Assembly: GCF_963677945.1 (NCBI RefSeq)
Contig: NZ_OY782578.1
Span: 3,625,258 to 3,689,257 of the forward strand
Direction: 5' to 3'
Source: an uncultured Bacteroides sp.
Lineage (GTDB): Bacteria; Bacteroidota; Bacteroidia; Bacteroidales; Bacteroidaceae
Length of the DNA: 64,000 nt
Under the pieces are notes generated by a model. The model had not been told where the DNA came from and ran no database searches. It saw nothing but the letters and a program-made list of their open reading frames with translations. Below, piece by piece: positions 1-64,000 of this stretch; position 1 is the stretch's first letter; each line of letters starts with the position of its first letter. A program made the position numbers and the translations under genes.

Positions 1-550
1 TAATATTACAAATATATATATTACACGCATGCACTAAAGTTAAAATATAATAATATTATGAAATTACAATAAATTACACCTAATATAATATTCATTTATA
101 AAGACCTAATGTATAAAAGCTAATATTTGAAAAAAATATAATTTATAATAATAAACACAAAACTTATATCCTATAAAATAAAAAAGTTTACTCATATCCC
201 ATTCAATAGAATAATTGATCATCAACTATTTTTTGCAATTTAGTTGAAAGGACATGTTATTACAATTCCTTAAAATATTATTAATATAAGTCACTACTTT
301 CCGATTAAGAAAAAGATAATATCTCTGTAGCCTCTTATTAATAGGACTTATGAGCGTTTTTATTTTCGATTTGGGATTATAACATTGCGAACCAGAACAA
401 ATCCATTCGCAAGCTACGAATGAAGAAAAAAGTATTTGTACAACTTATGTCATTTATAACAGAATACGAACTAAAGAAATGTATTGATAGATATCAATAT
501 TACCGAATAAATTCATTCTCCAATAAGTTAAATCCATTGTCGAATAATTG
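1..550. other. AT-rich intergenic region, no gene seen
   Basis: I see no credible coding frame here. The stretch is very AT-rich. Near 510-545 there are degenerate words of the CCAATAA and AATCCATTG type that resemble the clusters near 12.05, 15.6 and 27.2 kb, just before the GC-rich hairpin element. The left end of the window is an arbitrary cut, so part of this may belong to the neighbouring gene's flank. Confidence 0.5.
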
Positions 551-638
551 AAAAACATCCCGCCAGGTTTTTGAAAAAGCTGGCGGGACTTTGACCAACA
601 TCCGGTTACGTTTCAAAAAAAGCAGGCGAGATGTTTTT
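551..638 (+). repeat. GC-rich hairpin repeat element, copy A
   Basis: An 88-nt island of CCCGCC/GGCGGG words in AT-rich DNA. The inner hairpin (559-587) pairs CCCGCCAG with CTGGCGGG around a T/A-rich centre. An outer inverted repeat pairs 551-566 with 623-638 (AAAAACATC...GATGTTTTT), so two alternative folds are possible. A second, inverted copy with the same internal spacer (ACTTTG...CAACATCCGGTTA) lies at about 15626-15710, and a fragment lies near 61375. It resembles a small REP- or MITE-like dispersed element, but no transposase is linked to it. Confidence 0.7.
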
Positions 639-676
639 GCATTGTACTTTTACGCTATCTTACAGAAAAATGAAAA

Positions 677-990
677 TCATCCATCACTCCATCACTTTTT
701 CCTGTAATATATTTAAATACAGTATATTATTTGGTGATGGTAGCATTTAGAACACTCACAAAACCATCACTTTTTGGGGCATCCCTCACCATTCGAGCTA
801 TTTTTATTCAAAAACGATCAAACTCAACCTATATTATTGCTCAAGACGTATTAAGCCTGAAATTTGCAGATTGTGCTCAAAAAGGTGATGGTTCATGCCT
901 TTTGGTGATGGTTTGGTGAGGGTAGAAATCAATCCATCACCGGGTAATCACTTATTATTTAGCTTGTTAATCAAAAAAGTGAGGGAGTGA
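677..990. repeat. Cluster of CCATCAC/GTGATGG words in both orientations
   Basis: The words CCATCAC, GTGATGG, CCCTCACC and GGTGAGGG recur about ten times in both orientations across roughly 300 nt (for example at 731, 763, 885, 903 and 931). No other part of the window carries them at this density. The short open frame that runs through the region has no family resemblance and looks accidental. Function unknown. Confidence 0.6.
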
Positions 991-1040
991 GGGTTGAAAC
1001 TATTTTTTATATTACAGAAAAAGATGATCTACTATTTAGA

Positions 1041-1178
1041 AGATTTAGTGATAGGAATGATAGGGAAAATACATATTTTGACACTTTTATAGCAAAGGGG
1101 CACTCTATAGGATGCCCCTGCCCCCCATATAGAGAGTTCAAAATAGTGATAATTGCTATCACTCCTATCACTAAATCT
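1041..1178. repeat. 23-bp inverted repeat flanking a 92-nt spacer
   Basis: Positions 1041-1063 and 1156-1178 are inverted copies differing at one base (core AGATTTAGTGATAGG). The spacer holds a C-rich run (CCCCTGCCCCCC). The arms themselves contain repeated GTGATA/TATCAC words, in the style of the neighbouring cluster. An RNA across it could form a long stem. Confidence 0.65.
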
Positions 1179-1190
1179 TATAATATAAAA

Positions 1191-1230
1191 AAACAGACTT
1201 GAAACTTTAGATAAAGTCTCAAGTCTGTTT
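1191..1230 (-). terminator. Rho-independent terminator of the small secreted-protein gene
   Basis: AAACAGACTTGA at the left pairs with TCAAGTCTGTTT at the right with a small interior mismatch. Read on the minus strand, the stem is followed directly by a run of T (TTTTTTATATT). It lies about 35 nt after the stop codon of the minus-strand gene at 1266. Confidence 0.8.
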
Positions 1231-1265
1231 AACTGGAATGACCAGACAGTTATATGTAGATCAAA

Positions 1266-1580
1266 CTACTTCTTAGCAACGCGATCTTTTGTATTCACTT
1301 TGCTTTTAGAATCACTCATCTTCTTTTTCTGATTCAAAGAATATCCGGAGCCATCACACTTATTAGCTTTCTTTGCAGGATCAGATTCATTAAAGCTAGC
1401 TTTCTTACAAGTTTTTTGCTCGCAATTATCACAAACACCATTCTGGTTGTTATCAGTAAAACATCCTCTTTTTCTTACTGTAACATTTGATTTAGCCTGA
1501 GCGGTCTGAGCATTCTGAGCAAATGTATCTGCCAAACTAACAACTGCGAATAGCATACAAAAAAATAAAACTCTTTTCAT
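1266..1580 (-). CDS. Small secreted Cys-rich protein of unknown function
   Basis: I do not recognise a named family. The protein is 104 aa when started at MKRVLFF; an open frame extends 19 codons further upstream to 1637, but only the internal Met gives a clean signal peptide (hydrophobic core, then ADTFAQ as a likely cleavage site). The mature part has a Cys cluster, GCFTDNNQNGVCDNCEQKTC, resembling the short Asp/Asn-rich calcium-binding loops (DxNxxGxCD) seen in Bacteroidetes surface proteins, followed by a Lys/Ser-rich tail. It stands alone with its own terminator (1191-1230). Metal binding or disulphide formation in the periplasm is inference. Confidence 0.6.
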   Translation of the reverse strand: MKRVLFFCMLFAVVSLADTFAQNAQTAQAKSNVTVRKRGCFTDNNQNGVCDNCEQKTCKKASFNESDPAKKANKCDGSGYSLNQKKKMSDSKSKVNTKDRVAKK

Positions 1581-1750
1581 AAAATATAAATTTATAGAAT
1601 CATTTAATATCAGACTGCAAATATAGTGAACAAACAACTAACCATTATATAAAGAATAGAACTTGTTTAAAACTATTTTGCATATAAAAGCGTTATTTAT
1701 TAAATCGTTGATAATAGTATTAAAGTGCTTTTAATTTAATACAAAGTGAT

Positions 1751-2512
1751 ATGAAACATTATATTTCTGGAATTAAGTGCATTTTATTTGTCTTCACAAT
1801 AATATTCCCAGCGGGTTGCTCCAAAAGCGAAATGAAATCAAGCAAAGAACGTGTCCTGACAAAAACTGACGACACAACATTATCCTATATTTTATCCCCT
1901 CCTGATAATAAAGGGAATTATTCAGTCGAGGAAGCTTTATACAATAGAAGATCACGCAGGGATTTTCAGGATAAAGAAATTTCCGAGAAGCAATTATCAC
2001 AAATTTTATGGGCATGTTATGGCATTACATCTCCCAGAACTGACAACTCTGCAATGAGAGGCGGCTTACGAACTGCACCTTCAGCTGGAGCATTGTATCC
2101 ACTCGAAATTTATGTATTGGTCGGTAAAGTAAAAAACATAAAGTCGGGCGTTTACAAATACATTGCAAAAAATCACAAGATTGTAATGACCATCAATAGG
2201 GATTTAAGAAAAGAACTGTGTGCAGCTGCACTAAATCAGGAAATGATAAGTAAAGCTCCGGCTGTTTTATTTTATAGTGCTATATATAATAGGTGTACTG
2301 AAAGATATGGGAATCGTGGTCGCGAAAGATATGTTTGCATGGATCTGGGACATTCCGCCCAAAATGTATATCTTCAAGTAGAAGCGCTTCATTTGGGAAC
2401 CTGCGCTATAGGTGCATTCAATGATGATTCGGTTAAAAAAATAATGCAGCTAAGTTCTGATGAAGAACCTCTCTATATAATGCCTTTCGGTTATTATTTA
2501 AATAAGCCATAG
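1751..2512 (+). CDS. SagB/ThcOx-type nitroreductase-family lipoprotein
   Basis: A 253-aa flavin-dependent nitroreductase-fold protein. The N-terminus is a lipoprotein signal with lipobox FPAGC (Cys23), so it should be membrane-anchored on the periplasmic side. The family signatures are RRSRRDF (about residues 66-72, FMN phosphate contact) and RTAPSAGALYPLEIYVL (about 107-123), typical of the SagB-type dehydrogenase subgroup. SagB oxidises azolines in peptide natural products, but no YcaO cyclodehydratase or precursor peptide gene is nearby, so a general reductase role is as likely. It is a single-gene unit with a weak hairpin directly after the stop. Confidence 0.85.
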   Translation: MKHYISGIKCILFVFTIIFPAGCSKSEMKSSKERVLTKTDDTTLSYILSPPDNKGNYSVEEALYNRRSRRDFQDKEISEKQLSQILWACYGITSPRTDNSAMRGGLRTAPSAGALYPLEIYVLVGKVKNIKSGVYKYIAKNHKIVMTINRDLRKELCAAALNQEMISKAPAVLFYSAIYNRCTERYGNRGRERYVCMDLGHSAQNVYLQVEALHLGTCAIGAFNDDSVKKIMQLSSDEEPLYIMPFGYYLNKP

Positions 2513-2537
2513 GCTTAGCAAGCTATAGCCTTATTTT
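2511..2537 (+). terminator. Weak terminator-like hairpin
   Basis: AGGCTTAGC pairs with GCTATAGCCT (one bulge) directly at the nitroreductase stop codon, followed by TTATTTTAAT. The stem is short and the T-run is interrupted. Confidence 0.45.
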
Positions 2538-2540
2538 AAT

Positions 2541-3098
2541 AAAAACTTATTTCCTCTTTGTTTATCGGCATTTCTTTTAAAAAATAGAATAAACTTAATA
2601 AAATTTTCAATTAGCGCCCTCAAATAACGAGGTGGTAATAAATAAACATATTAATATAATTTTAAACAATTGATGAATAATACTTTAATTTATTCTTAGA
2701 AACAGATACATAGATCTATAAATGAATATAGCGGAATCAAACAAATTAAATCATTGTTTGTTAATAGATAGTTCTAAAAACTAATATTTTAAAACACATT
2801 TTCTTCCACAATATTAAATGCATACTAATACCACATCAAAGGTTACAATATGAAAGATAAAACTGTTAATATTTTAAATAATTATCATTTAACACTCTAG
2901 ATAATATTTTAAAGGAGGATTTATTAGACCACTTAATGAAAAAAATTTCAAATTATGCTTTTTATATTTAATCTTATTTTTATATTTGTGAAATAATTAA
3001 CTATAATAAATACATATTCACACAACTAACTAAAACAAATCTAAATTCACTTAATGACTCTAAATAATCATATGTTTAATTTTAAAGAAAAAAATGGA
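2541..3098. promoter_or_regulatory. Long leader/promoter region of the susC-susD locus
   Basis: About 550 nt of AT-rich DNA without a convincing gene. A Bacteroidetes -7 box, TATATTTG, lies at 2981-2988; no TTTG box is seen at the expected distance upstream. An AAAGGAGGAT string near 2911 precedes only an 11-codon frame, which I do not annotate. Long leaders are common before SusC genes and may carry antisense or trans-acting RNA control, but nothing here proves it. Confidence 0.4.
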
Positions 3099-6000
3099 AT
3101 GAAAAAAAGTAAGCTTCTAAGTTTCCTTCAATTAAAGAAAGGAATTGCACTTGCACTCGTCCTCTCGTTCGTTTCTTTAGCAGCTATGGCACAGAACATT
3201 ACCGTAAAAGGTAAAGTTACTGATTCTAAAGGTGAAGCTGTTATTAACGCGAGTATTATGGTACAAGGTACAACAAATGGAACAGTTACTGACCTTGATG
3301 GTAATTACTCCTTAACAAAAGTTGCTCCCAACGCACAATTGTCTTTCTCCTACATAGGTATGAAAAAGCAAACTGTTAAAGTTGAAGGCAGAACTGTTAT
3401 CAATGTTGTTTTGGTTGATGATGCAGAAGTATTGAAAGAAGTAGTTGTTACTGCTCTCGGTATTAAACGTCAGGCCCGTTCACTGGGATATTCAACAACT
3501 AAGGTTGGTGGTGAAGAATTTACCCTTGCCCGTGATCCTAACCTTGGTAATGCACTTTCCGGCAAAGTAGCCGGTGTGAGTGTTGCCGGTAATTCAACAG
3601 GTTCAGGTGGTTCTTCACGTGTGGTTATTCGTGGTAATGCTTCTTTAACCGGTAATAACATGCCACTGTATGTAGTAGATGGTGTTCCTTTCGACAATGC
3701 TAACCAGGGTTCCGCCGGTCAGTGGGGTGGTCTTGATATGGGTGATGGTTTGAATAATATCAATGCTGATGATGTTGAGAACATTCAGATTCTGAAAGGT
3801 GCTGCAGCATCTGCCCTTTACGGTTATCGTGGTGGTAATGGTGCAATTCTTATTACAACCAAATCTGGTAAGAAAGGAAAAGCTATGAGTGTGGAAGTGA
3901 ACAACAACCTTACATTCAACGCCATTTATGATCAGCGCGATTTCCAGAAAGTATATGGACAAGGTTCGGATGGCCAGCGCCCAGCAGACAAGCAGGCAGC
4001 CATTGATTCAGACAGAAGTAACTGGGGTGAAGCTATGGACGGAGGTAATGCTGTCAACTTCTTAGGTCAGAACTACAAATACTCTTACGTTGATAACTTC
4101 AAGAAGTTCTATAATACAGGAGTAAGCAATTCATCTTCTGTGGCTATCTCAGGTTCTGATGAAAAAGTTACTTATCGTTTTGGTTTGACCAATAATTATG
4201 AAAAGAGTATTCTTCCAAATGCCAACAACAGTCAGTTTGGTATGAATATGAATACTACTTATGATATCCGTAAGAATCTGCACTTTATTATGAATGCTAA
4301 CTACGTGTTCGAAAAGTCTAAAGGTCGTTCTAATCTTTCAGATGCCAACGGTAATACCAATGCAGCTATTCTGTATCATGCAAATTCTTTCGACATTAAT
4401 TGGATGGAACGTGGTAGCGAAACATCTCAATGGGGTACAACAGCAGCTGGAAAAGAATTACTTTCCGGCAACAGCGTTTACTTCAATAACCCTTACTGGT
4501 TGCAGTATCGTAAAACCAACGATTCTAGAAAGAATCGTCTAACCGGTTCCATGACTTTGAAGTGGGATATTACAGACTGGTTGTACATTCAGGGTGCAGC
4601 ACAACGCGATGGTTTTAACCTTGAATTCAAACAAATTCAGCCAATAGGTGCAGCAGCTGACCCTAATGGTTATTTGACAGAATTCCAAAAGACGTATTAT
4701 GAAATGAACTATAACTTCCTCCTTGGATTTAATAAGGATTTCAACGACTGGTCTGTAGGTGCTACCTTTGGTGGTAATCAACAGACTAATACTACTAAGA
4801 TTTATTATCCTGCCAATGGTGGACGTCCGTTTGTTGTAGATGGATTGTGGTCGGTTAATAACCTCGACCCAACAGATACACGCGCTCAAATAGGTTATTC
4901 ACGTTATAAAGTGAATTCACTCTATTTCACTGCCGACTTAGGATGGAAGAAGCAATTATTCCTGAATGTTACCGGACGTAATGACTGGTTCTCTACTTTG
5001 TCACCCGATAATAATAGTTATTTCTACCCTTCTGTTACAGGATCATGGATATTCTCAGACACCTTTGATACTCCGGAATGGTTTACTTTTGGTAAGGTGC
5101 GTGCTTCTTGGGCTAGAGCATCCAATGGTACCAGTGCATATCAGAACATGATGACTTACAAAGTTCTCAACTATAAAGTTAATGGACAGCAGGTAGTTAC
5201 AGTAAACAACGACACTTATCCTAATCCAGATTTGAAACCGGTAGAGATTACTGAAAAGGAAATTGGTTTAAATCTTTCATTCTTCCAGAGCCGCTTGAAT
5301 TTTGATATGGCTTATTACGTGAAAGATACAAAAGATGACATTGCTAGAGTTTCAATATCCAGCACCAGTGGATTCAATTCTAGAATTATGAATGTTGGTA
5401 AAATCCAGAACAAAGGTTTCGAATTCATGGTAGATGGTACTCCAGTGAAGAGTAAAGACTTTATGTGGAACAGTACATTCAACTTCGCTATCAATAATTC
5501 AAAAGTAAAATTTCTTGGTGATGGTGTAAAACGTCTGGCAATAGACGGCGCGACATCAAACGTAGGTTCAGTTGGTGTTTATAACGTACTTGGATCAGCT
5601 TATGGTGAAATCATTGGTTATAAATACAAACGTGATACTAATGGTAACTTGTTATTGAAAGACGGTATGCCACAAAACAATGGCGAACAGGTAAGTCTTG
5701 GCAACGGAGTATATAAATATACCGGTGGATGGCAAAACACATTGAAATATAAAAATATAACTCTGGCATTCCTTATTGACTACAAATTCGGCGCAAAATT
5801 ATTCTCTGGAACTAACTACAGTGCATACGGCGCAGGTTTACACAAAAACACACTGCTAGGTCGTACCGCTGATGCACCTAACCAAACATACGTATTCCAG
5901 GGTATTGATGAAGCAACTGGTAAAACCAATGCTGTCGCTGTAAGAGCCAGCAATTACTGGGGAAAAATTACAGATCAGAATATTGCAGAAGAATTTACTT

Positions 6001-6251
6001 ATGATGCAAGCTTTATTAAATTGCGCGAACTTTCTCTTGGTTACGAATTCCCAACTAGTGTTCTGTCTAAACTGAGAGTTGTGAAAGGTTTAAATGTATC
6101 TTTAGTTGCACGTAACCTTTGGACAATAATGAAGCATACCGACAATATTGATCCTGAAGCTGCATATAACAACAGCAACGGTCAGGGTCTTGAATTGAAC
6201 GGTTATCCTTATACACGCAATATTGGCTTCAATGTAAATCTAAAATTCTAA
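3099..6251 (+). CDS. susC-like: SusC/RagA-family TonB-dependent outer-membrane transporter
   Basis: This imports an oligosaccharide or glycopeptide through the outer membrane using TonB energy, with the SusD-like lipoprotein downstream as its lid. Taken from the Met at 3099 it is 1050 aa; the frame also has an ATG at 3054, but the internal start gives the normal signal peptide (hydrophobic stretch ending SLAAMAQ). In order it has the carboxypeptidase-regulatory-like domain (NITVKGKVTDSKGEAV onward), the SusC plug signature (LVVTALGIKRQARSLGYS-type region), GNASLTGNNMPLYVVDGVP, and a long beta-barrel ending in an aromatic C-terminus (NIGFNVNLKF). susD follows after 19 nt. Substrate cannot be read from the sequence; the neighbouring GH29 and GH3 suggest a fucosylated, beta-linked glycan. 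Confidence 0.95.
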   Translation: MKKSKLLSFLQLKKGIALALVLSFVSLAAMAQNITVKGKVTDSKGEAVINASIMVQGTTNGTVTDLDGNYSLTKVAPNAQLSFSYIGMKKQTVKVEGRTVINVVLVDDAEVLKEVVVTALGIKRQARSLGYSTTKVGGEEFTLARDPNLGNALSGKVAGVSVAGNSTGSGGSSRVVIRGNASLTGNNMPLYVVDGVPFDNANQGSAGQWGGLDMGDGLNNINADDVENIQILKGAAASALYGYRGGNGAILITTKSGKKGKAMSVEVNNNLTFNAIYDQRDFQKVYGQGSDGQRPADKQAAIDSDRSNWGEAMDGGNAVNFLGQNYKYSYVDNFKKFYNTGVSNSSSVAISGSDEKVTYRFGLTNNYEKSILPNANNSQFGMNMNTTYDIRKNLHFIMNANYVFEKSKGRSNLSDANGNTNAAILYHANSFDINWMERGSETSQWGTTAAGKELLSGNSVYFNNPYWLQYRKTNDSRKNRLTGSMTLKWDITDWLYIQGAAQRDGFNLEFKQIQPIGAAADPNGYLTEFQKTYYEMNYNFLLGFNKDFNDWSVGATFGGNQQTNTTKIYYPANGGRPFVVDGLWSVNNLDPTDTRAQIGYSRYKVNSLYFTADLGWKKQLFLNVTGRNDWFSTLSPDNNSYFYPSVTGSWIFSDTFDTPEWFTFGKVRASWARASNGTSAYQNMMTYKVLNYKVNGQQVVTVNNDTYPNPDLKPVEITEKEIGLNLSFFQSRLNFDMAYYVKDTKDDIARVSISSTSGFNSRIMNVGKIQNKGFEFMVDGTPVKSKDFMWNSTFNFAINNSKVKFLGDGVKRLAIDGATSNVGSVGVYNVLGSAYGEIIGYKYKRDTNGNLLLKDGMPQNNGEQVSLGNGVYKYTGGWQNTLKYKNITLAFLIDYKFGAKLFSGTNYSAYGAGLHKNTLLGRTADAPNQTYVFQGIDEATGKTNAVAVRASNYWGKITDQNIAEEFTYDASFIKLRELSLGYEFPTSVLSKLRVVKGLNVSLVARNLWTIMKHTDNIDPEAAYNNSNGQGLELNGYPYTRNIGFNVNLKF

Positions 6252-6270
6252 TAGTTAAGAACTTAATAAT

Positions 6271-7938
6271 ATGAAGAAATATATTAAAAACGCATGTGCC
6301 GCACTCTTCTGTCTAACAGCAGTAACTAGTTGTGGCGACTTTGGCGATACAAATATCGATCCGGAACATTTGAATGAAGGCAATGTTCCTTACACAATGG
6401 TCTTTACTAACGCTCAACATCAGGCATTGGGTTCCGATTGGGACATCTGGCGTACAGGAATGATCTATCTTTCACAGTGGAACCAGCATATCGCTGCCGG
6501 CGGATGGTGGTGGAGCTATGGTATCAACTCTTTCTCTGATGGCTATGCTTCATCATACTGGGGTTCAGTGTTAAGTGGAGGTAGCCGTGGAGCTATCCGT
6601 GATATCCAAACTGTAATTGCAAAGTGGAAAGATGATCCTACTATGCAACAGAACTATCAGATTGCCCGTATAGTACGTGCATATATCTTCCAAAAAGTTA
6701 CCGATCTTCACGGAGATATTCCTTATAGTCAGGCAGGTCAACCAGGTGAATATCCTTATCCTAAGTATGATAAGCAACAAGAAATCTACACAGACCTTTT
6801 AAAAGAACTGGATGAAGCACAAGCTAATCTGGGATCTGGAACAGCTTCTATGGCAAACCAGGATCTGTATTATAATGGTGATGTATCTAAATGGAAAAAG
6901 TTTGCCAACTCATTAATGTTGCGTGTAGCCATGAGATTAAGCAAAGTGAGTCCTGATAAAGCCAAAGAATATGCAGCAAAAGCATACACCAATGGTGTAA
7001 TTACACAAACGGCTGACAACTGTAAACTTGATCACACAGGTGGCGTAGCTACCAACGATTCAAGCGAACCGTATGCAAAAGTTATTGTACATGAAGATCC
7101 GGGAGTGGCTTACATTAATAAGACTTTCTTTGATGTTTTGAAAAATGCTAATGATCCACGTATTCCTTTGATCATGGCTGTATATCCTACAGCTTATGAT
7201 ACAAAAGATGTAGATCCAGCTATTGCCGAAAATTCAGCTCCTGAAAAGCAAAAAGGTTTGATTGGCTTCTTCAGTATGGGACCAACTTCAAGTTATTCTA
7301 TCAAGAAATACTACCCAGCTGAATATACTACCGAAGTATTGTCTACGACAAGTAGTGCCAACTATTATAAGAAGACACACTCACAGCCTAACCGTTCTAC
7401 TTATGCAGACCCAACCGGTCCTACATTTGTATGCACAGCAGCACAAACTAACTTGTTGCTGGCCGAAGCTGCCTATCGCGGCTGGATAAGCGGTAACGCT
7501 GAAACATTCTATAATGCTGGTGTACGTTGTGCAATGGAACAATTCTCACAGTATCCTAGCAGCAATGCCAAAGGTCTGTACAATACTTATCTTACATCTT
7601 CAGCAATCAACAGTTATCTGGCTGCTAATCCATATACTGCTTCCAAAGCTTTGGAACAAATCAATACACAGTACTGGATTACCTGTTTCTGCGATGAATA
7701 TGAAACTTATGCTAACTGGCGTCGTTCAGGATATCCAAACTTACAAGAAAGATGTTCTGCTCACGACAACTGGAGCACTATAGGTAACTATGGTCCAGCT
7801 ATCGTTCGCCGTATGCCTTATCCTGCATCAGAACTTCAGGTAAATCCTGATAATTACAAAGCAGCTTTAAGCGGACTAGGCTTGCAAAGTGAAAATGATT
7901 TCAACAATACCCGTGTTTGGTGGGATGTTGCAAACTAA
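6271..7938 (+). CDS. susD-like: SusD/RagB-family surface glycan-binding lipoprotein
   Basis: The partner of the upstream SusC; it captures the glycan at the cell surface. It is 555 aa with lipobox AVTSC (Cys21), followed by GDFGDTNIDPEHLNEGN, the opening typical of the SusD-like_2 subgroup (PF12771). The middle shows helical TPR-like segments (IARIVRAYIFQKVTDLHGDIPY; KKFANSLMLRVAMRLSKV), and the C-terminus is rich in Trp and Tyr as in glycan binders. It ends before a strong hairpin at 8020, suggesting that susCD form one transcript unit and the two enzymes may be read separately or by partial read-through. Confidence 0.95.
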   Translation: MKKYIKNACAALFCLTAVTSCGDFGDTNIDPEHLNEGNVPYTMVFTNAQHQALGSDWDIWRTGMIYLSQWNQHIAAGGWWWSYGINSFSDGYASSYWGSVLSGGSRGAIRDIQTVIAKWKDDPTMQQNYQIARIVRAYIFQKVTDLHGDIPYSQAGQPGEYPYPKYDKQQEIYTDLLKELDEAQANLGSGTASMANQDLYYNGDVSKWKKFANSLMLRVAMRLSKVSPDKAKEYAAKAYTNGVITQTADNCKLDHTGGVATNDSSEPYAKVIVHEDPGVAYINKTFFDVLKNANDPRIPLIMAVYPTAYDTKDVDPAIAENSAPEKQKGLIGFFSMGPTSSYSIKKYYPAEYTTEVLSTTSSANYYKKTHSQPNRSTYADPTGPTFVCTAAQTNLLLAEAAYRGWISGNAETFYNAGVRCAMEQFSQYPSSNAKGLYNTYLTSSAINSYLAANPYTASKALEQINTQYWITCFCDEYETYANWRRSGYPNLQERCSAHDNWSTIGNYGPAIVRRMPYPASELQVNPDNYKAALSGLGLQSENDFNNTRVWWDVAN

Positions 7939-8019
7939 ATTTCTGGGGAGTGACTAAGAAATCTTAATCACTACTAGTAAGTATTATTTGTAATATGAAC
8001 TAAAATCTTTAAAATAAAT

Positions 8020-8073
8020 TAAGAGGCTGTTTCAAAAGAGATCTTTTGGTAGCAGCCTCTTATGTTTTTTGTA
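8020..8073 (+). terminator. Terminator hairpin after susD
   Basis: AAGAGGCTG pairs with CAGCCTCTT, with an inner stem AAAAGA/TCTTTT, followed by a T-rich run (TATGTTTTTTG). It separates susCD from the enzyme genes. Confidence 0.7.
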
Positions 8074-8224
8074 CATTTACAAACAAAAAGGACTTACTGA
8101 ATCTATTCAAAAATAAGCAAGAGACTATTAATGTCTTTATCAATGAGCATAAGCTTTATTTTAAAAGAGGCTTCTGATGCTCTTGCCATAATCGATTATT
8201 GTCTAAGCCTATAATAATTTAGAA

Positions 8225-9640
8225 ATGAAAAAAAAAATAGCATTTATTAAACAATCGGGCTCTATTATCATAGGATTGCTGCTAACAGCCCTTCCTATTG
8301 AAATACAAGCCCAGCAAGGTTTCGTTCATCAACGTTCCACAGAATATCAGTGGCCGGAAGAAAAAGGAGTTTTAGAAAAATTAGACCAATGGCAGGACCT
8401 GAAATTCGGAGTTCTTTTTCATTGGGGATTATACTCCATCCCTGGTATTGTAGAATCCTGGTCTATCTGCTCGGAAGATGTTGACTGGATTCCAAGAGAC
8501 AGCACCATTGCTTACGAAGATTACAAAAAGAGTTATTATAAGCTGATTGAGAAATTCAATCCTACCGATTTTAACCCTGATCAATGGGCAGATGTAACTA
8601 AGGCTGCCGGCATGAAATATATGCTTTTCACAACTAAGCATCACGATGGCTTTAATCTGTTTAATACGAAGCAAACAGATTTTTCGATCATGAACAGTGC
8701 TTTCAAAAACAATCCAAAAGCTGATGTTGCCAAGTATGTATTCGAAGCTTTCCGCCAGAAAGACTTTATGGTGGGTGCTTATTTCTCAAAACCCGACTGG
8801 CATTGCGAATATTACTGGTGGCCAAGATACGCAACTCCAACCAGAAACGTTAATTACAATATAAACTTACATCCTAATCGTTGGGAATCTTTCCAGAAAT
8901 TCACCTACAACCAGATTGAAGAGTTAATGAGCAATTATGGCAAATTAAATATTCTTTGGTTAGATGGCGGTTGGGTAGCTGCTCCAAGACAGGATATAAA
9001 GATGGACTCTATAGCCAAAATGGCTCGTTCTCACCAATCTGATATACTGATTGTAGACAGAACTATTCATGGCAAGTATGAAAACTACCAGACTCCGGAA
9101 CGTTCTATTCCGGAAAAGCAGCTTAACTATCCATGGGAAAGTTGTATTCCTTTAAGCCCGGATTGGGGATGGACTCCAAATGCTAAATTCAAATCGGCAA
9201 ATACTGTTATTGCTGATCTGATTGAAGTGGTGGCAAAAGGCGGTAACCTTTTATTAGGCGTTGGTCCTACCCCAAAAGGTGTTATCCAACCAGAAGTGGT
9301 AGCTATTCTGAAAGAAATTGGTCAATGGCTGAAAGTTAATGGAGAGGGTATCTACGGCACACGCATCACTCCAAACTACAACAGCAACAATATTTGGTTC
9401 ACAGCAAGCAAGGATGGCAATAAGCTTTATGCACTTTATGTTCCTAATGAAAAAGAAGGTTTACCTAAAAGCATTGAATGGGAAAACAACATTCCGGTAA
9501 AAAGCAGTGCAATGGTGTTACTAAAAACCGGTAAAAAAGTAAAATGGGCGCAAAAGGGAAATAAAGTTATAGTAAACCTTCCAGGCGAATTAAAAACAAA
9601 TAAAGAACCTTTAGTTTTCTCTTTTAAATTACAAAAATAA
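8225..9640 (+). CDS. GH29 alpha-L-fucosidase, secreted
   Basis: Releases alpha-linked L-fucose with retention. 471 aa with an N-terminal signal peptide ending near IEIQAQQ, so periplasmic or exported. Family GH29 marks are FGVLFHWGLYSIPG (about residues 61-75), the TTKHHDGFNLF motif, and LWLDGGW, where Asp247 should be the nucleophile, then GGNLLLGVGPTPKG. The acid/base residue is variable in this family and I do not assign it. Only 1 nt separates it from the GH3 gene, so the two are co-transcribed. Together with susCD this forms a small polysaccharide utilisation locus. Linkage specificity is not readable. Confidence 0.93.
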   Translation: MKKKIAFIKQSGSIIIGLLLTALPIEIQAQQGFVHQRSTEYQWPEEKGVLEKLDQWQDLKFGVLFHWGLYSIPGIVESWSICSEDVDWIPRDSTIAYEDYKKSYYKLIEKFNPTDFNPDQWADVTKAAGMKYMLFTTKHHDGFNLFNTKQTDFSIMNSAFKNNPKADVAKYVFEAFRQKDFMVGAYFSKPDWHCEYYWWPRYATPTRNVNYNINLHPNRWESFQKFTYNQIEELMSNYGKLNILWLDGGWVAAPRQDIKMDSIAKMARSHQSDILIVDRTIHGKYENYQTPERSIPEKQLNYPWESCIPLSPDWGWTPNAKFKSANTVIADLIEVVAKGGNLLLGVGPTPKGVIQPEVVAILKEIGQWLKVNGEGIYGTRITPNYNSNNIWFTASKDGNKLYALYVPNEKEGLPKSIEWENNIPVKSSAMVLLKTGKKVKWAQKGNKVIVNLPGELKTNKEPLVFSFKLQK

Positions 9641-9641
9641 G

Positions 9642-11978
9642 ATGAAAAAACATTTCATAGCAGTATGCTGCTCACTGTTTATGGCTTCTCAGCTTTATGC
9701 ACAGCCATTATACAAAAATCCGAAAGCGCCGGTAAAGGACAGAATCAGCAATTTAATTTCATTAATGACTCTGAATGAAAAGATTGGTCAGCTTTGTTGT
9801 CCGCTTGGATGGGAAATGTATACCAAAACAGACAAAGGTGTTATTCCTTCAGATCTTTTCAAGAATCAGATGCAAAACAAGCCTATCGGTTCTTATTGGG
9901 CAACGCTTAGAGCTGATCCATGGACTAGAAAAACTTTGGTTACCGGACTTTCGCCAAAACAGGCAGCCGAAGCTATTAATGCTTTGCAAAAATATGCAGT
10001 GAAAGAAACCAGACTAGGTATTCCTATTCTTTTCGCAGAAGAATGCGCCCACGGACACATGGGAATTGGTACAACCGTATTTTCTACATCTCTTGGCCAG
10101 GCTAGTACATGGAATCCTGAGTTAATAGAAGAAATGGGAAAGGTTATTGCTATGGAATGCAGATTGCAAGGAGGAAACATTGGTTATGGACCAATCCTTG
10201 ATTTAGCACGCGAACCTCGCTGGTCGAGAATGGAAGAGACTTTCGGAGAAGATCCTGTTCTTATTGGAGTATTGGGCAGTGCTTTTGTTAAAGGATTGCA
10301 GGCAAAGGATCAAAATGGGAAAGCTCAGTTTTACTCTACTCTGAAACATTTTGCCGGTTACGGTATTCCACAGGGTGGCCATAATGGCGGACGTGCTCAG
10401 ATTGGTCAACGAGAACTGTTCTCGGAACACCTTGCTCCTTTCAAGATGGCAGTGAAAGCTGGTGCCGAAACTGTGATGACATCTTATAACTCTATAGATG
10501 GTGTACCTAGTACATCTAATAGTTATCTGCTGAAAGATATCCTTAGAAACGAATGGGGATTTAAAGGATTTGTATATTCCGACTTAGGAAGTATTGAAGG
10601 TGTTGCGGGGCATCGTGTTGCAGCCAATGTAAAAGAAGCAGCTGCGAAATCTCTTCAGGCTGGTACGGATATGGATTTAGGCGGTAATGCTTACGGAAAG
10701 AATCTGGAAAAAGCTCTTCAGGAAAATCTGATTTCAATGGCTGATATAGACAGCGCTGTGAGTCACGTTCTGAGATTGAAATTTGAAGCCGGATTGTTTG
10801 AGAATCCATACATGAATCCAAAAGATGCAGCTAAAATTGTTCGTTGCGATAAGCATCTATTGGTAGCTAAAGAAGTGGCAAGAGAAGGTATTGTGCTACT
10901 AAAAAACAATCAGCTTCTGCCATTGGATAAATCAATCAAAAGCATAGCTGTAATTGGTCCGAATGCCGATAACATCTATAATCAGCTTGGCGATTATACA
11001 GCTCCACAGGAAAGAAGCAATATCAAAACAGTTTTGGATGGAATAAAGAAGATTGTTTCTCCAGAGACTCAAGTAAATTATGCTAAAGGTTGTGCTATTC
11101 GCGATACATCCGAAAGTGATATTGCATCGGCTGTAGAAGCTGCAAAGAAATCGGAAGTTGTTGTTTTGGTTCTAGGAGGCTCAAGTGCCCGCGATTTCTC
11201 TACTGAATATAAAGAAACCGGTGCTGCTACTGTTTCTGATAAAAAGAAAGAAGTACTGTCGGATATGGAGTGTGGCGAAGGATACGACCGTTCTTCACTG
11301 GATTTACTGGGAGATCAGGAAAAACTGCTTCAGGCAATGATCGAAACCGGCAAACCTCTTGTTGTGGTTTACATTGAAGGACGTCCTCTGAATATGAATA
11401 CTGCTTCGGAAAAAGCAGGTGCTTTGCTCACTGCATGGTACCCTGGTCAGGAAGGTGGAACAGCAATTGCAGAAGTTCTATTCGGCGATTACAATCCAGC
11501 CGGACGACTTCCGGTATCTATTCCAAGATCGGTAGGCCAGTTACCAGTATACTATTCACTTGGCGAACAGAATTCATACGTTGAGGGTCCAAGTACCCCA
11601 CTCTATAGTTTTGGATATGGATTGAGTTACACAACTTTCGAATACTCTAATCTGAAAATTGACCAATCGGGCAAAGACACATTCAACGTTTCTTGCGAAG
11701 TAAAAAACAGTGGTAACCGTGAAGGCGATGAAGTAGTTCAGCTTTATCTCAGAGATAATGTAGCTTCTGTTTCTACTCCCGAAATCCAGTTAAAGAAATT
11801 CAGCAGAATTCATCTGGATAAAGGTGAGAGCAAAAAAGTAGAATTTACTCTTACTCGTGAGGATCTGTCTCTTTATAATCAACGAATGGAGTTTGTAGCC
11901 GAACCGGGAACTTTCACAGTAATGGTTGGTGCTGCAAGCAACAAAATTCTTTTGAAAGATAAATTTGAGCTAAAGTAA
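9642..11978 (+). CDS. GH3 beta-glycosidase (beta-glucosidase/xylosidase-like)
   Basis: 778 aa with signal peptide (cut near QLYAQ). The GH3 N-terminal barrel contains KHFAGYGIP and the nucleophile region GFVYSDLGSIEG, with Asp314 as the likely nucleophile (most relatives have SDW or SDH here). The alpha/beta sandwich domain follows (EGIVLLKNNQLLPLD, VVLVLGGSS), then a fibronectin III-like domain (VVQLYLRDNVASVSTPEIQL). It probably trims non-reducing beta-linked glucose, xylose or similar units in the periplasm, acting with the adjacent fucosidase. GH3 specificity spans several sugars, so the substrate stays open. Confidence 0.92.
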   Translation: MKKHFIAVCCSLFMASQLYAQPLYKNPKAPVKDRISNLISLMTLNEKIGQLCCPLGWEMYTKTDKGVIPSDLFKNQMQNKPIGSYWATLRADPWTRKTLVTGLSPKQAAEAINALQKYAVKETRLGIPILFAEECAHGHMGIGTTVFSTSLGQASTWNPELIEEMGKVIAMECRLQGGNIGYGPILDLAREPRWSRMEETFGEDPVLIGVLGSAFVKGLQAKDQNGKAQFYSTLKHFAGYGIPQGGHNGGRAQIGQRELFSEHLAPFKMAVKAGAETVMTSYNSIDGVPSTSNSYLLKDILRNEWGFKGFVYSDLGSIEGVAGHRVAANVKEAAAKSLQAGTDMDLGGNAYGKNLEKALQENLISMADIDSAVSHVLRLKFEAGLFENPYMNPKDAAKIVRCDKHLLVAKEVAREGIVLLKNNQLLPLDKSIKSIAVIGPNADNIYNQLGDYTAPQERSNIKTVLDGIKKIVSPETQVNYAKGCAIRDTSESDIASAVEAAKKSEVVVLVLGGSSARDFSTEYKETGAATVSDKKKEVLSDMECGEGYDRSSLDLLGDQEKLLQAMIETGKPLVVVYIEGRPLNMNTASEKAGALLTAWYPGQEGGTAIAEVLFGDYNPAGRLPVSIPRSVGQLPVYYSLGEQNSYVEGPSTPLYSFGYGLSYTTFEYSNLKIDQSGKDTFNVSCEVKNSGNREGDEVVQLYLRDNVASVSTPEIQLKKFSRIHLDKGESKKVEFTLTREDLSLYNQRMEFVAEPGTFTVMVGAASNKILLKDKFELK

Positions 11979-12014
11979 TAACTTGCCATAGGGCTTAATA
12001 AAAGCTAATCATAG

Positions 12015-12050
12015 AATCTCCTGCAACCGCTAAGATTGCAGGAGATTTTT
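12015..12050 (+). terminator. Rho-independent terminator of the GH29-GH3 operon
   Basis: AATCTCCTGCAA and TTGCAGGAGATT form a perfect stem with a 9-nt loop, followed by TTTTTATT. It sits about 37 nt after the GH3 stop. Confidence 0.9.
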
Positions 12051-12135
12051 ATTGCCCAATGGTTTTTATTTATTGGCCAATCATTTTTATTTATTGACCA
12101 ATAAACCTCAATCCATTCACCAATCATTTTCTGAT
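12051..12135. repeat. 21-bp-period ATTGnCCAAT repeat cluster
   Basis: Three direct copies of ATTGnCCAAT start at 12051, 12072 and 12093, exactly 21 bp apart, separated by TTTTTATTT. Degenerate CCAAT words follow to about 12130. Each core is itself palindromic (ATTGGCCAAT). The same word returns at 15.6 and 27.2 kb. Confidence 0.65.
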
Positions 12136-12227
12136 GAATGATAAATAAACAACAACAAGAAAACCAGTTGTTTCTATTCTATAGAAATAAACGCTTCTAT
12201 TAAAAAAAAGAGAAGTACAACAGCTTT

Positions 12228-12983
12228 TTAATTAGCAAAATAAGGAGATAGCAAATCTTCGAAAGTATAAAATCCCTCTTTCTTGTCGGCCAAGTTATCG
12301 GCTACAAATAGCACACCATTTCCAAACGCTTCTCTGGATATGGCTTCATGTATTAATCTTACCGTTTGATATGGAAAACCAAAAATAATTTCATGCTTAC
12401 TTACTATCCCTCCTGCCCTTATGGAGCTGATTTCGGATTCTTCCAAGTCTAATTCTTTAGCCAACTTGATTGCAGTGCCGGACACACCTGGCTTTCCCTT
12501 AAAATGTTCCTCTATAATTTCAATATCCACCCATGGAGCTATTTTTTTCAGAAGTTTTGCCGCAAACATTAAATAATTAACTCCCAATGAAATGTTGGGG
12601 CTCCAGAAAACAATAGTCTTTAAAGAAAGTTCTGACAAGAATTGCTTTTCATCCTCATCATAATGAGATATAGCCGAAATAATAATGATTTTCCGTGAAG
12701 CTGCAGCCTTTCCATAACTATAAATTCCATTACTGGAAGAAAAATCAATAATTATATCTACAGGATGTTTGCTCAGCAATTCTTCTATTTCAATGCTGGA
12801 TGTTGAAAATATTAATCCTGGCTCTTTCGAATCAATTCCAAGGAACTCTGGTACATGTCTATGTTCCAAAATAGTACTTTGCCTTAACACCCACTCCAAA
12901 GAATATTCATTGCTTTGAAGTATTACATTGGCAACAGCTTTCCCAGCTTTTCCAAATCCTATTAGTCCAACTTTCATTTTCAT
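12228..12983 (-). CDS. dapB-like: DapB-like 4-hydroxy-tetrahydrodipicolinate reductase family protein
   Basis: 251 aa, DapB family. The N-terminal Rossmann motif is GLIGFGKAGKAVA (about residues 6-18). Around residue 160 the active-site region reads EEHFKGKPGVSGTA, where E. coli DapB has HHRHK..DAPSGTA. The first His and the Lys are kept, but the second His is Phe, and DAPSG is replaced by a version one residue shorter. The later GxxxGxHxxxF region is GGIVSKHEIIFG. It may be the genuine lysine/diaminopimelate enzyme of a divergent lineage or a paralogue with another substrate. A minus-strand promoter is plausible: TATATTTA (13018-13011) with TTTG (13040-13037) 18 nt upstream. It is not in an operon with other lysine genes. 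Confidence 0.75.
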   Translation of the reverse strand: MKMKVGLIGFGKAGKAVANVILQSNEYSLEWVLRQSTILEHRHVPEFLGIDSKEPGLIFSTSSIEIEELLSKHPVDIIIDFSSSNGIYSYGKAAASRKIIIISAISHYDEDEKQFLSELSLKTIVFWSPNISLGVNYLMFAAKLLKKIAPWVDIEIIEEHFKGKPGVSGTAIKLAKELDLEESEISSIRAGGIVSKHEIIFGFPYQTVRLIHEAISREAFGNGVLFVADNLADKKEGFYTFEDLLSPYFAN

Positions 12984-13336
12984 TTTTAAATCCAGAAATT
13001 AAAGATTGCATAAATATAACTTTTATTTGTTGATTTCAAATCGGCTTATTGATAAATAAAGAATGTTTTATAACAAGTTTTTATTAAACAGGAAGCATTT
13101 AAAATTTTCAGGAATGATTCTAATTAAGATTATTTTGCATTTATTTTTATAAACAAATAATAATCTATAGATTTGCATTAATAAAAAGATAATAAGATAA
13201 ATACCATTTAGATTAGCTATATTTCAGAGCTCGCCTACTATAATATTAAACATTCGTATAGTTATTAATAAAATATAGACAAACTATAATTATTTGCTTT
13301 TTAAATTTGAATGTTAAACTAAAATTATGGTAGATT
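12984..13336. promoter_or_regulatory. Divergent promoter region between the DapB-like and BspA-like genes
   Basis: Holds the minus-strand promoter described with the DapB-like gene and, for the plus strand, a TAAATTTG box at 13302-13309, 27 nt before the ATG at 13337. No other feature seen. Confidence 0.45.
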
Positions 13337-15514
13337 ATGAAACAGCATTTTACTCTAAAATCTTTATTGGCAATTTTATGCTTATCCTTCGGTTTTAACT
13401 TGCAAGGACAAAACGTACTACCTATAAGCATTAACGTAGAAACTGCCGGAACGTTAAGTTCTATAATTCCTGCTTCGAAGAAATTCTTAATAACAGATCT
13501 AACTTTATCGGGGAACATTAATGGTAGTGATATAAGATTTATCCGTGAAATGGCAGGGCGCGATTATCTGGATAATAGTACTGATGGGAAACTTAACAAA
13601 CTTAATTTGAGTGATGCAAAAATAGTAAGCGGGGGCGATTACTACTATTTCGATGATCACTCTAATGATCACAACAATTGCTACACCGCAAATAATGTGA
13701 TATCTAACTGTATGTTTTATAACCTGAACAAGCTGACCTCAATCACTCTTCCAAACAGTGTTACTTCTGTTGGCGATCTTGTTTTTCATAATTGCACAGG
13801 CTTAACCTCTTTTACTATACCCGAGAGTGTTACTAAAATTGGTTATCAGGCATTTCACTATTGCACCGGATTAACTTCAATATCAATTCCAAAAGGTGTT
13901 TCTTCTATTGGTAATGAAGTATTTAAAGGCTGTTCCGGATTAACTGAAATTACTGTTTCAAGTGAAAATCCTGGTTATAATACTGTTGAAGGTGTTTTAT
14001 TCAATAAAGACAATACCACACTGATAGCCTTTCCAAATGCAAAGACCAATACCAGCTATACTATTCCAAACAGTGTTACAACAATAGGTAACAGCGCATT
14101 CAGCGACTGTATAAAACTAACATCTGTTTCTATTCCGAGCAGCGTAACTAAAATCGGCGATTCTGCTTTTTCAAATTGCACAGGTTTAACTTCTGTTACT
14201 ATCCCAAACAGTGTAACTAATATAGGTACTTACATATTTAATTATTGCTCGGGGTTAACTTCCGCTATTTTAGGTGACAATATTGCAACTGTCAGCGCTG
14301 ATGCTTTTCGTGGTTGTACAAAATTAGCTTCAGTTTATATTCCGGCCAGCGTTACTTCTATAAGCAATGAGGCCTTTTCTGGTTGCAAAGGATTGAAAGA
14401 GATATATAGCAAAAGAACTACTCCTCCAACCATCGGAACTGATGCTTTCAATGGAATAGATAAAACAACCTGTAAACTTTATATTCCCAAGAATACTTAT
14501 TCAGTTTATTGGCTTGCAGCAGAATGGGGCGATTTTACGAATATAATCGAAGGTCCTGTTTATCTAATCAAAACATCTGCCAACGAAGGTGGTAAAGTAA
14601 CTAAAAACAGCATGTTTGTAAAAGAAGGAGGATCGGCAATCTTTACCATCAATCCCGACAAAGGATATAAAATTAAAACTGTATCACTGAACGGAAATGA
14701 TATTCTTTCAAAAGTTGTGAATAATACCTATGAAGAAAATCCTGTTAATGCCGACATCACGTTTGATGTTACCTTTGCAGTTATTCCATATTATCAAATG
14801 AGTGCAGCATATAATGAAGGTGGAAAAGTTATCATCAACGATTCTATTATTGCCAACGGTAAGAACATTTCAATAATAGAAAAAGATTCTGTTATATTCA
14901 AGATTGTTCCGAATGATAATTTCGTCATTGAGAAAGTTACTCTGAATGATAAAGATATCACTACCAGCCTTGAAAATAATAGCTACAAGATTGATTCATT
15001 ATCTGCTGCTCAGGCCATGCAGGTAAGTTTTATCAGAACTCATTATACATTGGCAGTCAAGTCAGAAGGCGAAGGTAAAGTACTCTTCAACGAGAAAGCT
15101 ATTACCGATACAATTAAGGTAGAGGTAAATAAACCTTTAACTATTAACTTTACACCTACTGAAGGATACAAAATTGCCTCAGTGTCTTTAAACGGTAAAG
15201 ACATTATTTCAGACATTACAAATAATGCATATACCATAAATGCAATGAGCGAAGATCTTAATATTGTAGTTAGTTTTAAAGATATAAATACTGGCATCAA
15301 TGGAACTGAAGCAAATAGTATAAAAGTGTATGCCGAACAAAATTCTATTGTAATTGAAGGAGCAAACTTAGGAGATGACATTTCAGTTTATACAACCTTG
15401 GGCACTTTAATGAAAGCTGTCAAAGCTACTGAAGATAGAATTAGAATAGATGTTCCTGGTAATCAGATTTATATTATCAGAGTTGCCGGTAAATCGTATA
15501 AAGTATCTTTATAA
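13337..15514 (+). CDS. BspA-like leucine-rich-repeat surface protein with InlB-type B repeats
   Basis: 725 aa, secreted. Signal peptide ends near GFNLQGQ. Residues about 100-400 carry LRR_5 (BspA/TpLRR) repeats such as LTSVTIPNSVTNIG and LTSVSIPSSVTKIG, with an intervening non-repeat segment near 210-235. Three copies of a 75-80-residue bacterial repeat follow (each with an EGGKV or EGKV core, then a V(S/T)LN(G/D)(K/N)DI motif), like divergent InlB B-repeats. The C-terminal 70 residues (SIKVYAEQNSIVIEGA to YIIRVAGKSYKVSL) resemble the beta-sandwich tail of type IX-sorted or DUF6383 Bacteroidales proteins. A role in adhesion is inferred from the family. It stands alone between repeat-rich gaps. 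Confidence 0.85.
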   Translation: MKQHFTLKSLLAILCLSFGFNLQGQNVLPISINVETAGTLSSIIPASKKFLITDLTLSGNINGSDIRFIREMAGRDYLDNSTDGKLNKLNLSDAKIVSGGDYYYFDDHSNDHNNCYTANNVISNCMFYNLNKLTSITLPNSVTSVGDLVFHNCTGLTSFTIPESVTKIGYQAFHYCTGLTSISIPKGVSSIGNEVFKGCSGLTEITVSSENPGYNTVEGVLFNKDNTTLIAFPNAKTNTSYTIPNSVTTIGNSAFSDCIKLTSVSIPSSVTKIGDSAFSNCTGLTSVTIPNSVTNIGTYIFNYCSGLTSAILGDNIATVSADAFRGCTKLASVYIPASVTSISNEAFSGCKGLKEIYSKRTTPPTIGTDAFNGIDKTTCKLYIPKNTYSVYWLAAEWGDFTNIIEGPVYLIKTSANEGGKVTKNSMFVKEGGSAIFTINPDKGYKIKTVSLNGNDILSKVVNNTYEENPVNADITFDVTFAVIPYYQMSAAYNEGGKVIINDSIIANGKNISIIEKDSVIFKIVPNDNFVIEKVTLNDKDITTSLENNSYKIDSLSAAQAMQVSFIRTHYTLAVKSEGEGKVLFNEKAITDTIKVEVNKPLTINFTPTEGYKIASVSLNGKDIISDITNNAYTINAMSEDLNIVVSFKDINTGINGTEANSIKVYAEQNSIVIEGANLGDDISVYTTLGTLMKAVKATEDRIRIDVPGNQIYIIRVAGKSYKVSL

Positions 15515-15584
15515 TTTGCAGTTAAAATAAAGGGAGTTACAAGCATTAAGTAATATCAGACTTAGTTCTTGGTTAATAAATCAA

Positions 15585-15623
15585 ATCCATAGACCAATAA
15601 CTGAAAATTATTGGTTTATGGAT
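15585..15623. repeat. 16-bp inverted repeat with CCAATAA/TTATTGG core
   Basis: 15585-15600 and 15608-15623 are inverted copies with one mismatch (ATCCATAGACCAATAA). The core belongs to the same word family as the clusters at 12.05 and 27.2 kb. It may also help terminate the BspA-like gene, but it is 70 nt past the stop and lacks a T-run. Confidence 0.6.
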
Positions 15624-15625
15624 AA

Positions 15626-15710
15626 AAAACTCCCGCCGGCTTTTTTAAAAACATAACCGGATGTTGAGCAAAGTCCCGCCAGCTTTCAAAAAAAGCCGGC
15701 GGGACTTTAT
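15626..15710 (-). repeat. GC-rich hairpin repeat element, copy B (inverted)
   Basis: Reverse-complement copy of the element at 551-638, sharing the CCCGCC arms and the central ACTTTG..CAACATCCGGTTA spacer. Its main hairpin pairs 15670-15686 with 15692-15708 (17 bp, one mismatch, 5-nt loop). A half-palindrome CTCCCGCCGGCTTTT lies at 15631. In both copies the element directly follows CCAATAA-type words. Confidence 0.7.
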
Positions 15711-15783
15711 CTTTCCTGGATCAGGTTTTACAGTTTATGCTATAGCCTCTACCTGGAAAAAAGTTTTCTACTTAGTTTCATCT

Positions 15784-16174
15784 ATCTACCACCAAATTTA
15801 AATTAAATCATTGTAAATAAACACATTAACTTAGCGGGAGATAAATATAACGTACAATCTATCTCCCACTAGCAATCTTGCAATCTACTGGTTGTTAAGA
15901 TATTAATTAGTAGGAGATAAAACATATCTGCTACTAATTTCGAATCATCTGCTACTAAATTCTTCCAGACAAGAGAAGTACAAACTTCTGTATTCTTATC
16001 TCTAAAGCCATTTTTATCATTGGCAAGAATAAGAAATAAGCTAAAATTAGTGGTAGATCGACTCAATTTGTAGCAGATAAACAGATTTTATATATAACTA
16101 TTTTTTATCTTCCACCAGTTCAAAGTACTATAAACAAAGAGATTTATGCAAATCTAGTGGCAGATGTAGCAGAT
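15784..16174. repeat. Array of degenerate YTAGTRGNAGAT words in both orientations
   Basis: About ten or more copies of a 12-mer close to TTAGTAGCAGAT, or its complement ATCTGCTACTAA, lie at 15784, 15831, 15861, 15907, 15926, 15947, 16047, 16067, 16107 and 16154, in alternating orientation. Spacing is irregular. The open frame at 15869-16066 is made of these repeats and is not a gene. The same word recurs at 58.9 and 61.5 kb. Confidence 0.7.
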
Positions 16175-16437
16175 GATTCTGTGAAAATTAAATTTCAGGA
16201 AGGTAATCTAAGCAAATGACTAATTTCTGGAATGAAATCCTCATTCAATAAATGATTTATTTGACGTACACCACATTTTGACTGAGGGCATGACAGACCA
16301 ATATGCAATATTAAGAATAGGAATAGCTAGTATTGTGGCTTACTATGATAAAATTCACACTATTTTAAATTACAACATGTAAACAAATCATCTTTATTTG
16401 CATATATTTGTGTCTGTAAATAATCTAACAATCTATT

Positions 16438-16779
16438 ATGAATACAAAGCTTAAAATTCTTGTTTTTGCTTTATCTGGAGTAGCTATTTTTTCATCATGT
16501 GTTAAGAAATCAAGATATGATAAAGTGTGTGAAGAAAACTACCGTTTGCAAGAACAAATTAAAGGTCTTATATCCGAGACTTCTAAAAAAGATTTTGTCA
16601 TAAAGGAGTTAAAAGCCGAATTAGAAAATACCAGGCAACAAAAAACAGAGCAACCTACTACAAATACAGTGAAAGAACCTTCACTAAATGGTGGAAGTTT
16701 CTTAAATGAAAGAGATTGTATGCAAGGAATCCTGGCTTCAGTAAAAACTCAGGATACAGCTTCTGTAAAAAGCGTATAA
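16438..16779 (+). CDS. Small coiled-coil lipoprotein, unknown function
   Basis: 113 aa. Lipobox IFSSC (Cys21) marks a lipoprotein. Residues about 25-70 are heptad-like and highly charged (YDKVCEENYRLQEQIKGL, KDFVIKELKAELENTRQQ), so a short coiled coil is likely. The rest is Thr/Ser/Asn-rich and low in complexity. I recognise no family. A TATATTTG box lies at 16403-16410, 27 nt before the start. It follows the long repeat field and is not in an operon. Confidence 0.65.
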   Translation: MNTKLKILVFALSGVAIFSSCVKKSRYDKVCEENYRLQEQIKGLISETSKKDFVIKELKAELENTRQQKTEQPTTNTVKEPSLNGGSFLNERDCMQGILASVKTQDTASVKSV

Positions 16780-16957
16780 TCTCTTAGATCTATTTAAAAG
16801 GGAAAAGTGTTTAGCTTATAAACACATTCTAGTGAAGCAAAGACATTTATTTAATTTACAAAAAAGGAAATGGCCTTTATAAACATTTCGTCCATAAAAG
16901 CCATTCATATTAATAAGAAGTAAGTTTATCTGTTTTTCATTTATCCATTTTATTATT

Positions 16958-18001
16958 TTATCGTAAAACACGACCTGAGCCATCACCGCCCATAAGGTTT
17001 TCAACTTCGGCAGTATTTACCAGGTTAAAGTCACCATAAACAGTGTTCTTCAGACAAGAGGCAGCCATTGCGAAATCAAGTGCCTTCTGATCATCACCCG
17101 GATAAGCAACTAATCCGTATATCATACCACCACAGAAAGCATCTCCTACTCCAACACGGTCTACATTATGTGTAATATCATAAATCTTAGAGCTTTTCAA
17201 AGTATTATCTGAATAAACAACTCCGGCAATAGTATTATGATTGGCATTAATTGAATTACGAAGTTCAAGGAACATCTTTTTGCAACGAGGAACCTTAGCC
17301 ACAACTTGTTCGCCAACAGCTCTGAAGCCATCTTCATTCAGTTCTTCATTTACAGAAACAGCCTTAAAACCAACTTTAGAAATTCCAAGCACTTTTTCAT
17401 ATTCAGGCTCACTACCAAAAATTACATCGCTATATTTTACCATAGGAAGCATTACCTCATCAGGAGTCTTGCCATACTTCCACAAATTCTTACGATAATT
17501 CAAGTCACATGAAATAGTCAGCCCCATACTATCGGCAACTTTTATTCCTTCCATGCAGGCATCTGCAGCACCTTGTGATACAGCAGCAGCCACACCCGAC
17601 CAGTGAAACCATTGTGCATCTTTAAGAACTTCTTTCCAATCAATCATCCCTGGTTGAAGCGTACAGAAAGATGAACCTGCACGATCATAAACAACTTTTG
17701 ACTGACGGGCAACTGCTCCATTTTCAAGGAAATAAATACCAACCCGGTCACCACCTCTTGCTATGCAACTTGTTCCAACATTATGAGAACGTAGTTCTTT
17801 TATACAAGCATCAGCAATATCATTTTGAGGAAGACGGGTTACAAATTCACTATTCAAACCAAATTGAGCCAAAGAAACAGCAACATTTGCTTCACTTCCA
17901 CCATATGTTGCAACAAATCCTCTAGTTTGGGAAAACTTTAAATAATCGGGAGGAGTTAAACGTAAAAGTACCTCTCCGAATGTAACAATTTTATTTATCA
18001 T
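16958..18001 (-). CDS. kdgK: PfkB-family sugar kinase, probably 2-keto-3-deoxygluconate kinase
   Basis: Phosphorylates 2-keto-3-deoxygluconate in uronate breakdown. From the ATG at 18001 it is 347 aa; the open frame reaches 18082, but the family begins at MINKIVTFGEVLLRLTPP. Marks include YGGSEANVAVSLAQFG (about residues 36-51), DRVGIYFLENG, SCDLNYRKNLW, and the catalytic GVGDAFCGGMIYGL region near residue 295, where Asp is the base. Length fits KDG kinases. The usual neighbour, KDPG aldolase, is absent; the tail GGDGSGRVLR is unusual. Substrate assignment within PfkB kinases is by overall resemblance. Confidence 0.82.
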   Translation of the reverse strand: MINKIVTFGEVLLRLTPPDYLKFSQTRGFVATYGGSEANVAVSLAQFGLNSEFVTRLPQNDIADACIKELRSHNVGTSCIARGGDRVGIYFLENGAVARQSKVVYDRAGSSFCTLQPGMIDWKEVLKDAQWFHWSGVAAAVSQGAADACMEGIKVADSMGLTISCDLNYRKNLWKYGKTPDEVMLPMVKYSDVIFGSEPEYEKVLGISKVGFKAVSVNEELNEDGFRAVGEQVVAKVPRCKKMFLELRNSINANHNTIAGVVYSDNTLKSSKIYDITHNVDRVGVGDAFCGGMIYGLVAYPGDDQKALDFAMAASCLKNTVYGDFNLVNTAEVENLMGGDGSGRVLR

Positions 18002-18237
18002 AGATTTATATTTTATTGTCAAAAACGCAGTTTTAGATTCATTTAGACGACCAAAAGTAATTAAAACCACCGAGCATGGCAATAATATGGCAGTTTATTT
18101 TTATCCAATATAGAAATAAGCTAATACCATCTTATATTTTTCATTTCAAACAAATTGGTATTGCATTTGTTTTTAATGAGGTCATCAAAAGTTTAAAGGC
18201 ATAGTATTTGTATTCTAATTATTCATAATAAAAACAG

Positions 18238-18954
18238 ATGGAAAAATTTCGAAGCGATTTATCAAACAAGGAATATCCAATTTCTGATAAGGTATCAGGC
18301 AAATTGGTAAGAAGCACTATTTTAGAACTAATAAAAAAAGACAATCCACAATTTACATCCAATAACTATCTTTCGTCCAGCGAATTAAATCATTATAGAG
18401 AGAAATATATTGAGAATTCTCTTTTAAAACAAGTCGGTAAGCTAACTGATCTAGAACAAGTTGTGCTGGAATCTTTGAAAGACAAAACTACTCTGTCAAA
18501 CAAATTAGATGTTGACGACAAACAAAAAACAACTTTTGGGCAACGAGTAGCAGATCATGTTGCCTCTTTTGGAGGTAGCTGGACGTTTATTATTTCTTTC
18601 GGTGTGTTTCTTCTTGTTTGGATTTGTATAAATGTTTTTTGGCTTGCCAACAAAAGCTTTGATCCATACCCATTCATTCTCTTAAATCTAATATTATCTA
18701 CTATTGCAGCTTTGCAAGCACCTGTCATAATGATGAGCCAAAACAGGCAGGAAGAAAAGGATAGGGAAAGAGGCAAAAAAGACTATATGATTAATCTTAA
18801 ATCTGAACTTGAGATTAGAACTCTACATGAGAAAATAGACCACTTGCTCATTAACGAACAGCAAGAGGTTCTAGAAATTCAAAAAGTACAGGTTGAGATG
18901 TTAAATGAGATTATTAAACAAATTGAACAGGAGAAAATAAAAACAATAAAATAG
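18238..18954 (+). CDS. DUF1003-family membrane protein
   Basis: 238 aa. The DUF1003 core runs from about residue 97: FGQRVADHVASFGGSWTFI, a first membrane helix (FGVFLLVWICINVFWL), SFDPYPFILLNLILSTIAAL as a second helix, then QAPVIMMSQNRQEEKDRER and an acidic/basic helical tail that may form a coiled coil. The preceding 90 residues look soluble. Function of the family is unknown; it sits in the inner membrane. Single gene, with a TTTG-rich upstream region. Confidence 0.85.
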   Translation: MEKFRSDLSNKEYPISDKVSGKLVRSTILELIKKDNPQFTSNNYLSSSELNHYREKYIENSLLKQVGKLTDLEQVVLESLKDKTTLSNKLDVDDKQKTTFGQRVADHVASFGGSWTFIISFGVFLLVWICINVFWLANKSFDPYPFILLNLILSTIAALQAPVIMMSQNRQEEKDRERGKKDYMINLKSELEIRTLHEKIDHLLINEQQEVLEIQKVQVEMLNEIIKQIEQEKIKTIK

Positions 18955-19150
18955 AAAATAAATAAATTTCCACTCCCGTAAAATATTTGACATAATAAAA
19001 AAGAATATAACTATAAAAGACAAAGACATGGAAGAATATAGTTCACCTAATTGATCGGAATAAATTCCATACATTAAGATATAACTAGCCATCTGAACAA
19101 TCACTTACAACCTTTCTTTATGTTAAAAAGAGCAAAAAAGGACTAAACAC

Positions 19151-19181
19151 TTTGCGCTTAATTAAAAACATACTACATTTG
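19151..19181 (+). promoter_or_regulatory. Promoter of the TetR-family gene
   Basis: TTTG at 19151-19154 and TACATTTG at 19174-19181 are separated by 19 nt, an excellent match to the Bacteroidetes sigma-ABfr promoter (TTTG, then TAnnTTTG). Transcription should start close to 19188, inside the operator that follows. Confidence 0.7.
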
Positions 19182-19187
19182 CGATAA

Positions 19188-19203
19188 TTAACAAGGTTGT
19201 TAA
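19188..19203. promoter_or_regulatory. Probable TetR operator 1 (TTAACA-N4-TGTTAA)
   Basis: TTAACAAGGTTGTTAA has perfect inverted half-sites TTAACA/TGTTAA around four bases. It overlaps the predicted start site and ends 14 nt before the ATG of the TetR gene, as expected for autorepression. An identical half-site arrangement lies before the exporter operon at 19855. Confidence 0.7.
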
Positions 19204-19217
19204 ACAAACATGTTATC

Positions 19218-19838
19218 ATGAAAGAAAAAGTTGAAATTAATACCGAGCAAGCAATATTAGAGGCTGCAGAGAAAGAATTCTTGGATAAAGGCTATACCCT
19301 GACCAAGACAACTGAAATTGCCAGAATAGCTGGTGTAAACCATGCTATGCTTCATTACTATTTCCGAACAAAAGACAATCTTTTCGAAAAAGTATTTCAG
19401 AAGAAAGTTGCTCTTTTGGCTAATTCATTTATGCCAAAGATTGAAGAAAAATTGCCATTTATAGAAAAAGTAGAGTATATAGTTAAAGCTCACTTTGATT
19501 TTCTGGCGTCAAACCCAAAGCTACCTTTTTTTGTTTTAAATGAGTTCCTTACTAATAAAGAAAGGCTGGATAAGTTTCCTATAATTGCCGGACCTGCAAT
19601 AAGTCACATTCTTGAGAAGCTAAATGCCGAAATGGAGGAAGCAATAAAGAAAAAAGAAATTTGTGCTGTAGATCCGGTCCATCTTTTATTGGATATTGTT
19701 TCATTGAATGTTTTTGCTTTTTTGGCTCACCCTATTATAGAACGTGTTGCCGGTTCTTTTGGAAAAGAGTACCACTCTTTACTGGCCGAAAAAAAGATTG
19801 AGAACGTTGAAATAATTTTGAGAAGGTTACGTCCATAA
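19218..19838 (+). CDS. TetR/AcrR-family repressor of the adjacent exporter operon
   Basis: 206 aa from the ATG at 19218; an in-frame TTG upstream lies within the operator and is unlikely to be used. The N-terminal helix-turn-helix is EKEFLDKGYTLTKTTEIARIAGVNHAMLHYYFRTKDNLF. The rest is the helical ligand-binding domain, which is variable in sequence. It stands directly before the TolC-HlyD-ABC operon on the same strand, as CecR does for YbhGFSR in E. coli. Two matching palindromes, at its own promoter and before the next gene, suggest it represses both. The inducer is unknown. Confidence 0.88.
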   Translation: MKEKVEINTEQAILEAAEKEFLDKGYTLTKTTEIARIAGVNHAMLHYYFRTKDNLFEKVFQKKVALLANSFMPKIEEKLPFIEKVEYIVKAHFDFLASNPKLPFFVLNEFLTNKERLDKFPIIAGPAISHILEKLNAEMEEAIKKKEICAVDPVHLLLDIVSLNVFAFLAHPIIERVAGSFGKEYHSLLAEKKIENVEIILRRLRP

Positions 19839-19854
19839 TTTTTTTATGGCTAAA

Positions 19855-19870
19855 TTAACAGAGTTGTTAA
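19855..19870. promoter_or_regulatory. Probable TetR operator 2 before the exporter operon
   Basis: TTAACAGAGTTGTTAA repeats the TTAACA-N4-TGTTAA palindrome of 19188-19203 with the same four-base spacing. It lies 17 nt after the TetR stop codon and 35 nt before the TolC-family ATG. A weak TTTG...TAATTTTT promoter may precede it. Confidence 0.7.
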
Positions 19871-19904
19871 ACATATTAGTTTATCAAAATTAAAGAATAT
19901 ATTT

Positions 19905-21170
19905 ATGAAAAAAGTGGCATTCATTATTACCCTTGCTTTCATTTGCTTACATGCCCCGATTTACGGACAATTATCAATTGATGATTGTTATAAGAAAGCA
20001 CAGGCTAACTACCCACAGGTAAAACAGTATGGGTTGATTGAACAGTCTAAAGAGTTCAATTTATCTAATGCAAACAAAGGATACTTGCCTCAAGTGTCTT
20101 TTTCTGCAAAAGCTACCTACCAGTCGGCTGTAACGAAACTTCCTATTACATTACCTAATGTAACTATTGAAGGATTAAACAAAGATCAATACCAATCGGT
20201 TGTTGAGGTTAATCAAAGTGTATGGGATGGTGGAGTTATCCGCAATCAGAAGAAAATAACCGAAGCAAGCTCTGCTGTGGATAAGCAAAAACTTGATGTA
20301 GATATGTATGCAATCAATGACAGAGTAAACCAACTTTTCTTTGGAATTCTGTTACTTGATGAGCAGATAAAGCAAAATTTGCTATTACAGGATGAACTTA
20401 AACGCAATTACAATCAAATATCTGCCTATATAACAAACGGGATTGCAAATCAGGCAGATCTGGATGCAGTTAAAGTGAATCAGCTAAGCACAGCACAGCG
20501 CAAAGTAGAATTGGATGCTACCCGAAAAGCATATAGAGAAATGTTATCTGCCTTGATTGGAGAAGAAATAAAAGAAGGAACTTCACTTGTTAAACCTTCA
20601 TTCGCAGAAGAAGCTTCTTTGTCATCAACAGTAAACCGACCGGAGCTTAAACTATATGAGGCGCAAAGCAATCTGTTTGAAACGCAGAAGAGCATGGTTG
20701 ATGCTAAAAACCTACCTAAACTTGGAGTATTTGTTCAAGGTGGTTATGGTAATCCGGGATTGAATATGCTGAAGAATGAATTTTCTCCATATTATGTAGC
20801 CGGTGCTCGCCTCACCTGGAACTTTGGAAGTCTTTACACCAAGAAGAATGATAAGAAATTACTGGATAATAGCTTGCAGAACGTGACTGTACAGAAAGAG
20901 ACTTTCTTGTTTAACACTAATCTAAAAATGACTCAGCAAAGCAATGAGATTGATAAGATAAAGCAACTGATGCGGGATGATGACGAAATTATCCGTCTGC
21001 GCACAAATATAAAAAAGGCATCGGAAGTAAAGGTTGAACACGGAACATTAAGTGTTACTGATTTGCTTCGGGATATAAATTCGGAAGATCAGGCAAAGCA
21101 GAGCAAAGTACTTCACGAGATTCAGCTACTAATATCAATCTACAATTATAAAAACAGTACAAACAATTAA
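19905..21170 (+). CDS. TolC-family outer-membrane efflux protein
   Basis: 421 aa with signal peptide (ends near HAPIYGQ). It shows the two-repeat TolC architecture: long helical segments (KITEASSAVDKQKLDVDMYA; ISAYITNGIANQADLDAVKV) and beta segments (VFVQGGYGNPG, YYVAGARLTWNFG). It should form the trimeric outer-membrane tunnel for the exporter encoded downstream. It opens the operon, 12 nt before the HlyD-family gene, and follows operator 2. Confidence 0.9.
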   Translation: MKKVAFIITLAFICLHAPIYGQLSIDDCYKKAQANYPQVKQYGLIEQSKEFNLSNANKGYLPQVSFSAKATYQSAVTKLPITLPNVTIEGLNKDQYQSVVEVNQSVWDGGVIRNQKKITEASSAVDKQKLDVDMYAINDRVNQLFFGILLLDEQIKQNLLLQDELKRNYNQISAYITNGIANQADLDAVKVNQLSTAQRKVELDATRKAYREMLSALIGEEIKEGTSLVKPSFAEEASLSSTVNRPELKLYEAQSNLFETQKSMVDAKNLPKLGVFVQGGYGNPGLNMLKNEFSPYYVAGARLTWNFGSLYTKKNDKKLLDNSLQNVTVQKETFLFNTNLKMTQQSNEIDKIKQLMRDDDEIIRLRTNIKKASEVKVEHGTLSVTDLLRDINSEDQAKQSKVLHEIQLLISIYNYKNSTNN

Positions 21171-21182
21171 TACTCTTACAAT

Positions 21183-22088
21183 ATGAAACTCATAAAAGGT
21201 CTATTATACGGCACACTTGCCACAACATTATTATCTGCTTGTGGAAACGAAAAAGGTAAATATGATGCAACAGGAACATTTGAAGCTACAGAAGTGATTG
21301 TTTCTTCTGAGGCATCGGGCAAACTTCTGGATTTTAATGTTACTGAAGGCGATCAGCTTCAGCAAGGAAAGGAAGTGGGATATGTTGATACAGTACAACT
21401 TTACCTAAAAAAACTTCAATTGCAAGCAAATACAACTACAGTAAAAAGCCGCAGACAGGATATAGGCAAACAGATTGCTGCAATTAAACAACAAATTGTA
21501 ACTCAGGAACGTGAAAAAAGACGTTGGGAGAATCTGGTAAAGAGCAATGCCGGTAACCAGAAACAGTTGGATGATATTAACTCACAGATTGCTTACCTGC
21601 AGAAACAGCTTATAGCACAAACTTCTACTTTGGAAAACAACAATGCAGGAGTAAACGGAGAGAGTTCATCACTTGAAATACAGGTTGCTCAACTGAATGA
21701 CCAACTAAGTAAATGCCATATCATCAGTCCGATAAACGGTACTGTATTAAGCAAATATGCGGAAAAAGGCGAACTTGCCACTCCAGGAAAAGCCCTTTTT
21801 AAAGTTGCAGATATAGAAAATATGTTTTTACGTGCCTATATTACTTCCGACCAGCTATCTCAGATAAAGATTGGCCAGAAAGTTAAAGTGTTTGCCGACT
21901 ACGGAGGCGAGAATGTAAAAGAATTCCCGGGAACAGTAACCTGGATTTCAAACAAATCGGAATTTACACCAAAAGGAATTCTTACCAAGGATGAGCGCGC
22001 CAATCTTGTTTATGCTGTAAAAGTTGCAGTAAAGAATAGCGGAGAAATAAAAATTGGAATGTACGGAGAAGTTAGCTTTACAAAGTAA
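21183..22088 (+). CDS. HlyD/YbhG-type periplasmic adaptor lipoprotein
   Basis: 301 aa membrane-fusion protein linking the inner-membrane ABC transporter to the TolC-type channel. Lipobox LLSAC (Cys20). The biotinyl-lipoyl-like halves (SSEASGKLLDFNVTEGDQL; KCHIISPINGTVLSKYAEKG) flank a coiled-coil hairpin (about residues 75-165, Gln/Lys-rich), followed by a beta-barrel domain (YITSDQLSQIKIGQKVKV). Its TAA stop overlaps the next ATG by one base (TAATG), implying translational coupling to the ATPase gene. Confidence 0.9.
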   Translation: MKLIKGLLYGTLATTLLSACGNEKGKYDATGTFEATEVIVSSEASGKLLDFNVTEGDQLQQGKEVGYVDTVQLYLKKLQLQANTTTVKSRRQDIGKQIAAIKQQIVTQEREKRRWENLVKSNAGNQKQLDDINSQIAYLQKQLIAQTSTLENNNAGVNGESSSLEIQVAQLNDQLSKCHIISPINGTVLSKYAEKGELATPGKALFKVADIENMFLRAYITSDQLSQIKIGQKVKVFADYGGENVKEFPGTVTWISNKSEFTPKGILTKDERANLVYAVKVAVKNSGEIKIGMYGEVSFTK

Positions 22089-23005
22089 TGGCAGCAATTG
22101 AAGTAGAGGGAATCTCTAAAAAATATGGTGAAGTTGAAGCACTCAAGAATGTTTCGTTCTCTGTTAATCCGGGAGAGATGTTCGGACTGATTGGTCCCGA
22201 TGGTTCAGGAAAGACAACGATGTTCCGTATTCTCACCACATTAATCAGCCCCAACAGCGGAAATGCTACTGTTGACGGACTTGATATTGTGAAGGATTAC
22301 AAGGAAATACGTAACCGGGTGGGTTATATGCCGGGACGCTTCTCTCTTTATCAGGATATGACGGTTGAGGAAAATCTGAAATTCTTCGCAACGGTATTCA
22401 ACACTACGATTGAGGAGAATTACTATCTGATTAAAGATATCTATCAGCAGATAGAGCCTTTCAAGAAACGTCGTGCCGGAAAACTGTCGGGAGGTATGAA
22501 ACAGAAATTGGCATTAAGTTGTGCCCTGATACATAAGCCAACAGTTCTTTTCCTCGACGAGCCAACCACTGGTGTGGATCCGGTTTCAAGAAAAGAGTTC
22601 TGGGAAATGCTGAAAAAGCTAAAAGCCCAAGGCATAACAATTCTGGTATCAACACCTTACATGGATGAGGCTGTGCTTTGCGATAGAATTGCTTTGATTC
22701 AGGATGGAAGCTTTCTGGGTATTGAAACTCCGCAGGAAATTGTAAGCGATTTCAAGGAAGTTCTATGGTCGGCCAAAAGTCATAATATGTCGGCTTTACT
22801 TAATGAATTAAGGGCATGTGAGGGAGTGAAAAGCTGTTTTGCTTTTGGAACAGTACATCACCTTACTGTTGATCCATCATTAACAATCGCTGCACTGGAA
22901 AAACAGATGCAGGATAAAGGACACTTGGATATAGAAATCAATGAGATAACGCCAACAATCGAAGATTGTTACATGCAACTGGCTTCCAGACCTAAGGAAG
23001 TCTAA
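22088..23005 (+). CDS. ABC exporter ATPase, first half of a split YbhF
   Basis: 305 aa. Walker A is GPDGSGKTT, the signature is LSGGMKQKL and Walker B is VLFLDEPTTGVDP; all needed residues are present. The Asp in GPDGSGKT and the C-terminal tail (EINEITPTIEDCYMQL) match the N-terminal half of E. coli YbhF, where the two ATPases are fused in one chain. Here the halves are separate genes with 13 nt between them. Powers export with the second ATPase and the two permeases. Confidence 0.92.
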   Translation: MAAIEVEGISKKYGEVEALKNVSFSVNPGEMFGLIGPDGSGKTTMFRILTTLISPNSGNATVDGLDIVKDYKEIRNRVGYMPGRFSLYQDMTVEENLKFFATVFNTTIEENYYLIKDIYQQIEPFKKRRAGKLSGGMKQKLALSCALIHKPTVLFLDEPTTGVDPVSRKEFWEMLKKLKAQGITILVSTPYMDEAVLCDRIALIQDGSFLGIETPQEIVSDFKEVLWSAKSHNMSALLNELRACEGVKSCFAFGTVHHLTVDPSLTIAALEKQMQDKGHLDIEINEITPTIEDCYMQLASRPKEV

Positions 23006-23018
23006 ATAGAATACAAGT

Positions 23019-23765
23019 ATGAATAAAGACAATATAGTGATTGAAACCAAGGAGCTGACTAAGCGTTTCGGCAATTTTACGGCCGTAGACCGCATTAGCT
23101 TCAATGTTTTTGAAGGTGAAATCTTTGGTTTTCTCGGAGCAAACGGAGCCGGAAAAACCACAGCCATGAGAATGCTTTGCGCATTGAGTAAGCCTACTTC
23201 AGGACATGGCAAGGTAGCAGGCTTTGATATTGGCAGGGAATCTGAATTGGTGAAACGAAACATCGGTTATATGAGCCAGAAGTTTTCTCTTTACGAAGAC
23301 CTTAAGGTGTGGGAAAACATTCGTCTGTTTGCCGGAATATATGGAATGAAAGATAAAGAAATTGCCATAAAGACTGAAGAACTGCTTGCCCGATTAGGTT
23401 TCGAATCTGAAAGGAATACATTGGTAGCCAGTCTGCCGCTGGGATGGAAACAGAAACTTGCTTTCTCCGTGGCAATCTTTCACGAACCCAAAATAGTTTT
23501 TCTCGATGAACCAACGGGTGGAGTTGATCCTGCCACACGCCGACAATTTTGGGAACTGATATATCAGGCTGCCGACAGAGGAATTACCGTCTTCGTAACT
23601 ACCCATTACATGGATGAAGCTGAATATTGCAACCGGGTATCTATTATGGTGGACGGAGTCATTGAAGCGCTCGATAGTCCGGCCAATCTGAAAAAACAGT
23701 TTAATGTTCAGGAAATGGAAGAGGTATTCTATAAACTGGCACGTAAAGCAACAAGAGGAGAATAA
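23019..23765 (+). CDS. ABC exporter ATPase, second half of a split YbhF
   Basis: 248 aa. Walker A is GANGAGKTT and Walker B is IVFLDEPTGGVDP. The signature motif is degenerate, ASLPLGWKQKL in place of LSGGQ, as in the C-terminal half of YbhF (LPLG.KQRL), so one of the two ATP sites of the heterodimer is probably non-canonical. It opens with IETKELTKRFGNFTAVD, again like the start of YbhF's second half. It stops 4 nt before the first permease. Confidence 0.92.
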   Translation: MNKDNIVIETKELTKRFGNFTAVDRISFNVFEGEIFGFLGANGAGKTTAMRMLCALSKPTSGHGKVAGFDIGRESELVKRNIGYMSQKFSLYEDLKVWENIRLFAGIYGMKDKEIAIKTEELLARLGFESERNTLVASLPLGWKQKLAFSVAIFHEPKIVFLDEPTGGVDPATRRQFWELIYQAADRGITVFVTTHYMDEAEYCNRVSIMVDGVIEALDSPANLKKQFNVQEMEEVFYKLARKATRGE

Positions 23766-23769
23766 AGCT

Positions 23770-24876
23770 ATGAAGCAGTTTTTAGCATTTGTAAGAAAAG
23801 AATTTTATCATATATCCCGCGATAAGCGTACCATCCTTATTTTGTTGGGAATGCCTATCGTGCAGATTATCATATTCGGATTTGCCATCACAACGGAGGT
23901 AAAGAACGTACGTGTGGCTGTTTTCGATCCATCAAAAGACGAGGTTACTCAGAAGATTATTGATAAGATTGATGCCAACGAATACATGAATGTGATTGCC
24001 CGAATAGATAATCCGCAAGATATTCAGACTACCTTCAAAGAAGGAAAGGCCGATATAATTCTGGTCTTTGGAGATCACTTTGGAGAGAACTTCCGCCACA
24101 CGAGAGATGCGTCTGTTCAGCTTATAACAGATGGAACCGACCCGAATACGGCATCCACGCTGACGGGATATGTTTCCAATGTTATTTCATCGGCTCAGCA
24201 GGAATTAAGCGGACAATATAAAGCTCCATTGACAATTACTCCGAAAGTTAAGCTGCTCTATAACCCAGGCATGAAGGGAGCTTATAATTTCGTTCCGGGA
24301 GTTATGGGATTGATATTGATGCTTATCTGTGCCATGATGACATCTATATCCATCGTACGGGAGAAAGAGACGGGTACAATGGAAGTTCTTCTGGTTTCGC
24401 CGGTTAAGCCTATTTATATTATTCTGGCAAAAGCAATTCCCTATATGGTACTTTCGTGTATAAACATCATCACTATTTTACTATTATCAGTATATGTGCT
24501 CGATGTTCCTATTGCGGGAAGTCTGGTCTTATTGTTTGGTGTATCGTTGTTGTTCATTCTTGTATCACTGGCACTCGGTCTGCTGATATCTACCATTGCA
24601 GAAACGCAGGTAGCAGCAATGCTTGTTTCGGGTATGGTTTTGATGATGCCGGTAATGATTCTTTCCGGAATGATTTATCCTACCGAGAATATGCCGGTAA
24701 TGCTTCAAATGATATCGAATATAATTCCGGCAAAATGGTATATCATTGCAGTGAAAAAGATTATGATTGAAGGACTCGATGTATCTTTTGTTCTGAAAGA
24801 AATTGGAATTCTTTCATTCATGGCATTTGTATTATTGATAGTTAGTCTTAAAAAGTTTAACGACAGATTAGAATAG
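23770..24876 (+). CDS. ABC-2 type permease, YbhS/YbhR-like, first copy
   Basis: 368 aa from the ATG at 23770 (MKQFLAFVRKEFYHISRDKR); the frame is open further upstream but would overlap the ATPase gene by over 60 nt. One N-terminal membrane helix, a periplasmic loop of about 130 residues, then five more helices (LILMLICAMMTSISIV, PYMVLSCINIITILLL and others). The EKETGTMEVLLVSPVKP motif is typical of ABC-2 permeases of the YbhS/YbhR group. Pairs with the next gene to form the membrane channel. Confidence 0.9.
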   Translation: MKQFLAFVRKEFYHISRDKRTILILLGMPIVQIIIFGFAITTEVKNVRVAVFDPSKDEVTQKIIDKIDANEYMNVIARIDNPQDIQTTFKEGKADIILVFGDHFGENFRHTRDASVQLITDGTDPNTASTLTGYVSNVISSAQQELSGQYKAPLTITPKVKLLYNPGMKGAYNFVPGVMGLILMLICAMMTSISIVREKETGTMEVLLVSPVKPIYIILAKAIPYMVLSCINIITILLLSVYVLDVPIAGSLVLLFGVSLLFILVSLALGLLISTIAETQVAAMLVSGMVLMMPVMILSGMIYPTENMPVMLQMISNIIPAKWYIIAVKKIMIEGLDVSFVLKEIGILSFMAFVLLIVSLKKFNDRLE

Positions 24877-24879
24877 ATT

Positions 24880-25995
24880 ATGCTAAAATACTTAATAGAA
24901 AAAGAATTCAAGCAGATAAGACGAAACAGCTTTCTGCCACGATTGATAATAGGCTATCCTATTATTATGATGCTAATACTGCCTTGGGCGGCTAATCTTG
25001 AAATAAAGAATATCAATCTTAGTATTGTAGATAATAATAACACTCAATGTTCCAGACAATTAATAAACAAAGCTGTATCATCGGGATATTTCAGACTGAC
25101 TGATATGTCGCCATCCTATAGTGAGGCACTTAAAAGCATTGAGAAGGGAGAATCGGACATTATTATGGAAATTCCTGCTGATTTTGAGCACAATCTCATG
25201 AAAGAAGGTAATGCGGAATTACTAATATCGGCAAATACGGTAAACGGAACCAAAGGCGGACTGGGAAGTAGTTATCTGGCAAATATAGTCAACGACTTTA
25301 CATCAGATATAAAAGACCGCATAATACAACCCACAAAGGTAACAACTGTAAGTCCGGCCATAAAGATGGTAACTCAGAGCAGATTCAATCCGAACCTCGA
25401 TTATAAAGTATTTATGGTTCCTGCCCTTATGGTTATGGTACTTACCATTCTCTGCGGATTCCTGCCGGCTTTAAATATTGTGGGCGAAAAGGAAAAGGGA
25501 ACTATTGAACAGATAAATGTTACCCCGGTAAGCAAGTTTATGTTTATCCTTGCTAAGGTAATTCCCTACTGGATTATAGGATTTATTGTGCTTACCATGT
25601 GTTTCGGAATTGCAGCAGCGGTTTATGGAATTACACCAACCGGACAACTAAGTACTTTATATATTCTGGCCTTGCTCTATCTGTTTACAATATCAGGCTT
25701 TGGTCTGGTTATATCGAACTATTCGGAAACCATGCAACAAGCCATGTTTGTAATGTTCTTCTTTATGCTGGTACTTATTCTGCTAAGTGGATTGTTTACC
25801 CCCATTAATAGTATGCCTCAATGGGCACAAGTAGTAACAATGTTTAATCCGCTGAAGTACTTTGTTCAGATTATGCGTGCCGTTTATCTGAAAGGAAGTG
25901 GTTTTGCAGAACTTGGAGTACAGATTTCGGCATTGACCTTATTCGCTGTGTTCTTCAACTCATGGGCCATTCTTAGTTACAGGAAAAAGTCGTAA
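24880..25995 (+). CDS. ABC-2 type permease, YbhS/YbhR-like, second copy
   Basis: 371 aa, starting 3 nt after the stop of its partner. Same plan: N-terminal helix (IIGYPIIMMLILPWAA), large periplasmic loop with NTVNGTKGG, then five helices, with VGEKEKGTIEQINVTPV as the ABC-2 motif. Related E. coli systems export cationic drugs and affect Na+ tolerance; substrate here is unknown. Last gene of the operon; no clear terminator seen after it. Confidence 0.9.
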   Translation: MLKYLIEKEFKQIRRNSFLPRLIIGYPIIMMLILPWAANLEIKNINLSIVDNNNTQCSRQLINKAVSSGYFRLTDMSPSYSEALKSIEKGESDIIMEIPADFEHNLMKEGNAELLISANTVNGTKGGLGSSYLANIVNDFTSDIKDRIIQPTKVTTVSPAIKMVTQSRFNPNLDYKVFMVPALMVMVLTILCGFLPALNIVGEKEKGTIEQINVTPVSKFMFILAKVIPYWIIGFIVLTMCFGIAAAVYGITPTGQLSTLYILALLYLFTISGFGLVISNYSETMQQAMFVMFFFMLVLILLSGLFTPINSMPQWAQVVTMFNPLKYFVQIMRAVYLKGSGFAELGVQISALTLFAVFFNSWAILSYRKKS

Positions 25996-26252
25996 CGACT
26001 GCACCTGAAACTATGTTAATGAATACAATTAGTTTTATTTATTTGTAAAATACAGAAGTAATAATAAAAAGAAGCTTAAAATATCAGAAAATCTTATTTT
26101 AAAAGCTATACGCCATTCATAGTGTAAGATAAAGTCTTTGCTTTTCATTTATTCTGTTTGGTCGATTTGTTTTGCCGGAATGAGATAAAAGAGTGATGTT
26201 TGCGCGCAATCAAAATTAGTTCTGTTATTGATTAATTCTAAAAACAACAACA

Positions 26253-27149
26253 ATGAGTTTAAATTGCATGACAATTCCAACAATGAGTATTTCGGGTTCT
26301 ACATCAAAGATATCAACCATTGGAACTCTGAATAACGATTTTGCTCTTTATCTTATTCAAGGAGATTTTCCTAAAGAAAGGTATCCAAAATCAAAAGATG
26401 CTTATGAAGTAATCATTGTTAATTCTGGAAATTTGGATATAGAAATAGATAATCAGATTCATTCATTATCAAAATACTCTTTGGCTTATTTACCTCCCAA
26501 TAGTTCTTTTAAGATAAAGTCGAGTGATACCAGATTCCGGGGATATATAATGATATTCTCCAATGCTTTTATTGAATCATTGCAAGTTCCTTTGGCAATA
26601 AACAAGGAAAAATCCTTCGTTAGAAAAAGTCTGTCGGATGATGCTCATTATAGTATGAACCAGACTTTTATGCTTATCAAAGACGAGATATCAAACCAGG
26701 AGCATATATTCAGAAAAGAAAAATTATCGAATCTGGTTTCTATTTTGTTTATTGATCTGCTCAACGTATTCGTAAAGAGTTCAAGTATGTTTCCGGGATT
26801 ATCTTTTTCGGGAGAAAGTAAAAGAAGAACAAAGCTGTCGAAAGATTTTTTCAGCCTGCTGAAAGAATATTCAAGAGAGCAGAGACAGGTGGGATTTTAT
26901 GCTGACAAGCTATGTATTTCTCCCAAATATCTGACATTTCTCTTAAAACAGTCTACTGGAAAATCGGCTAATGAATGGATTACCAACGTTGTTATTTCTG
27001 ATGCAAAACATTTACTCAAGAATTCGGAAAACAGCATAAAAGAGGTATCATATACGCTCAACTTTGCCAACCAGAGCTTTTTCGGGAAATATTTCAAAAA
27101 GATGGTCGGCATTTCTCCTAAAGATTTTCAGAATAGTTGCGCCTATTAG
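26253..27149 (+). CDS. AraC-family transcriptional regulator
   Basis: 298 aa. The N-terminal half is a cupin-like sensor (YEVIIVNSGNLDIEIDNQIHSL, LAYLPPNSSFKIKSS). The C-terminal half is the double helix-turn-helix: VGFYADKLCISPKYLTFLLKQSTG, then IKEVSYTLNFANQSFFGKYFKKMVGISPKDF. Located 257 nt after the exporter operon with its own leader. Its target is not obvious; it could act on the exporter or on distant genes. Confidence 0.9.
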   Translation: MSLNCMTIPTMSISGSTSKISTIGTLNNDFALYLIQGDFPKERYPKSKDAYEVIIVNSGNLDIEIDNQIHSLSKYSLAYLPPNSSFKIKSSDTRFRGYIMIFSNAFIESLQVPLAINKEKSFVRKSLSDDAHYSMNQTFMLIKDEISNQEHIFRKEKLSNLVSILFIDLLNVFVKSSSMFPGLSFSGESKRRTKLSKDFFSLLKEYSREQRQVGFYADKLCISPKYLTFLLKQSTGKSANEWITNVVISDAKHLLKNSENSIKEVSYTLNFANQSFFGKYFKKMVGISPKDFQNSCAY

Positions 27150-27201
27150 TCAAACTGTTCATTTTGAACAAAATATAACTAAAGAGCCGTAACATCAATT
27201 T

Positions 27202-27284
27202 ATTGCCCAATGACCGGCTATTTATTGGGCAATAATCTGAAACCATTCGCCAATGGATAAAATTTATTGGCGAATGGTTTTTAT
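27202..27284. repeat. TTGGnCAAT/ATTGGC palindrome cluster, probable bidirectional terminator
   Basis: Two stacked palindromes: ATTGCCCAAT (27202-27211) with ATTGGGCAAT (27224-27233), and a perfect 15-bp arm pair, AAACCATTCGCCAAT (27240-27254) with ATTGGCGAATGGTTT (27266-27280), followed by TTATTTTATA. The second would terminate the AraC gene. The cores are the same word family as 12051-12135. Confidence 0.65.
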
Positions 27285-27303
27285 TTTATAGGCCAATACT
27301 ATT

Positions 27304-27912
27304 TCAACGCATAATATTGCATACAGGGAGAGTAACTTTATCCTCTAAATCGAGCATAGCATTAATGAGGAAGAGTTCCTTAAAAGAGAATAAATCATCA
27401 ACCGATATATCAATCGGAGTTACTTTACCTTCAGCAATAAGCCGTTGGCGGCAGGTGCCATTCAATAGATACGTCTTTGGGATATAGTATCCGGTTCCGT
27501 CGCTCAACACCACATTGCTGTAACTTGTATCTGTAATTTTTCCATTCTGAGTAATAAGAATATCATCACATTCACCTTTTTCCTGAAGAAGCCTCAGCAA
27601 TGAACTTCTGTCGGCATACTTCCGGGAGTAATCAATATCCCTGCCATCAACCAGCTTTAAAGATACAACTTTACGGCATGTATAATGCTGAAACTCCACT
27701 TCATCAATAGATTTTCCATACAAAATACGGCATTTCACCACACCGCGCTTCAGTTGTTCGGGGATAATAATATCCTTGAAAAACGTATCTGGCACGGAGG
27801 TTCCGAAGACTTCGTTCATGGTTTGCTTCATCCTCTGAAGATTGTATTCGGTATGAATAAACTCTCCGTTCACCACCTTAACTGTTTCTAAAAATTGCAC
27901 TTGTTCACTCAT
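27304..27912 (-). CDS. pabC: Aminodeoxychorismate lyase-like aminotransferase class IV
   Basis: 202 aa, PLP-dependent fold type IV. Should convert aminodeoxychorismate to p-aminobenzoate and pyruvate for folate synthesis. The conserved stretch DYSRKYADRSSLL (about residue 95) carries the likely PLP lysine, and GKITDTSYSNVVL is the family's EGS.SN-type motif. Its ATG overlaps the stop of the upstream chorismate-using enzyme by 4 nt (ATGA), so both are translationally coupled. Shorter than E. coli PabC (269 aa), as in other Bacteroidetes. Confidence 0.85.
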   Translation of the reverse strand: MSEQVQFLETVKVVNGEFIHTEYNLQRMKQTMNEVFGTSVPDTFFKDIIIPEQLKRGVVKCRILYGKSIDEVEFQHYTCRKVVSLKLVDGRDIDYSRKYADRSSLLRLLQEKGECDDILITQNGKITDTSYSNVVLSDGTGYYIPKTYLLNGTCRQRLIAEGKVTPIDISVDDLFSFKELFLINAMLDLEDKVTLPVCNIMR

Positions 27913-28889
27913 AATGGCAAATATATTTTATCCAGTACTTCCTGATATTCTTCTTCCGGATTACTGTTCACGGTAATTCCTCCCCCACTCCGGAAATAAT
28001 AGTTCCCGTTTTCTTTTTCAATATAACGAATCATCACGGCACTATCCAGTGTTTCGCCATCGTAATATCCAAAGACTCCGGTGTAGTAGCCCCGATTTAT
28101 CTTTTCTGCTTCACGAATAGTGTTTACGGTAGATCGTTTAGGTGCTCCGGAAATAGACCCGGCAGGAAGCATATCAAAAATTATACTTCCCAACCGTTCG
28201 TGATAATTGCCGGAAAGCATACCACAAATCTCTGAACTTGTTTGCAGCAACTTCTTCTCATTGGTTTCCAACACATCAACGTATCTGAATTTTCGTACCT
28301 GTACATGGTCTGCCACAATACTCAGGTCATTGCGGATCAAATCAACAATCGTGTTATGTTCGCAAGTTTCTTTATAATCCTCCATCAATCGTTCTTCTGC
28401 ATCGGGAAGAGAAGCATCTATTGTTCCTTTCATTGGATAAGACAAAATCTCACCCGAAGATGAAATCTTCACAAACGTCTCGGGAGAGAAACAAACAAAT
28501 TTATCGGGAACAAGAATCTTATAAAGCGCATGGCTCCGAAAATAAATATCTTCCAGAGTAAGATTACATTCAATAGCAGTCTTTTCTGTTAGGTTCAGCA
28601 GAAAGGAATTTCCTTTTTTCAATGCAGTATTAACTATCTGAAACTTAGAAAAATAACTATCGTAACTTTCTGGTTTCTTTTTCAACTGCGGAGAAACAGT
28701 ACTACTCAGTTTTAAATCAGAATGATTAGACTGTCCTACTACTGAAAACAACAGAGACTGATCCTTTAAAGGATTCTCATAAAAGAAACCTTTAGTCATT
28801 TCAAAGTCAACACCAAAGAGAAAAGGAGTCCGATTTCGTCCGGCTTCGTTCATCTTCTTGCAAACCAAATTTGCTTCATACTCAATCAT
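27909..28889 (-). CDS. pabB: Aminodeoxychorismate synthase component I
   Basis: 326 aa from the ATG at 28889; the frame's earlier TTG lies over a likely -7 box. Chorismate-binding domain motifs: YPMKGTIDASLPDAE, DLIRNDLSIVA, LPAGSISGAPKRSTVNTIREAE, and GYYTGVFGYYDGETLDSAVMIR. It lacks the N-terminal part of E. coli PabB, which is usual in short Bacteroidetes versions. The glutamine amidotransferase subunit is not in the window. A minus-strand TAATTTTG box (28903-28896) lies so close to the ATG that the mRNA may be nearly leaderless. Confidence 0.88.
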   Translation of the reverse strand: MIEYEANLVCKKMNEAGRNRTPFLFGVDFEMTKGFFYENPLKDQSLLFSVVGQSNHSDLKLSSTVSPQLKKKPESYDSYFSKFQIVNTALKKGNSFLLNLTEKTAIECNLTLEDIYFRSHALYKILVPDKFVCFSPETFVKISSSGEILSYPMKGTIDASLPDAEERLMEDYKETCEHNTIVDLIRNDLSIVADHVQVRKFRYVDVLETNEKKLLQTSSEICGMLSGNYHERLGSIIFDMLPAGSISGAPKRSTVNTIREAEKINRGYYTGVFGYYDGETLDSAVMIRYIEKENGNYYFRSGGGITVNSNPEEEYQEVLDKIYLPL

Positions 28890-28988
28890 AGGGTGCAAAA
28901 TTATAAAAACAAAAATAAAAGATATCTATTTATCTTTCAGAATCTGATTATATTTGTAGGCTACTACAATTATTCTAAAGAAAAAGAG

Positions 28989-30497
28989 ATGAAAGCAAAC
29001 ACATCAACAATTTATATGCAAGACTGGCTTGCACTGCATCCTTATAATCGCATGGCAGAAACCGATCAATATTATATTGATATTGCTAATGATATTCTGA
29101 AAATTATAAATCAGTCGACCACCAGTTTTAGCCTGAACAGTGATATAAAACAAACAATAAGTTGCAATCTTGTAGCCTACTTTGAAGATGTAATCTCACA
29201 AGAAGGGCTTTGGAGAGCATTTACTACAAAGAATAAAGAGCTATACGGTAAGTCTTTGCCATTTTATTCTCTTTCATCTGATTATTATGAAGACGAGATT
29301 AATCTGGAAGATGTATCTTTTCTGCTATGGCTTAATATCCAGCTATACGTAGGTAATGACAAGGAAGAGTTTATAAATCCGGAAGAGCCATCTTTAATAA
29401 AACTGGCAAAAGAAATATTTAATTTGCTTGATGGTGAATTCGAAACCGCACCGGAAAATACTTTTATGACCGATTTCTTTTCGTTCGAAAACAAGGACTA
29501 TCATAAATTTCCGGCTTTTGCGAATGATGCTGAATGGCTGTTTTTTCAATCTTATCTGCTTGCTCCTTGTAACGAAGAGCCTATAAATACTATTATCGAT
29601 CAAGTACACAAGCATTATCCTAAAGTATCTGATAAAGACAGAAACGCAATTGTGCACGATGCCGTAAACCGACTAATGTTCTCGGATCCTTGCGGTCCAC
29701 TTGCATTGCAAATTAGCGAATGGTTTTCTGCTATTGCCGGTTCTACCCAACCTTATAAAGAATATTTCGATCATTTCGAATTTATTGATCGGGAAGAGTT
29801 TTATATCATCGAGAAAAGTAATTCGCACATCAAGATCCGTTCCGTTGCCAATGGCCGTGAGATTGATGTAACAAAAGAAGCCATAGCCGACTCATCGGTA
29901 CTTGTCCCATGGAAAACAATAATTACCGTAAGCTGTGCATACTACAATAATGAATGGTGGTTCTTCGGGAAGTTCTCTATTCGTAAACTAAATGATGACG
30001 AAGATATCCGTCCGGCAGCTTCTAATGTAAAAAGTATAAAAGCAGCAGATCCGGTTTATACCATATTTACCGAAGCCAGTCAAGGCGAACCACTGATGTA
30101 CTTTTCATCTTACGATGCTCTGAAAGAGTTTTTCATCAATGGATTAAAATGGGAAGACAACGATGATAACATGATGCCCGATTTAAAAGCATTCCAAAAC
30201 TTTGTACTCTATGCCAATCCAAAAGGAATGCTGATAGCTCCGGATATTGCCGAATATGTAAAAGATGAACGTAACCCAATGTATAATGCAGAAAAAGCTG
30301 CCGAAGGAGCGCTGGATTTATTTACAGTGCAAGGACAATGCCCCGTTGATCTGCTGAAATATATGGAAAACAGTAACCGATTGCCTGACGCACAAATAAA
30401 GAGTGAACTAGGAGAAGAACATGGAAAAGCCCTGCTTCATAACAACTGGGACTTTATAGCCCGCCTTTTCCTGGAATCATATTACAGAGAAGAATAA
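28989..30497 (+). CDS. DUF3843-like protein of unknown function
   Basis: 502 aa from the ATG at 28989; an upstream in-frame extension to 28893 would cover the promoter box TATATTTG (28949-28956) and overlap the start of pabB, so I exclude it. It opens with IYMQDWLALHPYNRMAETDQYY, which I associate with DUF3843, a Bacteroidetes-specific family with no known activity. No signal peptide or membrane helix, so cytoplasmic. Acidic. Divergent from pabB with about 100 nt between starts. Confidence 0.6.
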   Translation: MKANTSTIYMQDWLALHPYNRMAETDQYYIDIANDILKIINQSTTSFSLNSDIKQTISCNLVAYFEDVISQEGLWRAFTTKNKELYGKSLPFYSLSSDYYEDEINLEDVSFLLWLNIQLYVGNDKEEFINPEEPSLIKLAKEIFNLLDGEFETAPENTFMTDFFSFENKDYHKFPAFANDAEWLFFQSYLLAPCNEEPINTIIDQVHKHYPKVSDKDRNAIVHDAVNRLMFSDPCGPLALQISEWFSAIAGSTQPYKEYFDHFEFIDREEFYIIEKSNSHIKIRSVANGREIDVTKEAIADSSVLVPWKTIITVSCAYYNNEWWFFGKFSIRKLNDDEDIRPAASNVKSIKAADPVYTIFTEASQGEPLMYFSSYDALKEFFINGLKWEDNDDNMMPDLKAFQNFVLYANPKGMLIAPDIAEYVKDERNPMYNAEKAAEGALDLFTVQGQCPVDLLKYMENSNRLPDAQIKSELGEEHGKALLHNNWDFIARLFLESYYREE

Positions 30498-30583
30498 AAG
30501 AACAGAATTAATATTAGTAAAATCAAGGTGCAATATTTTTTTAATCTATCTTTGTCAGCAAAATAATATTAGAAACAACAAAT

Positions 30584-31204
30584 ATGAGAAAAAGTATTTT
30601 TACCAGAATAGCAGCTATCGCAATGCTTTGTCTGGCCATGGTTTCCACAGTTTCAGCACAAACTGAATGGACTAAAAAAAGTGCAAAGAAATGGGTAAAT
30701 GCAAGAGAATGGGCTAACGGTCTTGACATTGTTCCCGATAAAACAACAGATTATGTAAAGTTTGCGACTCAGTACCATAAAGATAAAGCTATGTGGGAAA
30801 AGATTTTCAAATTCCTGAAAGAAAAAGATTTGGCTAACATACCTGTAGGAAGATATGAAATTGACGGCAACCGTTGCTTTGTTAATGTAGCCGATTCAAA
30901 ATCTAAATCACCGGACAAAGTACTTATCGAGGCTCACAAAAAATACATTGATTTGCAGTACATGGTTAACAATGCTGAACTAATGGGATTAATTTCCTTA
31001 AAGGATGCAAAAGAGTCAGTACCTTACAATGAGAAAAAAGATAATGTTCACTATACAGGAGATAAGATTAAATATCATAAGCTTACTGGCAAAAAGTTCT
31101 TTCTTCTTTTCCCAGGTGAGCTACACAAAGCTTCTATCTGGACTTCCGGTAAAGAAACTACCGGCAGAAAGATCGTTGTAAAGATTGCCTATATTGCCGA
31201 CTGA
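30584..31204 (+). CDS. YhcH/YjgK/YiaL (DUF386)-family protein with signal peptide
   Basis: 206 aa. After a clear signal peptide (ends STVSAQ) comes the YhcH cupin-like domain: IPVGRYEIDGNRCFVNVAD, IEAHKKYIDLQYMV, and FFLLFPGELHKASIW with the conserved His, Glu and Asp positions for metal binding. Relatives act on sialic acid or other sugars (EbgC, YiaL) and are normally cytoplasmic; here the signal peptide predicts export. A TATCTTTG box lies at 30547-30554. The small basic ORF that follows may be in the same transcript. Confidence 0.85.
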   Translation: MRKSIFTRIAAIAMLCLAMVSTVSAQTEWTKKSAKKWVNAREWANGLDIVPDKTTDYVKFATQYHKDKAMWEKIFKFLKEKDLANIPVGRYEIDGNRCFVNVADSKSKSPDKVLIEAHKKYIDLQYMVNNAELMGLISLKDAKESVPYNEKKDNVHYTGDKIKYHKLTGKKFFLLFPGELHKASIWTSGKETTGRKIVVKIAYIAD

Positions 31205-31228
31205 GAAATTCTCAAACAATAGAATAAA

Positions 31229-31363
31229 ATGAAAACAACACCTGAAAAACCAACTCCTGCCGTTCCAAGAAAGAATGGCAAGAAAGTAACTCCAACAGGG
31301 AAAAGAATTGGAAAATCTAGACCAGCAAAGGCTAATAACCAGCAAAATCGAAGAGTTAAATAG
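31229..31363 (+). CDS. Small Lys/Arg-rich protein, 44 aa
   Basis: A 44-codon frame starting 24 nt after the YhcH stop and ending 24 nt before a strong terminator. The product is Pro-rich at the start and strikingly basic (PRKNGKKVTPTGKRIGKSRP, then KANNQQNRRVK), with no hydrophobic segment. Such composition suits nucleic-acid binding or a ribosome-associated peptide. Placement between a gene and its terminator supports it, but no family is recognised. Confidence 0.45.
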   Translation: MKTTPEKPTPAVPRKNGKKVTPTGKRIGKSRPAKANNQQNRRVK

Positions 31364-31387
31364 CTCTACTTGTAAAGAATAGAATGA

Positions 31388-31423
31388 AAGCCCTCTATAC
31401 ATTGTAGTTTAGAGGGCTTTTTT
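31388..31423 (+). terminator. Rho-independent terminator
   Basis: AAGCCCTCTA pairs with TAGAGGGCTT around a 12-nt loop, followed by TTTTTTAT. Ends the YhcH/small-ORF transcript. Confidence 0.88.
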
Positions 31424-31625
31424 ATAAAAAACTAAAGTTAGCTGGCAAAATTTATTCTTTTGCTCGCATCTATTGCCTGCAATAACAAGCAAACTACTAT
31501 TACTCTAAAAAAATCCAGAAATTATTATTTTAGCAATTTTAAGAAAATAAATTCTTCAAATTATATTTTTATATCTTTGAGCTAAATTTTAATATAAATC
31601 ATAAAATAAGAGACTTAAAATACTT

Positions 31626-32732
31626 ATGTGGAATTTTTATTCAGATACAATTTATGCTGTAACAATTGTTCGTTTTTTAACATCAATCTATCTTTTTGCT
31701 CGTCGTAACGAGGGCGAGCGTTCACGTTTTATTTTATCTATAATCTCTCTCTTTACAGTATTAAATTACGCTTCCCGCTATTGGGCTACCATTCATGGAC
31801 AAACTCCAATGCAAATAGTATCAGTCCCTATGATTTTAATAGCCATATTCATGATGACATCTTTTATTATATACCCCATTGAGGTTGTTTCGCCCGGCTG
31901 GATTAATTTCAAGAATATTGTTTTGTTATATTCGCCAATTGGTCTACTCTACGCAATATGGCTAATCACGTTATGGTGTGGAGTTGAATACACTAATTAT
32001 AATTCATTGCAAGAGATGCTATCCTACATAAGCAATTTTGATGTATGGTTTCGCTTTCTATTATGTTTTTTGATACTATGTCCTGCATTTTATATATTTC
32101 TCGTGCCTTATACCAAAAAATATTGCAATGTTAACCGTCAATGGAAATGGCTATATATTATTGTTCTTTCTATAAACACAATTGCTTATTTAGTTGTATT
32201 ATGGGAAAGAAGTTCAATTACCGGTATACTATATTATTACATCGGTACAGGATGCTTTTTAGTAATGGCCTATACAGAATTATCCACCCGGTTTATCCGA
32301 AATCCAATATCTGAGAAAGCTTTACCAGAAATGCCAAGCAAAGTTTTCGAGGAAATGCCAGTTTACACAAGCGAAGTTTCCGAAGTAGACAACAATAATT
32401 CGGCACTTTTTAAAAAGTTAGATGAATATATGAAAAAGAATGCAGCATGGCGTGATCCAGATCTTTCGTTAAACAAACTTTCATCAATAATGAATACTAA
32501 CAGAACTTCACTTTCACTTGCTATCAAGAGAAGTGAACACGGGAATTACATAACATATATAAATAAATTGCGCTTTGACGATTTCATTTTTTGTGTAACA
32601 TCAAACAGTTCGAGTAGTTATCAGCAGGCTTTCTATGATGCAGGTTTTCGCTCGCGCGCTACAGCATTTCGAAACTTCCGCCAAATAACTGGTATGACAC
32701 CTACTGAATATTTCATAAAAAACAAAGACTAA
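31626..32732 (+). CDS. Membrane-anchored AraC-family regulator
   Basis: 368 aa. The N-terminal 225 residues form about six membrane helices (IVRFLTSIYLFA, MILIAIFMMTSFIIYP, IVLLYSPIGLLYAIWLI, FLLCFLILCPAFYIFLV, LYIIVLSINTIAYLVVL and a last one). After a linker comes a C-terminal AraC DNA-binding domain (LSLNKLSSIMNTNRTSLSLAIKR; SYQQAFYDAGFRSRATAFRNF; GMTPTEYF). The arrangement suggests sensing in the membrane coupled directly to transcription. TATCTTTG box at 31572-31579. Target unknown. Confidence 0.85.
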   Translation: MWNFYSDTIYAVTIVRFLTSIYLFARRNEGERSRFILSIISLFTVLNYASRYWATIHGQTPMQIVSVPMILIAIFMMTSFIIYPIEVVSPGWINFKNIVLLYSPIGLLYAIWLITLWCGVEYTNYNSLQEMLSYISNFDVWFRFLLCFLILCPAFYIFLVPYTKKYCNVNRQWKWLYIIVLSINTIAYLVVLWERSSITGILYYYIGTGCFLVMAYTELSTRFIRNPISEKALPEMPSKVFEEMPVYTSEVSEVDNNNSALFKKLDEYMKKNAAWRDPDLSLNKLSSIMNTNRTSLSLAIKRSEHGNYITYINKLRFDDFIFCVTSNSSSSYQQAFYDAGFRSRATAFRNFRQITGMTPTEYFIKNKD

Positions 32733-32832
32733 ACACGAAGTGATTAGTCTTTAGTTAAACTAATTTGGTATAAATGAACAATCGAACATTTTTTGTGTTA
32801 TATTTGGTATTAAATTATTAAAAGTAGAAGTT

Positions 32833-33408
32833 ATGAAAAAATTATTTCTATCATTAGCAATGATGTTTGTCTTCTGTGTAGTAAGTTATGCACAGCAATC
32901 GTGGAGTAACGATCCTGCACATTCACGTTTAGGATTCACAGTTAAGCATATGACCATATCTGAAGTCAGCGGCCGCTTTACTGATTTCAGTGTTAAAGTA
33001 AAATCTGAAAAAACCGACTTAAGTGATTTAAAAATTGATGTAACAGCCCAAATAGGAAGTATCAATACCGACATTGAGGCAAGAGATAAACACCTAAAGA
33101 GTGCTGATTTCTTTGATGCAGAGAAATATCCCACACTTACTTTTGTTAGTACATCACATAAAAAGATCACGAATAATAAATTCAAATTAATGGGAAACCT
33201 TACCATGCATGGTATTACAAAATTCATAACTCTGGATGTCGTTTATTTTGGCGAAGTAACTAACCCCATGAACCAAAAGAAAGTTAATGGCTTTAAAGTT
33301 ACCGGAGTTGTAAAACGTTCAGATTACAATTTAGGTTCTAAGTTTGGTAATGCAATGATCAGTGATAATATAAAAATCGTGGCTGATCTGGAATTTAGTA
33401 AAGACTAA
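32833..33408 (+). CDS. YceI-family periplasmic lipid-binding-like protein
   Basis: 191 aa with signal peptide (ends VVSYAQ). YceI lipocalin-like barrel motifs: WSNDPAHSRLGFTVKHMTISEVSGRF at the N-terminus, RDKHLKSADFFDAEKYPTLTF in the middle and NLTMHGITKFITLDV. The family binds polyprenoid or amphipathic lipids and is induced by stress or alkali. A TATATTTG box is at 32799-32806. It has its own terminator and may be controlled by the preceding membrane AraC protein, which is only inference. Confidence 0.92.
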   Translation: MKKLFLSLAMMFVFCVVSYAQQSWSNDPAHSRLGFTVKHMTISEVSGRFTDFSVKVKSEKTDLSDLKIDVTAQIGSINTDIEARDKHLKSADFFDAEKYPTLTFVSTSHKKITNNKFKLMGNLTMHGITKFITLDVVYFGEVTNPMNQKKVNGFKVTGVVKRSDYNLGSKFGNAMISDNIKIVADLEFSKD

Positions 33409-33426
33409 AGAAAAAATAAGTTTGCA

Positions 33427-33474
33427 AAACAGTCAGCTGGTAAATGGAACTTCCATTTACCAACTGACTGTTTT
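33427..33474. terminator. Bidirectional terminator between converging genes
   Basis: AAACAGTCAG-C-TGGTAAATGG pairs with its complement to the right, with one internal mismatch and a 5-nt loop, flanked by T-run on the right and A-rich sequence on the left. It serves yceI and possibly the minus-strand receptor-like gene. Confidence 0.88.
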
Positions 33475-33482
33475 ATTTTTGA

Positions 33483-36137
33483 TCAGAAGCTAAATAAATA
33501 CTTAAGTACGAACTGACGAGAACGTAGTCTGTTAACACTAAAATACTCACTTAACGTTCCAATGCTCTTTCGTTCATAATTAGTATTATTGAGAAGATTC
33601 ATTGCCGAGAATTGCAATTCACTATTCTTTATGATATAAGACAATGATAAATCTGAGAAAAAGCTACTTTTAAGATTCTTATCAGAACTGTGATAGTATT
33701 CACTAGTCCACTTAAACTGCCAGTTGTCTGATGGAAATACATTAAAAGAAAATTTATGCTGGAAATTTCTTACCGGGGTATACTCTGTTTCTTGAGGTTC
33801 CAGCGTTTTCATTCTATAATAGAAATAGGAAGAGCTAATTTCCCAGTCAACAAAACGACATGGCTGCATTGTCACAGACAAAGAGGAACTTATACTTTCT
33901 GAACGGAATCTGGTAAGAACCTCGCTCCATAATTGGGTATCTTCAGAAGCGCTGTAAAAGGAATTCAACCGAAAAAAGGTTTTCCAGAAAGAGAATGTTT
34001 TGCTAATTGTTGAGTTTACACCATAATTTTTACTATCAACATCTTTCTTTAAGCAGACCGTTTGCTGAAGAATGCCATTAAACTTCGATGACATAAGAGT
34101 ATTTCTATGACCGGGAGAATAATTCCCTGATAAATCAAAGAAGAAACCTTTGATCGGATTTTTAAAATCCACAGAAATATTCATATTCATAAATTTACTG
34201 AGCGAAATATCATTACCATTAGCAGAAGCACTACGATATGAAGTAAATATATAGCCGGGATAAAGACTATATATATCTGAGTAACTATGCTGGTAAGAAA
34301 ATAGTCCATCTATCTTCCAAAGAGCAGAAAGCATATATTCCAAATAGATATTAGGCTCAAATAATAAATGACTTTCTGAACCACTATACTTATTCATGGT
34401 TCCATTATGCTGATAAAGATTATTGAAATTCGTAGATACTTCAACTTTTCCTTTAAAACTGTAATTCTGATAACTAATGGAAGGAGTCAGATATAAATCT
34501 GTTTCAGCAAAACGGGAGCGATTAAGAAAAGAATCTCTCAGTGCTTCCGGAAAGTTATTTCCCGAAACACCTAATGCAGAGTGTAAAGACTGACTTTTTA
34601 CCTTCAGTCCAACCTTATAATCAACATACATTCCCAGTAATTTGTGTTGAAAAGAAGAATATGTATGTGAAACAAACGAGCGCAATCGTAAATCCTGCTG
34701 CATAAAGTCATATTCATTACCTCCGTTCAGCCAGTCGGGATACTGACCGGGAGTTATTGTAAGATGCTGAGGAAGGTTACTATATTTATTCAAACTACAA
34801 ATACGGAAAACATTCTTTCCATAATTCCGTATCAATTGAAAATCGTTCGAGAATACTTGCTTATCAAGATCTGAATTTTGATCTGTTAATTTCCCATTAG
34901 TTAATATCCACCCTTTGTTATCCGCAAAATTAAGATTGAATTTTAAATTATTTTTCAAATACACTTTGGTATTGTTTATATTATAAGTCACACTTCCCTC
35001 AATTTCATCCTTAGAATGAACAGTATGCATATTTTCATCTATATTCAATATTTGTCCGGGAAGATAATATGTAGTAACTGAGCTTCCATCCTGTTTTCCA
35101 TTATCATGAAAATAACTTGCCTGAACACGCAAATCAGTCTCCTTTTTTATCCGCCACAAATTATTAAACGTAAACAAATGAGAATTATTATTATAATAGC
35201 GGTTCTGGTCAAGGTCAGGTGAACCAACCGATAGAGAAGATAATGTATTACTTTCGCCGGCCAATGTCAACTGATTGATCTTATCAATAGTCAGGACTTT
35301 CAGCTCCTGACTTACGTCATTTCCCGTATTGTTATTTTTATACATACTAAGATTTTGCATCCTGGAATTAAAAAGCATGCTAAGTAACCGGTTATCCCAC
35401 AAAACGCTTCCACTTTTATCTTCAACTCCTAACCCCACATCTACCGTACCCAGAATGCGTGCTTTGGCTTTATCTTCCAATACCAGATTCAGTGCTGCAT
35501 TCTCGCTAAAATTCTTGCCTTTCAACGCCGCAATAGCCTGATGATTTTCCAGAACCTGAACACTTTTCACAGCCTTCGCTGATAAGTTATTTGTAGCTAG
35601 TTTATACTTACCATCAAGTAAGTTCATCCCCTCAATATAAAACTTATTAATTGGCTTATCCTGATATTTTATTTGTCCATCACTAGACACTTCAATACCA
35701 GGCAATTTCTTCAATACATCACCAATCGTTCTGTCATGAGGCATGCGAAAGCCACTCACCGAATAAGTTAAAGTATCGCCATTCTGAGTCAGCCTTTTGG
35801 AAACATACTTCACCTCCTTTATCATTATATCCTTAGGATTCAACCGTATTTCACCTCCTTCATTATATCCCTGCACGGGAATCCATTTTTGTGCATAACC
35901 CATGCAAGATATACAAATAAACTTTGCCTTTTTCCCATCAGGAACAGTAACAGAAAAACGTCCACTACTGTTAGCCATAGAAAAAGCAATAGTCATACTA
36001 TCTGTCTGTAACAAACTAACAGAGGCCGTTTCAATAGGCTTATCCGTTGAATTATTAATTATTTCCCCACTGAAAGTCTGTGAATATAATGTAAACGGGA
36101 CTACAATTCCACATAAAACCAATAGTAGTTTTCTCAT
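33483..36137 (-). CDS. Outer-membrane beta-barrel protein with carboxypeptidase-regulatory-like domain
   Basis: 884 aa. Signal peptide ends TLYSQ. Residues about 22-105 are the CarboxypepD_reg-like domain (FSGEIINNSTDKPIETASVSL), followed by a plug-like part (IGDVLKKLPGIEVSSDGQIKY, NKFYIEGMNLL) and a C-terminal TonB-receptor-like barrel (OMP_b-brl_3 type). No strong SusC signature. A GLPGLI gene lies 2 nt upstream in the same operon. Remnants of a second copy of this gene's 5' end lie at 37020-37153, showing the pair was duplicated. Transport of an unknown ligand, or a secretion/assembly role, is possible. Confidence 0.82.
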   Translation of the reverse strand: MRKLLLVLCGIVVPFTLYSQTFSGEIINNSTDKPIETASVSLLQTDSMTIAFSMANSSGRFSVTVPDGKKAKFICISCMGYAQKWIPVQGYNEGGEIRLNPKDIMIKEVKYVSKRLTQNGDTLTYSVSGFRMPHDRTIGDVLKKLPGIEVSSDGQIKYQDKPINKFYIEGMNLLDGKYKLATNNLSAKAVKSVQVLENHQAIAALKGKNFSENAALNLVLEDKAKARILGTVDVGLGVEDKSGSVLWDNRLLSMLFNSRMQNLSMYKNNNTGNDVSQELKVLTIDKINQLTLAGESNTLSSLSVGSPDLDQNRYYNNNSHLFTFNNLWRIKKETDLRVQASYFHDNGKQDGSSVTTYYLPGQILNIDENMHTVHSKDEIEGSVTYNINNTKVYLKNNLKFNLNFADNKGWILTNGKLTDQNSDLDKQVFSNDFQLIRNYGKNVFRICSLNKYSNLPQHLTITPGQYPDWLNGGNEYDFMQQDLRLRSFVSHTYSSFQHKLLGMYVDYKVGLKVKSQSLHSALGVSGNNFPEALRDSFLNRSRFAETDLYLTPSISYQNYSFKGKVEVSTNFNNLYQHNGTMNKYSGSESHLLFEPNIYLEYMLSALWKIDGLFSYQHSYSDIYSLYPGYIFTSYRSASANGNDISLSKFMNMNISVDFKNPIKGFFFDLSGNYSPGHRNTLMSSKFNGILQQTVCLKKDVDSKNYGVNSTISKTFSFWKTFFRLNSFYSASEDTQLWSEVLTRFRSESISSSLSVTMQPCRFVDWEISSSYFYYRMKTLEPQETEYTPVRNFQHKFSFNVFPSDNWQFKWTSEYYHSSDKNLKSSFFSDLSLSYIIKNSELQFSAMNLLNNTNYERKSIGTLSEYFSVNRLRSRQFVLKYLFSF

Positions 36138-36139
36138 TT

Positions 36140-36976
36140 TTATTTTTTAGCAGATTCCAAGACCTCCAGATCTACATATTTTCTCACAGGTAATTTTGCA
36201 GGTCTGCCATTTGCATCTATAGCCTTTGCTGATATTAAGCCAAAACGTTTAAAGAATTCAAGAGGTTGTTCATACATCTGCTTCATTGCTGAATAGAATT
36301 CCTTTTTATCACAAGCAACATATTTTGTTTTAAAGATCTTAATCGGTTTTTTCTTTGATAATTTATTTACTCCAACACAATAAAAATGATAGAGACTATC
36401 ACTGTCAACAGCATCCAGAATCAGACCTGGTAATCCGCAAAGTTTCCATGGTCCATCAGATACAGGTATTTCTGTGGTAAACCATGCAGCCCATTCTCGT
36501 CCTTTAAATTTAGTTTTTGCCTTTTGACAAGCATAGCCTTGAATTTCTTTTTTCTCTTGCAAAAAAGTCCAGACAGGTTTTTCTATTATCTCATTATATT
36601 TATAATATAGATTAGCGTCTACTTCGTCAATATAGATCAGCTTATTATCTGAATATAAGTTCTTGTATAAGCGAAATTTTTGCCTACTTCTAGGCAAATC
36701 AGCATAAGCTTCATAGGCTTGAAAGCCATTTCCACCAGCAGCTAAAACGCTATCTCTTATTTGCATTACACGATCTTCACGTAAACTATAAAATTCAGAA
36801 CTATATTCTCCAATATTCAAAACTAATTCATCATAACTTTTTTTACTTAGATTATCAGCATTTCTAACAAAATCCTCTAAATATGTAATCTTTAAATATG
36901 CAGAATCAATAGATTGTTGAGGAAAGCACGATATTTTCATAAAAAGAAAAACTACTATAATAAAAATTCGATTCAT
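36140..36976 (-). CDS. GLPGLI-family protein, copy 1
   Basis: 278 aa with signal peptide (ends ISCFPQ). The family motif is EIPVSDGPWKLCGLPGLILDA (around residue 175), preceded by IQGYACQKAKTKFKGREWAAWFTTE. The function of GLPGLI proteins is not known; they are secreted and often sit beside TonB-receptor-like barrel proteins, as here. It precedes the barrel gene by 2 nt and closely resembles copy 2 upstream. Confidence 0.88.
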   Translation of the reverse strand: MNRIFIIVVFLFMKISCFPQQSIDSAYLKITYLEDFVRNADNLSKKSYDELVLNIGEYSSEFYSLREDRVMQIRDSVLAAGGNGFQAYEAYADLPRSRQKFRLYKNLYSDNKLIYIDEVDANLYYKYNEIIEKPVWTFLQEKKEIQGYACQKAKTKFKGREWAAWFTTEIPVSDGPWKLCGLPGLILDAVDSDSLYHFYCVGVNKLSKKKPIKIFKTKYVACDKKEFYSAMKQMYEQPLEFFKRFGLISAKAIDANGRPAKLPVRKYVDLEVLESAKK

Positions 36977-37019
36977 AAATTTTAGTTTTTAAAATATATA
37001 ATTATATTAATATGACATT

Positions 37020-37153
37020 TTACTAAATAGATTGCATTTACAACAGAGCTTACAGAAGCCATATCAAGAGGTTTATATTCTTCCACTGAAAGTCTGTGAG
37101 TATAATGTAAACGGAGATACAATCCCCAATAAAGCCAATAGTAGTTTTTTCAT
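37020..37153 (-). pseudogene. Remnant of a duplicated barrel-protein 5' end
   Basis: On the minus strand from 37153 this reads MKKLLLALLGIVSPFTLYSQ then TFSG, nearly the same as the first 25 residues of the 884-aa barrel protein, then hits stops. In another frame it continues KPLDMASVSSVVN, matching KPIETASVSLLQT of the intact gene. About eight codons are lost between. The rest of the gene is missing and the region runs into the leader of GLPGLI copy 1. Confidence 0.8.
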
Positions 37154-37155
37154 TC

Positions 37156-37977
37156 TTATTTCTTGGCCGGTTCCAAGACTTCCATATCTATATACTTTTT
37201 AGCAGCTATTTTTTTAGGACCTCCCATAGTAGCATTTGTTATATGAGGCATACTTTTAAGATATGCAACCAAATCCTCATCTAATTGTTTTCTTTTTCCA
37301 TATAGTTTTTGCTTTGAACATTTAATAAATTTCCCTTTTATATTTATAGGTATACTTTCTTTTAATTGTCTGATTCCAACACAATAAAAATGATAAAGAC
37401 TATCACTATCCACAGCGTTCAATATTAGACCGGGTAATCCATTGAGCTTCCAGGGCCCATCAGAAATTGGTATTTCAGTAGTATACCAAGCTGTCCACTT
37501 TCTTCCTTTAAATGCTGCCATAGCTTTCTGACATGAATATCCCTGAATATCTTTTTGCTCTGAAAGTAAAGTCCATAATGGTTTTTCTAAAGGTTCTTCA
37601 TATCTGTAAGAATCAAATACTACTTTATCCGTATAAGTCAGCATCCCCTTAGAAGGATAGTTCTTATATACATGATAATACTGGTAACTTCGGGGAATAT
37701 CAGCAGCAAGAGATGTAGCTTGTGAAATATCTCCTCCTAAAACAAAAACACTGTCTCTGATATGTTGTATTTGATCTTCTCTTTTACTATAAAACTCAGA
37801 ACATAGATTCCCTATGTTCAAAACCATTTCATCGAATTCCATTTTCTTTGGAGAATCAGGACTCTTTGCGAAATCTTCTTTATAAGTTACTTGTATATAA
37901 GCACTATCTGATAGATTTTGAGAAAAAGAATCCAATTCCGATGCCAATAAGAAAAACAATATTATAGTTCTTTTCAT
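37156..37977 (-). CDS. GLPGLI-family protein, copy 2
   Basis: 273 aa from the ATG at 37977 (the frame is open to 37998). Signal peptide MKRTIILFFLLASELDSFSQ. The core IQGYSCQKAMAAFKGRKWTAWYTTE and ISDGPWKLNGLPGLILNAVDSDSLYHFYCVGI are almost the same as copy 1, including the C-terminal KYIDMEVLEPAKK. It ends 2 nt before the barrel-gene remnant, keeping the GLPGLI-barrel order of the downstream pair. Paralogue by tandem duplication; function unknown. Confidence 0.87.
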   Translation of the reverse strand: MKRTIILFFLLASELDSFSQNLSDSAYIQVTYKEDFAKSPDSPKKMEFDEMVLNIGNLCSEFYSKREDQIQHIRDSVFVLGGDISQATSLAADIPRSYQYYHVYKNYPSKGMLTYTDKVVFDSYRYEEPLEKPLWTLLSEQKDIQGYSCQKAMAAFKGRKWTAWYTTEIPISDGPWKLNGLPGLILNAVDSDSLYHFYCVGIRQLKESIPINIKGKFIKCSKQKLYGKRKQLDEDLVAYLKSMPHITNATMGGPKKIAAKKYIDMEVLEPAKK

Positions 37978-38062
37978 AAAAATTATTTCTTCAATCACTA
38001 AAATTCAAATTAGTTGTTCAAATATGATATGCCAATATTCCATCATAAGTCTGTTTTTAGTA

Positions 38063-38173
38063 TTAGTTCCTCTTAATAGGTTCCAGAACTTCCATATCTA
38101 CAAACTTTCTTACTAGAAATTCCATTGGTATCCCATTTTTATCTGTTAAAAGGAGTATTATTTCATTTACAAA
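38063..38173 (-). pseudogene. 3' remnant of a third GLPGLI gene
   Basis: In one minus-strand frame this encodes a tail ending LTDKNGIPMEFLVRKFVD, then MEVLEPIKRN and a stop, colinear with the C-termini of copies 1 and 2 (VRKYVDLEVLESAKK; AAKKYIDMEVLEPAKK). Nothing upstream of it matches the remaining GLPGLI domain. It shows that at least three cassettes once stood here. Confidence 0.75.
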
Positions 38174-38262
38174 TATAAATAGTAAAGATTTAAAAAACAA
38201 CAAAAGTAATTCTTTTTCATGTTTAAATAAATACAATTACCAATAATTAATGTATAAAAAAA

Positions 38263-38289
38263 ATCCTGCAAGAGTAGATCTTGCAGGAT
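38263..38289 (-). terminator. Rho-independent terminator of the acetyltransferase gene
   Basis: ATCCTGCAAGA and TCTTGCAGGAT form a perfect 11-bp stem with a 5-nt loop; on the minus strand it is followed by eight T residues. Confidence 0.9.
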
Positions 38290-38316
38290 ATAAATTATGT
38301 TTTCAAATGATTCATT

Positions 38317-38739
38317 TTATTCAATAAATCCTTTTTCTCTTTTGCTATCAGCATCCTGGAAATAAGCCATGCCTGTGAGCATTTTACTGAAACCATTTCT
38401 TTTGTAAAACTCTTCTTTGCCTGGAGAGGCATATAAAATAAGATTATACCCCAAGAGTTGTTCCTTTAAATTTTCAATAAGTATTTTGCCCAATCCTTTA
38501 CTTTGATAGGACGGATGAATAGCTACATCATATACCGCAGCCTGAGAAACACCATCACTGATAGCTCGTGCGAATCCAACCAATGTTTCTTTATGGAATA
38601 TAAAAACTATTGAGGCACTGTTTCGAAAAGCTTTTTCCTGAACCTCAGGGGCATGATATCTCATACCTACAGCTTTTAATATTTCTACTACTTCAGAGAA
38701 GTCAATGCCATCACAATTATTTATTATTCTTATTTCCAT
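38317..38739 (-). CDS. GNAT-family N-acetyltransferase
   Basis: 140 aa. GNAT fold with FIFHKETLVGFARAISDGVSQ (beta 2-4), VAIHPSYQSKGLGKILIENL (acetyl-CoA pyrophosphate loop, Q/R-x-x-G-x-G/A) and LILYASPGKEEFYKRNGF. Acceptor substrate unknown. It lies 57 nt after the next GNAT gene on the same strand; the two may share a transcript that ends at the strong terminator at 38263. Confidence 0.9.
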   Translation of the reverse strand: MEIRIINNCDGIDFSEVVEILKAVGMRYHAPEVQEKAFRNSASIVFIFHKETLVGFARAISDGVSQAAVYDVAIHPSYQSKGLGKILIENLKEQLLGYNLILYASPGKEEFYKRNGFSKMLTGMAYFQDADSKREKGFIE

Positions 38740-38796
38740 AACTAAGCAAAGATTATTCTTTTAATGCTTTATTTCTGGTATCTGATAGAAAGAGGA

Positions 38797-39294
38797 TTAA
38801 ACCTCTTTCTGATAAAACATTAAATCCAGGTATTGATCAAATTTACGGGCTACGTTCTTTAAATTCCCACTGCAAGTATAACCACATTTCTCAAACAAAT
38901 GGCGACTAACCATGTTATCTCCGGAAATTAATGCAACAATATTTGTAAATCCTCCTTCGCGAACATAGTCTTCAAGTCTCATTAAAGCTTCTGTTCCATA
39001 TCCTCTGCCTTCGAACCCTGGTTTCAGGTAAATAGTAATTTCAACAGAAACACTAAATGCAGCACGCGGCTTGAATTTATTAAAATAACAGAAACCACAT
39101 TTTTCTCCTTCGGGAGTTAGAAGCATAAAGGAACGGTAAAGAGGATCCATCACAGGAACAAAACTCCTTATATCCTCCATCGGAACAGGATCTATAGAAT
39201 AAACAACAGTAGTATTAAGCGTGTAGTAATCATACATTTCCTTCACAAAAGAAAGATCTTCCTCTTCTATTTCTACAAATTTCAATTGATTCAT
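38797..39294 (-). CDS. GNAT-family N-acetyltransferase, phosphinothricin-acetyltransferase-like
   Basis: 165 aa. YDYYTLNTTVVYSIDPVPMEDI resembles the Pat-type N-terminus. The acetyl-CoA loop is IYLKPGFEGRGYGTEALMRLE, and the end VSRHLFEKCGYTCSGNLKNVARKFDQYLDLMFYQ is typical of the Pat/YncA group, which acetylates small amines or amino-acid analogues. Substrate not assigned. A minus-strand TATCTTTG box lies at 39327-39320. Confidence 0.88.
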   Translation of the reverse strand: MNQLKFVEIEEEDLSFVKEMYDYYTLNTTVVYSIDPVPMEDIRSFVPVMDPLYRSFMLLTPEGEKCGFCYFNKFKPRAAFSVSVEITIYLKPGFEGRGYGTEALMRLEDYVREGGFTNIVALISGDNMVSRHLFEKCGYTCSGNLKNVARKFDQYLDLMFYQKEV

Positions 39295-39430
39295 AATTCT
39301 ATGACTGATATTTGAAGCCCAAAGATAGATGTTTTTTGCTAATCATTCTTTAGGTTTTAATTAATAAGAACTATTTAGTTAGTTATTTAGTGATAAAAAA
39401 TTAACAAATAAATTAAATTTCCAAAATTTA

Positions 39431-39463
39431 TTTGTACACAGCTTTAAAAAAGATATACATTTA
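39431..39463 (+). promoter_or_regulatory. Probable promoter for the lipoprotein gene at 39507
   Basis: TTTG at 39431-39434 and TACATTTA at 39456-39463 are separated by 21 nt, close to the Bacteroidetes promoter pattern; the last base of the -7 box deviates. Confidence 0.45.
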
Positions 39464-39506
39464 CACTATCAAATTAAATGATTAAAATAAAACACTACAT
39501 AAACAA

Positions 39507-39950
39507 ATGAATAACGCAAAATCACTGTATAAGGGAATTACGGGAATATTTATTGTTATGATATTTACTACTTGTTCAACTTATACTATTCCTGTTGATA
39601 GTTTTAAGACACAAATGGAAACGTCATCAAAGATCCGCAAAGCGACTAATAGACCTGGAGTAATTTTCGCAAGAGCCGATAAGATAGAGACTAATGGAAT
39701 AGAATACATTGAGTGCCTCAACAAAAAACTACAACCAGTAAAAGTGAAGGTCAACCCTAATATAATAATGCAGGTAACAGATTCAAATAATAAAAAAACT
39801 GTTTTCTATTTCGATTCCGTTTTAAAGGAAGATTCAGTCATAACAGGTTTTACATCTTATATATTTATGACAAAGAAATCTATACCATTGAACAGTATTC
39901 GTAAAATAATAATTGACGCATCACGTAAAGGTAACTTTTCTTACAAATAA
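39507..39950 (+). CDS. Small lipoprotein of unknown function
   Basis: 147 aa with a probable lipobox IFTTC (Cys23). The mature part is mostly beta (GVIFARADKIETNGIEYIEC, KVKVNPNIIMQVTDSN, KTVFYFDSV) and ends with IPLNSIRKIIIDASRK. No family recognised. It lies 22 nt before the next gene, a regulatory-domain protein, and likely forms an operon with it. Confidence 0.7.
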   Translation: MNNAKSLYKGITGIFIVMIFTTCSTYTIPVDSFKTQMETSSKIRKATNRPGVIFARADKIETNGIEYIECLNKKLQPVKVKVNPNIIMQVTDSNNKKTVFYFDSVLKEDSVITGFTSYIFMTKKSIPLNSIRKIIIDASRKGNFSYK

Positions 39951-39972
39951 CATATATAATAACCATTAAAAA

Positions 39973-40791
39973 ATGAAAAGATCTATCAACCTGATTATCT
40001 TATTAATATTCCCCATTATCACATTCGCTCAAACATATTCAGGAAATGTTCTTAATGAGAAAAAAGAACCTTTGGAATACGTAAATATTGGTGTGATAGG
40101 GAAAGATATAGGTACGGTTTCAGATGTAAATGGGCACTACAATATTAATGTTGGTTCAGAATTTGATAACGATTCTATCCGTTTTTCCTATACAGGATAT
40201 ACCCCAGTTTCCATTAAGATGGCCGATTTCAAAAAGCAATCTCATCTTATCAGTCTTAAGCCAGAAGTCTTTAACCTGAGTGAAGTAGTAATAAAACCAA
40301 TTCGTGTAAAAGAAAAGAAGTTAGGTAATAATTTCAAGGTGTTTTTTCAAGCCGGTTTCATGGATAATAAAAAAGGATATGAAATGGGAGTTCTATTAAA
40401 GATTAAGAAACGGGCTATCTTACATAACGTTTCTATAAAAGTAACCAAATGCACTTACGACAGTCTTTGTTTTCGTCTGAATATTTATAAAGAGGCAGGT
40501 AAAAATAATTTTGTTAATGTGCTGCGCGATCCAATATATATTTACAGTAAAGCGCCCAAAGGTTCATTTACTTTGAGTTCAAAATTAACTGATAATAAAC
40601 TGGATGATATTGTTGTTGAAGGAAACACACTTGTTACAATGGAGTTTATTAAGGATTTAGGAAAAGGACAATTATACCTGGCATCGGGAATGATAGGAGC
40701 AACGTCCTATTACAGAAAAACAAGTCAGGGAAAATGGAAAAAAGCACCAGTAAAACTCGCTTTAAAAGTTGACGCAGAAGTAGAGAAATAA
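39973..40791 (+). CDS. Secreted CarboxypepD_reg-like domain protein
   Basis: 272 aa. Signal peptide ends IITFAQ. Residues about 21-100 form the carboxypeptidase-regulatory-like beta domain (YSGNVLNEKKEPLEYVNIGV, GTVSDVNGHYNINV, SVYTGYTPVSIKM-type strand). Here it is not followed by a plug and barrel but by a 170-residue beta-rich domain (VSIKVTKCTYDSLCFRLNIY). This short form is common in Bacteroidetes with no known activity. Second gene of a two-gene operon. Confidence 0.75.
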   Translation: MKRSINLIILLIFPIITFAQTYSGNVLNEKKEPLEYVNIGVIGKDIGTVSDVNGHYNINVGSEFDNDSIRFSYTGYTPVSIKMADFKKQSHLISLKPEVFNLSEVVIKPIRVKEKKLGNNFKVFFQAGFMDNKKGYEMGVLLKIKKRAILHNVSIKVTKCTYDSLCFRLNIYKEAGKNNFVNVLRDPIYIYSKAPKGSFTLSSKLTDNKLDDIVVEGNTLVTMEFIKDLGKGQLYLASGMIGATSYYRKTSQGKWKKAPVKLALKVDAEVEK

Positions 40792-40818
40792 TAGAGTTAA
40801 TCCACTCTATTATTTCTC
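40783..40818. terminator. Bidirectional terminator overlapping a stop codon
   Basis: GAGAAATAATAGAGT and ACTCTATTATTTCTC form a perfect 15-bp stem with a 6-nt loop. It includes the TAA stop of the gene ending at 40791 and lies 11 nt from the end of the converging GH20 gene. Confidence 0.75.
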
Positions 40819-40828
40819 AAGCATTATT

Positions 40829-42901
40829 TTACTTCACAATAATCTCATCAATAAACATAAAACCACCTTTACTGTTAGGACGAGCAATGTATTGAATGTA
40901 GCGTGCTGTTTGTTCACCTTGCCAGCCAAATTCGCGGAAGGCCAACCGTTCATAATCCTCTGGAAGCTCGTTCTCTATTTTGCGAAGAGAAGTAAAATTC
41001 ACGCCATCTTCAGAGATTCTGATTTCCACGTCATGAGGCATCCACACACCAGGTCCGATGAGTTGCATAAAGTCGGCACCTATTGAATGAACAGGCATAG
41101 ATGCACCAAGATCAATAGTTACATCCAAGTCTGTACCAATAATACCTTGCCAACGGTGGTCGCCATACGACCATCCGCCTCTAAATCCATCTACCAAAGC
41201 AGAATCACCACCTGCAGTGTAATTATAGTAATACTTTTTTTTTGAGTTATAGGTTATTTTCTTCCCTACAGCAAGATGGTTCTCTTTTTGCAGACTTACA
41301 GGTCTCTCTCCCACTTCATTCTTCAACTGAAAAGGATGATATCCACGGCTTTCGAGGAAATCGACAGCTTTCAAAGCACGTGCATGAAAATCTGTGTACG
41401 ACTTAAGTTCTGGAGCTGTCCATGCAACTTCAGCCAAAGCTAGTAATCTTGGATAGATCATATATTCTGCATGCTCTGGCGTTGGAATATATTCAGTCCA
41501 CAAGTTCGCCTGCACACCAAGAATTAGTTTTTTCTGATCAACAGTCAGTGAATCGGGAACCGGATTATAAGAATATACTTTCTGCAAAGGCAGAAATCCT
41601 CCAATTGCTTCGGGCTGAGTGGAAGGATCATCTTGAAAAGCATCAAAATAACAATGAGAACCAGGAGTCATTATAGTCTGATGACCAGCTTTTGCTGCAG
41701 CTATTCCGCCTTCTTCACCTCGCCATGACATCACAGTGGCGTCGGGTGCCAAACCACCCTGAAGTATTTCATCCCAACCCAGCAGTTTTCTTCCATTAGC
41801 ATTAAGGAACTTTTCTATTCGGTGAATCATATAACTCTGTAGCTCATCTACATTCTTCAAATTCTCATTCGTCATACGTGCCTGACATTTAGCGCAGGTT
41901 TTCCATCCCTTCTTGGTTGCTTCGTCTCCTCCTATATGTATATATTTAGATGGGAAAAGAGCCATTACTTCGGTTAGTACGTTTTCAAGAAATGTAAAAG
42001 TACTGTCATTTCCAATGCAGAAGTCAGAATCCACATAAGGTTTCCCGGAGCAAGATAATTCCGGGTAAACAGCCAGAACTTCTTCAGAATGTCCCGGCAT
42101 CTCTATTTCCGGAATAACGGTGATAAAGCGCGACTGAGCATAAGCCACTACCTCTTTGATATCTTCCTGAGTATAATATCCACCTTGTGCTTTCGGATTA
42201 TTTTTAGTACAATATTTCCGGCCGTTTCTATGCCATTCTTTCCATGTTTTGTAAGGTCTCCATGCTGCACTATCTGTAAGCAAAGGATATTTCTTAATTT
42301 CAATACGCCAGCCTGCACCGTCAGTCAGATGCCAATGAAAGCGGTTAAGCTTATAATAAGCCATCATATCAAGCTGCTTCTTGATAAAATTCTTAGTAAA
42401 GAAATGACGGGATACATCCAGATGAAGTCCTCGGTAAGAGAATCTGGGAGTATCCTTAATTAGTGCAGCAGGAAGCACTTTTGTTTTCAAACCTTCGTTC
42501 TGATTCACTAACTGTAAAAGCGACTGAACTCCATAAAATAATCCGGCTCCTTCTGTTGCAGATATCGTAATTTGCTTAGGAGTTATAGATAGCTGATAGC
42601 TTTCAGATGAAGGATAATCAGTTGTTTTTTCAACCAAAAGAAGGCTCACTGAATTCTTCTTGCCCGTTTTTCCTATTTTAGAAAGATTCAAAGGAGATTC
42701 TTTCAGTAAGTTAAGCATATTATTACGCTCTTCACCTTTAAGATTTGTATAGAGCACCGTCTTTTTATTCAGTGTAAAGGTTCCTTTCTGCAGCTCTTCA
42801 ACCAAAGGTTTTGGTGTAATATTAAGCTGAGCAGCCAGTTTGCCACCACTGCATAAAAAAACTATCAATAGAATAAGGATGTTTGTTCTGTTTGGTTTCA
42901 T
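40829..42901 (-). CDS. GH20 beta-N-acetylhexosaminidase with C-terminal F5/8 type C domain
   Basis: 690 aa from the ATG at 42901. Signal peptide ends GGKLAAQ. An N-terminal GH20b-type domain precedes the catalytic barrel: YRGLHLDVSRHFF, FHWHLTDGAGWRIEIKKYP, VIPEIEMPGHSEEVLA, and HIGGDEATKKGW, with the catalytic Asp-Glu pair near residue 325. A discoidin-like carbohydrate-binding domain closes the protein (VTIDLGASMPVHSIGADF, ARYIQYIARP). It removes terminal beta-GlcNAc or GalNAc from host or dietary glycans, probably periplasmic or surface. A minus-strand TAACTTTG box lies at 42995-42988. Confidence 0.93.
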   Translation of the reverse strand: MKPNRTNILILLIVFLCSGGKLAAQLNITPKPLVEELQKGTFTLNKKTVLYTNLKGEERNNMLNLLKESPLNLSKIGKTGKKNSVSLLLVEKTTDYPSSESYQLSITPKQITISATEGAGLFYGVQSLLQLVNQNEGLKTKVLPAALIKDTPRFSYRGLHLDVSRHFFTKNFIKKQLDMMAYYKLNRFHWHLTDGAGWRIEIKKYPLLTDSAAWRPYKTWKEWHRNGRKYCTKNNPKAQGGYYTQEDIKEVVAYAQSRFITVIPEIEMPGHSEEVLAVYPELSCSGKPYVDSDFCIGNDSTFTFLENVLTEVMALFPSKYIHIGGDEATKKGWKTCAKCQARMTNENLKNVDELQSYMIHRIEKFLNANGRKLLGWDEILQGGLAPDATVMSWRGEEGGIAAAKAGHQTIMTPGSHCYFDAFQDDPSTQPEAIGGFLPLQKVYSYNPVPDSLTVDQKKLILGVQANLWTEYIPTPEHAEYMIYPRLLALAEVAWTAPELKSYTDFHARALKAVDFLESRGYHPFQLKNEVGERPVSLQKENHLAVGKKITYNSKKKYYYNYTAGGDSALVDGFRGGWSYGDHRWQGIIGTDLDVTIDLGASMPVHSIGADFMQLIGPGVWMPHDVEIRISEDGVNFTSLRKIENELPEDYERLAFREFGWQGEQTARYIQYIARPNSKGGFMFIDEIIVK

Positions 42902-43217
42902 TAGCAAGTATTTAATTATTAGTATATGTTATTTATCATCACATTAATTTCAGTACAGATATAATATATTATTTTAAAATAAGAGACCAAAGTTATAGAT
43001 ATATTTCATATCTAAAGAACTATTACAACCAAAAATATAAAAATAAATAAAGGATATAATTGTAATACATTTATCGATAGAAAATATAACTTTAGTCATA
43101 AACGGAAATAAAACAAGACACTTTAACTAAGAAAAATATTCCTCAATAAATATATTCCCACTATTTTGCGTAAATTTGCACCCGAATTCAGACAAAACAG
43201 CAGAAGGTTAAAGAATT
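42902..43217. promoter_or_regulatory. Divergent promoter region between GH20 and LuxR-type genes
   Basis: AT-rich, no gene seen. It holds a minus-strand TAACTTTG box (42995-42988) and a plus-strand TAAATTTG box (43171-43178), 39 nt before the LuxR-type ATG. Confidence 0.45.
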
Positions 43218-43862
43218 ATGAGAGATTATGTTATTGCAGACAATCAAGATATTACCAAAGCAGGGATACTTTTCTTGCTAGGGGGACTGAAAGATGTAGG
43301 CAATATTACGGAGGCTAATAATCGTGTGGAGCTCATCAAAGAGTTGCGTACCACTCCCGAAGCGATTGTTATTCTGGACTATACACTGTTTGACTTTTCC
43401 GGAGCTGATGAATTACTTATTCTCAATGAACGCTTCCCTAAAATTAGCTGGATACTATTTTCCGATGAACTTAGTGAAGAATTTGTTAAGCGGGTACTTT
43501 ACAGTAGCCAGTCGTTCAGTTTTGTGATGAAAGATAATTCAAAGGAAGAAATTACATCCGCTTTACAGTGTGCCATGCGTAAAGAAAGGTTTATCTGTAA
43601 CCATGTAAGTAACATGCTGATTGGTAAACAAACTCAGGCCCCTATTGAAAACATACTTACCAATACAGAAAAGATTATTTTAAAAGAGATTGCATTAGGT
43701 AAAACTACAAAAGAAATTGCTGCCGAACGGAATCTGAGTTTTCACACAATTAACTCGCACAGAAAAAATATCTTCCGGAAACTGGAAGTAAACAACGTTC
43801 ACGAAGCAACAAAATACGCCATGAGAGCAGGGATTGTTGACATGGCGGAATATTATATATAA
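43218..43862 (+). CDS. LuxR/NarL-type response regulator
   Basis: 214 aa. The receiver-like domain opens with YVIADNQDITKAGILFLL and has Asp near residue 54 (VILDYTLFDFSG) and a KDNSK loop, so phosphorylation is plausible though the acidic pocket is reduced. The C-terminal GerE domain is LTNTEKIILKEIALGKTTKEIAAERNLSFHTINSHRKNIF. No histidine kinase is adjacent. It ends 12 nt before mnmA, so the two are probably co-transcribed, a pairing often seen in Bacteroides. Confidence 0.88.
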   Translation: MRDYVIADNQDITKAGILFLLGGLKDVGNITEANNRVELIKELRTTPEAIVILDYTLFDFSGADELLILNERFPKISWILFSDELSEEFVKRVLYSSQSFSFVMKDNSKEEITSALQCAMRKERFICNHVSNMLIGKQTQAPIENILTNTEKIILKEIALGKTTKEIAAERNLSFHTINSHRKNIFRKLEVNNVHEATKYAMRAGIVDMAEYYI

Positions 43863-43874
43863 CATTTATTTTTT

Positions 43875-44948
43875 ATGGAAATAGCAACATTACTCTCAGG
43901 AGGTGTAGACAGCTCAGTTGTTGTACATCTTCTAAAGGAACAAGGATATGATCCGGCTTTGTTTTATATCAAGATCGGGATGGACGATGATGAGGATCTT
44001 TCATGTACAGCAGAAGAAGATATTGAAATGGCGACTTATATTGCGAAAAAATATGGATGCCGCTTTGAGATTATTGACTTACAGAAGGAATATTGGGACA
44101 ATGTGGTGTCTTATACCATAGATAAAGTGCGTAAAGGATTCACTCCCAATCCGGATGTAATGTGCAATAAACTAATCAAATTTGGTTGCTTTGAACAGAA
44201 ATGCGGAAAAGATTTTGATAAGACTGCTACAGGACATTATGCTTCTACAACAGAAATAGATGGAAAGGTTTATCTCTCCACAGCTATTGACCCGGTAAAA
44301 GATCAGACCGACTTTTTGGCTCAGATTGATTACTTACAGGTATCAAAGCTGATGTTCCCACTTGGCAGAATGATGAAGAGCGAAGTTAGGGATGCCGCTC
44401 TCCGCGCAGCACTTCCTACTGCCAAAAGAAAAGATAGTCAGGGCATTTGCTTTCTGGGAAAGATTAACTATAACGACTTCATTCGTCGCTACTTAGGCGA
44501 GAAGAAAGGAAAAATTGTGGAACTGGAAACCGGAAAGATTCTAGGTACCCACAATGGATATTGGTTCCACACTATCGGTCAACGAAAAGGACTTGGCTTG
44601 GGTGGTGGTCCCTGGTTCGTTATTAAAAAAGATCTAGAACAAAATATTATTTATGTTTCTCGCGGTTACGAAGTTGAAACACAATATGGGCACGAATTCA
44701 GTATGCACGATTTCCATTTCATCACAGACAATCCTTGGGAATCGGTAAAAGATTCTATTGATGTCACTTTCAAAATTCGTCATACTCCGGAATTTATACC
44801 TGGAAAACTTACACACGACGGAAACATTTACAGAATAGAATCGTCCAAGAAACTGCAAGGTATTGCACCAGGCCAGTTTGGTGTGGTATATGATAAAGAT
44901 GCAAACATTTGCGTAGGAAGTGGAGAAATCCTTTGCAAGGATAGATAA
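43875..44948 (+). CDS. mnmA: tRNA-specific 2-thiouridylase MnmA
   Basis: 357 aa. Thiolates U34 of tRNA(Lys, Glu, Gln). ATP-pyrophosphatase loop [15 protein letters not shown] at the N-terminus; [13 protein letters not shown] and DSQGICFLG carry the two catalytic Cys; [28 protein letters not shown] and [13 protein letters not shown] are further family motifs. Bacteroides genomes commonly encode more than one MnmA paralogue, so this may not be the sole copy. Co-transcribed with the upstream LuxR-type regulator. Confidence 0.93.
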
Positions 44949-44953
44949 ATGTA

Positions 44954-44998
44954 TAGCCGGAACCTTTTAATTTTCACAAAATTAAAATGCTCCGGCTA
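44954..44998. terminator. Stem-loop between converging genes
   Basis: TAGCCGGA pairs with TCCGGCTA and an inner AATTTT/AAAATT stem extends it. There is no long T-run, so termination strength is uncertain. Confidence 0.5.
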
Positions 44999-45062
44999 AC
45001 CACCACTTAAAAACAACAACAATAAAGAACGAGAGTCGATTATGAAACCACCGCTGTGGGCT

Positions 45063-45530
45063 TCATAAATATAATTCCATCATAATATTGCAACGTTTAT
45101 ATGAAGCACCACGTTTAGGAACTGATTTAAATCCAAGTTTCTTATAAAGCGCTATGGATGCTTCCATTCTTGTATTCCCTTCCAGAAATATCTTTTTATA
45201 ACCGTTACTTCGGGCATAAGCCAAAGCTGCTTCTCCCAAAAGGCTCCCAGCTCCCTTTCCTTGATAGCCAGGAGTTACAGCCATCTTTGCCAATTCATAT
45301 ATTCCTTTTTCCGGATGAGACATAAGTGCACAACATCCAACAGGCTTTCCATATTTATTGACTACAAAGAAAATTTGTCCGCCTTTATTCAGAATGTAAC
45401 CTTCTGGGTCGCTAAATACAACTCGGTCAGAACTTTCCAGATGGAAGAAAGTCTGTATCCATTCTGAATTAAGCCGAACAAAATCTGATTGATAGGACGG
45501 CTGATATAATTCAATTCTCAGCTCACCCAT
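45063..45530 (-). CDS. GNAT-family N-acetyltransferase
   Basis: 155 aa. IELYQPSYQSDFVRLNSEWI at the N-terminus, VTPGYQGKGAGSLLGEAALAYA as the acetyl-CoA loop, and ASIALYKKLGFKSVPKR at the end. It starts 2 nt after the metY stop, so it is the last gene of a cysK-metY-GNAT operon; a link to sulphur amino acids (for example acetylating homoserine or detoxifying analogues) is only inferred from position. Confidence 0.88.
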   Translation of the reverse strand: MGELRIELYQPSYQSDFVRLNSEWIQTFFHLESSDRVVFSDPEGYILNKGGQIFFVVNKYGKPVGCCALMSHPEKGIYELAKMAVTPGYQGKGAGSLLGEAALAYARSNGYKKIFLEGNTRMEASIALYKKLGFKSVPKRGASYKRCNIMMELYL

Positions 45531-45532
45531 AT

Positions 45533-46852
<1,320 letters not shown>

Positions 46853-46902
46853 TTAAATTTCTTATTCTATTAATTAAATCAGGATAAATTCAGCTCCCGC
46901 TC

Positions 46903-47850
46903 CTACAAAGGATATTCGTCGAAAGCATAAAGCAAAGTAGAAAGGTAGCGTTCGCCGGTATCAGGAAGTAATGCAACTATTTTCTTTCCTGCGTTTTCCG
47001 GACGCTTAGCAAGTTGTATTGCGGCGAATACTGCTGCTCCGGAAGAGATTCCTACTAAAAGTCCTTCTTGTGAAGCAAGTTCACGACCTGTGCGGATTGC
47101 ATCATCATTGCTCACCTGAACAATTTCATCTACCACACTGCTGTTAAAGTTATTAGGAACGAATCCTGCACCTATACCCTGAATTTTATGCGGACCAGAT
47201 TTACCACCTGATAATACAGGAGAATCCACTGGTTCAACAGCAATAATCTGTACATTAGGATTATATTTTTTCAGTGTTACTCCAACTCCCGATACAGTTC
47301 CTCCTGTACCTACACCTGCTACAAAGATGTCAACCTTACCATCTGTGTCTCTCCATACTTCTTCTGCGGTAGTTTTACTATGAATTTCCGGATTAGCAGA
47401 ATTTTCAAATTGCTGAAGTAAAACAGCATCCGGAGTTTCTTCTTTAATAGCGAAAGCTTTTGCTATTGCCCCTTTCATACCTTCGGCGCCAGGAGTCAGA
47501 ACCAGATTAGCTCCAAGAGCTTTAAGAAGATTTCTACGTTCAACGCTCATGGTATCGGGCATTGTCAAAATTAACTTATATTTTTTTACTGCGGCAACAA
47601 ATGCGAGTCCTACTCCCATGTTTCCGCTTGTTGGTTCTACTATCACACTTCCCGGTTTAAGAAGTCCTTTTTCCTCAGCATCCTGAATCATTGCAAATGC
47701 TGCACGATCTTTTACGCTACCAGCAGGATTAAAGTATTCCAGTTTTGCAATCACTGTTGCTTTGAGGTCCTTAACTGCATTAAAATGAGAAAGTTCTAAT
47801 AAAGGAGTATTTCCTATTAGGTCTGTTAATTGTTTTGCGATCTTTGCCAT
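46903..47850 (-). CDS. cysK: Cysteine synthase A (O-acetylserine sulfhydrylase)
   Basis: 315 aa from the ATG at 47850; the frame is open to 47931 but the family starts at [20 protein letters not shown] lysine in [18 protein letters not shown]; substrate loop [18 protein letters not shown] phosphate loop [12 protein letters not shown]. Makes cysteine from O-acetylserine and sulphide. A minus-strand TATCTTTG box (47891-47884) with TTGT 19 nt upstream is a likely promoter. A perfect 16-bp palindrome lies a little further upstream. Confidence 0.94.
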
Positions 47851-47936
47851 AATGCTATAGTTTTTAATTGTTTTCTTATATTGCAAAGATAGGGTGTGAT
47901 TAAGAGGTACACAATCACGTAATTTAGTCATTTTCG

Positions 47937-47952
47937 TACCACAATTGTGGTA
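47937..47952. promoter_or_regulatory. Perfect 16-bp palindrome between cysK and the S41-like gene
   Basis: TACCACAATTGTGGTA is perfectly self-complementary. It lies about 45 nt upstream of the cysK -7 box and near the -33 position of the divergent gene, whose TAGTTTTG box is at 47971-47978. A second, looser inverted repeat (GTGATT/AATCAC) lies at about 47896-47918. A dimeric regulator probably binds here. Confidence 0.6.
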
Positions 47953-48006
47953 TAAATCAATAGGAATTACTAGTTTTGTAATCTTAAACGAATAAAATCA
48001 CAGAAA

Positions 48007-49371
48007 ATGAAGAAATATACATATCTGCTCCTGCTTCTTTCAGAAGTTATATTCACTACCATATTTACTTCTTGCTTAGCAGAAGACAGAACCTTGGAAT
48101 ACAGAGAAAGGACAGACGTAAACAATTGGGTCTACAATGAAATGCTAAATGCCTACCTATGGTATGATGGCATTTCCGAAGCCGATAAACTTAATTTTTA
48201 TGCAACTCCCGGTGTTTTCTTCAAGACGTTATTATCTAGCAAAGAAAATAAAAATAGCAGCTATTATTCAACAATAGACTCAATCGATAATTCTAGTAGT
48301 AACGAAAGTTTATCTTACGGATTTGATTTCGTGATTGATCCAACAGATAGTACAAGTTATGCCCGTGTACTTTATGTGCTGCCAGATAGTCCAGCCAGTG
48401 AAGCAGGATTAAAACGAGGCGATTTAATAATAGCATTCAATGGATTAGCTATCAGTAAAACAAACTATACTCAAATGCTCACCGGAAACGAACTTAAACT
48501 AATGTTAGGAACATTTGGCGGTGAAAAGACCGACTCCATTACTTTAAGTGCAGCAAGAAAGGTTTCTGATGATCCAATCCTGGCTAGTAATGTGCTTATT
48601 AGTAACTCTGGAAACACAATTGGTTATTTGATGTATAATCATTTTTCTCCAGGGCCAAATAATAATGCCTATGATTACACTTACGATAATGAATTGCGCC
48701 AACTATTTGCCTCTTTCAAAAGTCAGAATGTAACGGACTTTGTTCTTGATTTACGTTATAATACAGGAGGATATATTAGCTGTTGTCAATTACTTAGCAC
48801 CATGCTGGCACCTAGTTCTGCACTTGGTCAAACATTCTGTAAAATAGAATATAATGATAAGTATCCTGAAAAAACTGTTTATACCTTTGATAGTGATTCA
48901 ATTAAAGGAGGAGCTAATCTGAATCTTTCCCATCTCTATGTTTTGGTCAGCGATTATACAGCTGCTACTGCAGAATTACTTATTAATGGATTAAAACCAT
49001 ATATGGGTATTACACTAATAGGGACAACAACAAAAGGGAATAACTTGGTTACAAGATCAATTAAAAATGACACATATAACTGGGTTATTAACCCTGTAGT
49101 AGGGAAATTGTACAATTCGAAAGATGAATCTGAATATAGCAGCGGATTCACACCAGATGTAAAACAGGATGAATTTAAAGACTATAGTGCATTCAAAAAA
49201 TTAGGTGATAAAAATGAAACTTTGCTGAAAGAAGCGCTTGCATTAATAAATGGTGCGAGCCTCACGAAGAGCACCCGCACCAAATCTATATCTACTGTGT
49301 TGAACATCAAACAAAGTTCACTGGATAGAAAAAAGACAAACGGAGCATGGTTAGCTCCTATAAAGAGATAA
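48007..49371 (+). CDS. S41 (C-terminal processing peptidase)-like lipoprotein, catalytic residues replaced
   Basis: 454 aa with a lipobox-like FTSC (Cys22). An N-terminal helical part (VNNWVYNEMLNAYLWYDGI) is followed by a PDZ domain (VLYVLPDSPASEAGLKRGDLIIAFNG) and the S41 core (VTDFVLDLRYNTGGYISCCQLL). Active family members have TASAxE with the nucleophile Ser and TxGK with the general-base Lys. Here these read TAATAE (Ala320 at the Ser place) and TKGNN (Asn345 at the Lys place). So the fold is intact but peptidase activity is doubtful; it may bind peptides or C-termini instead. Divergent from cysK. Confidence 0.85.
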   Translation: MKKYTYLLLLLSEVIFTTIFTSCLAEDRTLEYRERTDVNNWVYNEMLNAYLWYDGISEADKLNFYATPGVFFKTLLSSKENKNSSYYSTIDSIDNSSSNESLSYGFDFVIDPTDSTSYARVLYVLPDSPASEAGLKRGDLIIAFNGLAISKTNYTQMLTGNELKLMLGTFGGEKTDSITLSAARKVSDDPILASNVLISNSGNTIGYLMYNHFSPGPNNNAYDYTYDNELRQLFASFKSQNVTDFVLDLRYNTGGYISCCQLLSTMLAPSSALGQTFCKIEYNDKYPEKTVYTFDSDSIKGGANLNLSHLYVLVSDYTAATAELLINGLKPYMGITLIGTTTKGNNLVTRSIKNDTYNWVINPVVGKLYNSKDESEYSSGFTPDVKQDEFKDYSAFKKLGDKNETLLKEALALINGASLTKSTRTKSISTVLNIKQSSLDRKKTNGAWLAPIKR

Positions 49372-49378
49372 CAAGCGG

Positions 49379-50197
49379 TTATCTCTCAAAGAACTTTTTA
49401 AAGAACAACAACTGATAGTCAATGGAATTATTCCAATATTGACCGCTATGACCTCCGGGACGGGTAATGAAATCATGATTGATTTTCCGTCCCAGTAAAC
49501 GTTCGTGGAGATCTTTATTCACATTAAGAAAGAAATCACCTTCTCCACAATCAATTATAATTGCAAGGTCACCGTTTTCAATTTTATCAATCTGATTGAT
49601 TACAGTATGTTCATCCCATGATTTCTTATTGTAAGCGAACTCACCCAGTTGTTTACTCATTTCCCAATTAGTTGGAAAAGGACGAATATCTACCCCACCA
49701 CTGGTACTTCCTGCTGCACCAAAAATATTTTTGTGACGGAAAGCTAGCCACAATGCACCATGACCGCCCATACTTAAACCAGTAATTGCTCGTCCCTTCT
49801 TGTCGTCAACTGTCTTATAATGATTATCAATATACTTCACCAATTCATCTGATACAAATGTTTCGTAACGGTAGGAAGAATCCTTTGGGCTATCCCAATA
49901 CCAACTGTTTTTACCATCAGGACATACAATGATCATCTTATTCTGATCGGCAATTTCAGGTAAATTTGGTTTCAACTGTATCCAGCTTTTGGCATTGCCA
50001 CTATAGCCATGCAGAAGATAAAGTACCGGATAGGTTGCATTCTTTGATGCCTTAGTAACTTCAGGCGCAATTACAACCACCTGCACGTCTTTATTCATTG
50101 ACGGGCTTTTCACTAATAATGTATCTACCTTTGCGGCATGCAGACTCACTGCAAGAAGAAGCAAAATAACAGATAAAGAAATAATACGGTTTTTCAT
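49379..50197 (-). CDS. Secreted esterase of the D/XynZ-like alpha/beta-hydrolase family
   Basis: 272 aa from the ATG at 50197. Signal peptide ends VSLHAA. Alpha/beta-hydrolase of the putative esterase group (PF00756): YPVLYLLHGYSGNAKSW, the nucleophile elbow GLSMGGHGALWLA (Ser near residue 143), acid DCGEGDFF and His in RPGGHSGQYW. Relatives include feruloyl/acetyl xylan esterases and S-formylglutathione hydrolase; with a signal peptide, a glycan ester is the likely substrate. TAATTTTG box on the minus strand at 50251-50244. Confidence 0.87.
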   Translation of the reverse strand: MKNRIISLSVILLLLAVSLHAAKVDTLLVKSPSMNKDVQVVVIAPEVTKASKNATYPVLYLLHGYSGNAKSWIQLKPNLPEIADQNKMIIVCPDGKNSWYWDSPKDSSYRYETFVSDELVKYIDNHYKTVDDKKGRAITGLSMGGHGALWLAFRHKNIFGAAGSTSGGVDIRPFPTNWEMSKQLGEFAYNKKSWDEHTVINQIDKIENGDLAIIIDCGEGDFFLNVNKDLHERLLGRKINHDFITRPGGHSGQYWNNSIDYQLLFFKKFFER

Positions 50198-50320
50198 GTT
50201 CAATAATTATTAATACTTATATTGTTCTTAATTTTAAGATTCTACAAAATTAAGTAAAAAGAAAAAGGATTATAACATTTTTATTCCGATTTTTGTTATT
50301 AGTAAAAAATACGACAATTT

Positions 50321-52693
50321 ATGAAAAAGATAATATTCCTGATTATTTTTGTATTGATCGCTATGACCACCGTAGCGCAGCAAAAACATTCCATAAAAGG
50401 AATCGTGATCGACAAAGGAAAACGAGAACCAATATCCTTTGCAAGCATAGGCATCTATGGAACCGGACAAGGAGCAGTGACAGATTCTGTGGGAAAATTC
50501 AACATTCAGAATGTAGTACCCGGAATATACAGACTACAGATTTCTGCAGTAGGATACAATACAGTACTCACTCCCGAATATATTAGTTCCACAAAAGATC
50601 TCTTTATAACGGTAGAACTTGAAGAAAACGTTACTCAACTGGGCGAAGTAAGCGTTACAGCTTCCATGTTCAGGAGAAATCCGGAAAGCCCCGTCGGCCT
50701 TCGTCTGATAGGATTGCAGGAAATTGAGAAAAGTCCGGGAGCAAACCGCGATATTTCACGCATTGTGCAAAACTATGCAGGTGTGGGATACTCACCGGTG
50801 GGATACCGTAACGACTTGATTGTTCGCGGAGGCGGACCTTCAGAAAACCGTTTCTTTATGGATGGAGTAGAAATTCCCAATATCAATCACTTCAGCACGC
50901 AGGGAGCATCCGGCGGACCTGTAGGAATTATTAATGCCGACCTTATCCGTGAAGTCAGTTTCTACACCGGAGCTTTCCCAGCAAGCAAAGGAAATGCACT
51001 AAGTTCCGTACTCGATTTCAAGTTGCGTGACGGAAATATGGAAAAGAACTCTATAAAAGCCACTCTCGGAGCATCGGAGTTTTCTTTAACCTCTAATGGT
51101 CATTTGAGTAAAAAGACAACTTATCTAGCTTCTGTCCGTCAGTCATACCTGCAATTTCTTTTCAAAGCTCTGGGATTGCCCTTTCTGCCTACCTATACCG
51201 ATGCGCAGTTCAAAACAAAAACACGACTTTCCCAGCATAATGAAATTACATTCCTTGGACTTACAGGTATTGATAATATGAAACTCAATACAAATCTTAC
51301 GGGCGAAAAAGCAGAATACATACTCAGTTATCTGCCCACTGTTAAGCAGGAAACATTTACTCTTGGCTCAGTCTATAAACACTATGCAGGCGCACATATC
51401 CAGACTGTGGTTTTGAGTCATAGCTACCTGAACAATCACCTCACAAAATATTTGAGAAATGATGAAAGCAGTCCTGATAATCTGACGTTGAAATATGGTT
51501 CGCTTGAGCAGGAAACTAAACTGCGTGTAGAAAATGTTTCTACCTTCGGAGCAGTAAAAGTGAGTTTCGGAGCAAATATGGATCACACACAATATAGCAA
51601 TAACACATTTCAAAAGGCATATACAGATCAATCGAAGACATATAAGTACCACACCTTTCTCGATATGTTACGCTGGGGATTCTTCGGGACCATGAATTAT
51701 GAATCACCGGATGAACGAATGACCGTTTCACTCGGAGTAAGGGGCGATGCCTGCAATTACACCTCACAGATGAATAAGCTCAATAATCAGCTTTCGCCAA
51801 GATTATCTCTCTCCTACCAGATTATAGGAGATGTTTATTTCAGTGGCAATGTAGGTCGATATTATCAGTTGCCGGCTTATACCGCTCTTGGTTATAAAGA
51901 TAATAATGGAATTTATCTCAATAAAAATCTTGGATATATAACTGTAGACCAGTACAGTGCCGGACTAACTTACAAGCATAGCGAGAACCTTCAGATTACT
52001 GCCGAAGGATTCTACAAAAAGTACGATAATATTCCTTTTTCCATAAATGACAATATCCCGTTGGCAGATAAAGGAGCCGATTATGGTGTAGTGGGAAATG
52101 AAGAACTCACCCCCAGTGCTCAGGGGCGTTCGTATGGTATTGAGCTGATGGCAAAATGGATTATCGTGAAAAAGCTGAATCTATCTTCCGCCCTCACCCT
52201 CTTTAAAAGTGAATATCGGAAAAACGAACTAAGTCCATACATCGCTTCTTCGTGGGATAACAAATACATCTTCAATCTGGGAGGTACGTACAACTTTGAA
52301 AAGAACTGGAGTTTCGGTGCTAAAATCAGCAGTATAGGTGGTGCGCCTTACACTCCTTATGATGTAGAAAAATCATCACTGGTAACGGCATGGGATGCAC
52401 AAGGCAGGGCATATTACGACTATTCCAAATACAACACCGAACGTTTATCTGCTTATACCCGCATCGACCTGAGAGTTGATAAAACTTTCTATATAAAGAA
52501 ATATATGCTTGGTTTCTACATTGATTTACAGAACATAACAGGTAGTCAGATTAAGCAGGCCGACGCCTTAATGAGCACCGGAGTAATTGAAAATCCTTCC
52601 GCTCCTGCAAATCAGCAACGGTATAAAATGAAATACATCAGTCAGAATAGTGGTACAGTGATTCCTACTTTGGGCATAACCTTCGAGTTTTAG
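50321..52693 (+). CDS. TonB-dependent receptor with carboxypeptidase-regulatory-like domain
   Basis: 790 aa. Signal peptide ends TTVAQ. Residues about 25-108 are the CarboxypepD_reg-like domain (HSIKGIVIDKGKREPISFAS, GAVTDSVGKFNIQNV). The plug follows (NRDISRIVQNYAGVGYSPV, RNDLIVRGGGPSENRFFMDG, and SSVLDFKLRDGN), then a barrel ending GTVIPTLGITFEF. No SusD partner is adjacent, so it is more likely a siderophore, cofactor or peptide receptor than a glycan PUL transporter. Ligand unknown. Confidence 0.9.
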   Translation: MKKIIFLIIFVLIAMTTVAQQKHSIKGIVIDKGKREPISFASIGIYGTGQGAVTDSVGKFNIQNVVPGIYRLQISAVGYNTVLTPEYISSTKDLFITVELEENVTQLGEVSVTASMFRRNPESPVGLRLIGLQEIEKSPGANRDISRIVQNYAGVGYSPVGYRNDLIVRGGGPSENRFFMDGVEIPNINHFSTQGASGGPVGIINADLIREVSFYTGAFPASKGNALSSVLDFKLRDGNMEKNSIKATLGASEFSLTSNGHLSKKTTYLASVRQSYLQFLFKALGLPFLPTYTDAQFKTKTRLSQHNEITFLGLTGIDNMKLNTNLTGEKAEYILSYLPTVKQETFTLGSVYKHYAGAHIQTVVLSHSYLNNHLTKYLRNDESSPDNLTLKYGSLEQETKLRVENVSTFGAVKVSFGANMDHTQYSNNTFQKAYTDQSKTYKYHTFLDMLRWGFFGTMNYESPDERMTVSLGVRGDACNYTSQMNKLNNQLSPRLSLSYQIIGDVYFSGNVGRYYQLPAYTALGYKDNNGIYLNKNLGYITVDQYSAGLTYKHSENLQITAEGFYKKYDNIPFSINDNIPLADKGADYGVVGNEELTPSAQGRSYGIELMAKWIIVKKLNLSSALTLFKSEYRKNELSPYIASSWDNKYIFNLGGTYNFEKNWSFGAKISSIGGAPYTPYDVEKSSLVTAWDAQGRAYYDYSKYNTERLSAYTRIDLRVDKTFYIKKYMLGFYIDLQNITGSQIKQADALMSTGVIENPSAPANQQRYKMKYISQNSGTVIPTLGITFEF

Positions 52694-52716
52694 CAAATAG
52701 GCCTTTCATAAAAACA

Positions 52717-52780
52717 ATGTTCACCGAAACCCGGACCTTTTATAGTTTAAAAATTAAAAGTCTTTCGTTTCGGTGAACAT
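52717..52780. terminator. Long bidirectional stem-loop between receptor and lut operon
   Basis: ATGTTCACCGAAAC (52717-52730) pairs perfectly with GTTTCGGTGAACAT (52767-52780). The 36-nt loop can form an inner AAAAG/CTTTT stem. It can stop both converging transcripts. Confidence 0.75.
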
Positions 52781-52844
52781 ACATTGCTAACTTCAGTTTT
52801 AAAACAAAATTATCTACATTACTTTAATTTTCAACAAAAATCTC

Positions 52845-53420
52845 TTATTTCAAAATTACCGTCACCTCCTTAGCACCATGAGCACCTTTAACTAAAGCCT
52901 GCTCAATATCTGCAGTTTTAGAAGGGCCGGAAATAAAGACTCCAAATCCGTAATCGTTAAACTGTTGTCTTTTATATGCTTCATGCATCGTATCTACCAG
53001 ACTCTCTTTATCGAGAAGGATTACCAAACTATCAGCAATAAAATAGAGAGCTCTCTCTTTTACATTCTGAGGAATCCACACAGTTCCGTTTTCTGCTACT
53101 CCAAAAGCACCTTCAACTATTCCAAGATTAACACCGTTCAGTTCTTGAGGATTACTGACAGAATCCGGATCCATAGTCGAATTAATGCCGGGAACATTAG
53201 ATGCAATTATTTTAGCATCCGGATACAGTTCAGCTATTAACTGATTTACATCTTCGCCCTCCTTCAATAAAACGGCATTGCCACCCACAGCTTTACTTAC
53301 TTCAATAAACTGGTTTATTTTATCAGGAAACTGTATGGCATCCAGTTCAATTACAGGCATATCATATTTTTCCAGATTATGTAGCCTGATATTATTTAAA
53401 ATCTGTTCTTTGCTATTCAT
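52845..53420 (-). CDS. lutC: LutC-like LUD-domain protein of L-lactate utilisation
   Basis: 191 aa, LUD domain. LRLHNLEKY-type N-terminus, DSVSNPQELNGVNLGIVEGAFGVAENGTVWI core and FVISGPSKTADIEQALVKGAHGAKE-type end (VFISGPSKTADIEQALV). Third member of the LutABC L-lactate oxidation complex. Its ATG overlaps the lutB stop by 4 nt. Last gene of the operon, followed by the stem-loop at 52717. Confidence 0.9.
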   Translation of the reverse strand: MNSKEQILNNIRLHNLEKYDMPVIELDAIQFPDKINQFIEVSKAVGGNAVLLKEGEDVNQLIAELYPDAKIIASNVPGINSTMDPDSVSNPQELNGVNLGIVEGAFGVAENGTVWIPQNVKERALYFIADSLVILLDKESLVDTMHEAYKRQQFNDYGFGVFISGPSKTADIEQALVKGAHGAKEVTVILK

Positions 53421-54784
53421 CGCTTAACGTTTTTCTTCCACCAGGAGGTAAATGATTCAGGGGCAAACTCCGGCAATTCTCTTCCAATGCCCCATTCATT
53501 GAACTTATTATACTTCAGCGAACGGGGTATCTTATTAACTATCGGTGCCATTTTCAATGCACTGTGAAAAAGCCCCGGATGATTAAAAAGAAAACTCATT
53601 CCGCCAGACAATACCTTTTTAGCAGGATTTGCTTTGCCTATAGCATTAAGTCCCTGCCTCCATTTATATATCTGATTACCCAGATCTATTTTTACCGGGC
53701 AAACATTGTTACACGAGAAGCAGAGAGTACAAGCCGGTAAGTTGGTATAATACACCTGCGGTGCTTTCAGCATCCCCAGATTAATACCAATAGGACCGGG
53801 AATGAAATACGAATAAGAATAGCCGCCACTTCTCCGGTAAACAGGACAAGTATTCATACAAGCTCCGCAACGGATACATTTCAATGTTTGCAAGTGATCC
53901 TTATTCCCTAAAATATCACTTCTTCCATTATCCACTAAAATAATATGCAGCTCACCTCCCTTACGCGGTTTACAATAATGGGAAGTATAAGAAGTTATTG
54001 GTTGTCCAGTTGCCGATCTTGCCAACAGACGAGTAAAAACGCCTAACGACTCACGGTTAGGTATCACCTTTTCAATACCCATTGATACAATATGAATATC
54101 AGCCTGAGATGTTCCCATATCAGCATTACCTTCATTAGTACAGACAACTACATCCCCCGTCTCGGCTACACCGAAATTGGCACCGGTCATCGCCACTTTA
54201 GCAGAAAGGAACTCTTTTCGGAGATTCTCACGCATACAACCGGTAAGATAAGTCGGATCGGAATTCCCTTTTTCGGTATTCAGCTTTTCTTCAAAAAGCT
54301 CCCCTATAATCTGCCTTTTCAGGTGAATGGCCGGCATTACAATATGGCTGGGCGGTTGCTTTAATAGCTGAAGAATCCGTTCACCCAAATCGCTTTCAAT
54401 TACATCAATGCCATTTTCAATCAGGAAATCATCCAAATGACATTCCTCAGTCAGCATCGACTTACTCTTCACAACCTTCTCTGCACTGTTTTTACGAAGA
54501 ATTTCCAGAACAATATTATTGTGCTCCGTATCATCTTTAGCCCAGTGTACGGTTGCACCATTCTTTTCAGCAGCCTCAGCAAATTGCAGAAGATAATGAT
54601 CCAGATGAGTAATGGAGTGCATCTTTATCTTACTTGCCAGTTCGCGCAACTCCTCCCATTCAGGAATACCCTTCGCCAGATTATCTCTCTTTACGCGTGT
54701 ACCCCAAAGAGTTTCGTTATGCCACTGCGCCCCCTCTTTATTACTAAGGAAAGCCTCTGCAGCTGTAACATGATTTTTATTCAT
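53417..54784 (-). CDS. lutB: LutB-like iron-sulphur protein of L-lactate utilisation
   Basis: 455 aa. An N-terminal LUD domain (GANFGVAETGDVVVCTNEGN) is followed by two 4Fe-4S cluster motifs, CIRCGACMNTCPVYR and CTLCFSCNNVCPVKI, and a C-terminal DUF3390-like region. With LutA and LutC it oxidises L-lactate to pyruvate at the membrane. Coupled by 4-nt ATGA overlaps to lutA before and lutC after. Confidence 0.93.
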   Translation of the reverse strand: MNKNHVTAAEAFLSNKEGAQWHNETLWGTRVKRDNLAKGIPEWEELRELASKIKMHSITHLDHYLLQFAEAAEKNGATVHWAKDDTEHNNIVLEILRKNSAEKVVKSKSMLTEECHLDDFLIENGIDVIESDLGERILQLLKQPPSHIVMPAIHLKRQIIGELFEEKLNTEKGNSDPTYLTGCMRENLRKEFLSAKVAMTGANFGVAETGDVVVCTNEGNADMGTSQADIHIVSMGIEKVIPNRESLGVFTRLLARSATGQPITSYTSHYCKPRKGGELHIILVDNGRSDILGNKDHLQTLKCIRCGACMNTCPVYRRSGGYSYSYFIPGPIGINLGMLKAPQVYYTNLPACTLCFSCNNVCPVKIDLGNQIYKWRQGLNAIGKANPAKKVLSGGMSFLFNHPGLFHSALKMAPIVNKIPRSLKYNKFNEWGIGRELPEFAPESFTSWWKKNVKR

Positions 54785-55533
54785 AATCCACTAGCTAATA
54801 TTTCGACAGCATGAATGAACTTAACAGGCAATTTATCCCTTCGGGCTATCCCTTGCATGTGCATCAGGCACGAACTGTCGGCACCTGTAATATACTCGGC
54901 ACCAGTATTCATGTGATTCTGCAGTTTATCCCTTCCCATAGCACAGGACACCGCCTCTTCCTCGACGGCAAACATACCCCCGAATCCACAGCATTCATCC
55001 ACTCTTTCCGGTTCTTCAATTTCAATTCCCTTCTTTAAAGAAAGGAGATCCTTTATCTTAGAATACATAGGAATATTCAGTTCGCTTGCCGAAGATAGAT
55101 TCAATTCCCGTACTCCGTGACAGCTATTGTGCACACTTACCTTATGAGGAAATTCACCCGGAAGATTATCCGGTTTAACAATGTCATGCAAAAACTCGCA
55201 GACATCGTAAATCTTACCTTCAGTCTGGCAAACATGTCCATGAGCTGCCAAAATCTGCGGATGATTTTCTTTCACAAAAGCCACACAACTAGCCGAAGGG
55301 CCCACCACATAATCATAGTCTTTGAATATTTCTCCGAACTTTTTTATCGTAGCCAGACCTTTATCTTCAAAACCTGCATTGGCCATAGGCTGGCCGCAGC
55401 AGGTCTGATTCATAGGATAGTCAATATTTAATCCAAAGTATTTCAGTAATTTATAAGTAGCGATACCCACTTCCGGATAAACCGCATTTACATAACAAGG
55501 AATAAACAATCCTATTTTAAGTGATTTATCCAT
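54781..55533 (-). CDS. lutA: LutA-like Fe-S oxidoreductase of L-lactate utilisation
   Basis: 250 aa. Two CCG domains with NQTCCGQPMANAG (about residue 45) and VDECCGFGGMFAVEE (about 185), plus GPSASCVAF and HNSCHGVREL, the Cys-rich motifs that ligate Fe-S clusters in LutA/GlpC/HdrB proteins. Its ATG shares one base with the TAA stop of the aldehyde dehydrogenase gene (TAATG). Confidence 0.93.
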   Translation of the reverse strand: MDKSLKIGLFIPCYVNAVYPEVGIATYKLLKYFGLNIDYPMNQTCCGQPMANAGFEDKGLATIKKFGEIFKDYDYVVGPSASCVAFVKENHPQILAAHGHVCQTEGKIYDVCEFLHDIVKPDNLPGEFPHKVSVHNSCHGVRELNLSSASELNIPMYSKIKDLLSLKKGIEIEEPERVDECCGFGGMFAVEEEAVSCAMGRDKLQNHMNTGAEYITGADSSCLMHMQGIARRDKLPVKFIHAVEILASGL

Positions 55534-56969
55534 TAATCTTGTGTTTCAATATAAACAACATGAGTTTGCAAATACTCTTCCAGGCCGTGTTTACCATCAG
55601 CACCACCAATACCCGATTTACGCCATCCGGCATGGAATCCCTGCATAGCCTCAAAGTTCTCTCTGTTTACATACGTTTCACCGAACTTCAGCGCACGTAC
55701 TAACTTCAAAGCAGTATTCAGATTCTTTGTATATACAGATGAGGTAAGTCCGTATTCGCAATCGTTAGCCCATTCAATAGCCTTATCTAAGTCAGTAAAT
55801 TCGATGATTGGCAGAACCGGACCAAAGGTTTCTTCGTGTGCAATATCCATATCATGGGTTACATCAATAAGAACAGTAGGTTCAAAGAAATAACCTTTCT
55901 CATCTTTCTTCTTACCACCACACGCAATCTTAGCTCCTTGCTTAACGGCTTTATCCACTTTATCCTGAACGGATTTCAGTGAATTAGCATCAATCAGCGG
56001 CCCCATATCCAGTTCTTTAATTTTGCTCGGATTACCAAAAGTAACCTTCTTCATTCCTTCAATCACCTTTTTCTGGAATTCATCCTTTACATCTTTATGC
56101 ACATAAACACGTTCACAACAATTGCAAACTTGTCCGGTATTAATAACCCGTGATGCGATAATGCATTTTACAGTCAAATCAATGTCTGCATCATTCATTA
56201 CAATAGCAGGAGCTTTTCCGCCTAGCTCCAGAGATACCTTAGTGATATTAGTACAGGCAGCAGCCATGGTCTGACGGCCGGCATCCACACTTCCGGTGAG
56301 ACTAACCATTCCCACTTTCGGATTAGCAGCCAGTTCATGACCCACTACCGAACCTTTACCAAATACTATATTGAATACGCCAGCAGGCAATCCTGATTCT
56401 TCAACAACCTGAGCAAACACATAAGCATTCTCCGGAGTCAGCTGGCTTGGTTTAATTACAATCGTATTACCAGTAACCAATGCAGGAGCCGCTTTTCTGG
56501 CAATTAAGAAAAACGGAAAATTCCAGGGAAGGATTCCTGTAGTAACACCAATAGGTTTCTTAAACAGGAATATATTTTCTTTTGGTCTGTCACTTTGAAT
56601 AATTTCGCCTTCATAACGGCGGGCCCATTCGGCCATGTAATCCAAATAATCAGCGGTAAATAAAACCTCAACATTTGCCAATGCCTGCGTTTTGCCACCT
56701 TCTCTCACAATAATATCAGTCAGCTCAGCTTCTCTTTTCCTGATACCATTTGCAATAATTCTAAGATATTTAGCTCTTTCTACAGCCGGAATCTTCTCCC
56801 ATGCTGGCTGAGCTTTTTCTGCAGCGTCAATTGCTGCTTTTACATCATCGGAAGTACCGTCCGGCATCAGTGAGATAACTTCTTCAGTCGAAGGGTTCAG
56901 AACATTAATCCATTTGTCGGAAGCATTTTCTACAAATTTCCCATTGATAAACATTTTTAGATTTTTCAT
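55533..56969 (-). CDS. aldA: NAD(P)-dependent aldehyde dehydrogenase, probably lactaldehyde dehydrogenase
   Basis: 478 aa from the ATG at 56969 (the frame runs to 56993). ALDH motifs: TGILPWNFPFFLIARKAAPA, VSLELGGKAPAIVMND with the general-base Glu, NTGQVCNCCERVYVH with the catalytic Cys, and HEETFGPVLPII. Resembles AldA, which oxidises L-lactaldehyde or glycolaldehyde. Direct coupling to lutABC supports L-lactaldehyde to L-lactate to pyruvate, the end of L-fucose or L-rhamnose breakdown. No fucose isomerase, kinase or aldolase is in the window, so this is inference. Confidence 0.88.
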   Translation of the reverse strand: MKNLKMFINGKFVENASDKWINVLNPSTEEVISLMPDGTSDDVKAAIDAAEKAQPAWEKIPAVERAKYLRIIANGIRKREAELTDIIVREGGKTQALANVEVLFTADYLDYMAEWARRYEGEIIQSDRPKENIFLFKKPIGVTTGILPWNFPFFLIARKAAPALVTGNTIVIKPSQLTPENAYVFAQVVEESGLPAGVFNIVFGKGSVVGHELAANPKVGMVSLTGSVDAGRQTMAAACTNITKVSLELGGKAPAIVMNDADIDLTVKCIIASRVINTGQVCNCCERVYVHKDVKDEFQKKVIEGMKKVTFGNPSKIKELDMGPLIDANSLKSVQDKVDKAVKQGAKIACGGKKKDEKGYFFEPTVLIDVTHDMDIAHEETFGPVLPIIEFTDLDKAIEWANDCEYGLTSSVYTKNLNTALKLVRALKFGETYVNRENFEAMQGFHAGWRKSGIGGADGKHGLEEYLQTHVVYIETQD

Positions 56970-57605
56970 AGGCTGTTTTTTAAAGATTAACAATGAGTCA
57001 TAAAGATATATTTTTAGAATGACAATATCACTTCTTTTTTTGATTTTATGACTTGCTTTTTTGACTTATAATCTTTATAGTCAATTTTTTATATAATCTT
57101 ATTTAGCCTATCTGGACAAACTTATATCAAAAAGGATTTTCATTACTATTTCTCTTCTTTCTTCTCTGTTATGATGTAGTATCCTCGAGAATTATAGATA
57201 CTTTATTCTCATTTAGATGTTTATTTTGCTCCCTCATTTACTCCCTCATTCTTCGTATTTACTCCCTCATCTGCTTTATCATTTATAAGATAGTTCTTAC
57301 AGGTATATCTTTATTCCAATCATAATAGGACTCTTGTATGCATGTAGCTGTGAGCTTTTGGAAAAAAAATGCTGATTTTCTTTCTATTTACTTCCATCAC
57401 ATTCTTAGTAAGATAAAAAGTCTAACGGTTTAACAAAGAGCATACTGACTGGATTAAAATTTTACTTATAAAAATATTGCTCATATAAAGAATACATTCT
57501 ATATTTGATTTATAATTATGATGAGATATTTATTAAAAATTCAATTTTTATTTTATTAAGGATGATTCAACTAGTAATATTACAACTAAATCCTAGTTTA
57601 AATAA
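56970..57605. promoter_or_regulatory. Upstream region of the aldA-lut operon and repeat-containing gap
   Basis: No gene seen in about 630 nt. Minus-strand -7 candidate TATCTTTA at 57008-57001. An imperfect palindrome TTGACT...AGTCAA spans 57061-57084 and a further TGACTT lies just left of it, so a regulator site is possible. CTCCCTCAT repeats occupy 57229-57270; the rest is featureless AT-rich DNA. Confidence 0.4.
57229..57270 (+). repeat. Three direct CTCCCTCAT repeats
   Basis: CTCCCTCAT occurs at 57229-57237, 57241-57249 and 57262-57270, the later two preceded by TTA or TTTA. Same style of locus-specific word cluster as elsewhere in the window; similar GAGGGAGTGAGGG words occur near 980. 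Confidence 0.55.
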
Positions 57606-57959
57606 ATGAAAAGAAAAACAGTACTAATTCTCCTATTAACTCTTACTTCCTGTGAAGCTAAAGATCAAAAATTTAATAGTCAAACATGGAAAGAGGCTTA
57701 TATTGATAGTTATTCAAAGCGAGAACTCCTTGTAAATGATTTCATAAAAAATCATATGTATCGAGGAATGAGTTTTCATGAGATTATAAAATTATTAGGA
57801 GAACCTGAAATAGTGGAAAGAAATGAGAATTTTAATATTGGTTATATTTTAAATACAAGTTATGATCAAATTGATCCTATTAAAGGAAAAGACTTAATCA
57901 TAAACTTATCAAAAGACTCAATAGTTTTAGATTATAAGGTTACTGAATGGAAGAAATAA
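57606..57959 (+). CDS. Small lipoprotein, BamE/SmpA-like motif, unknown function
   Basis: 117 aa. Lipobox LTSC (Cys16). The segment MYRGMSFHEIIKLLGEPE resembles the helix-helix motif of BamE/SmpA-fold proteins (GMs..ev..lLGkP), followed by a beta part ending LDYKVTEWKK. Codon use is very AT-rich like the two broken frames downstream, so this may be a recently acquired or decaying islet. Its end overlaps an open stretch leading into the next small ORF. Confidence 0.6.
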   Translation: MKRKTVLILLLTLTSCEAKDQKFNSQTWKEAYIDSYSKRELLVNDFIKNHMYRGMSFHEIIKLLGEPEIVERNENFNIGYILNTSYDQIDPIKGKDLIINLSKDSIVLDYKVTEWKK

Positions 57960-57967
57960 TTAAAAAT

Positions 57968-58087
57968 ATGTATAGATCATTTGCAGTTCTAATGATATTA
58001 TTTACACTTTGTTCTTTTTCATTCGGACAGAGAAACGAAAAAAGTGAACTTAATGAGCGAATATCTCTAGAAAATAAAAAAGCATAA
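57968..58087 (+). CDS. 39-aa ORF with signal peptide, possible gene fragment
   Basis: MYRSFAVLMILFTLCSFSFG followed by QRNEKSELNERISLENKKA and a stop. The start is a convincing signal peptide but only 18 residues follow, so this is either a very small secreted peptide or the 5' stub of a deleted gene. It begins 8 nt after the previous stop. Confidence 0.35.
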   Translation: MYRSFAVLMILFTLCSFSFGQRNEKSELNERISLENKKA

Positions 58088-58163
58088 AAAAACAGCATCT
58101 ATATATTGCTAACTATTGTTTAGACTAATTATTTATAACGTAAAAGGCAAACAAGCAAATAAA

Positions 58164-58654
58164 ATGAAAGATACATAATAACATTAGTTCTGACTCTTTT
58201 AGCTGTTTTAAATACTTTTGGACAAACTGAAAATATTAATGTAAAAACAGAGCATTACAAAACGGATAAATTTGATATTGTAATTTTTCCAGCAAACTAT
58301 ATTGACTTTATTTCAGGGAAAAGATTTACGCCAACAAAACAAGAAATTGACAAAGCAGAAGCAGCACTGCGAAGCAAGCTAAAAGAATTGAATAAATTCC
58401 AAATTAATCAACAAACAACACCAATTATTCATAAGAAATTAAAAAAATACAAACGCCAATATTTTGGTTATGTTGATAGTAATGGCAACAAAATTCTACT
58501 TATCAATTGCTTTTGGTATAAAGACGACGGCTCAAAAGAGAAATGGTTGAAAGATAGAATATACGCGTTTGATGGAGGAAGTTATTATTGGAACATTAAA
58601 TTTAATCTCGACACAGAAGGTTTATTCGACCTTAAGATAAATGGTTACGCATAG
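58164..58654 (+). pseudogene. Frameshifted small secreted protein gene
   Basis: The ATG at 58164 reads MKDT and stops. Shifting by one base gives a continuous frame, YIITLVLTLLAVLNTFGQ (a signal peptide) then TENINVKTEHYKTDKFDIVI and on to 58654 (…DLKINGYA), about 163 residues in all. Adding one A to the AAA after the ATG would restore it (MKRYIITL...). The downstream 88 codons from 58388 are intact and contain QYFGYVDSNGNKILLINCFW and YAFDGGSYYWNIKFNL, seen in small Bacteroidetes proteins of unknown function. Either a recent loss-of-function indel or a sequencing error in a homopolymer. Confidence 0.65.
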
Positions 58655-58725
58655 CAATTGGGTATAACTATACAAAACAAATAACTAAAAACACAAAATC
58701 ATCTACCTATCCCCCACTAAACAGC

Positions 58726-58920
58726 TAAAGCCATTTATCACAAAGCCTTTTATCACAAAGCCTTTTATCACAAAGCCTTTTATCACAAAGCCTTTTATCA
58801 CAAAGCCTTTTATCACAAAGCCTTTTATCACAAAGCCTTTTATCACAAAGCCTTTTATCACAAAGCCTTTTATCACAAAGCCTTTTATCACAAAGCCTTT
58901 TATCACAAAGCCTTTTATTT
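58726..58920. repeat. 15-bp minisatellite, 13 units
   Basis: Unit CAAAGCCTTTTATCA is repeated head to tail: one diverged copy at 58726-58740, then twelve from 58741, identical except for the last two bases of the final unit. Because 15 is a multiple of three, two minus-strand and three plus-strand frames stay open (VIKGF, CDKRL and others), but none has a credible start context or flank, so coding is unlikely. The near-perfect identity implies recent expansion. It abuts YTAGTRGNAGAT words on the right. Confidence 0.9.
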
Positions 58921-58971
58921 AGTAGCAGATAAAAAATCATCTGCCACTAAATAAAATCATCTGCTACTAAA
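58918..58971. repeat. Three YTAGTRGNAGAT words, direct copy of the cluster at 61.47 kb
   Basis: TTAGTAGCAGAT (58919-58930), then ATCTGCCACTAA (58939-58950) and ATCTGCTACTAA (58959-58970). The following ATCCTGA..CAAC is shared with 61524-61540, so this and the cluster at 61468 are about 70-bp direct repeats flanking the DUF3737-patB operon. Confidence 0.65.
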
Positions 58972-59039
58972 ATAGATCCTGAAAGCAACTATTCATTTTA
59001 TTATTATCAATTCAGAAGCGAATAAACTTGTTTTTTGAA

Positions 59040-59070
59040 TATCAGTAATCCGGGTATGCTTATCCGTAAT
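59040..59070 (+). promoter_or_regulatory. Probable AraC operator before the DUF3737-patB operon
   Basis: Two direct half-sites, TATCAGTAAT (59040-59049) and TATCCGTAAT (59061-59070), start 21 bp apart, two helical turns, as for AraC-family tandem sites. GGTATG lies between them at offset 13. The same arrangement occurs at 63734-63764. The site ends exactly 30 nt before the TAACTTTG box, and no TTTG box lies at the usual -33 spacing, as expected for an activator-dependent promoter. Confidence 0.7.
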
Positions 59071-59100
59071 TTGTGTACAAGGAAGCCTGTTGGGTCTTCG

Positions 59101-59108
59101 TAACTTTG
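59101..59108 (+). promoter_or_regulatory. -7 box of the DUF3737-patB promoter
   Basis: TAACTTTG followed by C matches TAnnTTTGY. It lies 38 nt before the ATG at 59147. Confidence 0.6.
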
Positions 59109-59146
59109 CAGCATAAAAAGATACTGATAATAAATTGAGTAATAAA

Positions 59147-60010
59147 ATGGAACTAATTAAAAATAGATCTTTCGAAGGCGAACGTCCACTGTTTGCTAAC
59201 AATGGCCTACGTCTGGAAGAAGTAACTGTTTTCCCTGGTGAATCGGCATTGAAAGAGTGTAGAAATATCGAAGCTGTAAACTGTGAATTTCAGGGCAAAT
59301 ACCCATTCTGGCACAATGATGGTTTTGTTATCGAAAACTGTTTGTTCAAAGAAGGTGCACGTGCCGCACTTTGGTACTCACGGAATCTTCGCATGAAAGA
59401 TACGCTGGTGGAAGCTCCTAAAATGTTTCGCGAGATGGATGGTATGGTGCTCGAAAATGTACAACTGCCTTATGCTCTGGAAACCTTTTGGTATTGCACC
59501 AATGCGGAGTTACGCAATGTACAAGTAGACAAGGGTGACTACCTTTTTACACATGGCTCTGACATAAAGATTGATGGCTTTACGCTGAATGGCAACTATT
59601 CTTTCCAGTATTGCAAGAACGTAGAAATCAGGAATGCTGAGATCCACTCCAAGGATGCTTTCTGGAATACAGAAAATGTAACGGTCTATGATTCTGTTCT
59701 GGATGGCGAATACCTGGGCTGGCATTCAAAGAATTTACGTCTGGTGAATTGTAAGATTTCCGGTACACAGCCGCTTTGCTATGCCACTGATCTGATAATG
59801 GAAAACTGCACGATGGATGATAATGCCGATCTTGCATTTGAAGATTCAAGTTTAAACGCTACTATTAATAGTCCGGTTCATAGCGTAAAGAATCCTCGTA
59901 GTGGTAGTATTACGGCAGAAAGTTATGGCGAAATCATTATTGACAAAAACATTAAAGCGCCCGGCAACTGTGAACTGAAGCTTTGGGATAATCACACTTG
60001 CTTTGATTAA
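59147..60010 (+). CDS. DUF3737-family right-handed beta-helix protein
   Basis: 287 aa from the ATG at 59147; a TTG four codons upstream is less likely. The sequence is one long ladder of short strands: ECRNIEAVNCEFQGKYPFWH, IENCLFKEGARAALWYSRNL, APKMFREMDGMVLENVQLP, KNVEIRNAEIHSKDAFW. This is the DUF3737 family (PF12541), conserved in gut bacteria, with no signal peptide and no known activity. Four nt separate it from the PatB-like gene, and the two often occur together. Expression is probably driven by the AraC operator upstream. Confidence 0.88.
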   Translation: MELIKNRSFEGERPLFANNGLRLEEVTVFPGESALKECRNIEAVNCEFQGKYPFWHNDGFVIENCLFKEGARAALWYSRNLRMKDTLVEAPKMFREMDGMVLENVQLPYALETFWYCTNAELRNVQVDKGDYLFTHGSDIKIDGFTLNGNYSFQYCKNVEIRNAEIHSKDAFWNTENVTVYDSVLDGEYLGWHSKNLRLVNCKISGTQPLCYATDLIMENCTMDDNADLAFEDSSLNATINSPVHSVKNPRSGSITAESYGEIIIDKNIKAPGNCELKLWDNHTCFD

Positions 60011-60014
60011 TCCC

Positions 60015-61187
60015 ATGATGAAATATAATTTTGATGAAATAACTCCTCGCCGTGGTACTAGCTCCTATAAATGGGATAGTACCGCAGATGCGGATGTTCT
60101 TCCGATGTGGGTGGCTGATATGGATTTCCGCACGGCGCCACCTATTATTGATGCATTGAAGCAGCGCGTGGAGCATGGCATTTTTGGCTATGTAAAGGTG
60201 CCCGATGCTTATTATGAAAAGACGATAGATTGGTTTAGTCGCCGGCACAACTGGCAGATTTCTAAAGAGTGGATTATTTACACTACCGGAGTGGTCCCGG
60301 CAATATCCGCCATTATCAAAGCTGTAGCATCTCCGGGTGACAAGGTACTGGTGCAGACACCTGTGTACAACTGTTTCTTTTCCTCTATTCGTAATAATGG
60401 CTGCGAGTTAGTAACCAGTGATTTGGTTTACGCCAACCGCACTTATACCATAGACTTCGATGATTTAGAACGCAAAGCTACTGATAAGGCTGTAAAGGTA
60501 ATGCTTCTTTGCAATCCTCACAATCCTGCCGGGCGTGTATGGACGCGTGAAGAATTGATGCGCATTGGTGAAATCTGCCTACAGCACAATGTATTCCTCA
60601 TTGCCGACGAAATTCATTGCGAATTCGTTCACCCGGGACATACCTATATTCCTTTTGCTTCTCTTAGCAAAGAGTTACTGCTACATTCTGCAACCTGTGT
60701 TTCACCCAGCAAAGCCTTTAATCTGGCCGGACTTCAGATTGCAAACATCATTATTGCTGATGAAGAAATACGCAGTAAAGTAGATAAAGCCATAAACATA
60801 AATGAGATTTGTGACGTGAATCCTTTTGGAGTAGAAGCGCTTATAGCTGCTTACTGCAAAGGAGAAGAATGGCTCAATCAGCTGAATGTCTATCTCTACG
60901 AAAACTATCTCTGCATGAAGGAATTCTGTGAAAGTTATCTCCCACAATTCCCAATAACCATACTCGAAGGCACTTATCTGGTTTGGATGGATTGCTCAGC
61001 ACTTCACAAAAGTTCAGAGGAAATCGAACAGTTACTTTTAGAAAAAGCCAAACTGTGGCTGAATGAAGGAACGATGTACGGTGCAAACGGTGAAACTTTT
61101 ATGCGGTGGAATATTGCTTGTCCTCGTTCAGTATTAGTAGAAGGATTAAAGCGTTTTAGAAAATTTGCCGAAGCTTTTTCTGAATAA
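60015..61187 (+). CDS. patB: MalY/PatB-family PLP-dependent C-S lyase (cystathionine beta-lyase-like)
   Basis: 390 aa from the ATG at 60015. Fold-type I aminotransferase. N-terminal RRGTSSYKWD and VLPMWVADMDFRTAPPII are hallmarks of MalY/PatB; HNPAGRVWTREEL binds cofactor, VFLIADEIHCEF carries the PLP Asp, and the Schiff-base Lys is in SPSKAFNLAGLQ. Cleaves cystathionine or cysteine to thiol or sulphide, pyruvate and ammonia. Second gene after DUF3737; an alternative is a modulatory role like MalY. Confidence 0.92.
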   Translation: MMKYNFDEITPRRGTSSYKWDSTADADVLPMWVADMDFRTAPPIIDALKQRVEHGIFGYVKVPDAYYEKTIDWFSRRHNWQISKEWIIYTTGVVPAISAIIKAVASPGDKVLVQTPVYNCFFSSIRNNGCELVTSDLVYANRTYTIDFDDLERKATDKAVKVMLLCNPHNPAGRVWTREELMRIGEICLQHNVFLIADEIHCEFVHPGHTYIPFASLSKELLLHSATCVSPSKAFNLAGLQIANIIIADEEIRSKVDKAININEICDVNPFGVEALIAAYCKGEEWLNQLNVYLYENYLCMKEFCESYLPQFPITILEGTYLVWMDCSALHKSSEEIEQLLLEKAKLWLNEGTMYGANGETFMRWNIACPRSVLVEGLKRFRKFAEAFSE

Positions 61188-61230
61188 CAGGAACTGTCTT
61201 TCATTATAAATGAGACTTTTGATAAAGCAA

Positions 61231-61254
61231 ACCGGAGTTATGCAAAACTCCGGT
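61231..61254 (+). terminator. Terminator hairpin of the DUF3737-patB operon
   Basis: ACCGGAGTT and AACTCCGGT form a perfect 9-bp stem with a 6-nt loop, followed by CTACCTTTTAT, an imperfect T-run. Confidence 0.7.
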
Positions 61255-61292
61255 CTACCTTTTATAAAACTACTAGACACATTTGTGCATCC

Positions 61293-61391
61293 TTGTACAA
61301 AAGAATGCATTCTTCTGTACAAAACAATTAATTCTTTTGTACAGAAGAATGTTTTGTTTTGTACAAGATTACATAAACATCCCGCCTGAAA
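61293..61391. repeat. TTGTACAAAAGAAT word cluster plus a fragment of the GC-rich element
   Basis: TTGTACAAAAGAAT (61293-61306), its inverted near-copy ATTCTTCTGTACAA (61309-61322), a further ATTCTTTTGTACAGAAGAAT at 61331-61350 and TTTTGTACAA near 61357. At 61375-61388 AAACATCCCGCCTG matches one end of the GC-rich element at 551-638. As at the other two copies, the GC element directly follows a locus-specific word cluster. Confidence 0.65.
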
Positions 61392-61467
61392 AATAAAATA
61401 TCTCTAGAGAGATTCGAAGAAGGCTCGCCGGAGATTTATTGAATGCTGGAAGGGTTGGTATTTCGAG

Positions 61468-61639
61468 TTAGTGGCAGATGATTTCTATCTGCTATTAAAC
61501 TAAAATCATCTGCCACTAAAACGCATCCTGACAATCAACAACTTAGAAATTTACTAGTGGGAGATAAATGGTAATTATTTCTATCTACCACTAGATAAAA
61601 TATTAATTATCAAATCATTAGTCTAAATTAGTAGCAGAT
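61468..61639. repeat. Cluster of YTAGTRGNAGAT words in both orientations
   Basis: Copies at 61468, 61487 (inverted), 61508 (inverted), 61554, 61583 (inverted) and 61628. The part 61468-61540 is a direct copy of 58918-58990. Confidence 0.7.
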
Positions 61640-61764
61640 AAGCAAAAAAAAATTTGAAAAAAAATCTATTGGAGTTAACCGTAGAGAAATAAAAAAGAGC
61701 AAGATAAGTAAAACAGAAAACCGGGGATTAAATTACCTTTGCTATTTCACTGAACAACAAAGAT

Positions 61765-62712
61765 ATGAGCGTTAAAGAGCAAAGCAAACAGGAATATATT
61801 GCAAGGATTAATAAGGTAATGGATTACATAGACAACCATATAAACGAACCTTTATCCTTAGGAACGCTAGCGGGTGTGGCCAATCTGTCTCCATATCATT
61901 TCCACCGGATATTTACATTATTCGCAGGCGAGAGTTTATCAGCTTTCATTCAACGAATAAGAATAGAAAAAGCGGCTTCTTTAATCAGGGTATACAAAGA
62001 TGTTCCTATCAGTGAGATTGCCTATAACTGCGGATTCAGTAGTGTGTCTATCTTTAGCAGAACTTTCAGAAAGTATTTCAATACATCGGCTACGGATTTC
62101 AGGAACAGAGAAAAAGCTTTTCTTCTCATTAATGGTTCTTATTATAGCAAGGATGGTAAAGTGTTCAGCAAGAATAATCAACAACATCACAGCATTGATT
62201 TGCAACTTTGCAACATCAATTTAAAACAATTAATTATTATGAACACAAAGATTGAAATTAAAGAAATGCCGGAGATGAGAGTTGTTTATTGTCGTCATAA
62301 AGGTGCTTTCAAAGACATTAACAAAGCGTATGACAAATTAATGAAATGGGCAGGACCAAGAGGTTTACTAAACTTTCCGGAAACTAAATCGCTGACCGTT
62401 TATCATGACGATCCTTCAATTACCGAGATTGAGAATGTACGCCAAGATGCTTGTATCACCGTTAATGAAGATGTTAAAGTAGACGGAGAGATTGGTAAAA
62501 TGATTGTTGAAGGGGGTAAATACGCTGTAGGACGTTTTGAAATTACTGAAACTGAATTCGAACAAGCCTGGAATACAATGTGTTTGTGGTTTACAGAAAA
62601 TGGATACCAGCCGGGGGATGGCAGTACTTATGAATTATACTACAATGATCATAATGAGCACCCGGAAAAGAAATTTATTCTGGATATCTGTATTCCGGTC
62701 AGACCGCTTTAA
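61765..62712 (+). CDS. AraC-family regulator with GyrI-like ligand-binding domain
   Basis: 315 aa. N-terminal AraC domain: VMDYIDNHINEPLSLGTLAG, SPYHFHRIFTLFAGESLSAFIQRIR, VPISEIAYNCGFSSVSIFSRTFRKYF. The C-terminal half (from about residue 165) is a GyrI-like/SOUL-type effector-binding domain (IEIKEMPEMRVVYCRHKGAF, FEQAWNTMCLWFTENGYQ, YELYYNDHNEHPEKKFILDICIPV). This Rob-like architecture senses small amphipathic or cationic compounds in related proteins. TACCTTTG box at 61734-61741. Single gene. Confidence 0.92.
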   Translation: MSVKEQSKQEYIARINKVMDYIDNHINEPLSLGTLAGVANLSPYHFHRIFTLFAGESLSAFIQRIRIEKAASLIRVYKDVPISEIAYNCGFSSVSIFSRTFRKYFNTSATDFRNREKAFLLINGSYYSKDGKVFSKNNQQHHSIDLQLCNINLKQLIIMNTKIEIKEMPEMRVVYCRHKGAFKDINKAYDKLMKWAGPRGLLNFPETKSLTVYHDDPSITEIENVRQDACITVNEDVKVDGEIGKMIVEGGKYAVGRFEITETEFEQAWNTMCLWFTENGYQPGDGSTYELYYNDHNEHPEKKFILDICIPVRPL

Positions 62713-62767
62713 TTAAAAAATAAATGGAAGGGGATAATTTTCTCCTTCCATTTATATATATCAATTA

Positions 62768-63670
62768 TTAATGCTGCACTCTATATTCATTCGGCGAAAC
62801 GCCAACACGTTTCTTAAACAGTCGGCTGAAATGCTGAGGGTATTTGAATCCCAACTCATAAGCAATCTCGCTAACCGATTTACTTGTATCATACACCATA
62901 TCTTTTGCGGTTTCGATTAACTTTAGCTGTATATGTTCCAGCGCAGATTTACCGGTTTCTTTCTTGATCAAATCTCCCAGATAATTTGCTGACAGATTGA
63001 GCTTATCGGCACAATATCCCACGGTAGGCAGACCAATGTTCTGCGGTTTGTCTGACGAAAAATAATCTCCGAGCAGATTCTCAAACCGAACAATTACATC
63101 TTTATTTATATGTTCACGAGTTATAAACTGGCGATCATAAAAGCGCTTGCAATAATTAAGCAACAGTTCTATGTTTGATGTTATCAAAGTCTTGCTGTGT
63201 TTATCAATAGAATGATTCAATTCCAGTTCTATTTTATGCAGGCAATCAATTACAACTATTCTCTCTTGTTCTGACAAATGAAGAGCTTCATAGACTTCAT
63301 AAGAAAAGAAGGTGTATTCTTTCATATTTCGCCCAAGAGAAGTTCCACGAATCAAGTCCGGATGGAACAACAACGCCCAGCCTTTTGGCTGAAAATACTC
63401 GCCGTTATCTTCTACACCAAGAACCTGTCCCGGTGCAATGCACACCAACGTTCCTTCTTGATAGTCATAATAGTTGCGTCCATAAATCAGATCTCCGCAT
63501 TTTACATCTTTCAGATATATGGCATAAAAGCCGAAATTATGACGCATATGTGTTATCTTGTTAGACTTTGACATATCAACAACACTAACTAATGGGTGCA
63601 ATGTTTCCAGTCCGAGAAAAGCATTATAATCACATATATTATCTATTTTTATAATCTCATTCATAAGCAT
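62768..63670 (-). CDS. AraC-family regulator, divergent from the aldo/keto reductase
   Basis: 300 aa, or 298 from the second Met. N-terminal cupin-like sensor (GTLVCIAPGQVLGVEDNGEY, PKGWALLFHPDLIRGTSLGR). C-terminal AraC domain: VGYCADKLNLSANYLGDLIKKETG and VSEIAYELGFKYPQHFSRLFKKRVGVSPNEYR. It is transcribed away from the aldo/keto reductase; the gap holds the 21-bp-spaced half-sites at 63734. The same site before DUF3737-patB suggests that this protein activates both. Relatives of this group often sit beside oxidoreductases. Confidence 0.92.
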   Translation of the reverse strand: MLMNEIIKIDNICDYNAFLGLETLHPLVSVVDMSKSNKITHMRHNFGFYAIYLKDVKCGDLIYGRNYYDYQEGTLVCIAPGQVLGVEDNGEYFQPKGWALLFHPDLIRGTSLGRNMKEYTFFSYEVYEALHLSEQERIVVIDCLHKIELELNHSIDKHSKTLITSNIELLLNYCKRFYDRQFITREHINKDVIVRFENLLGDYFSSDKPQNIGLPTVGYCADKLNLSANYLGDLIKKETGKSALEHIQLKLIETAKDMVYDTSKSVSEIAYELGFKYPQHFSRLFKKRVGVSPNEYRVQH

Positions 63671-63733
63671 TTATATATTAGTTGCAAGACAAAAGTAGAA
63701 CTTTTTTTGTTATTTAATTCATAAGACTGCTGG

Positions 63734-63764
63734 TATCTGTAATAATGGTATGTATATCAGTAAT
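63734..63764 (+). promoter_or_regulatory. Probable AraC operator before the aldo/keto reductase
   Basis: TATCTGTAAT (63734-63743) and TATCAGTAAT (63755-63764) start 21 bp apart with GGTATG between them at offset 13, as in the site at 59040-59070. It ends 30 nt before TAATTTTG, the same distance as at the other site. Confidence 0.72.
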
Positions 63765-63794
63765 ATGTATAACATTCACCCCGGAAATCCGGCA

Positions 63795-63802
63795 TAATTT
63801 TG
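63795..63802 (+). promoter_or_regulatory. -7 box of the aldo/keto reductase promoter
   Basis: TAATTTTG followed by C fits TAnnTTTGY; no TTTG box at the usual -33 spacing. It lies 59 nt before the ATG. Confidence 0.55.
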
Positions 63803-63858
63803 CATCGTGATTATTTCGAAGCAGAAATAAGACTATTTTTTCAAATTTAAAACATTAA

Positions 63859-64000
<142 letters not shown>

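Follow-up and report, generated by a model that had tools for sequence, protein, structure and literature searches.

A Bacteroidota-conserved AraC-type operator probably switches on detoxification-like enzymes together with DUF3737

Does one AraC-family regulator control several promoters in Bacteroides, and which genes would it place alongside DUF3737? The question is raised by a stretch of 64,000 nucleotides from an uncultured Bacteroides sp. (the window), in which an earlier note, made from the letters alone, had described two matched sites, one between an AraC gene and an aldo/keto reductase gene and one ahead of DUF3737 and patB, and had read them as AraC operators of a two-promoter regulon. 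To our knowledge, few regulators have been mapped in Bacteroidota. The promoters of this phylum are of the -33/-7 type, with TAnnTTTG as the standard -7 box. In E. coli, AraC at araI1-I2 occupies a pair of 17-bp half-sites in direct orientation, spaced 21 bp apart; the half-site nearer the promoter lies beside the -35 region. A literature search returned no report of the operator described here and none of DUF3737.

Results

Two tandem operators precede TAnnTTTG boxes at a fixed distance

The two sites in the window align without gaps, as the earlier note had claimed, and match the 31-bp pattern TATCnGTAATnnnGGTATGnnTATCmGTAAT with 0 mismatches at both 59040-59070 and 63734-63764. At ≤3 mismatches the window holds no match besides these, and 100 shuffles of the sequence gave 0 matches. 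The TAnnTTTG boxes and the genes also lie where they had been placed:

Operator A, 59040-59077, + strand: half-sites 59040-59056 and 59061-59077; 31-bp core 59040-59070
-7 box TAACTTTG, 59101-59108, + strand: starts exactly 30 nt past the operator A core
DUF3737 gene (PF12541), 59147-60010, + strand: 287 aa from ATG; Pfam E 1e-124
patB, 60018-61187, + strand: PatB-family C-S lyase directly behind DUF3737; TIGR04350 454.5 bits, cut-off 340
Second AraC-type protein, 61765-62712, + strand: AraC HTH plus GyrI-like; neighbour of the AraC gene
AraC-family regulator, 62768-63670, - strand: 300 aa; HTH_18 E 4.9e-20, HTH_AraC E 2.1e-13
Operator B, 63734-63771, + strand: half-sites 63734-63750 and 63755-63771; core 63734-63764
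-7 box TAATTTTG, 63795-63802, + strand: starts exactly 30 nt past the operator B core
Aldo/keto reductase 1, 63862-64000, + strand: cut by the window end (L004:5120-6109); Aldo_ket_red E 1.1e-72

A profile over 135 sites, with those in identical surroundings collapsed to one (as in the phylum and first-gene counts below), revealed that the full operator is a direct repeat of 17-bp half-sites at a 21-bp interval, beside the -33 region, the arrangement expected of a tandem direct operator. Half-site 1 reads WATCnGTAATnnnGGTA and half-site 2 reads ATCnGTAATnnnTnTA, ending in TnTA. The tandem direct half-sites first proposed are retained in an operator that is longer than 31 bp; likewise, GGTATG is present at both window sites, but only its GGTA is conserved family-wide. 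Across five close genomes 37 of the 38 positions of operator A are invariant, compared with 51 of the 80 positions upstream and 19 of the 23 spacer positions.

The DUF3737 protein matches PF12541 with 415.6 bits against a gathering cut-off of 23.9. It also gives a weak Beta_helix match, below cut-off, and a search by sequence found no PDB relative. Further short repeats lie on either side of the DUF3737 operon.

The genome contains a third promoter of the same layout

Random scatter of the pattern over the genome had been named beforehand as evidence against a regulon. Scanned at ≤3 mismatches, the 4.57-Mb genome contains three matches, all inside 8.3 kb around the AraC gene, and the reversed pattern gives 0 at the same threshold. 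The third site, G000:C1:3692583-3692613 (L004:8584-8614), lies outside the window, 3.6 kb past the second, has one mismatch and is followed by N30 and then TAAATTTG, also a TAnnTTTG box; all three sites share this N30-TAnnTTTG layout. With a third match and its box at 30 nt, the candidate regulon has at least three promoters, the two originally proposed among them, and a larger enzyme set. Behind the third site are genes for a second aldo/keto reductase (AKR), which is DkgA-like, a YqhD-like alcohol dehydrogenase (Fe-ADH) and flavodoxins, while aldo/keto reductase 1 heads a run of AKR, cupin/CMD and metallo-hydrolase genes; the earlier note had included only the first reductase.

The site promoters lack a -33 box

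The absence of TTTG at the usual -33 distance, first noticed at the two window promoters, extends to the loci sampled across the phylum. There, exact TAnnTTTG boxes occur 43 times at up to 45 nt from a site, 41 of them starting at 30 nt; TTTG at a gap of 18-22 nt was found at 0 of these 43 site promoters versus 29 of the 260 remaining TAnnTTTG promoters of those loci. The missing -33 TTTG is, on this count, general for the class. With the operator lying wholly upstream of the -7 box and no -33 box present, these promoters should be weak without an activator, and the fixed 30-nt spacing suggests contact with polymerase. A TTTG does occur at 59070-59073, inside half-site 2 and 27 nt before the -7 box; 4 of the 43 site promoters have TTTG at this gap.

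The operator accompanies an AraC subfamily across Bacteroidota

Eighty loci were chosen by the AraC protein alone, as the best 80 among 183 relatives. With up to 4 of 24 mismatches allowed, 69 of these 80 AraC-homologue loci carry a total of 85 sites, and the reversed pattern gives 0. At ≤5 mismatches, a site is divergently adjacent to the AraC homologue gene in 74 of the 79 Bacteroidota loci with at least 150 nt upstream of that gene, the reversed-pattern control giving one hit in 1.28 Mb. The pattern upstream of the target genes is also kept in relatives. With sites beside the AraC orthologues and upstream of the targets, the proposed AraC operator and regulon gain support in silico.

A family scan recovered 126 sites with a box in 66 of 301 genomes (control, one match). 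At least 53 of the 126 lie within 15 kb of a listed AraC homologue, where ~2% would be expected, and 73 lie more than 15 kb from any AraC homologue among the matches listed. The largest clusters of first genes, at 123 sites, are aldo/keto reductases (36) and flavodoxins (15). DXP synthase and a hexapeptide transferase are also among the targets and are at odds with simple detoxification. Bacteroides luti is without DUF3737-patB at the locus and retains the other two sites, indicating that this operon is dispensable. Sequence comparison shows an operator with fixed spacing and no -33 element, linked phylum-wide to the AraC subfamily and, in much of the genus, conserved ahead of DUF3737 (detailed below).

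A model for activation and its alternatives

From these data we infer binding, dimerization, activation over repression, the operon structure and a signal. AraC (62768-63670) would bind the 38-bp operators as a dimer, using both direct 17-bp half-sites, with the promoter-side half-site occupying the place of the -33 element. As this half-site sits at the -33 position, bound AraC may recruit sigma/RNA polymerase to the TAnnTTTG box 30 nt past the core. Three operons would be switched on, namely DUF3737-patB, AKR1-cupin/CMD-hydrolase and AKR2 (DkgA-like)-FeADH (YqhD-like)-flavodoxin-FMN reductase. We consider it very likely that these genes form a regulon under the 62768-63670 protein. The full account, in which an AraC activator replaces the -33 element and turns on detoxification together with DUF3737-PatB, is likely the best explanation, and a Bacteroidota-conserved switch probably turns on detoxification-like enzymes and DUF3737.

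Many AraC-family proteins both activate and repress, and the sites could be real operators at which AraC represses, or represses and activates. However, the position of the operator upstream of the -7 box, the absence of a -33 box (0 of 43) and the fixed spacing (41 of 43) would suit promoters that are weak without an activator and point to contact with polymerase, making a repressor role improbable. The regulator could also be the AraC plus GyrI-like neighbour (61765-62712), which belongs to the same cluster, has an HTH that is also AraC-type, is retained in the close relatives L201, L202 and L204, and matches the E. coli YqhC HTH at 31% over 113 aa, versus 27.5% over 80 aa for the other AraC. 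Yet this neighbour occurs in just 1 of the 80 AraC-homologue loci, though 69 of the 80 carry the operator, and in the close relative L203 the 19 kb examined contain the AraC and its site but no GyrI-like neighbour; the candidacy of the neighbour is very weak.

Several paralogous AraC proteins may share the operator, with the three promoters then responding to multiple signals. Multiple homologues and multiple sites are frequent within genomes, a paralogue 60% identical to AraC is encoded at G000:C1:3400353-3401258, and sites without an AraC homologue within 15 kb are common among the matches listed. Still, the only operator-like match beside the paralogue in this genome is weak (8/24 plus 1/6 mismatches), which suggests separate specificity, and matches as loose as this also arise by chance, the reversed pattern giving one in the window and one in L004. 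We regard shared control as unlikely. A chance likeness, or a spread repeat element with no regulatory role, might be entertained given the other short repeats around the DUF3737 operon, but this reading is refuted by the controls (0 in shuffles of the window, 0 reversed in the genome), the 30-nt spacing to the -7 box and the phylum-wide conservation, and its probability is negligible.

Comparison with E. coli regulators and a possible signal

The arrangement favoured here, activation by the 62768-63670 AraC, resembles that at araI1-I2 in its direct 17-bp half-sites 21 bp apart, but differs in sequence, in targets and in the Bacteroidota -33/-7 promoter, whose -7 box is kept and whose -33 TTTG is replaced by half-site 2. 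As with E. coli YqhC, which serves the aldehyde response through yqhD-dkgA, an AraC-family regulator is divergent from a reductase operon, and homologues of E. coli YqhD (30%) and DkgA (45%), both encoded behind the third site, are among the predicted targets. Unlike the YqhC system, the candidate regulon comprises three promoters and takes in further genes, among them DUF3737-patB. Orthology was rejected, as the window AraC matches YqhC in the HTH domain only (27.5% over 80 aa), and in the E. coli yqhC-yqhD region the best operator match has 10/24 mismatches. The system may nevertheless work like YqhC, which binds the yqhC/yqhD spacer according to passages in PMC8249747; a gel shift with the promoter region of yqhD-dkgA is described in passages of PMC8262776.

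The leading candidates for the signal are reactive carbonyls or other electrophiles, which would be sensed by the AraC N-terminal domain, perhaps through conserved Cys58, Cys143 and Cys174 (in 76, 75 and 75 of 80 alignment rows, respectively); this assignment is tentative and could well be wrong. PDB relatives of AraC found by sequence are limited to its C-terminal, HTH-containing part. PatB would cleave cysteine S-conjugates, with DUF3737 as an accessory. A bolder version, which we think doubtful, is a phylum-wide electrophile response in which the AraC subfamily, with its conserved N-terminal domain and three conserved cysteines, senses electrophiles directly and drives -33-less promoters of carbonyl reductases, flavodoxins and efflux, with Bacteroidaceae adding a DUF3737-PatB arm for cysteine S-conjugates of the same electrophiles. 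Any Bacteroidota genome can be searched for the half-sites, their spacing and the missing -33 box, and the short promoter with its likely cognate regulator is a possible genetic tool in Bacteroides. For DUF3737, the association with a C-S lyase and with carbonyl reductases points to a function that could be assayed.

The site upstream of DUF3737 within the genus

The DUF3737 family is present in 82 genomes of the genus, of which G014 (a fragment) and G026 (with 8 nt upstream of the gene) were left out; G032, G380 and G402 have multiple DUF3737 matches and entered the count once each. In the comparison across relatives the pattern proved conserved, with a site upstream of DUF3737 in 56 of the 80 testable genomes and 0 reversed-pattern hits in the same stretches. 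The first batch of loci, in which 17 short loci were swapped for longer stretches of the same genes, has the site in 47 of 52 (48 counting L152, where it lies inside an over-long reading frame), and the second, lower-scoring batch in 8 of 29. An exact box at 29 or 31 nt is seen in 3 of the 56 (L156, L171 and L222). The site is ≤300 nt from DUF3737 in 34 genomes, at 316-725 nt in 2 and at 1.2-2.1 kb in 20. In these last 20, at least one other same-strand reading frame intervenes and, judged from the gaps, likely forms one operon with DUF3737.

Among the 58 genomes that have a close AraC homologue (E 1e-85, a threshold picked after the table was seen), 53 carry the site, versus 3 of the 22 that have none; at the search cut set, 1e-20, the counts are 53 of 67 versus 3 of 13 (p 2e-4, uncorrected for kinship). 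On the DUF3737 tree this association reduces to ~2 agreeing independent pairs, a number that cannot reach significance. Of the 24 testable DUF3737 genes with no site upstream, 5 are in genomes with a close AraC homologue. In a phylum sample, DUF3737 occurs in 1 of 247 genomes, namely the window's own. In L016 and L018, from two other genera, DUF3737 and the site lie side by side with a member of this AraC subfamily (36% and 41% identical).

Three operator sites in the source genome

The proposal that two matched AraC-type sites define a two-promoter regulon was examined against the whole genome. Both sites are present in the window exactly and are unique there, and at each the -7 box (TAnnTTTG) begins exactly 30 nt past the 31-bp core. 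However, a scan of the 4.57 Mb genome allowing ≤3 mismatches returned three matches (none for the reversed pattern), the additional one lying 3.6 kb past the second site, just beyond the window, and followed by N30 and the -7 box TAAATTTG. The two sites thus stand, but the candidate regulon does not stop at two promoters.

59040-59070 (full length 59040-59077), operator A
59147-60010, + strand, DUF3737 gene (operon A)
60018-61187, + strand, patB, C-S lyase (operon A)
61765-62712, + strand, AraC-GyrI neighbour (AraC HTH and GyrI-like)
62768-63670, - strand, AraC, predicted regulator, divergent from operon B
63734-63764 (full length 63734-63771), operator B, before operon B: aldo/keto reductase; cupin protein with two carboxymuconolactone-decarboxylase stretches; metallo-beta-lactamase-fold hydrolase
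Genome position 3692583-3692613, third site, before operon C: DkgA-like reductase; YqhD-like iron alcohol dehydrogenase; flavodoxin; FMN reductase-like protein

From strand and spacing, we infer that these three gene runs are operons.

Operator architecture and promoter spacing

In an alignment of 135 sites (≤4 mismatches) the operator resolves into two directly repeated half-sites spaced 21 bp apart: offsets 0-16 read WATCnGTAATnnnGGTA and offsets 21-37 read ATCnGTAATnnnTnTA. The GGTATG element described earlier forms the second box in half-site 1; beyond close relatives GGTA alone is conserved. The operator core is invariant or nearly so, like many residues in both HTH motifs of AraC. In a comparison of five close genomes, 37 of the operator's 38 positions do not vary, against 51/80 upstream of it and 19/23 in the spacer. 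Because the search pattern for some of the 135 sites included the box, spacing was judged solely on loci retrieved through the AraC protein; in these, 43 exact TAnnTTTG boxes fall within 45 nt and 41 of them start at 30, and with one mismatch allowed the box lies at 30 in 69 of 85 sites.

The reported absence of a -33 box holds generally: TTTG occurs at the -33 distance in none of 43 promoters with a site and an exact box versus 29 of 260 other promoters, and TTG in 1/43 versus 59/260. Judged by position, half-site 2 occupies the place of the -33 TTTG. AraC-type activators bind tandem half-sites, as at araI1-I2; the layout here is of that type, and the AraC protein would substitute for the missing -33 contact.

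AraC as the candidate regulator

The best 80 of 183 AraC relatives found by protein search (62-99% identical) come from Bacteroides, Parabacteroides, Alistipes, Chitinophaga, Mucilaginibacter, Flavobacterium, Chryseobacterium and uncultured Bacteroidota, with the Bacteroides luti DSM 26991 protein 99% identical. In 74 of the 79 testable loci among these 80 (≥150 nt before the AraC gene), the operator lies ≤300 nt upstream and points away, bearing out the conservation expected beside orthologues; the reversed pattern matched once in 1.28 Mb. Five loci (L057, L063, L064, L065, L082) have no operator within that distance, and L057 and L082 carry a site elsewhere.

The AraC-GyrI neighbour was found in just one of the best 80 of 183 homologue loci. 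A paralogue 60% identical to AraC (G000:C1:3400353-3401258 in the source genome) is divergent from a DkgA-like reductase (L200:5273-7265, that is, G000:C1:3399272-3401264), and cross-talk between it and AraC may occur. The operator-like match before its own reductase is weak (L200:6224, minus strand), at a level also reached by chance matches, which hints at a specificity separate from that of AraC.

Across 301 family genomes, 126 sites with N30 and box (≤3 mismatches; control, one) were found in 66, and at least 53 of the 126 have a listed AraC homologue no more than 15 kb away, against an expectation of about 2%. Among the first downstream genes of 123 sites, with clusters named from one representative each, aldo/keto reductases (36) and flavodoxins (15) lead. 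Smaller clusters include DUF3737 (6), 4Fe-4S proteins (6), iron alcohol dehydrogenases (5), alpha/beta hydrolases (4), DXP synthase (4), hexapeptide transferase (3), and zinc alcohol dehydrogenases, MATE transporters and MFS transporters (2 each). The representative of one 9-member cluster has no Pfam match, and nine sites have no reading frame nearby.

The operator upstream of DUF3737

The DUF3737 family occurs in 82 of 149 genus genomes. Conservation upstream of the gene was confirmed in 56 of 80 testable genomes and not found in 24. The operator lies ≤300 nt from DUF3737 in 34 genomes, 316-725 nt in 2 and 1.2-2.1 kb in 20, these 20 with at least one same-strand reading frame between, the final one usually ending ≤120 nt before DUF3737. 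The box is at 30 nt in 53 of the 56 and at 29 or 31 in three.

The site accompanies DUF3737 in 53/58 genomes with a close AraC homologue versus 3/22 without at E ≤1e-85, a threshold picked after the fact, and in 53/67 versus 3/13 at the search's own cut-off of 1e-20. The 80 DUF3737 proteins cluster strongly by kinship, and because about two independent pairs are informative, the tree test leaves this association unproven. In two other family genera (L016, L018), an AraC of this type (36% and 41% identical), the site and DUF3737 are direct neighbours.

Comparison with YqhC and a possible signal

The target enzymes here are of the kind that stress from reactive carbonyls or electrophiles would call for, on the model of E. 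coli YqhC/YqhD/DkgA (PMC8249747, PMC8262776). AraC as a YqhC orthologue was rejected; since its targets are nonetheless homologues of YqhD and DkgA, the two systems are alike in their layout and in the genes they contain. Outside the HTH domain, three cysteines recur in ~94-95% of homologues (best 80 of 183) and, at a guess, would allow thiol-based sensing. Cysteine S-conjugates formed from the same electrophiles could be cleaved by PatB. The E. coli K-12 gene metC, for a C-S lyase, is one gene away from yqhC-yqhD-dkgA (L235:1-4951), echoing patB beside the reductases, probably by coincidence.

Presence of DUF3737-patB and flanking repeats

At the Bacteroides luti locus (L045), neither DUF3737 nor PatB was seen within 20.9 kb, and the other two operators are retained. 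L201, probably from B. luti as well, aligns with the window up to 59048 and again from 61200, after patB; DUF3737-patB (59049-61199) is missing and the break falls inside operator A.

A 15-bp tandem repeat, AAAGCCTTTTATCAC (58727-58918; 12.8 copies, 99% matches), stops ~120 bp short of operator A. The DUF3737-patB operon has short AAATCATCTGCCACTAAA repeats on either side, at 58934-58971 and 61467-61520, with one further weak copy at 15942-15959. Downstream of patB, a 22-bp unit in 3.4 copies (61293-61366) is nearly its own reverse complement and is possibly a terminator or hairpin.
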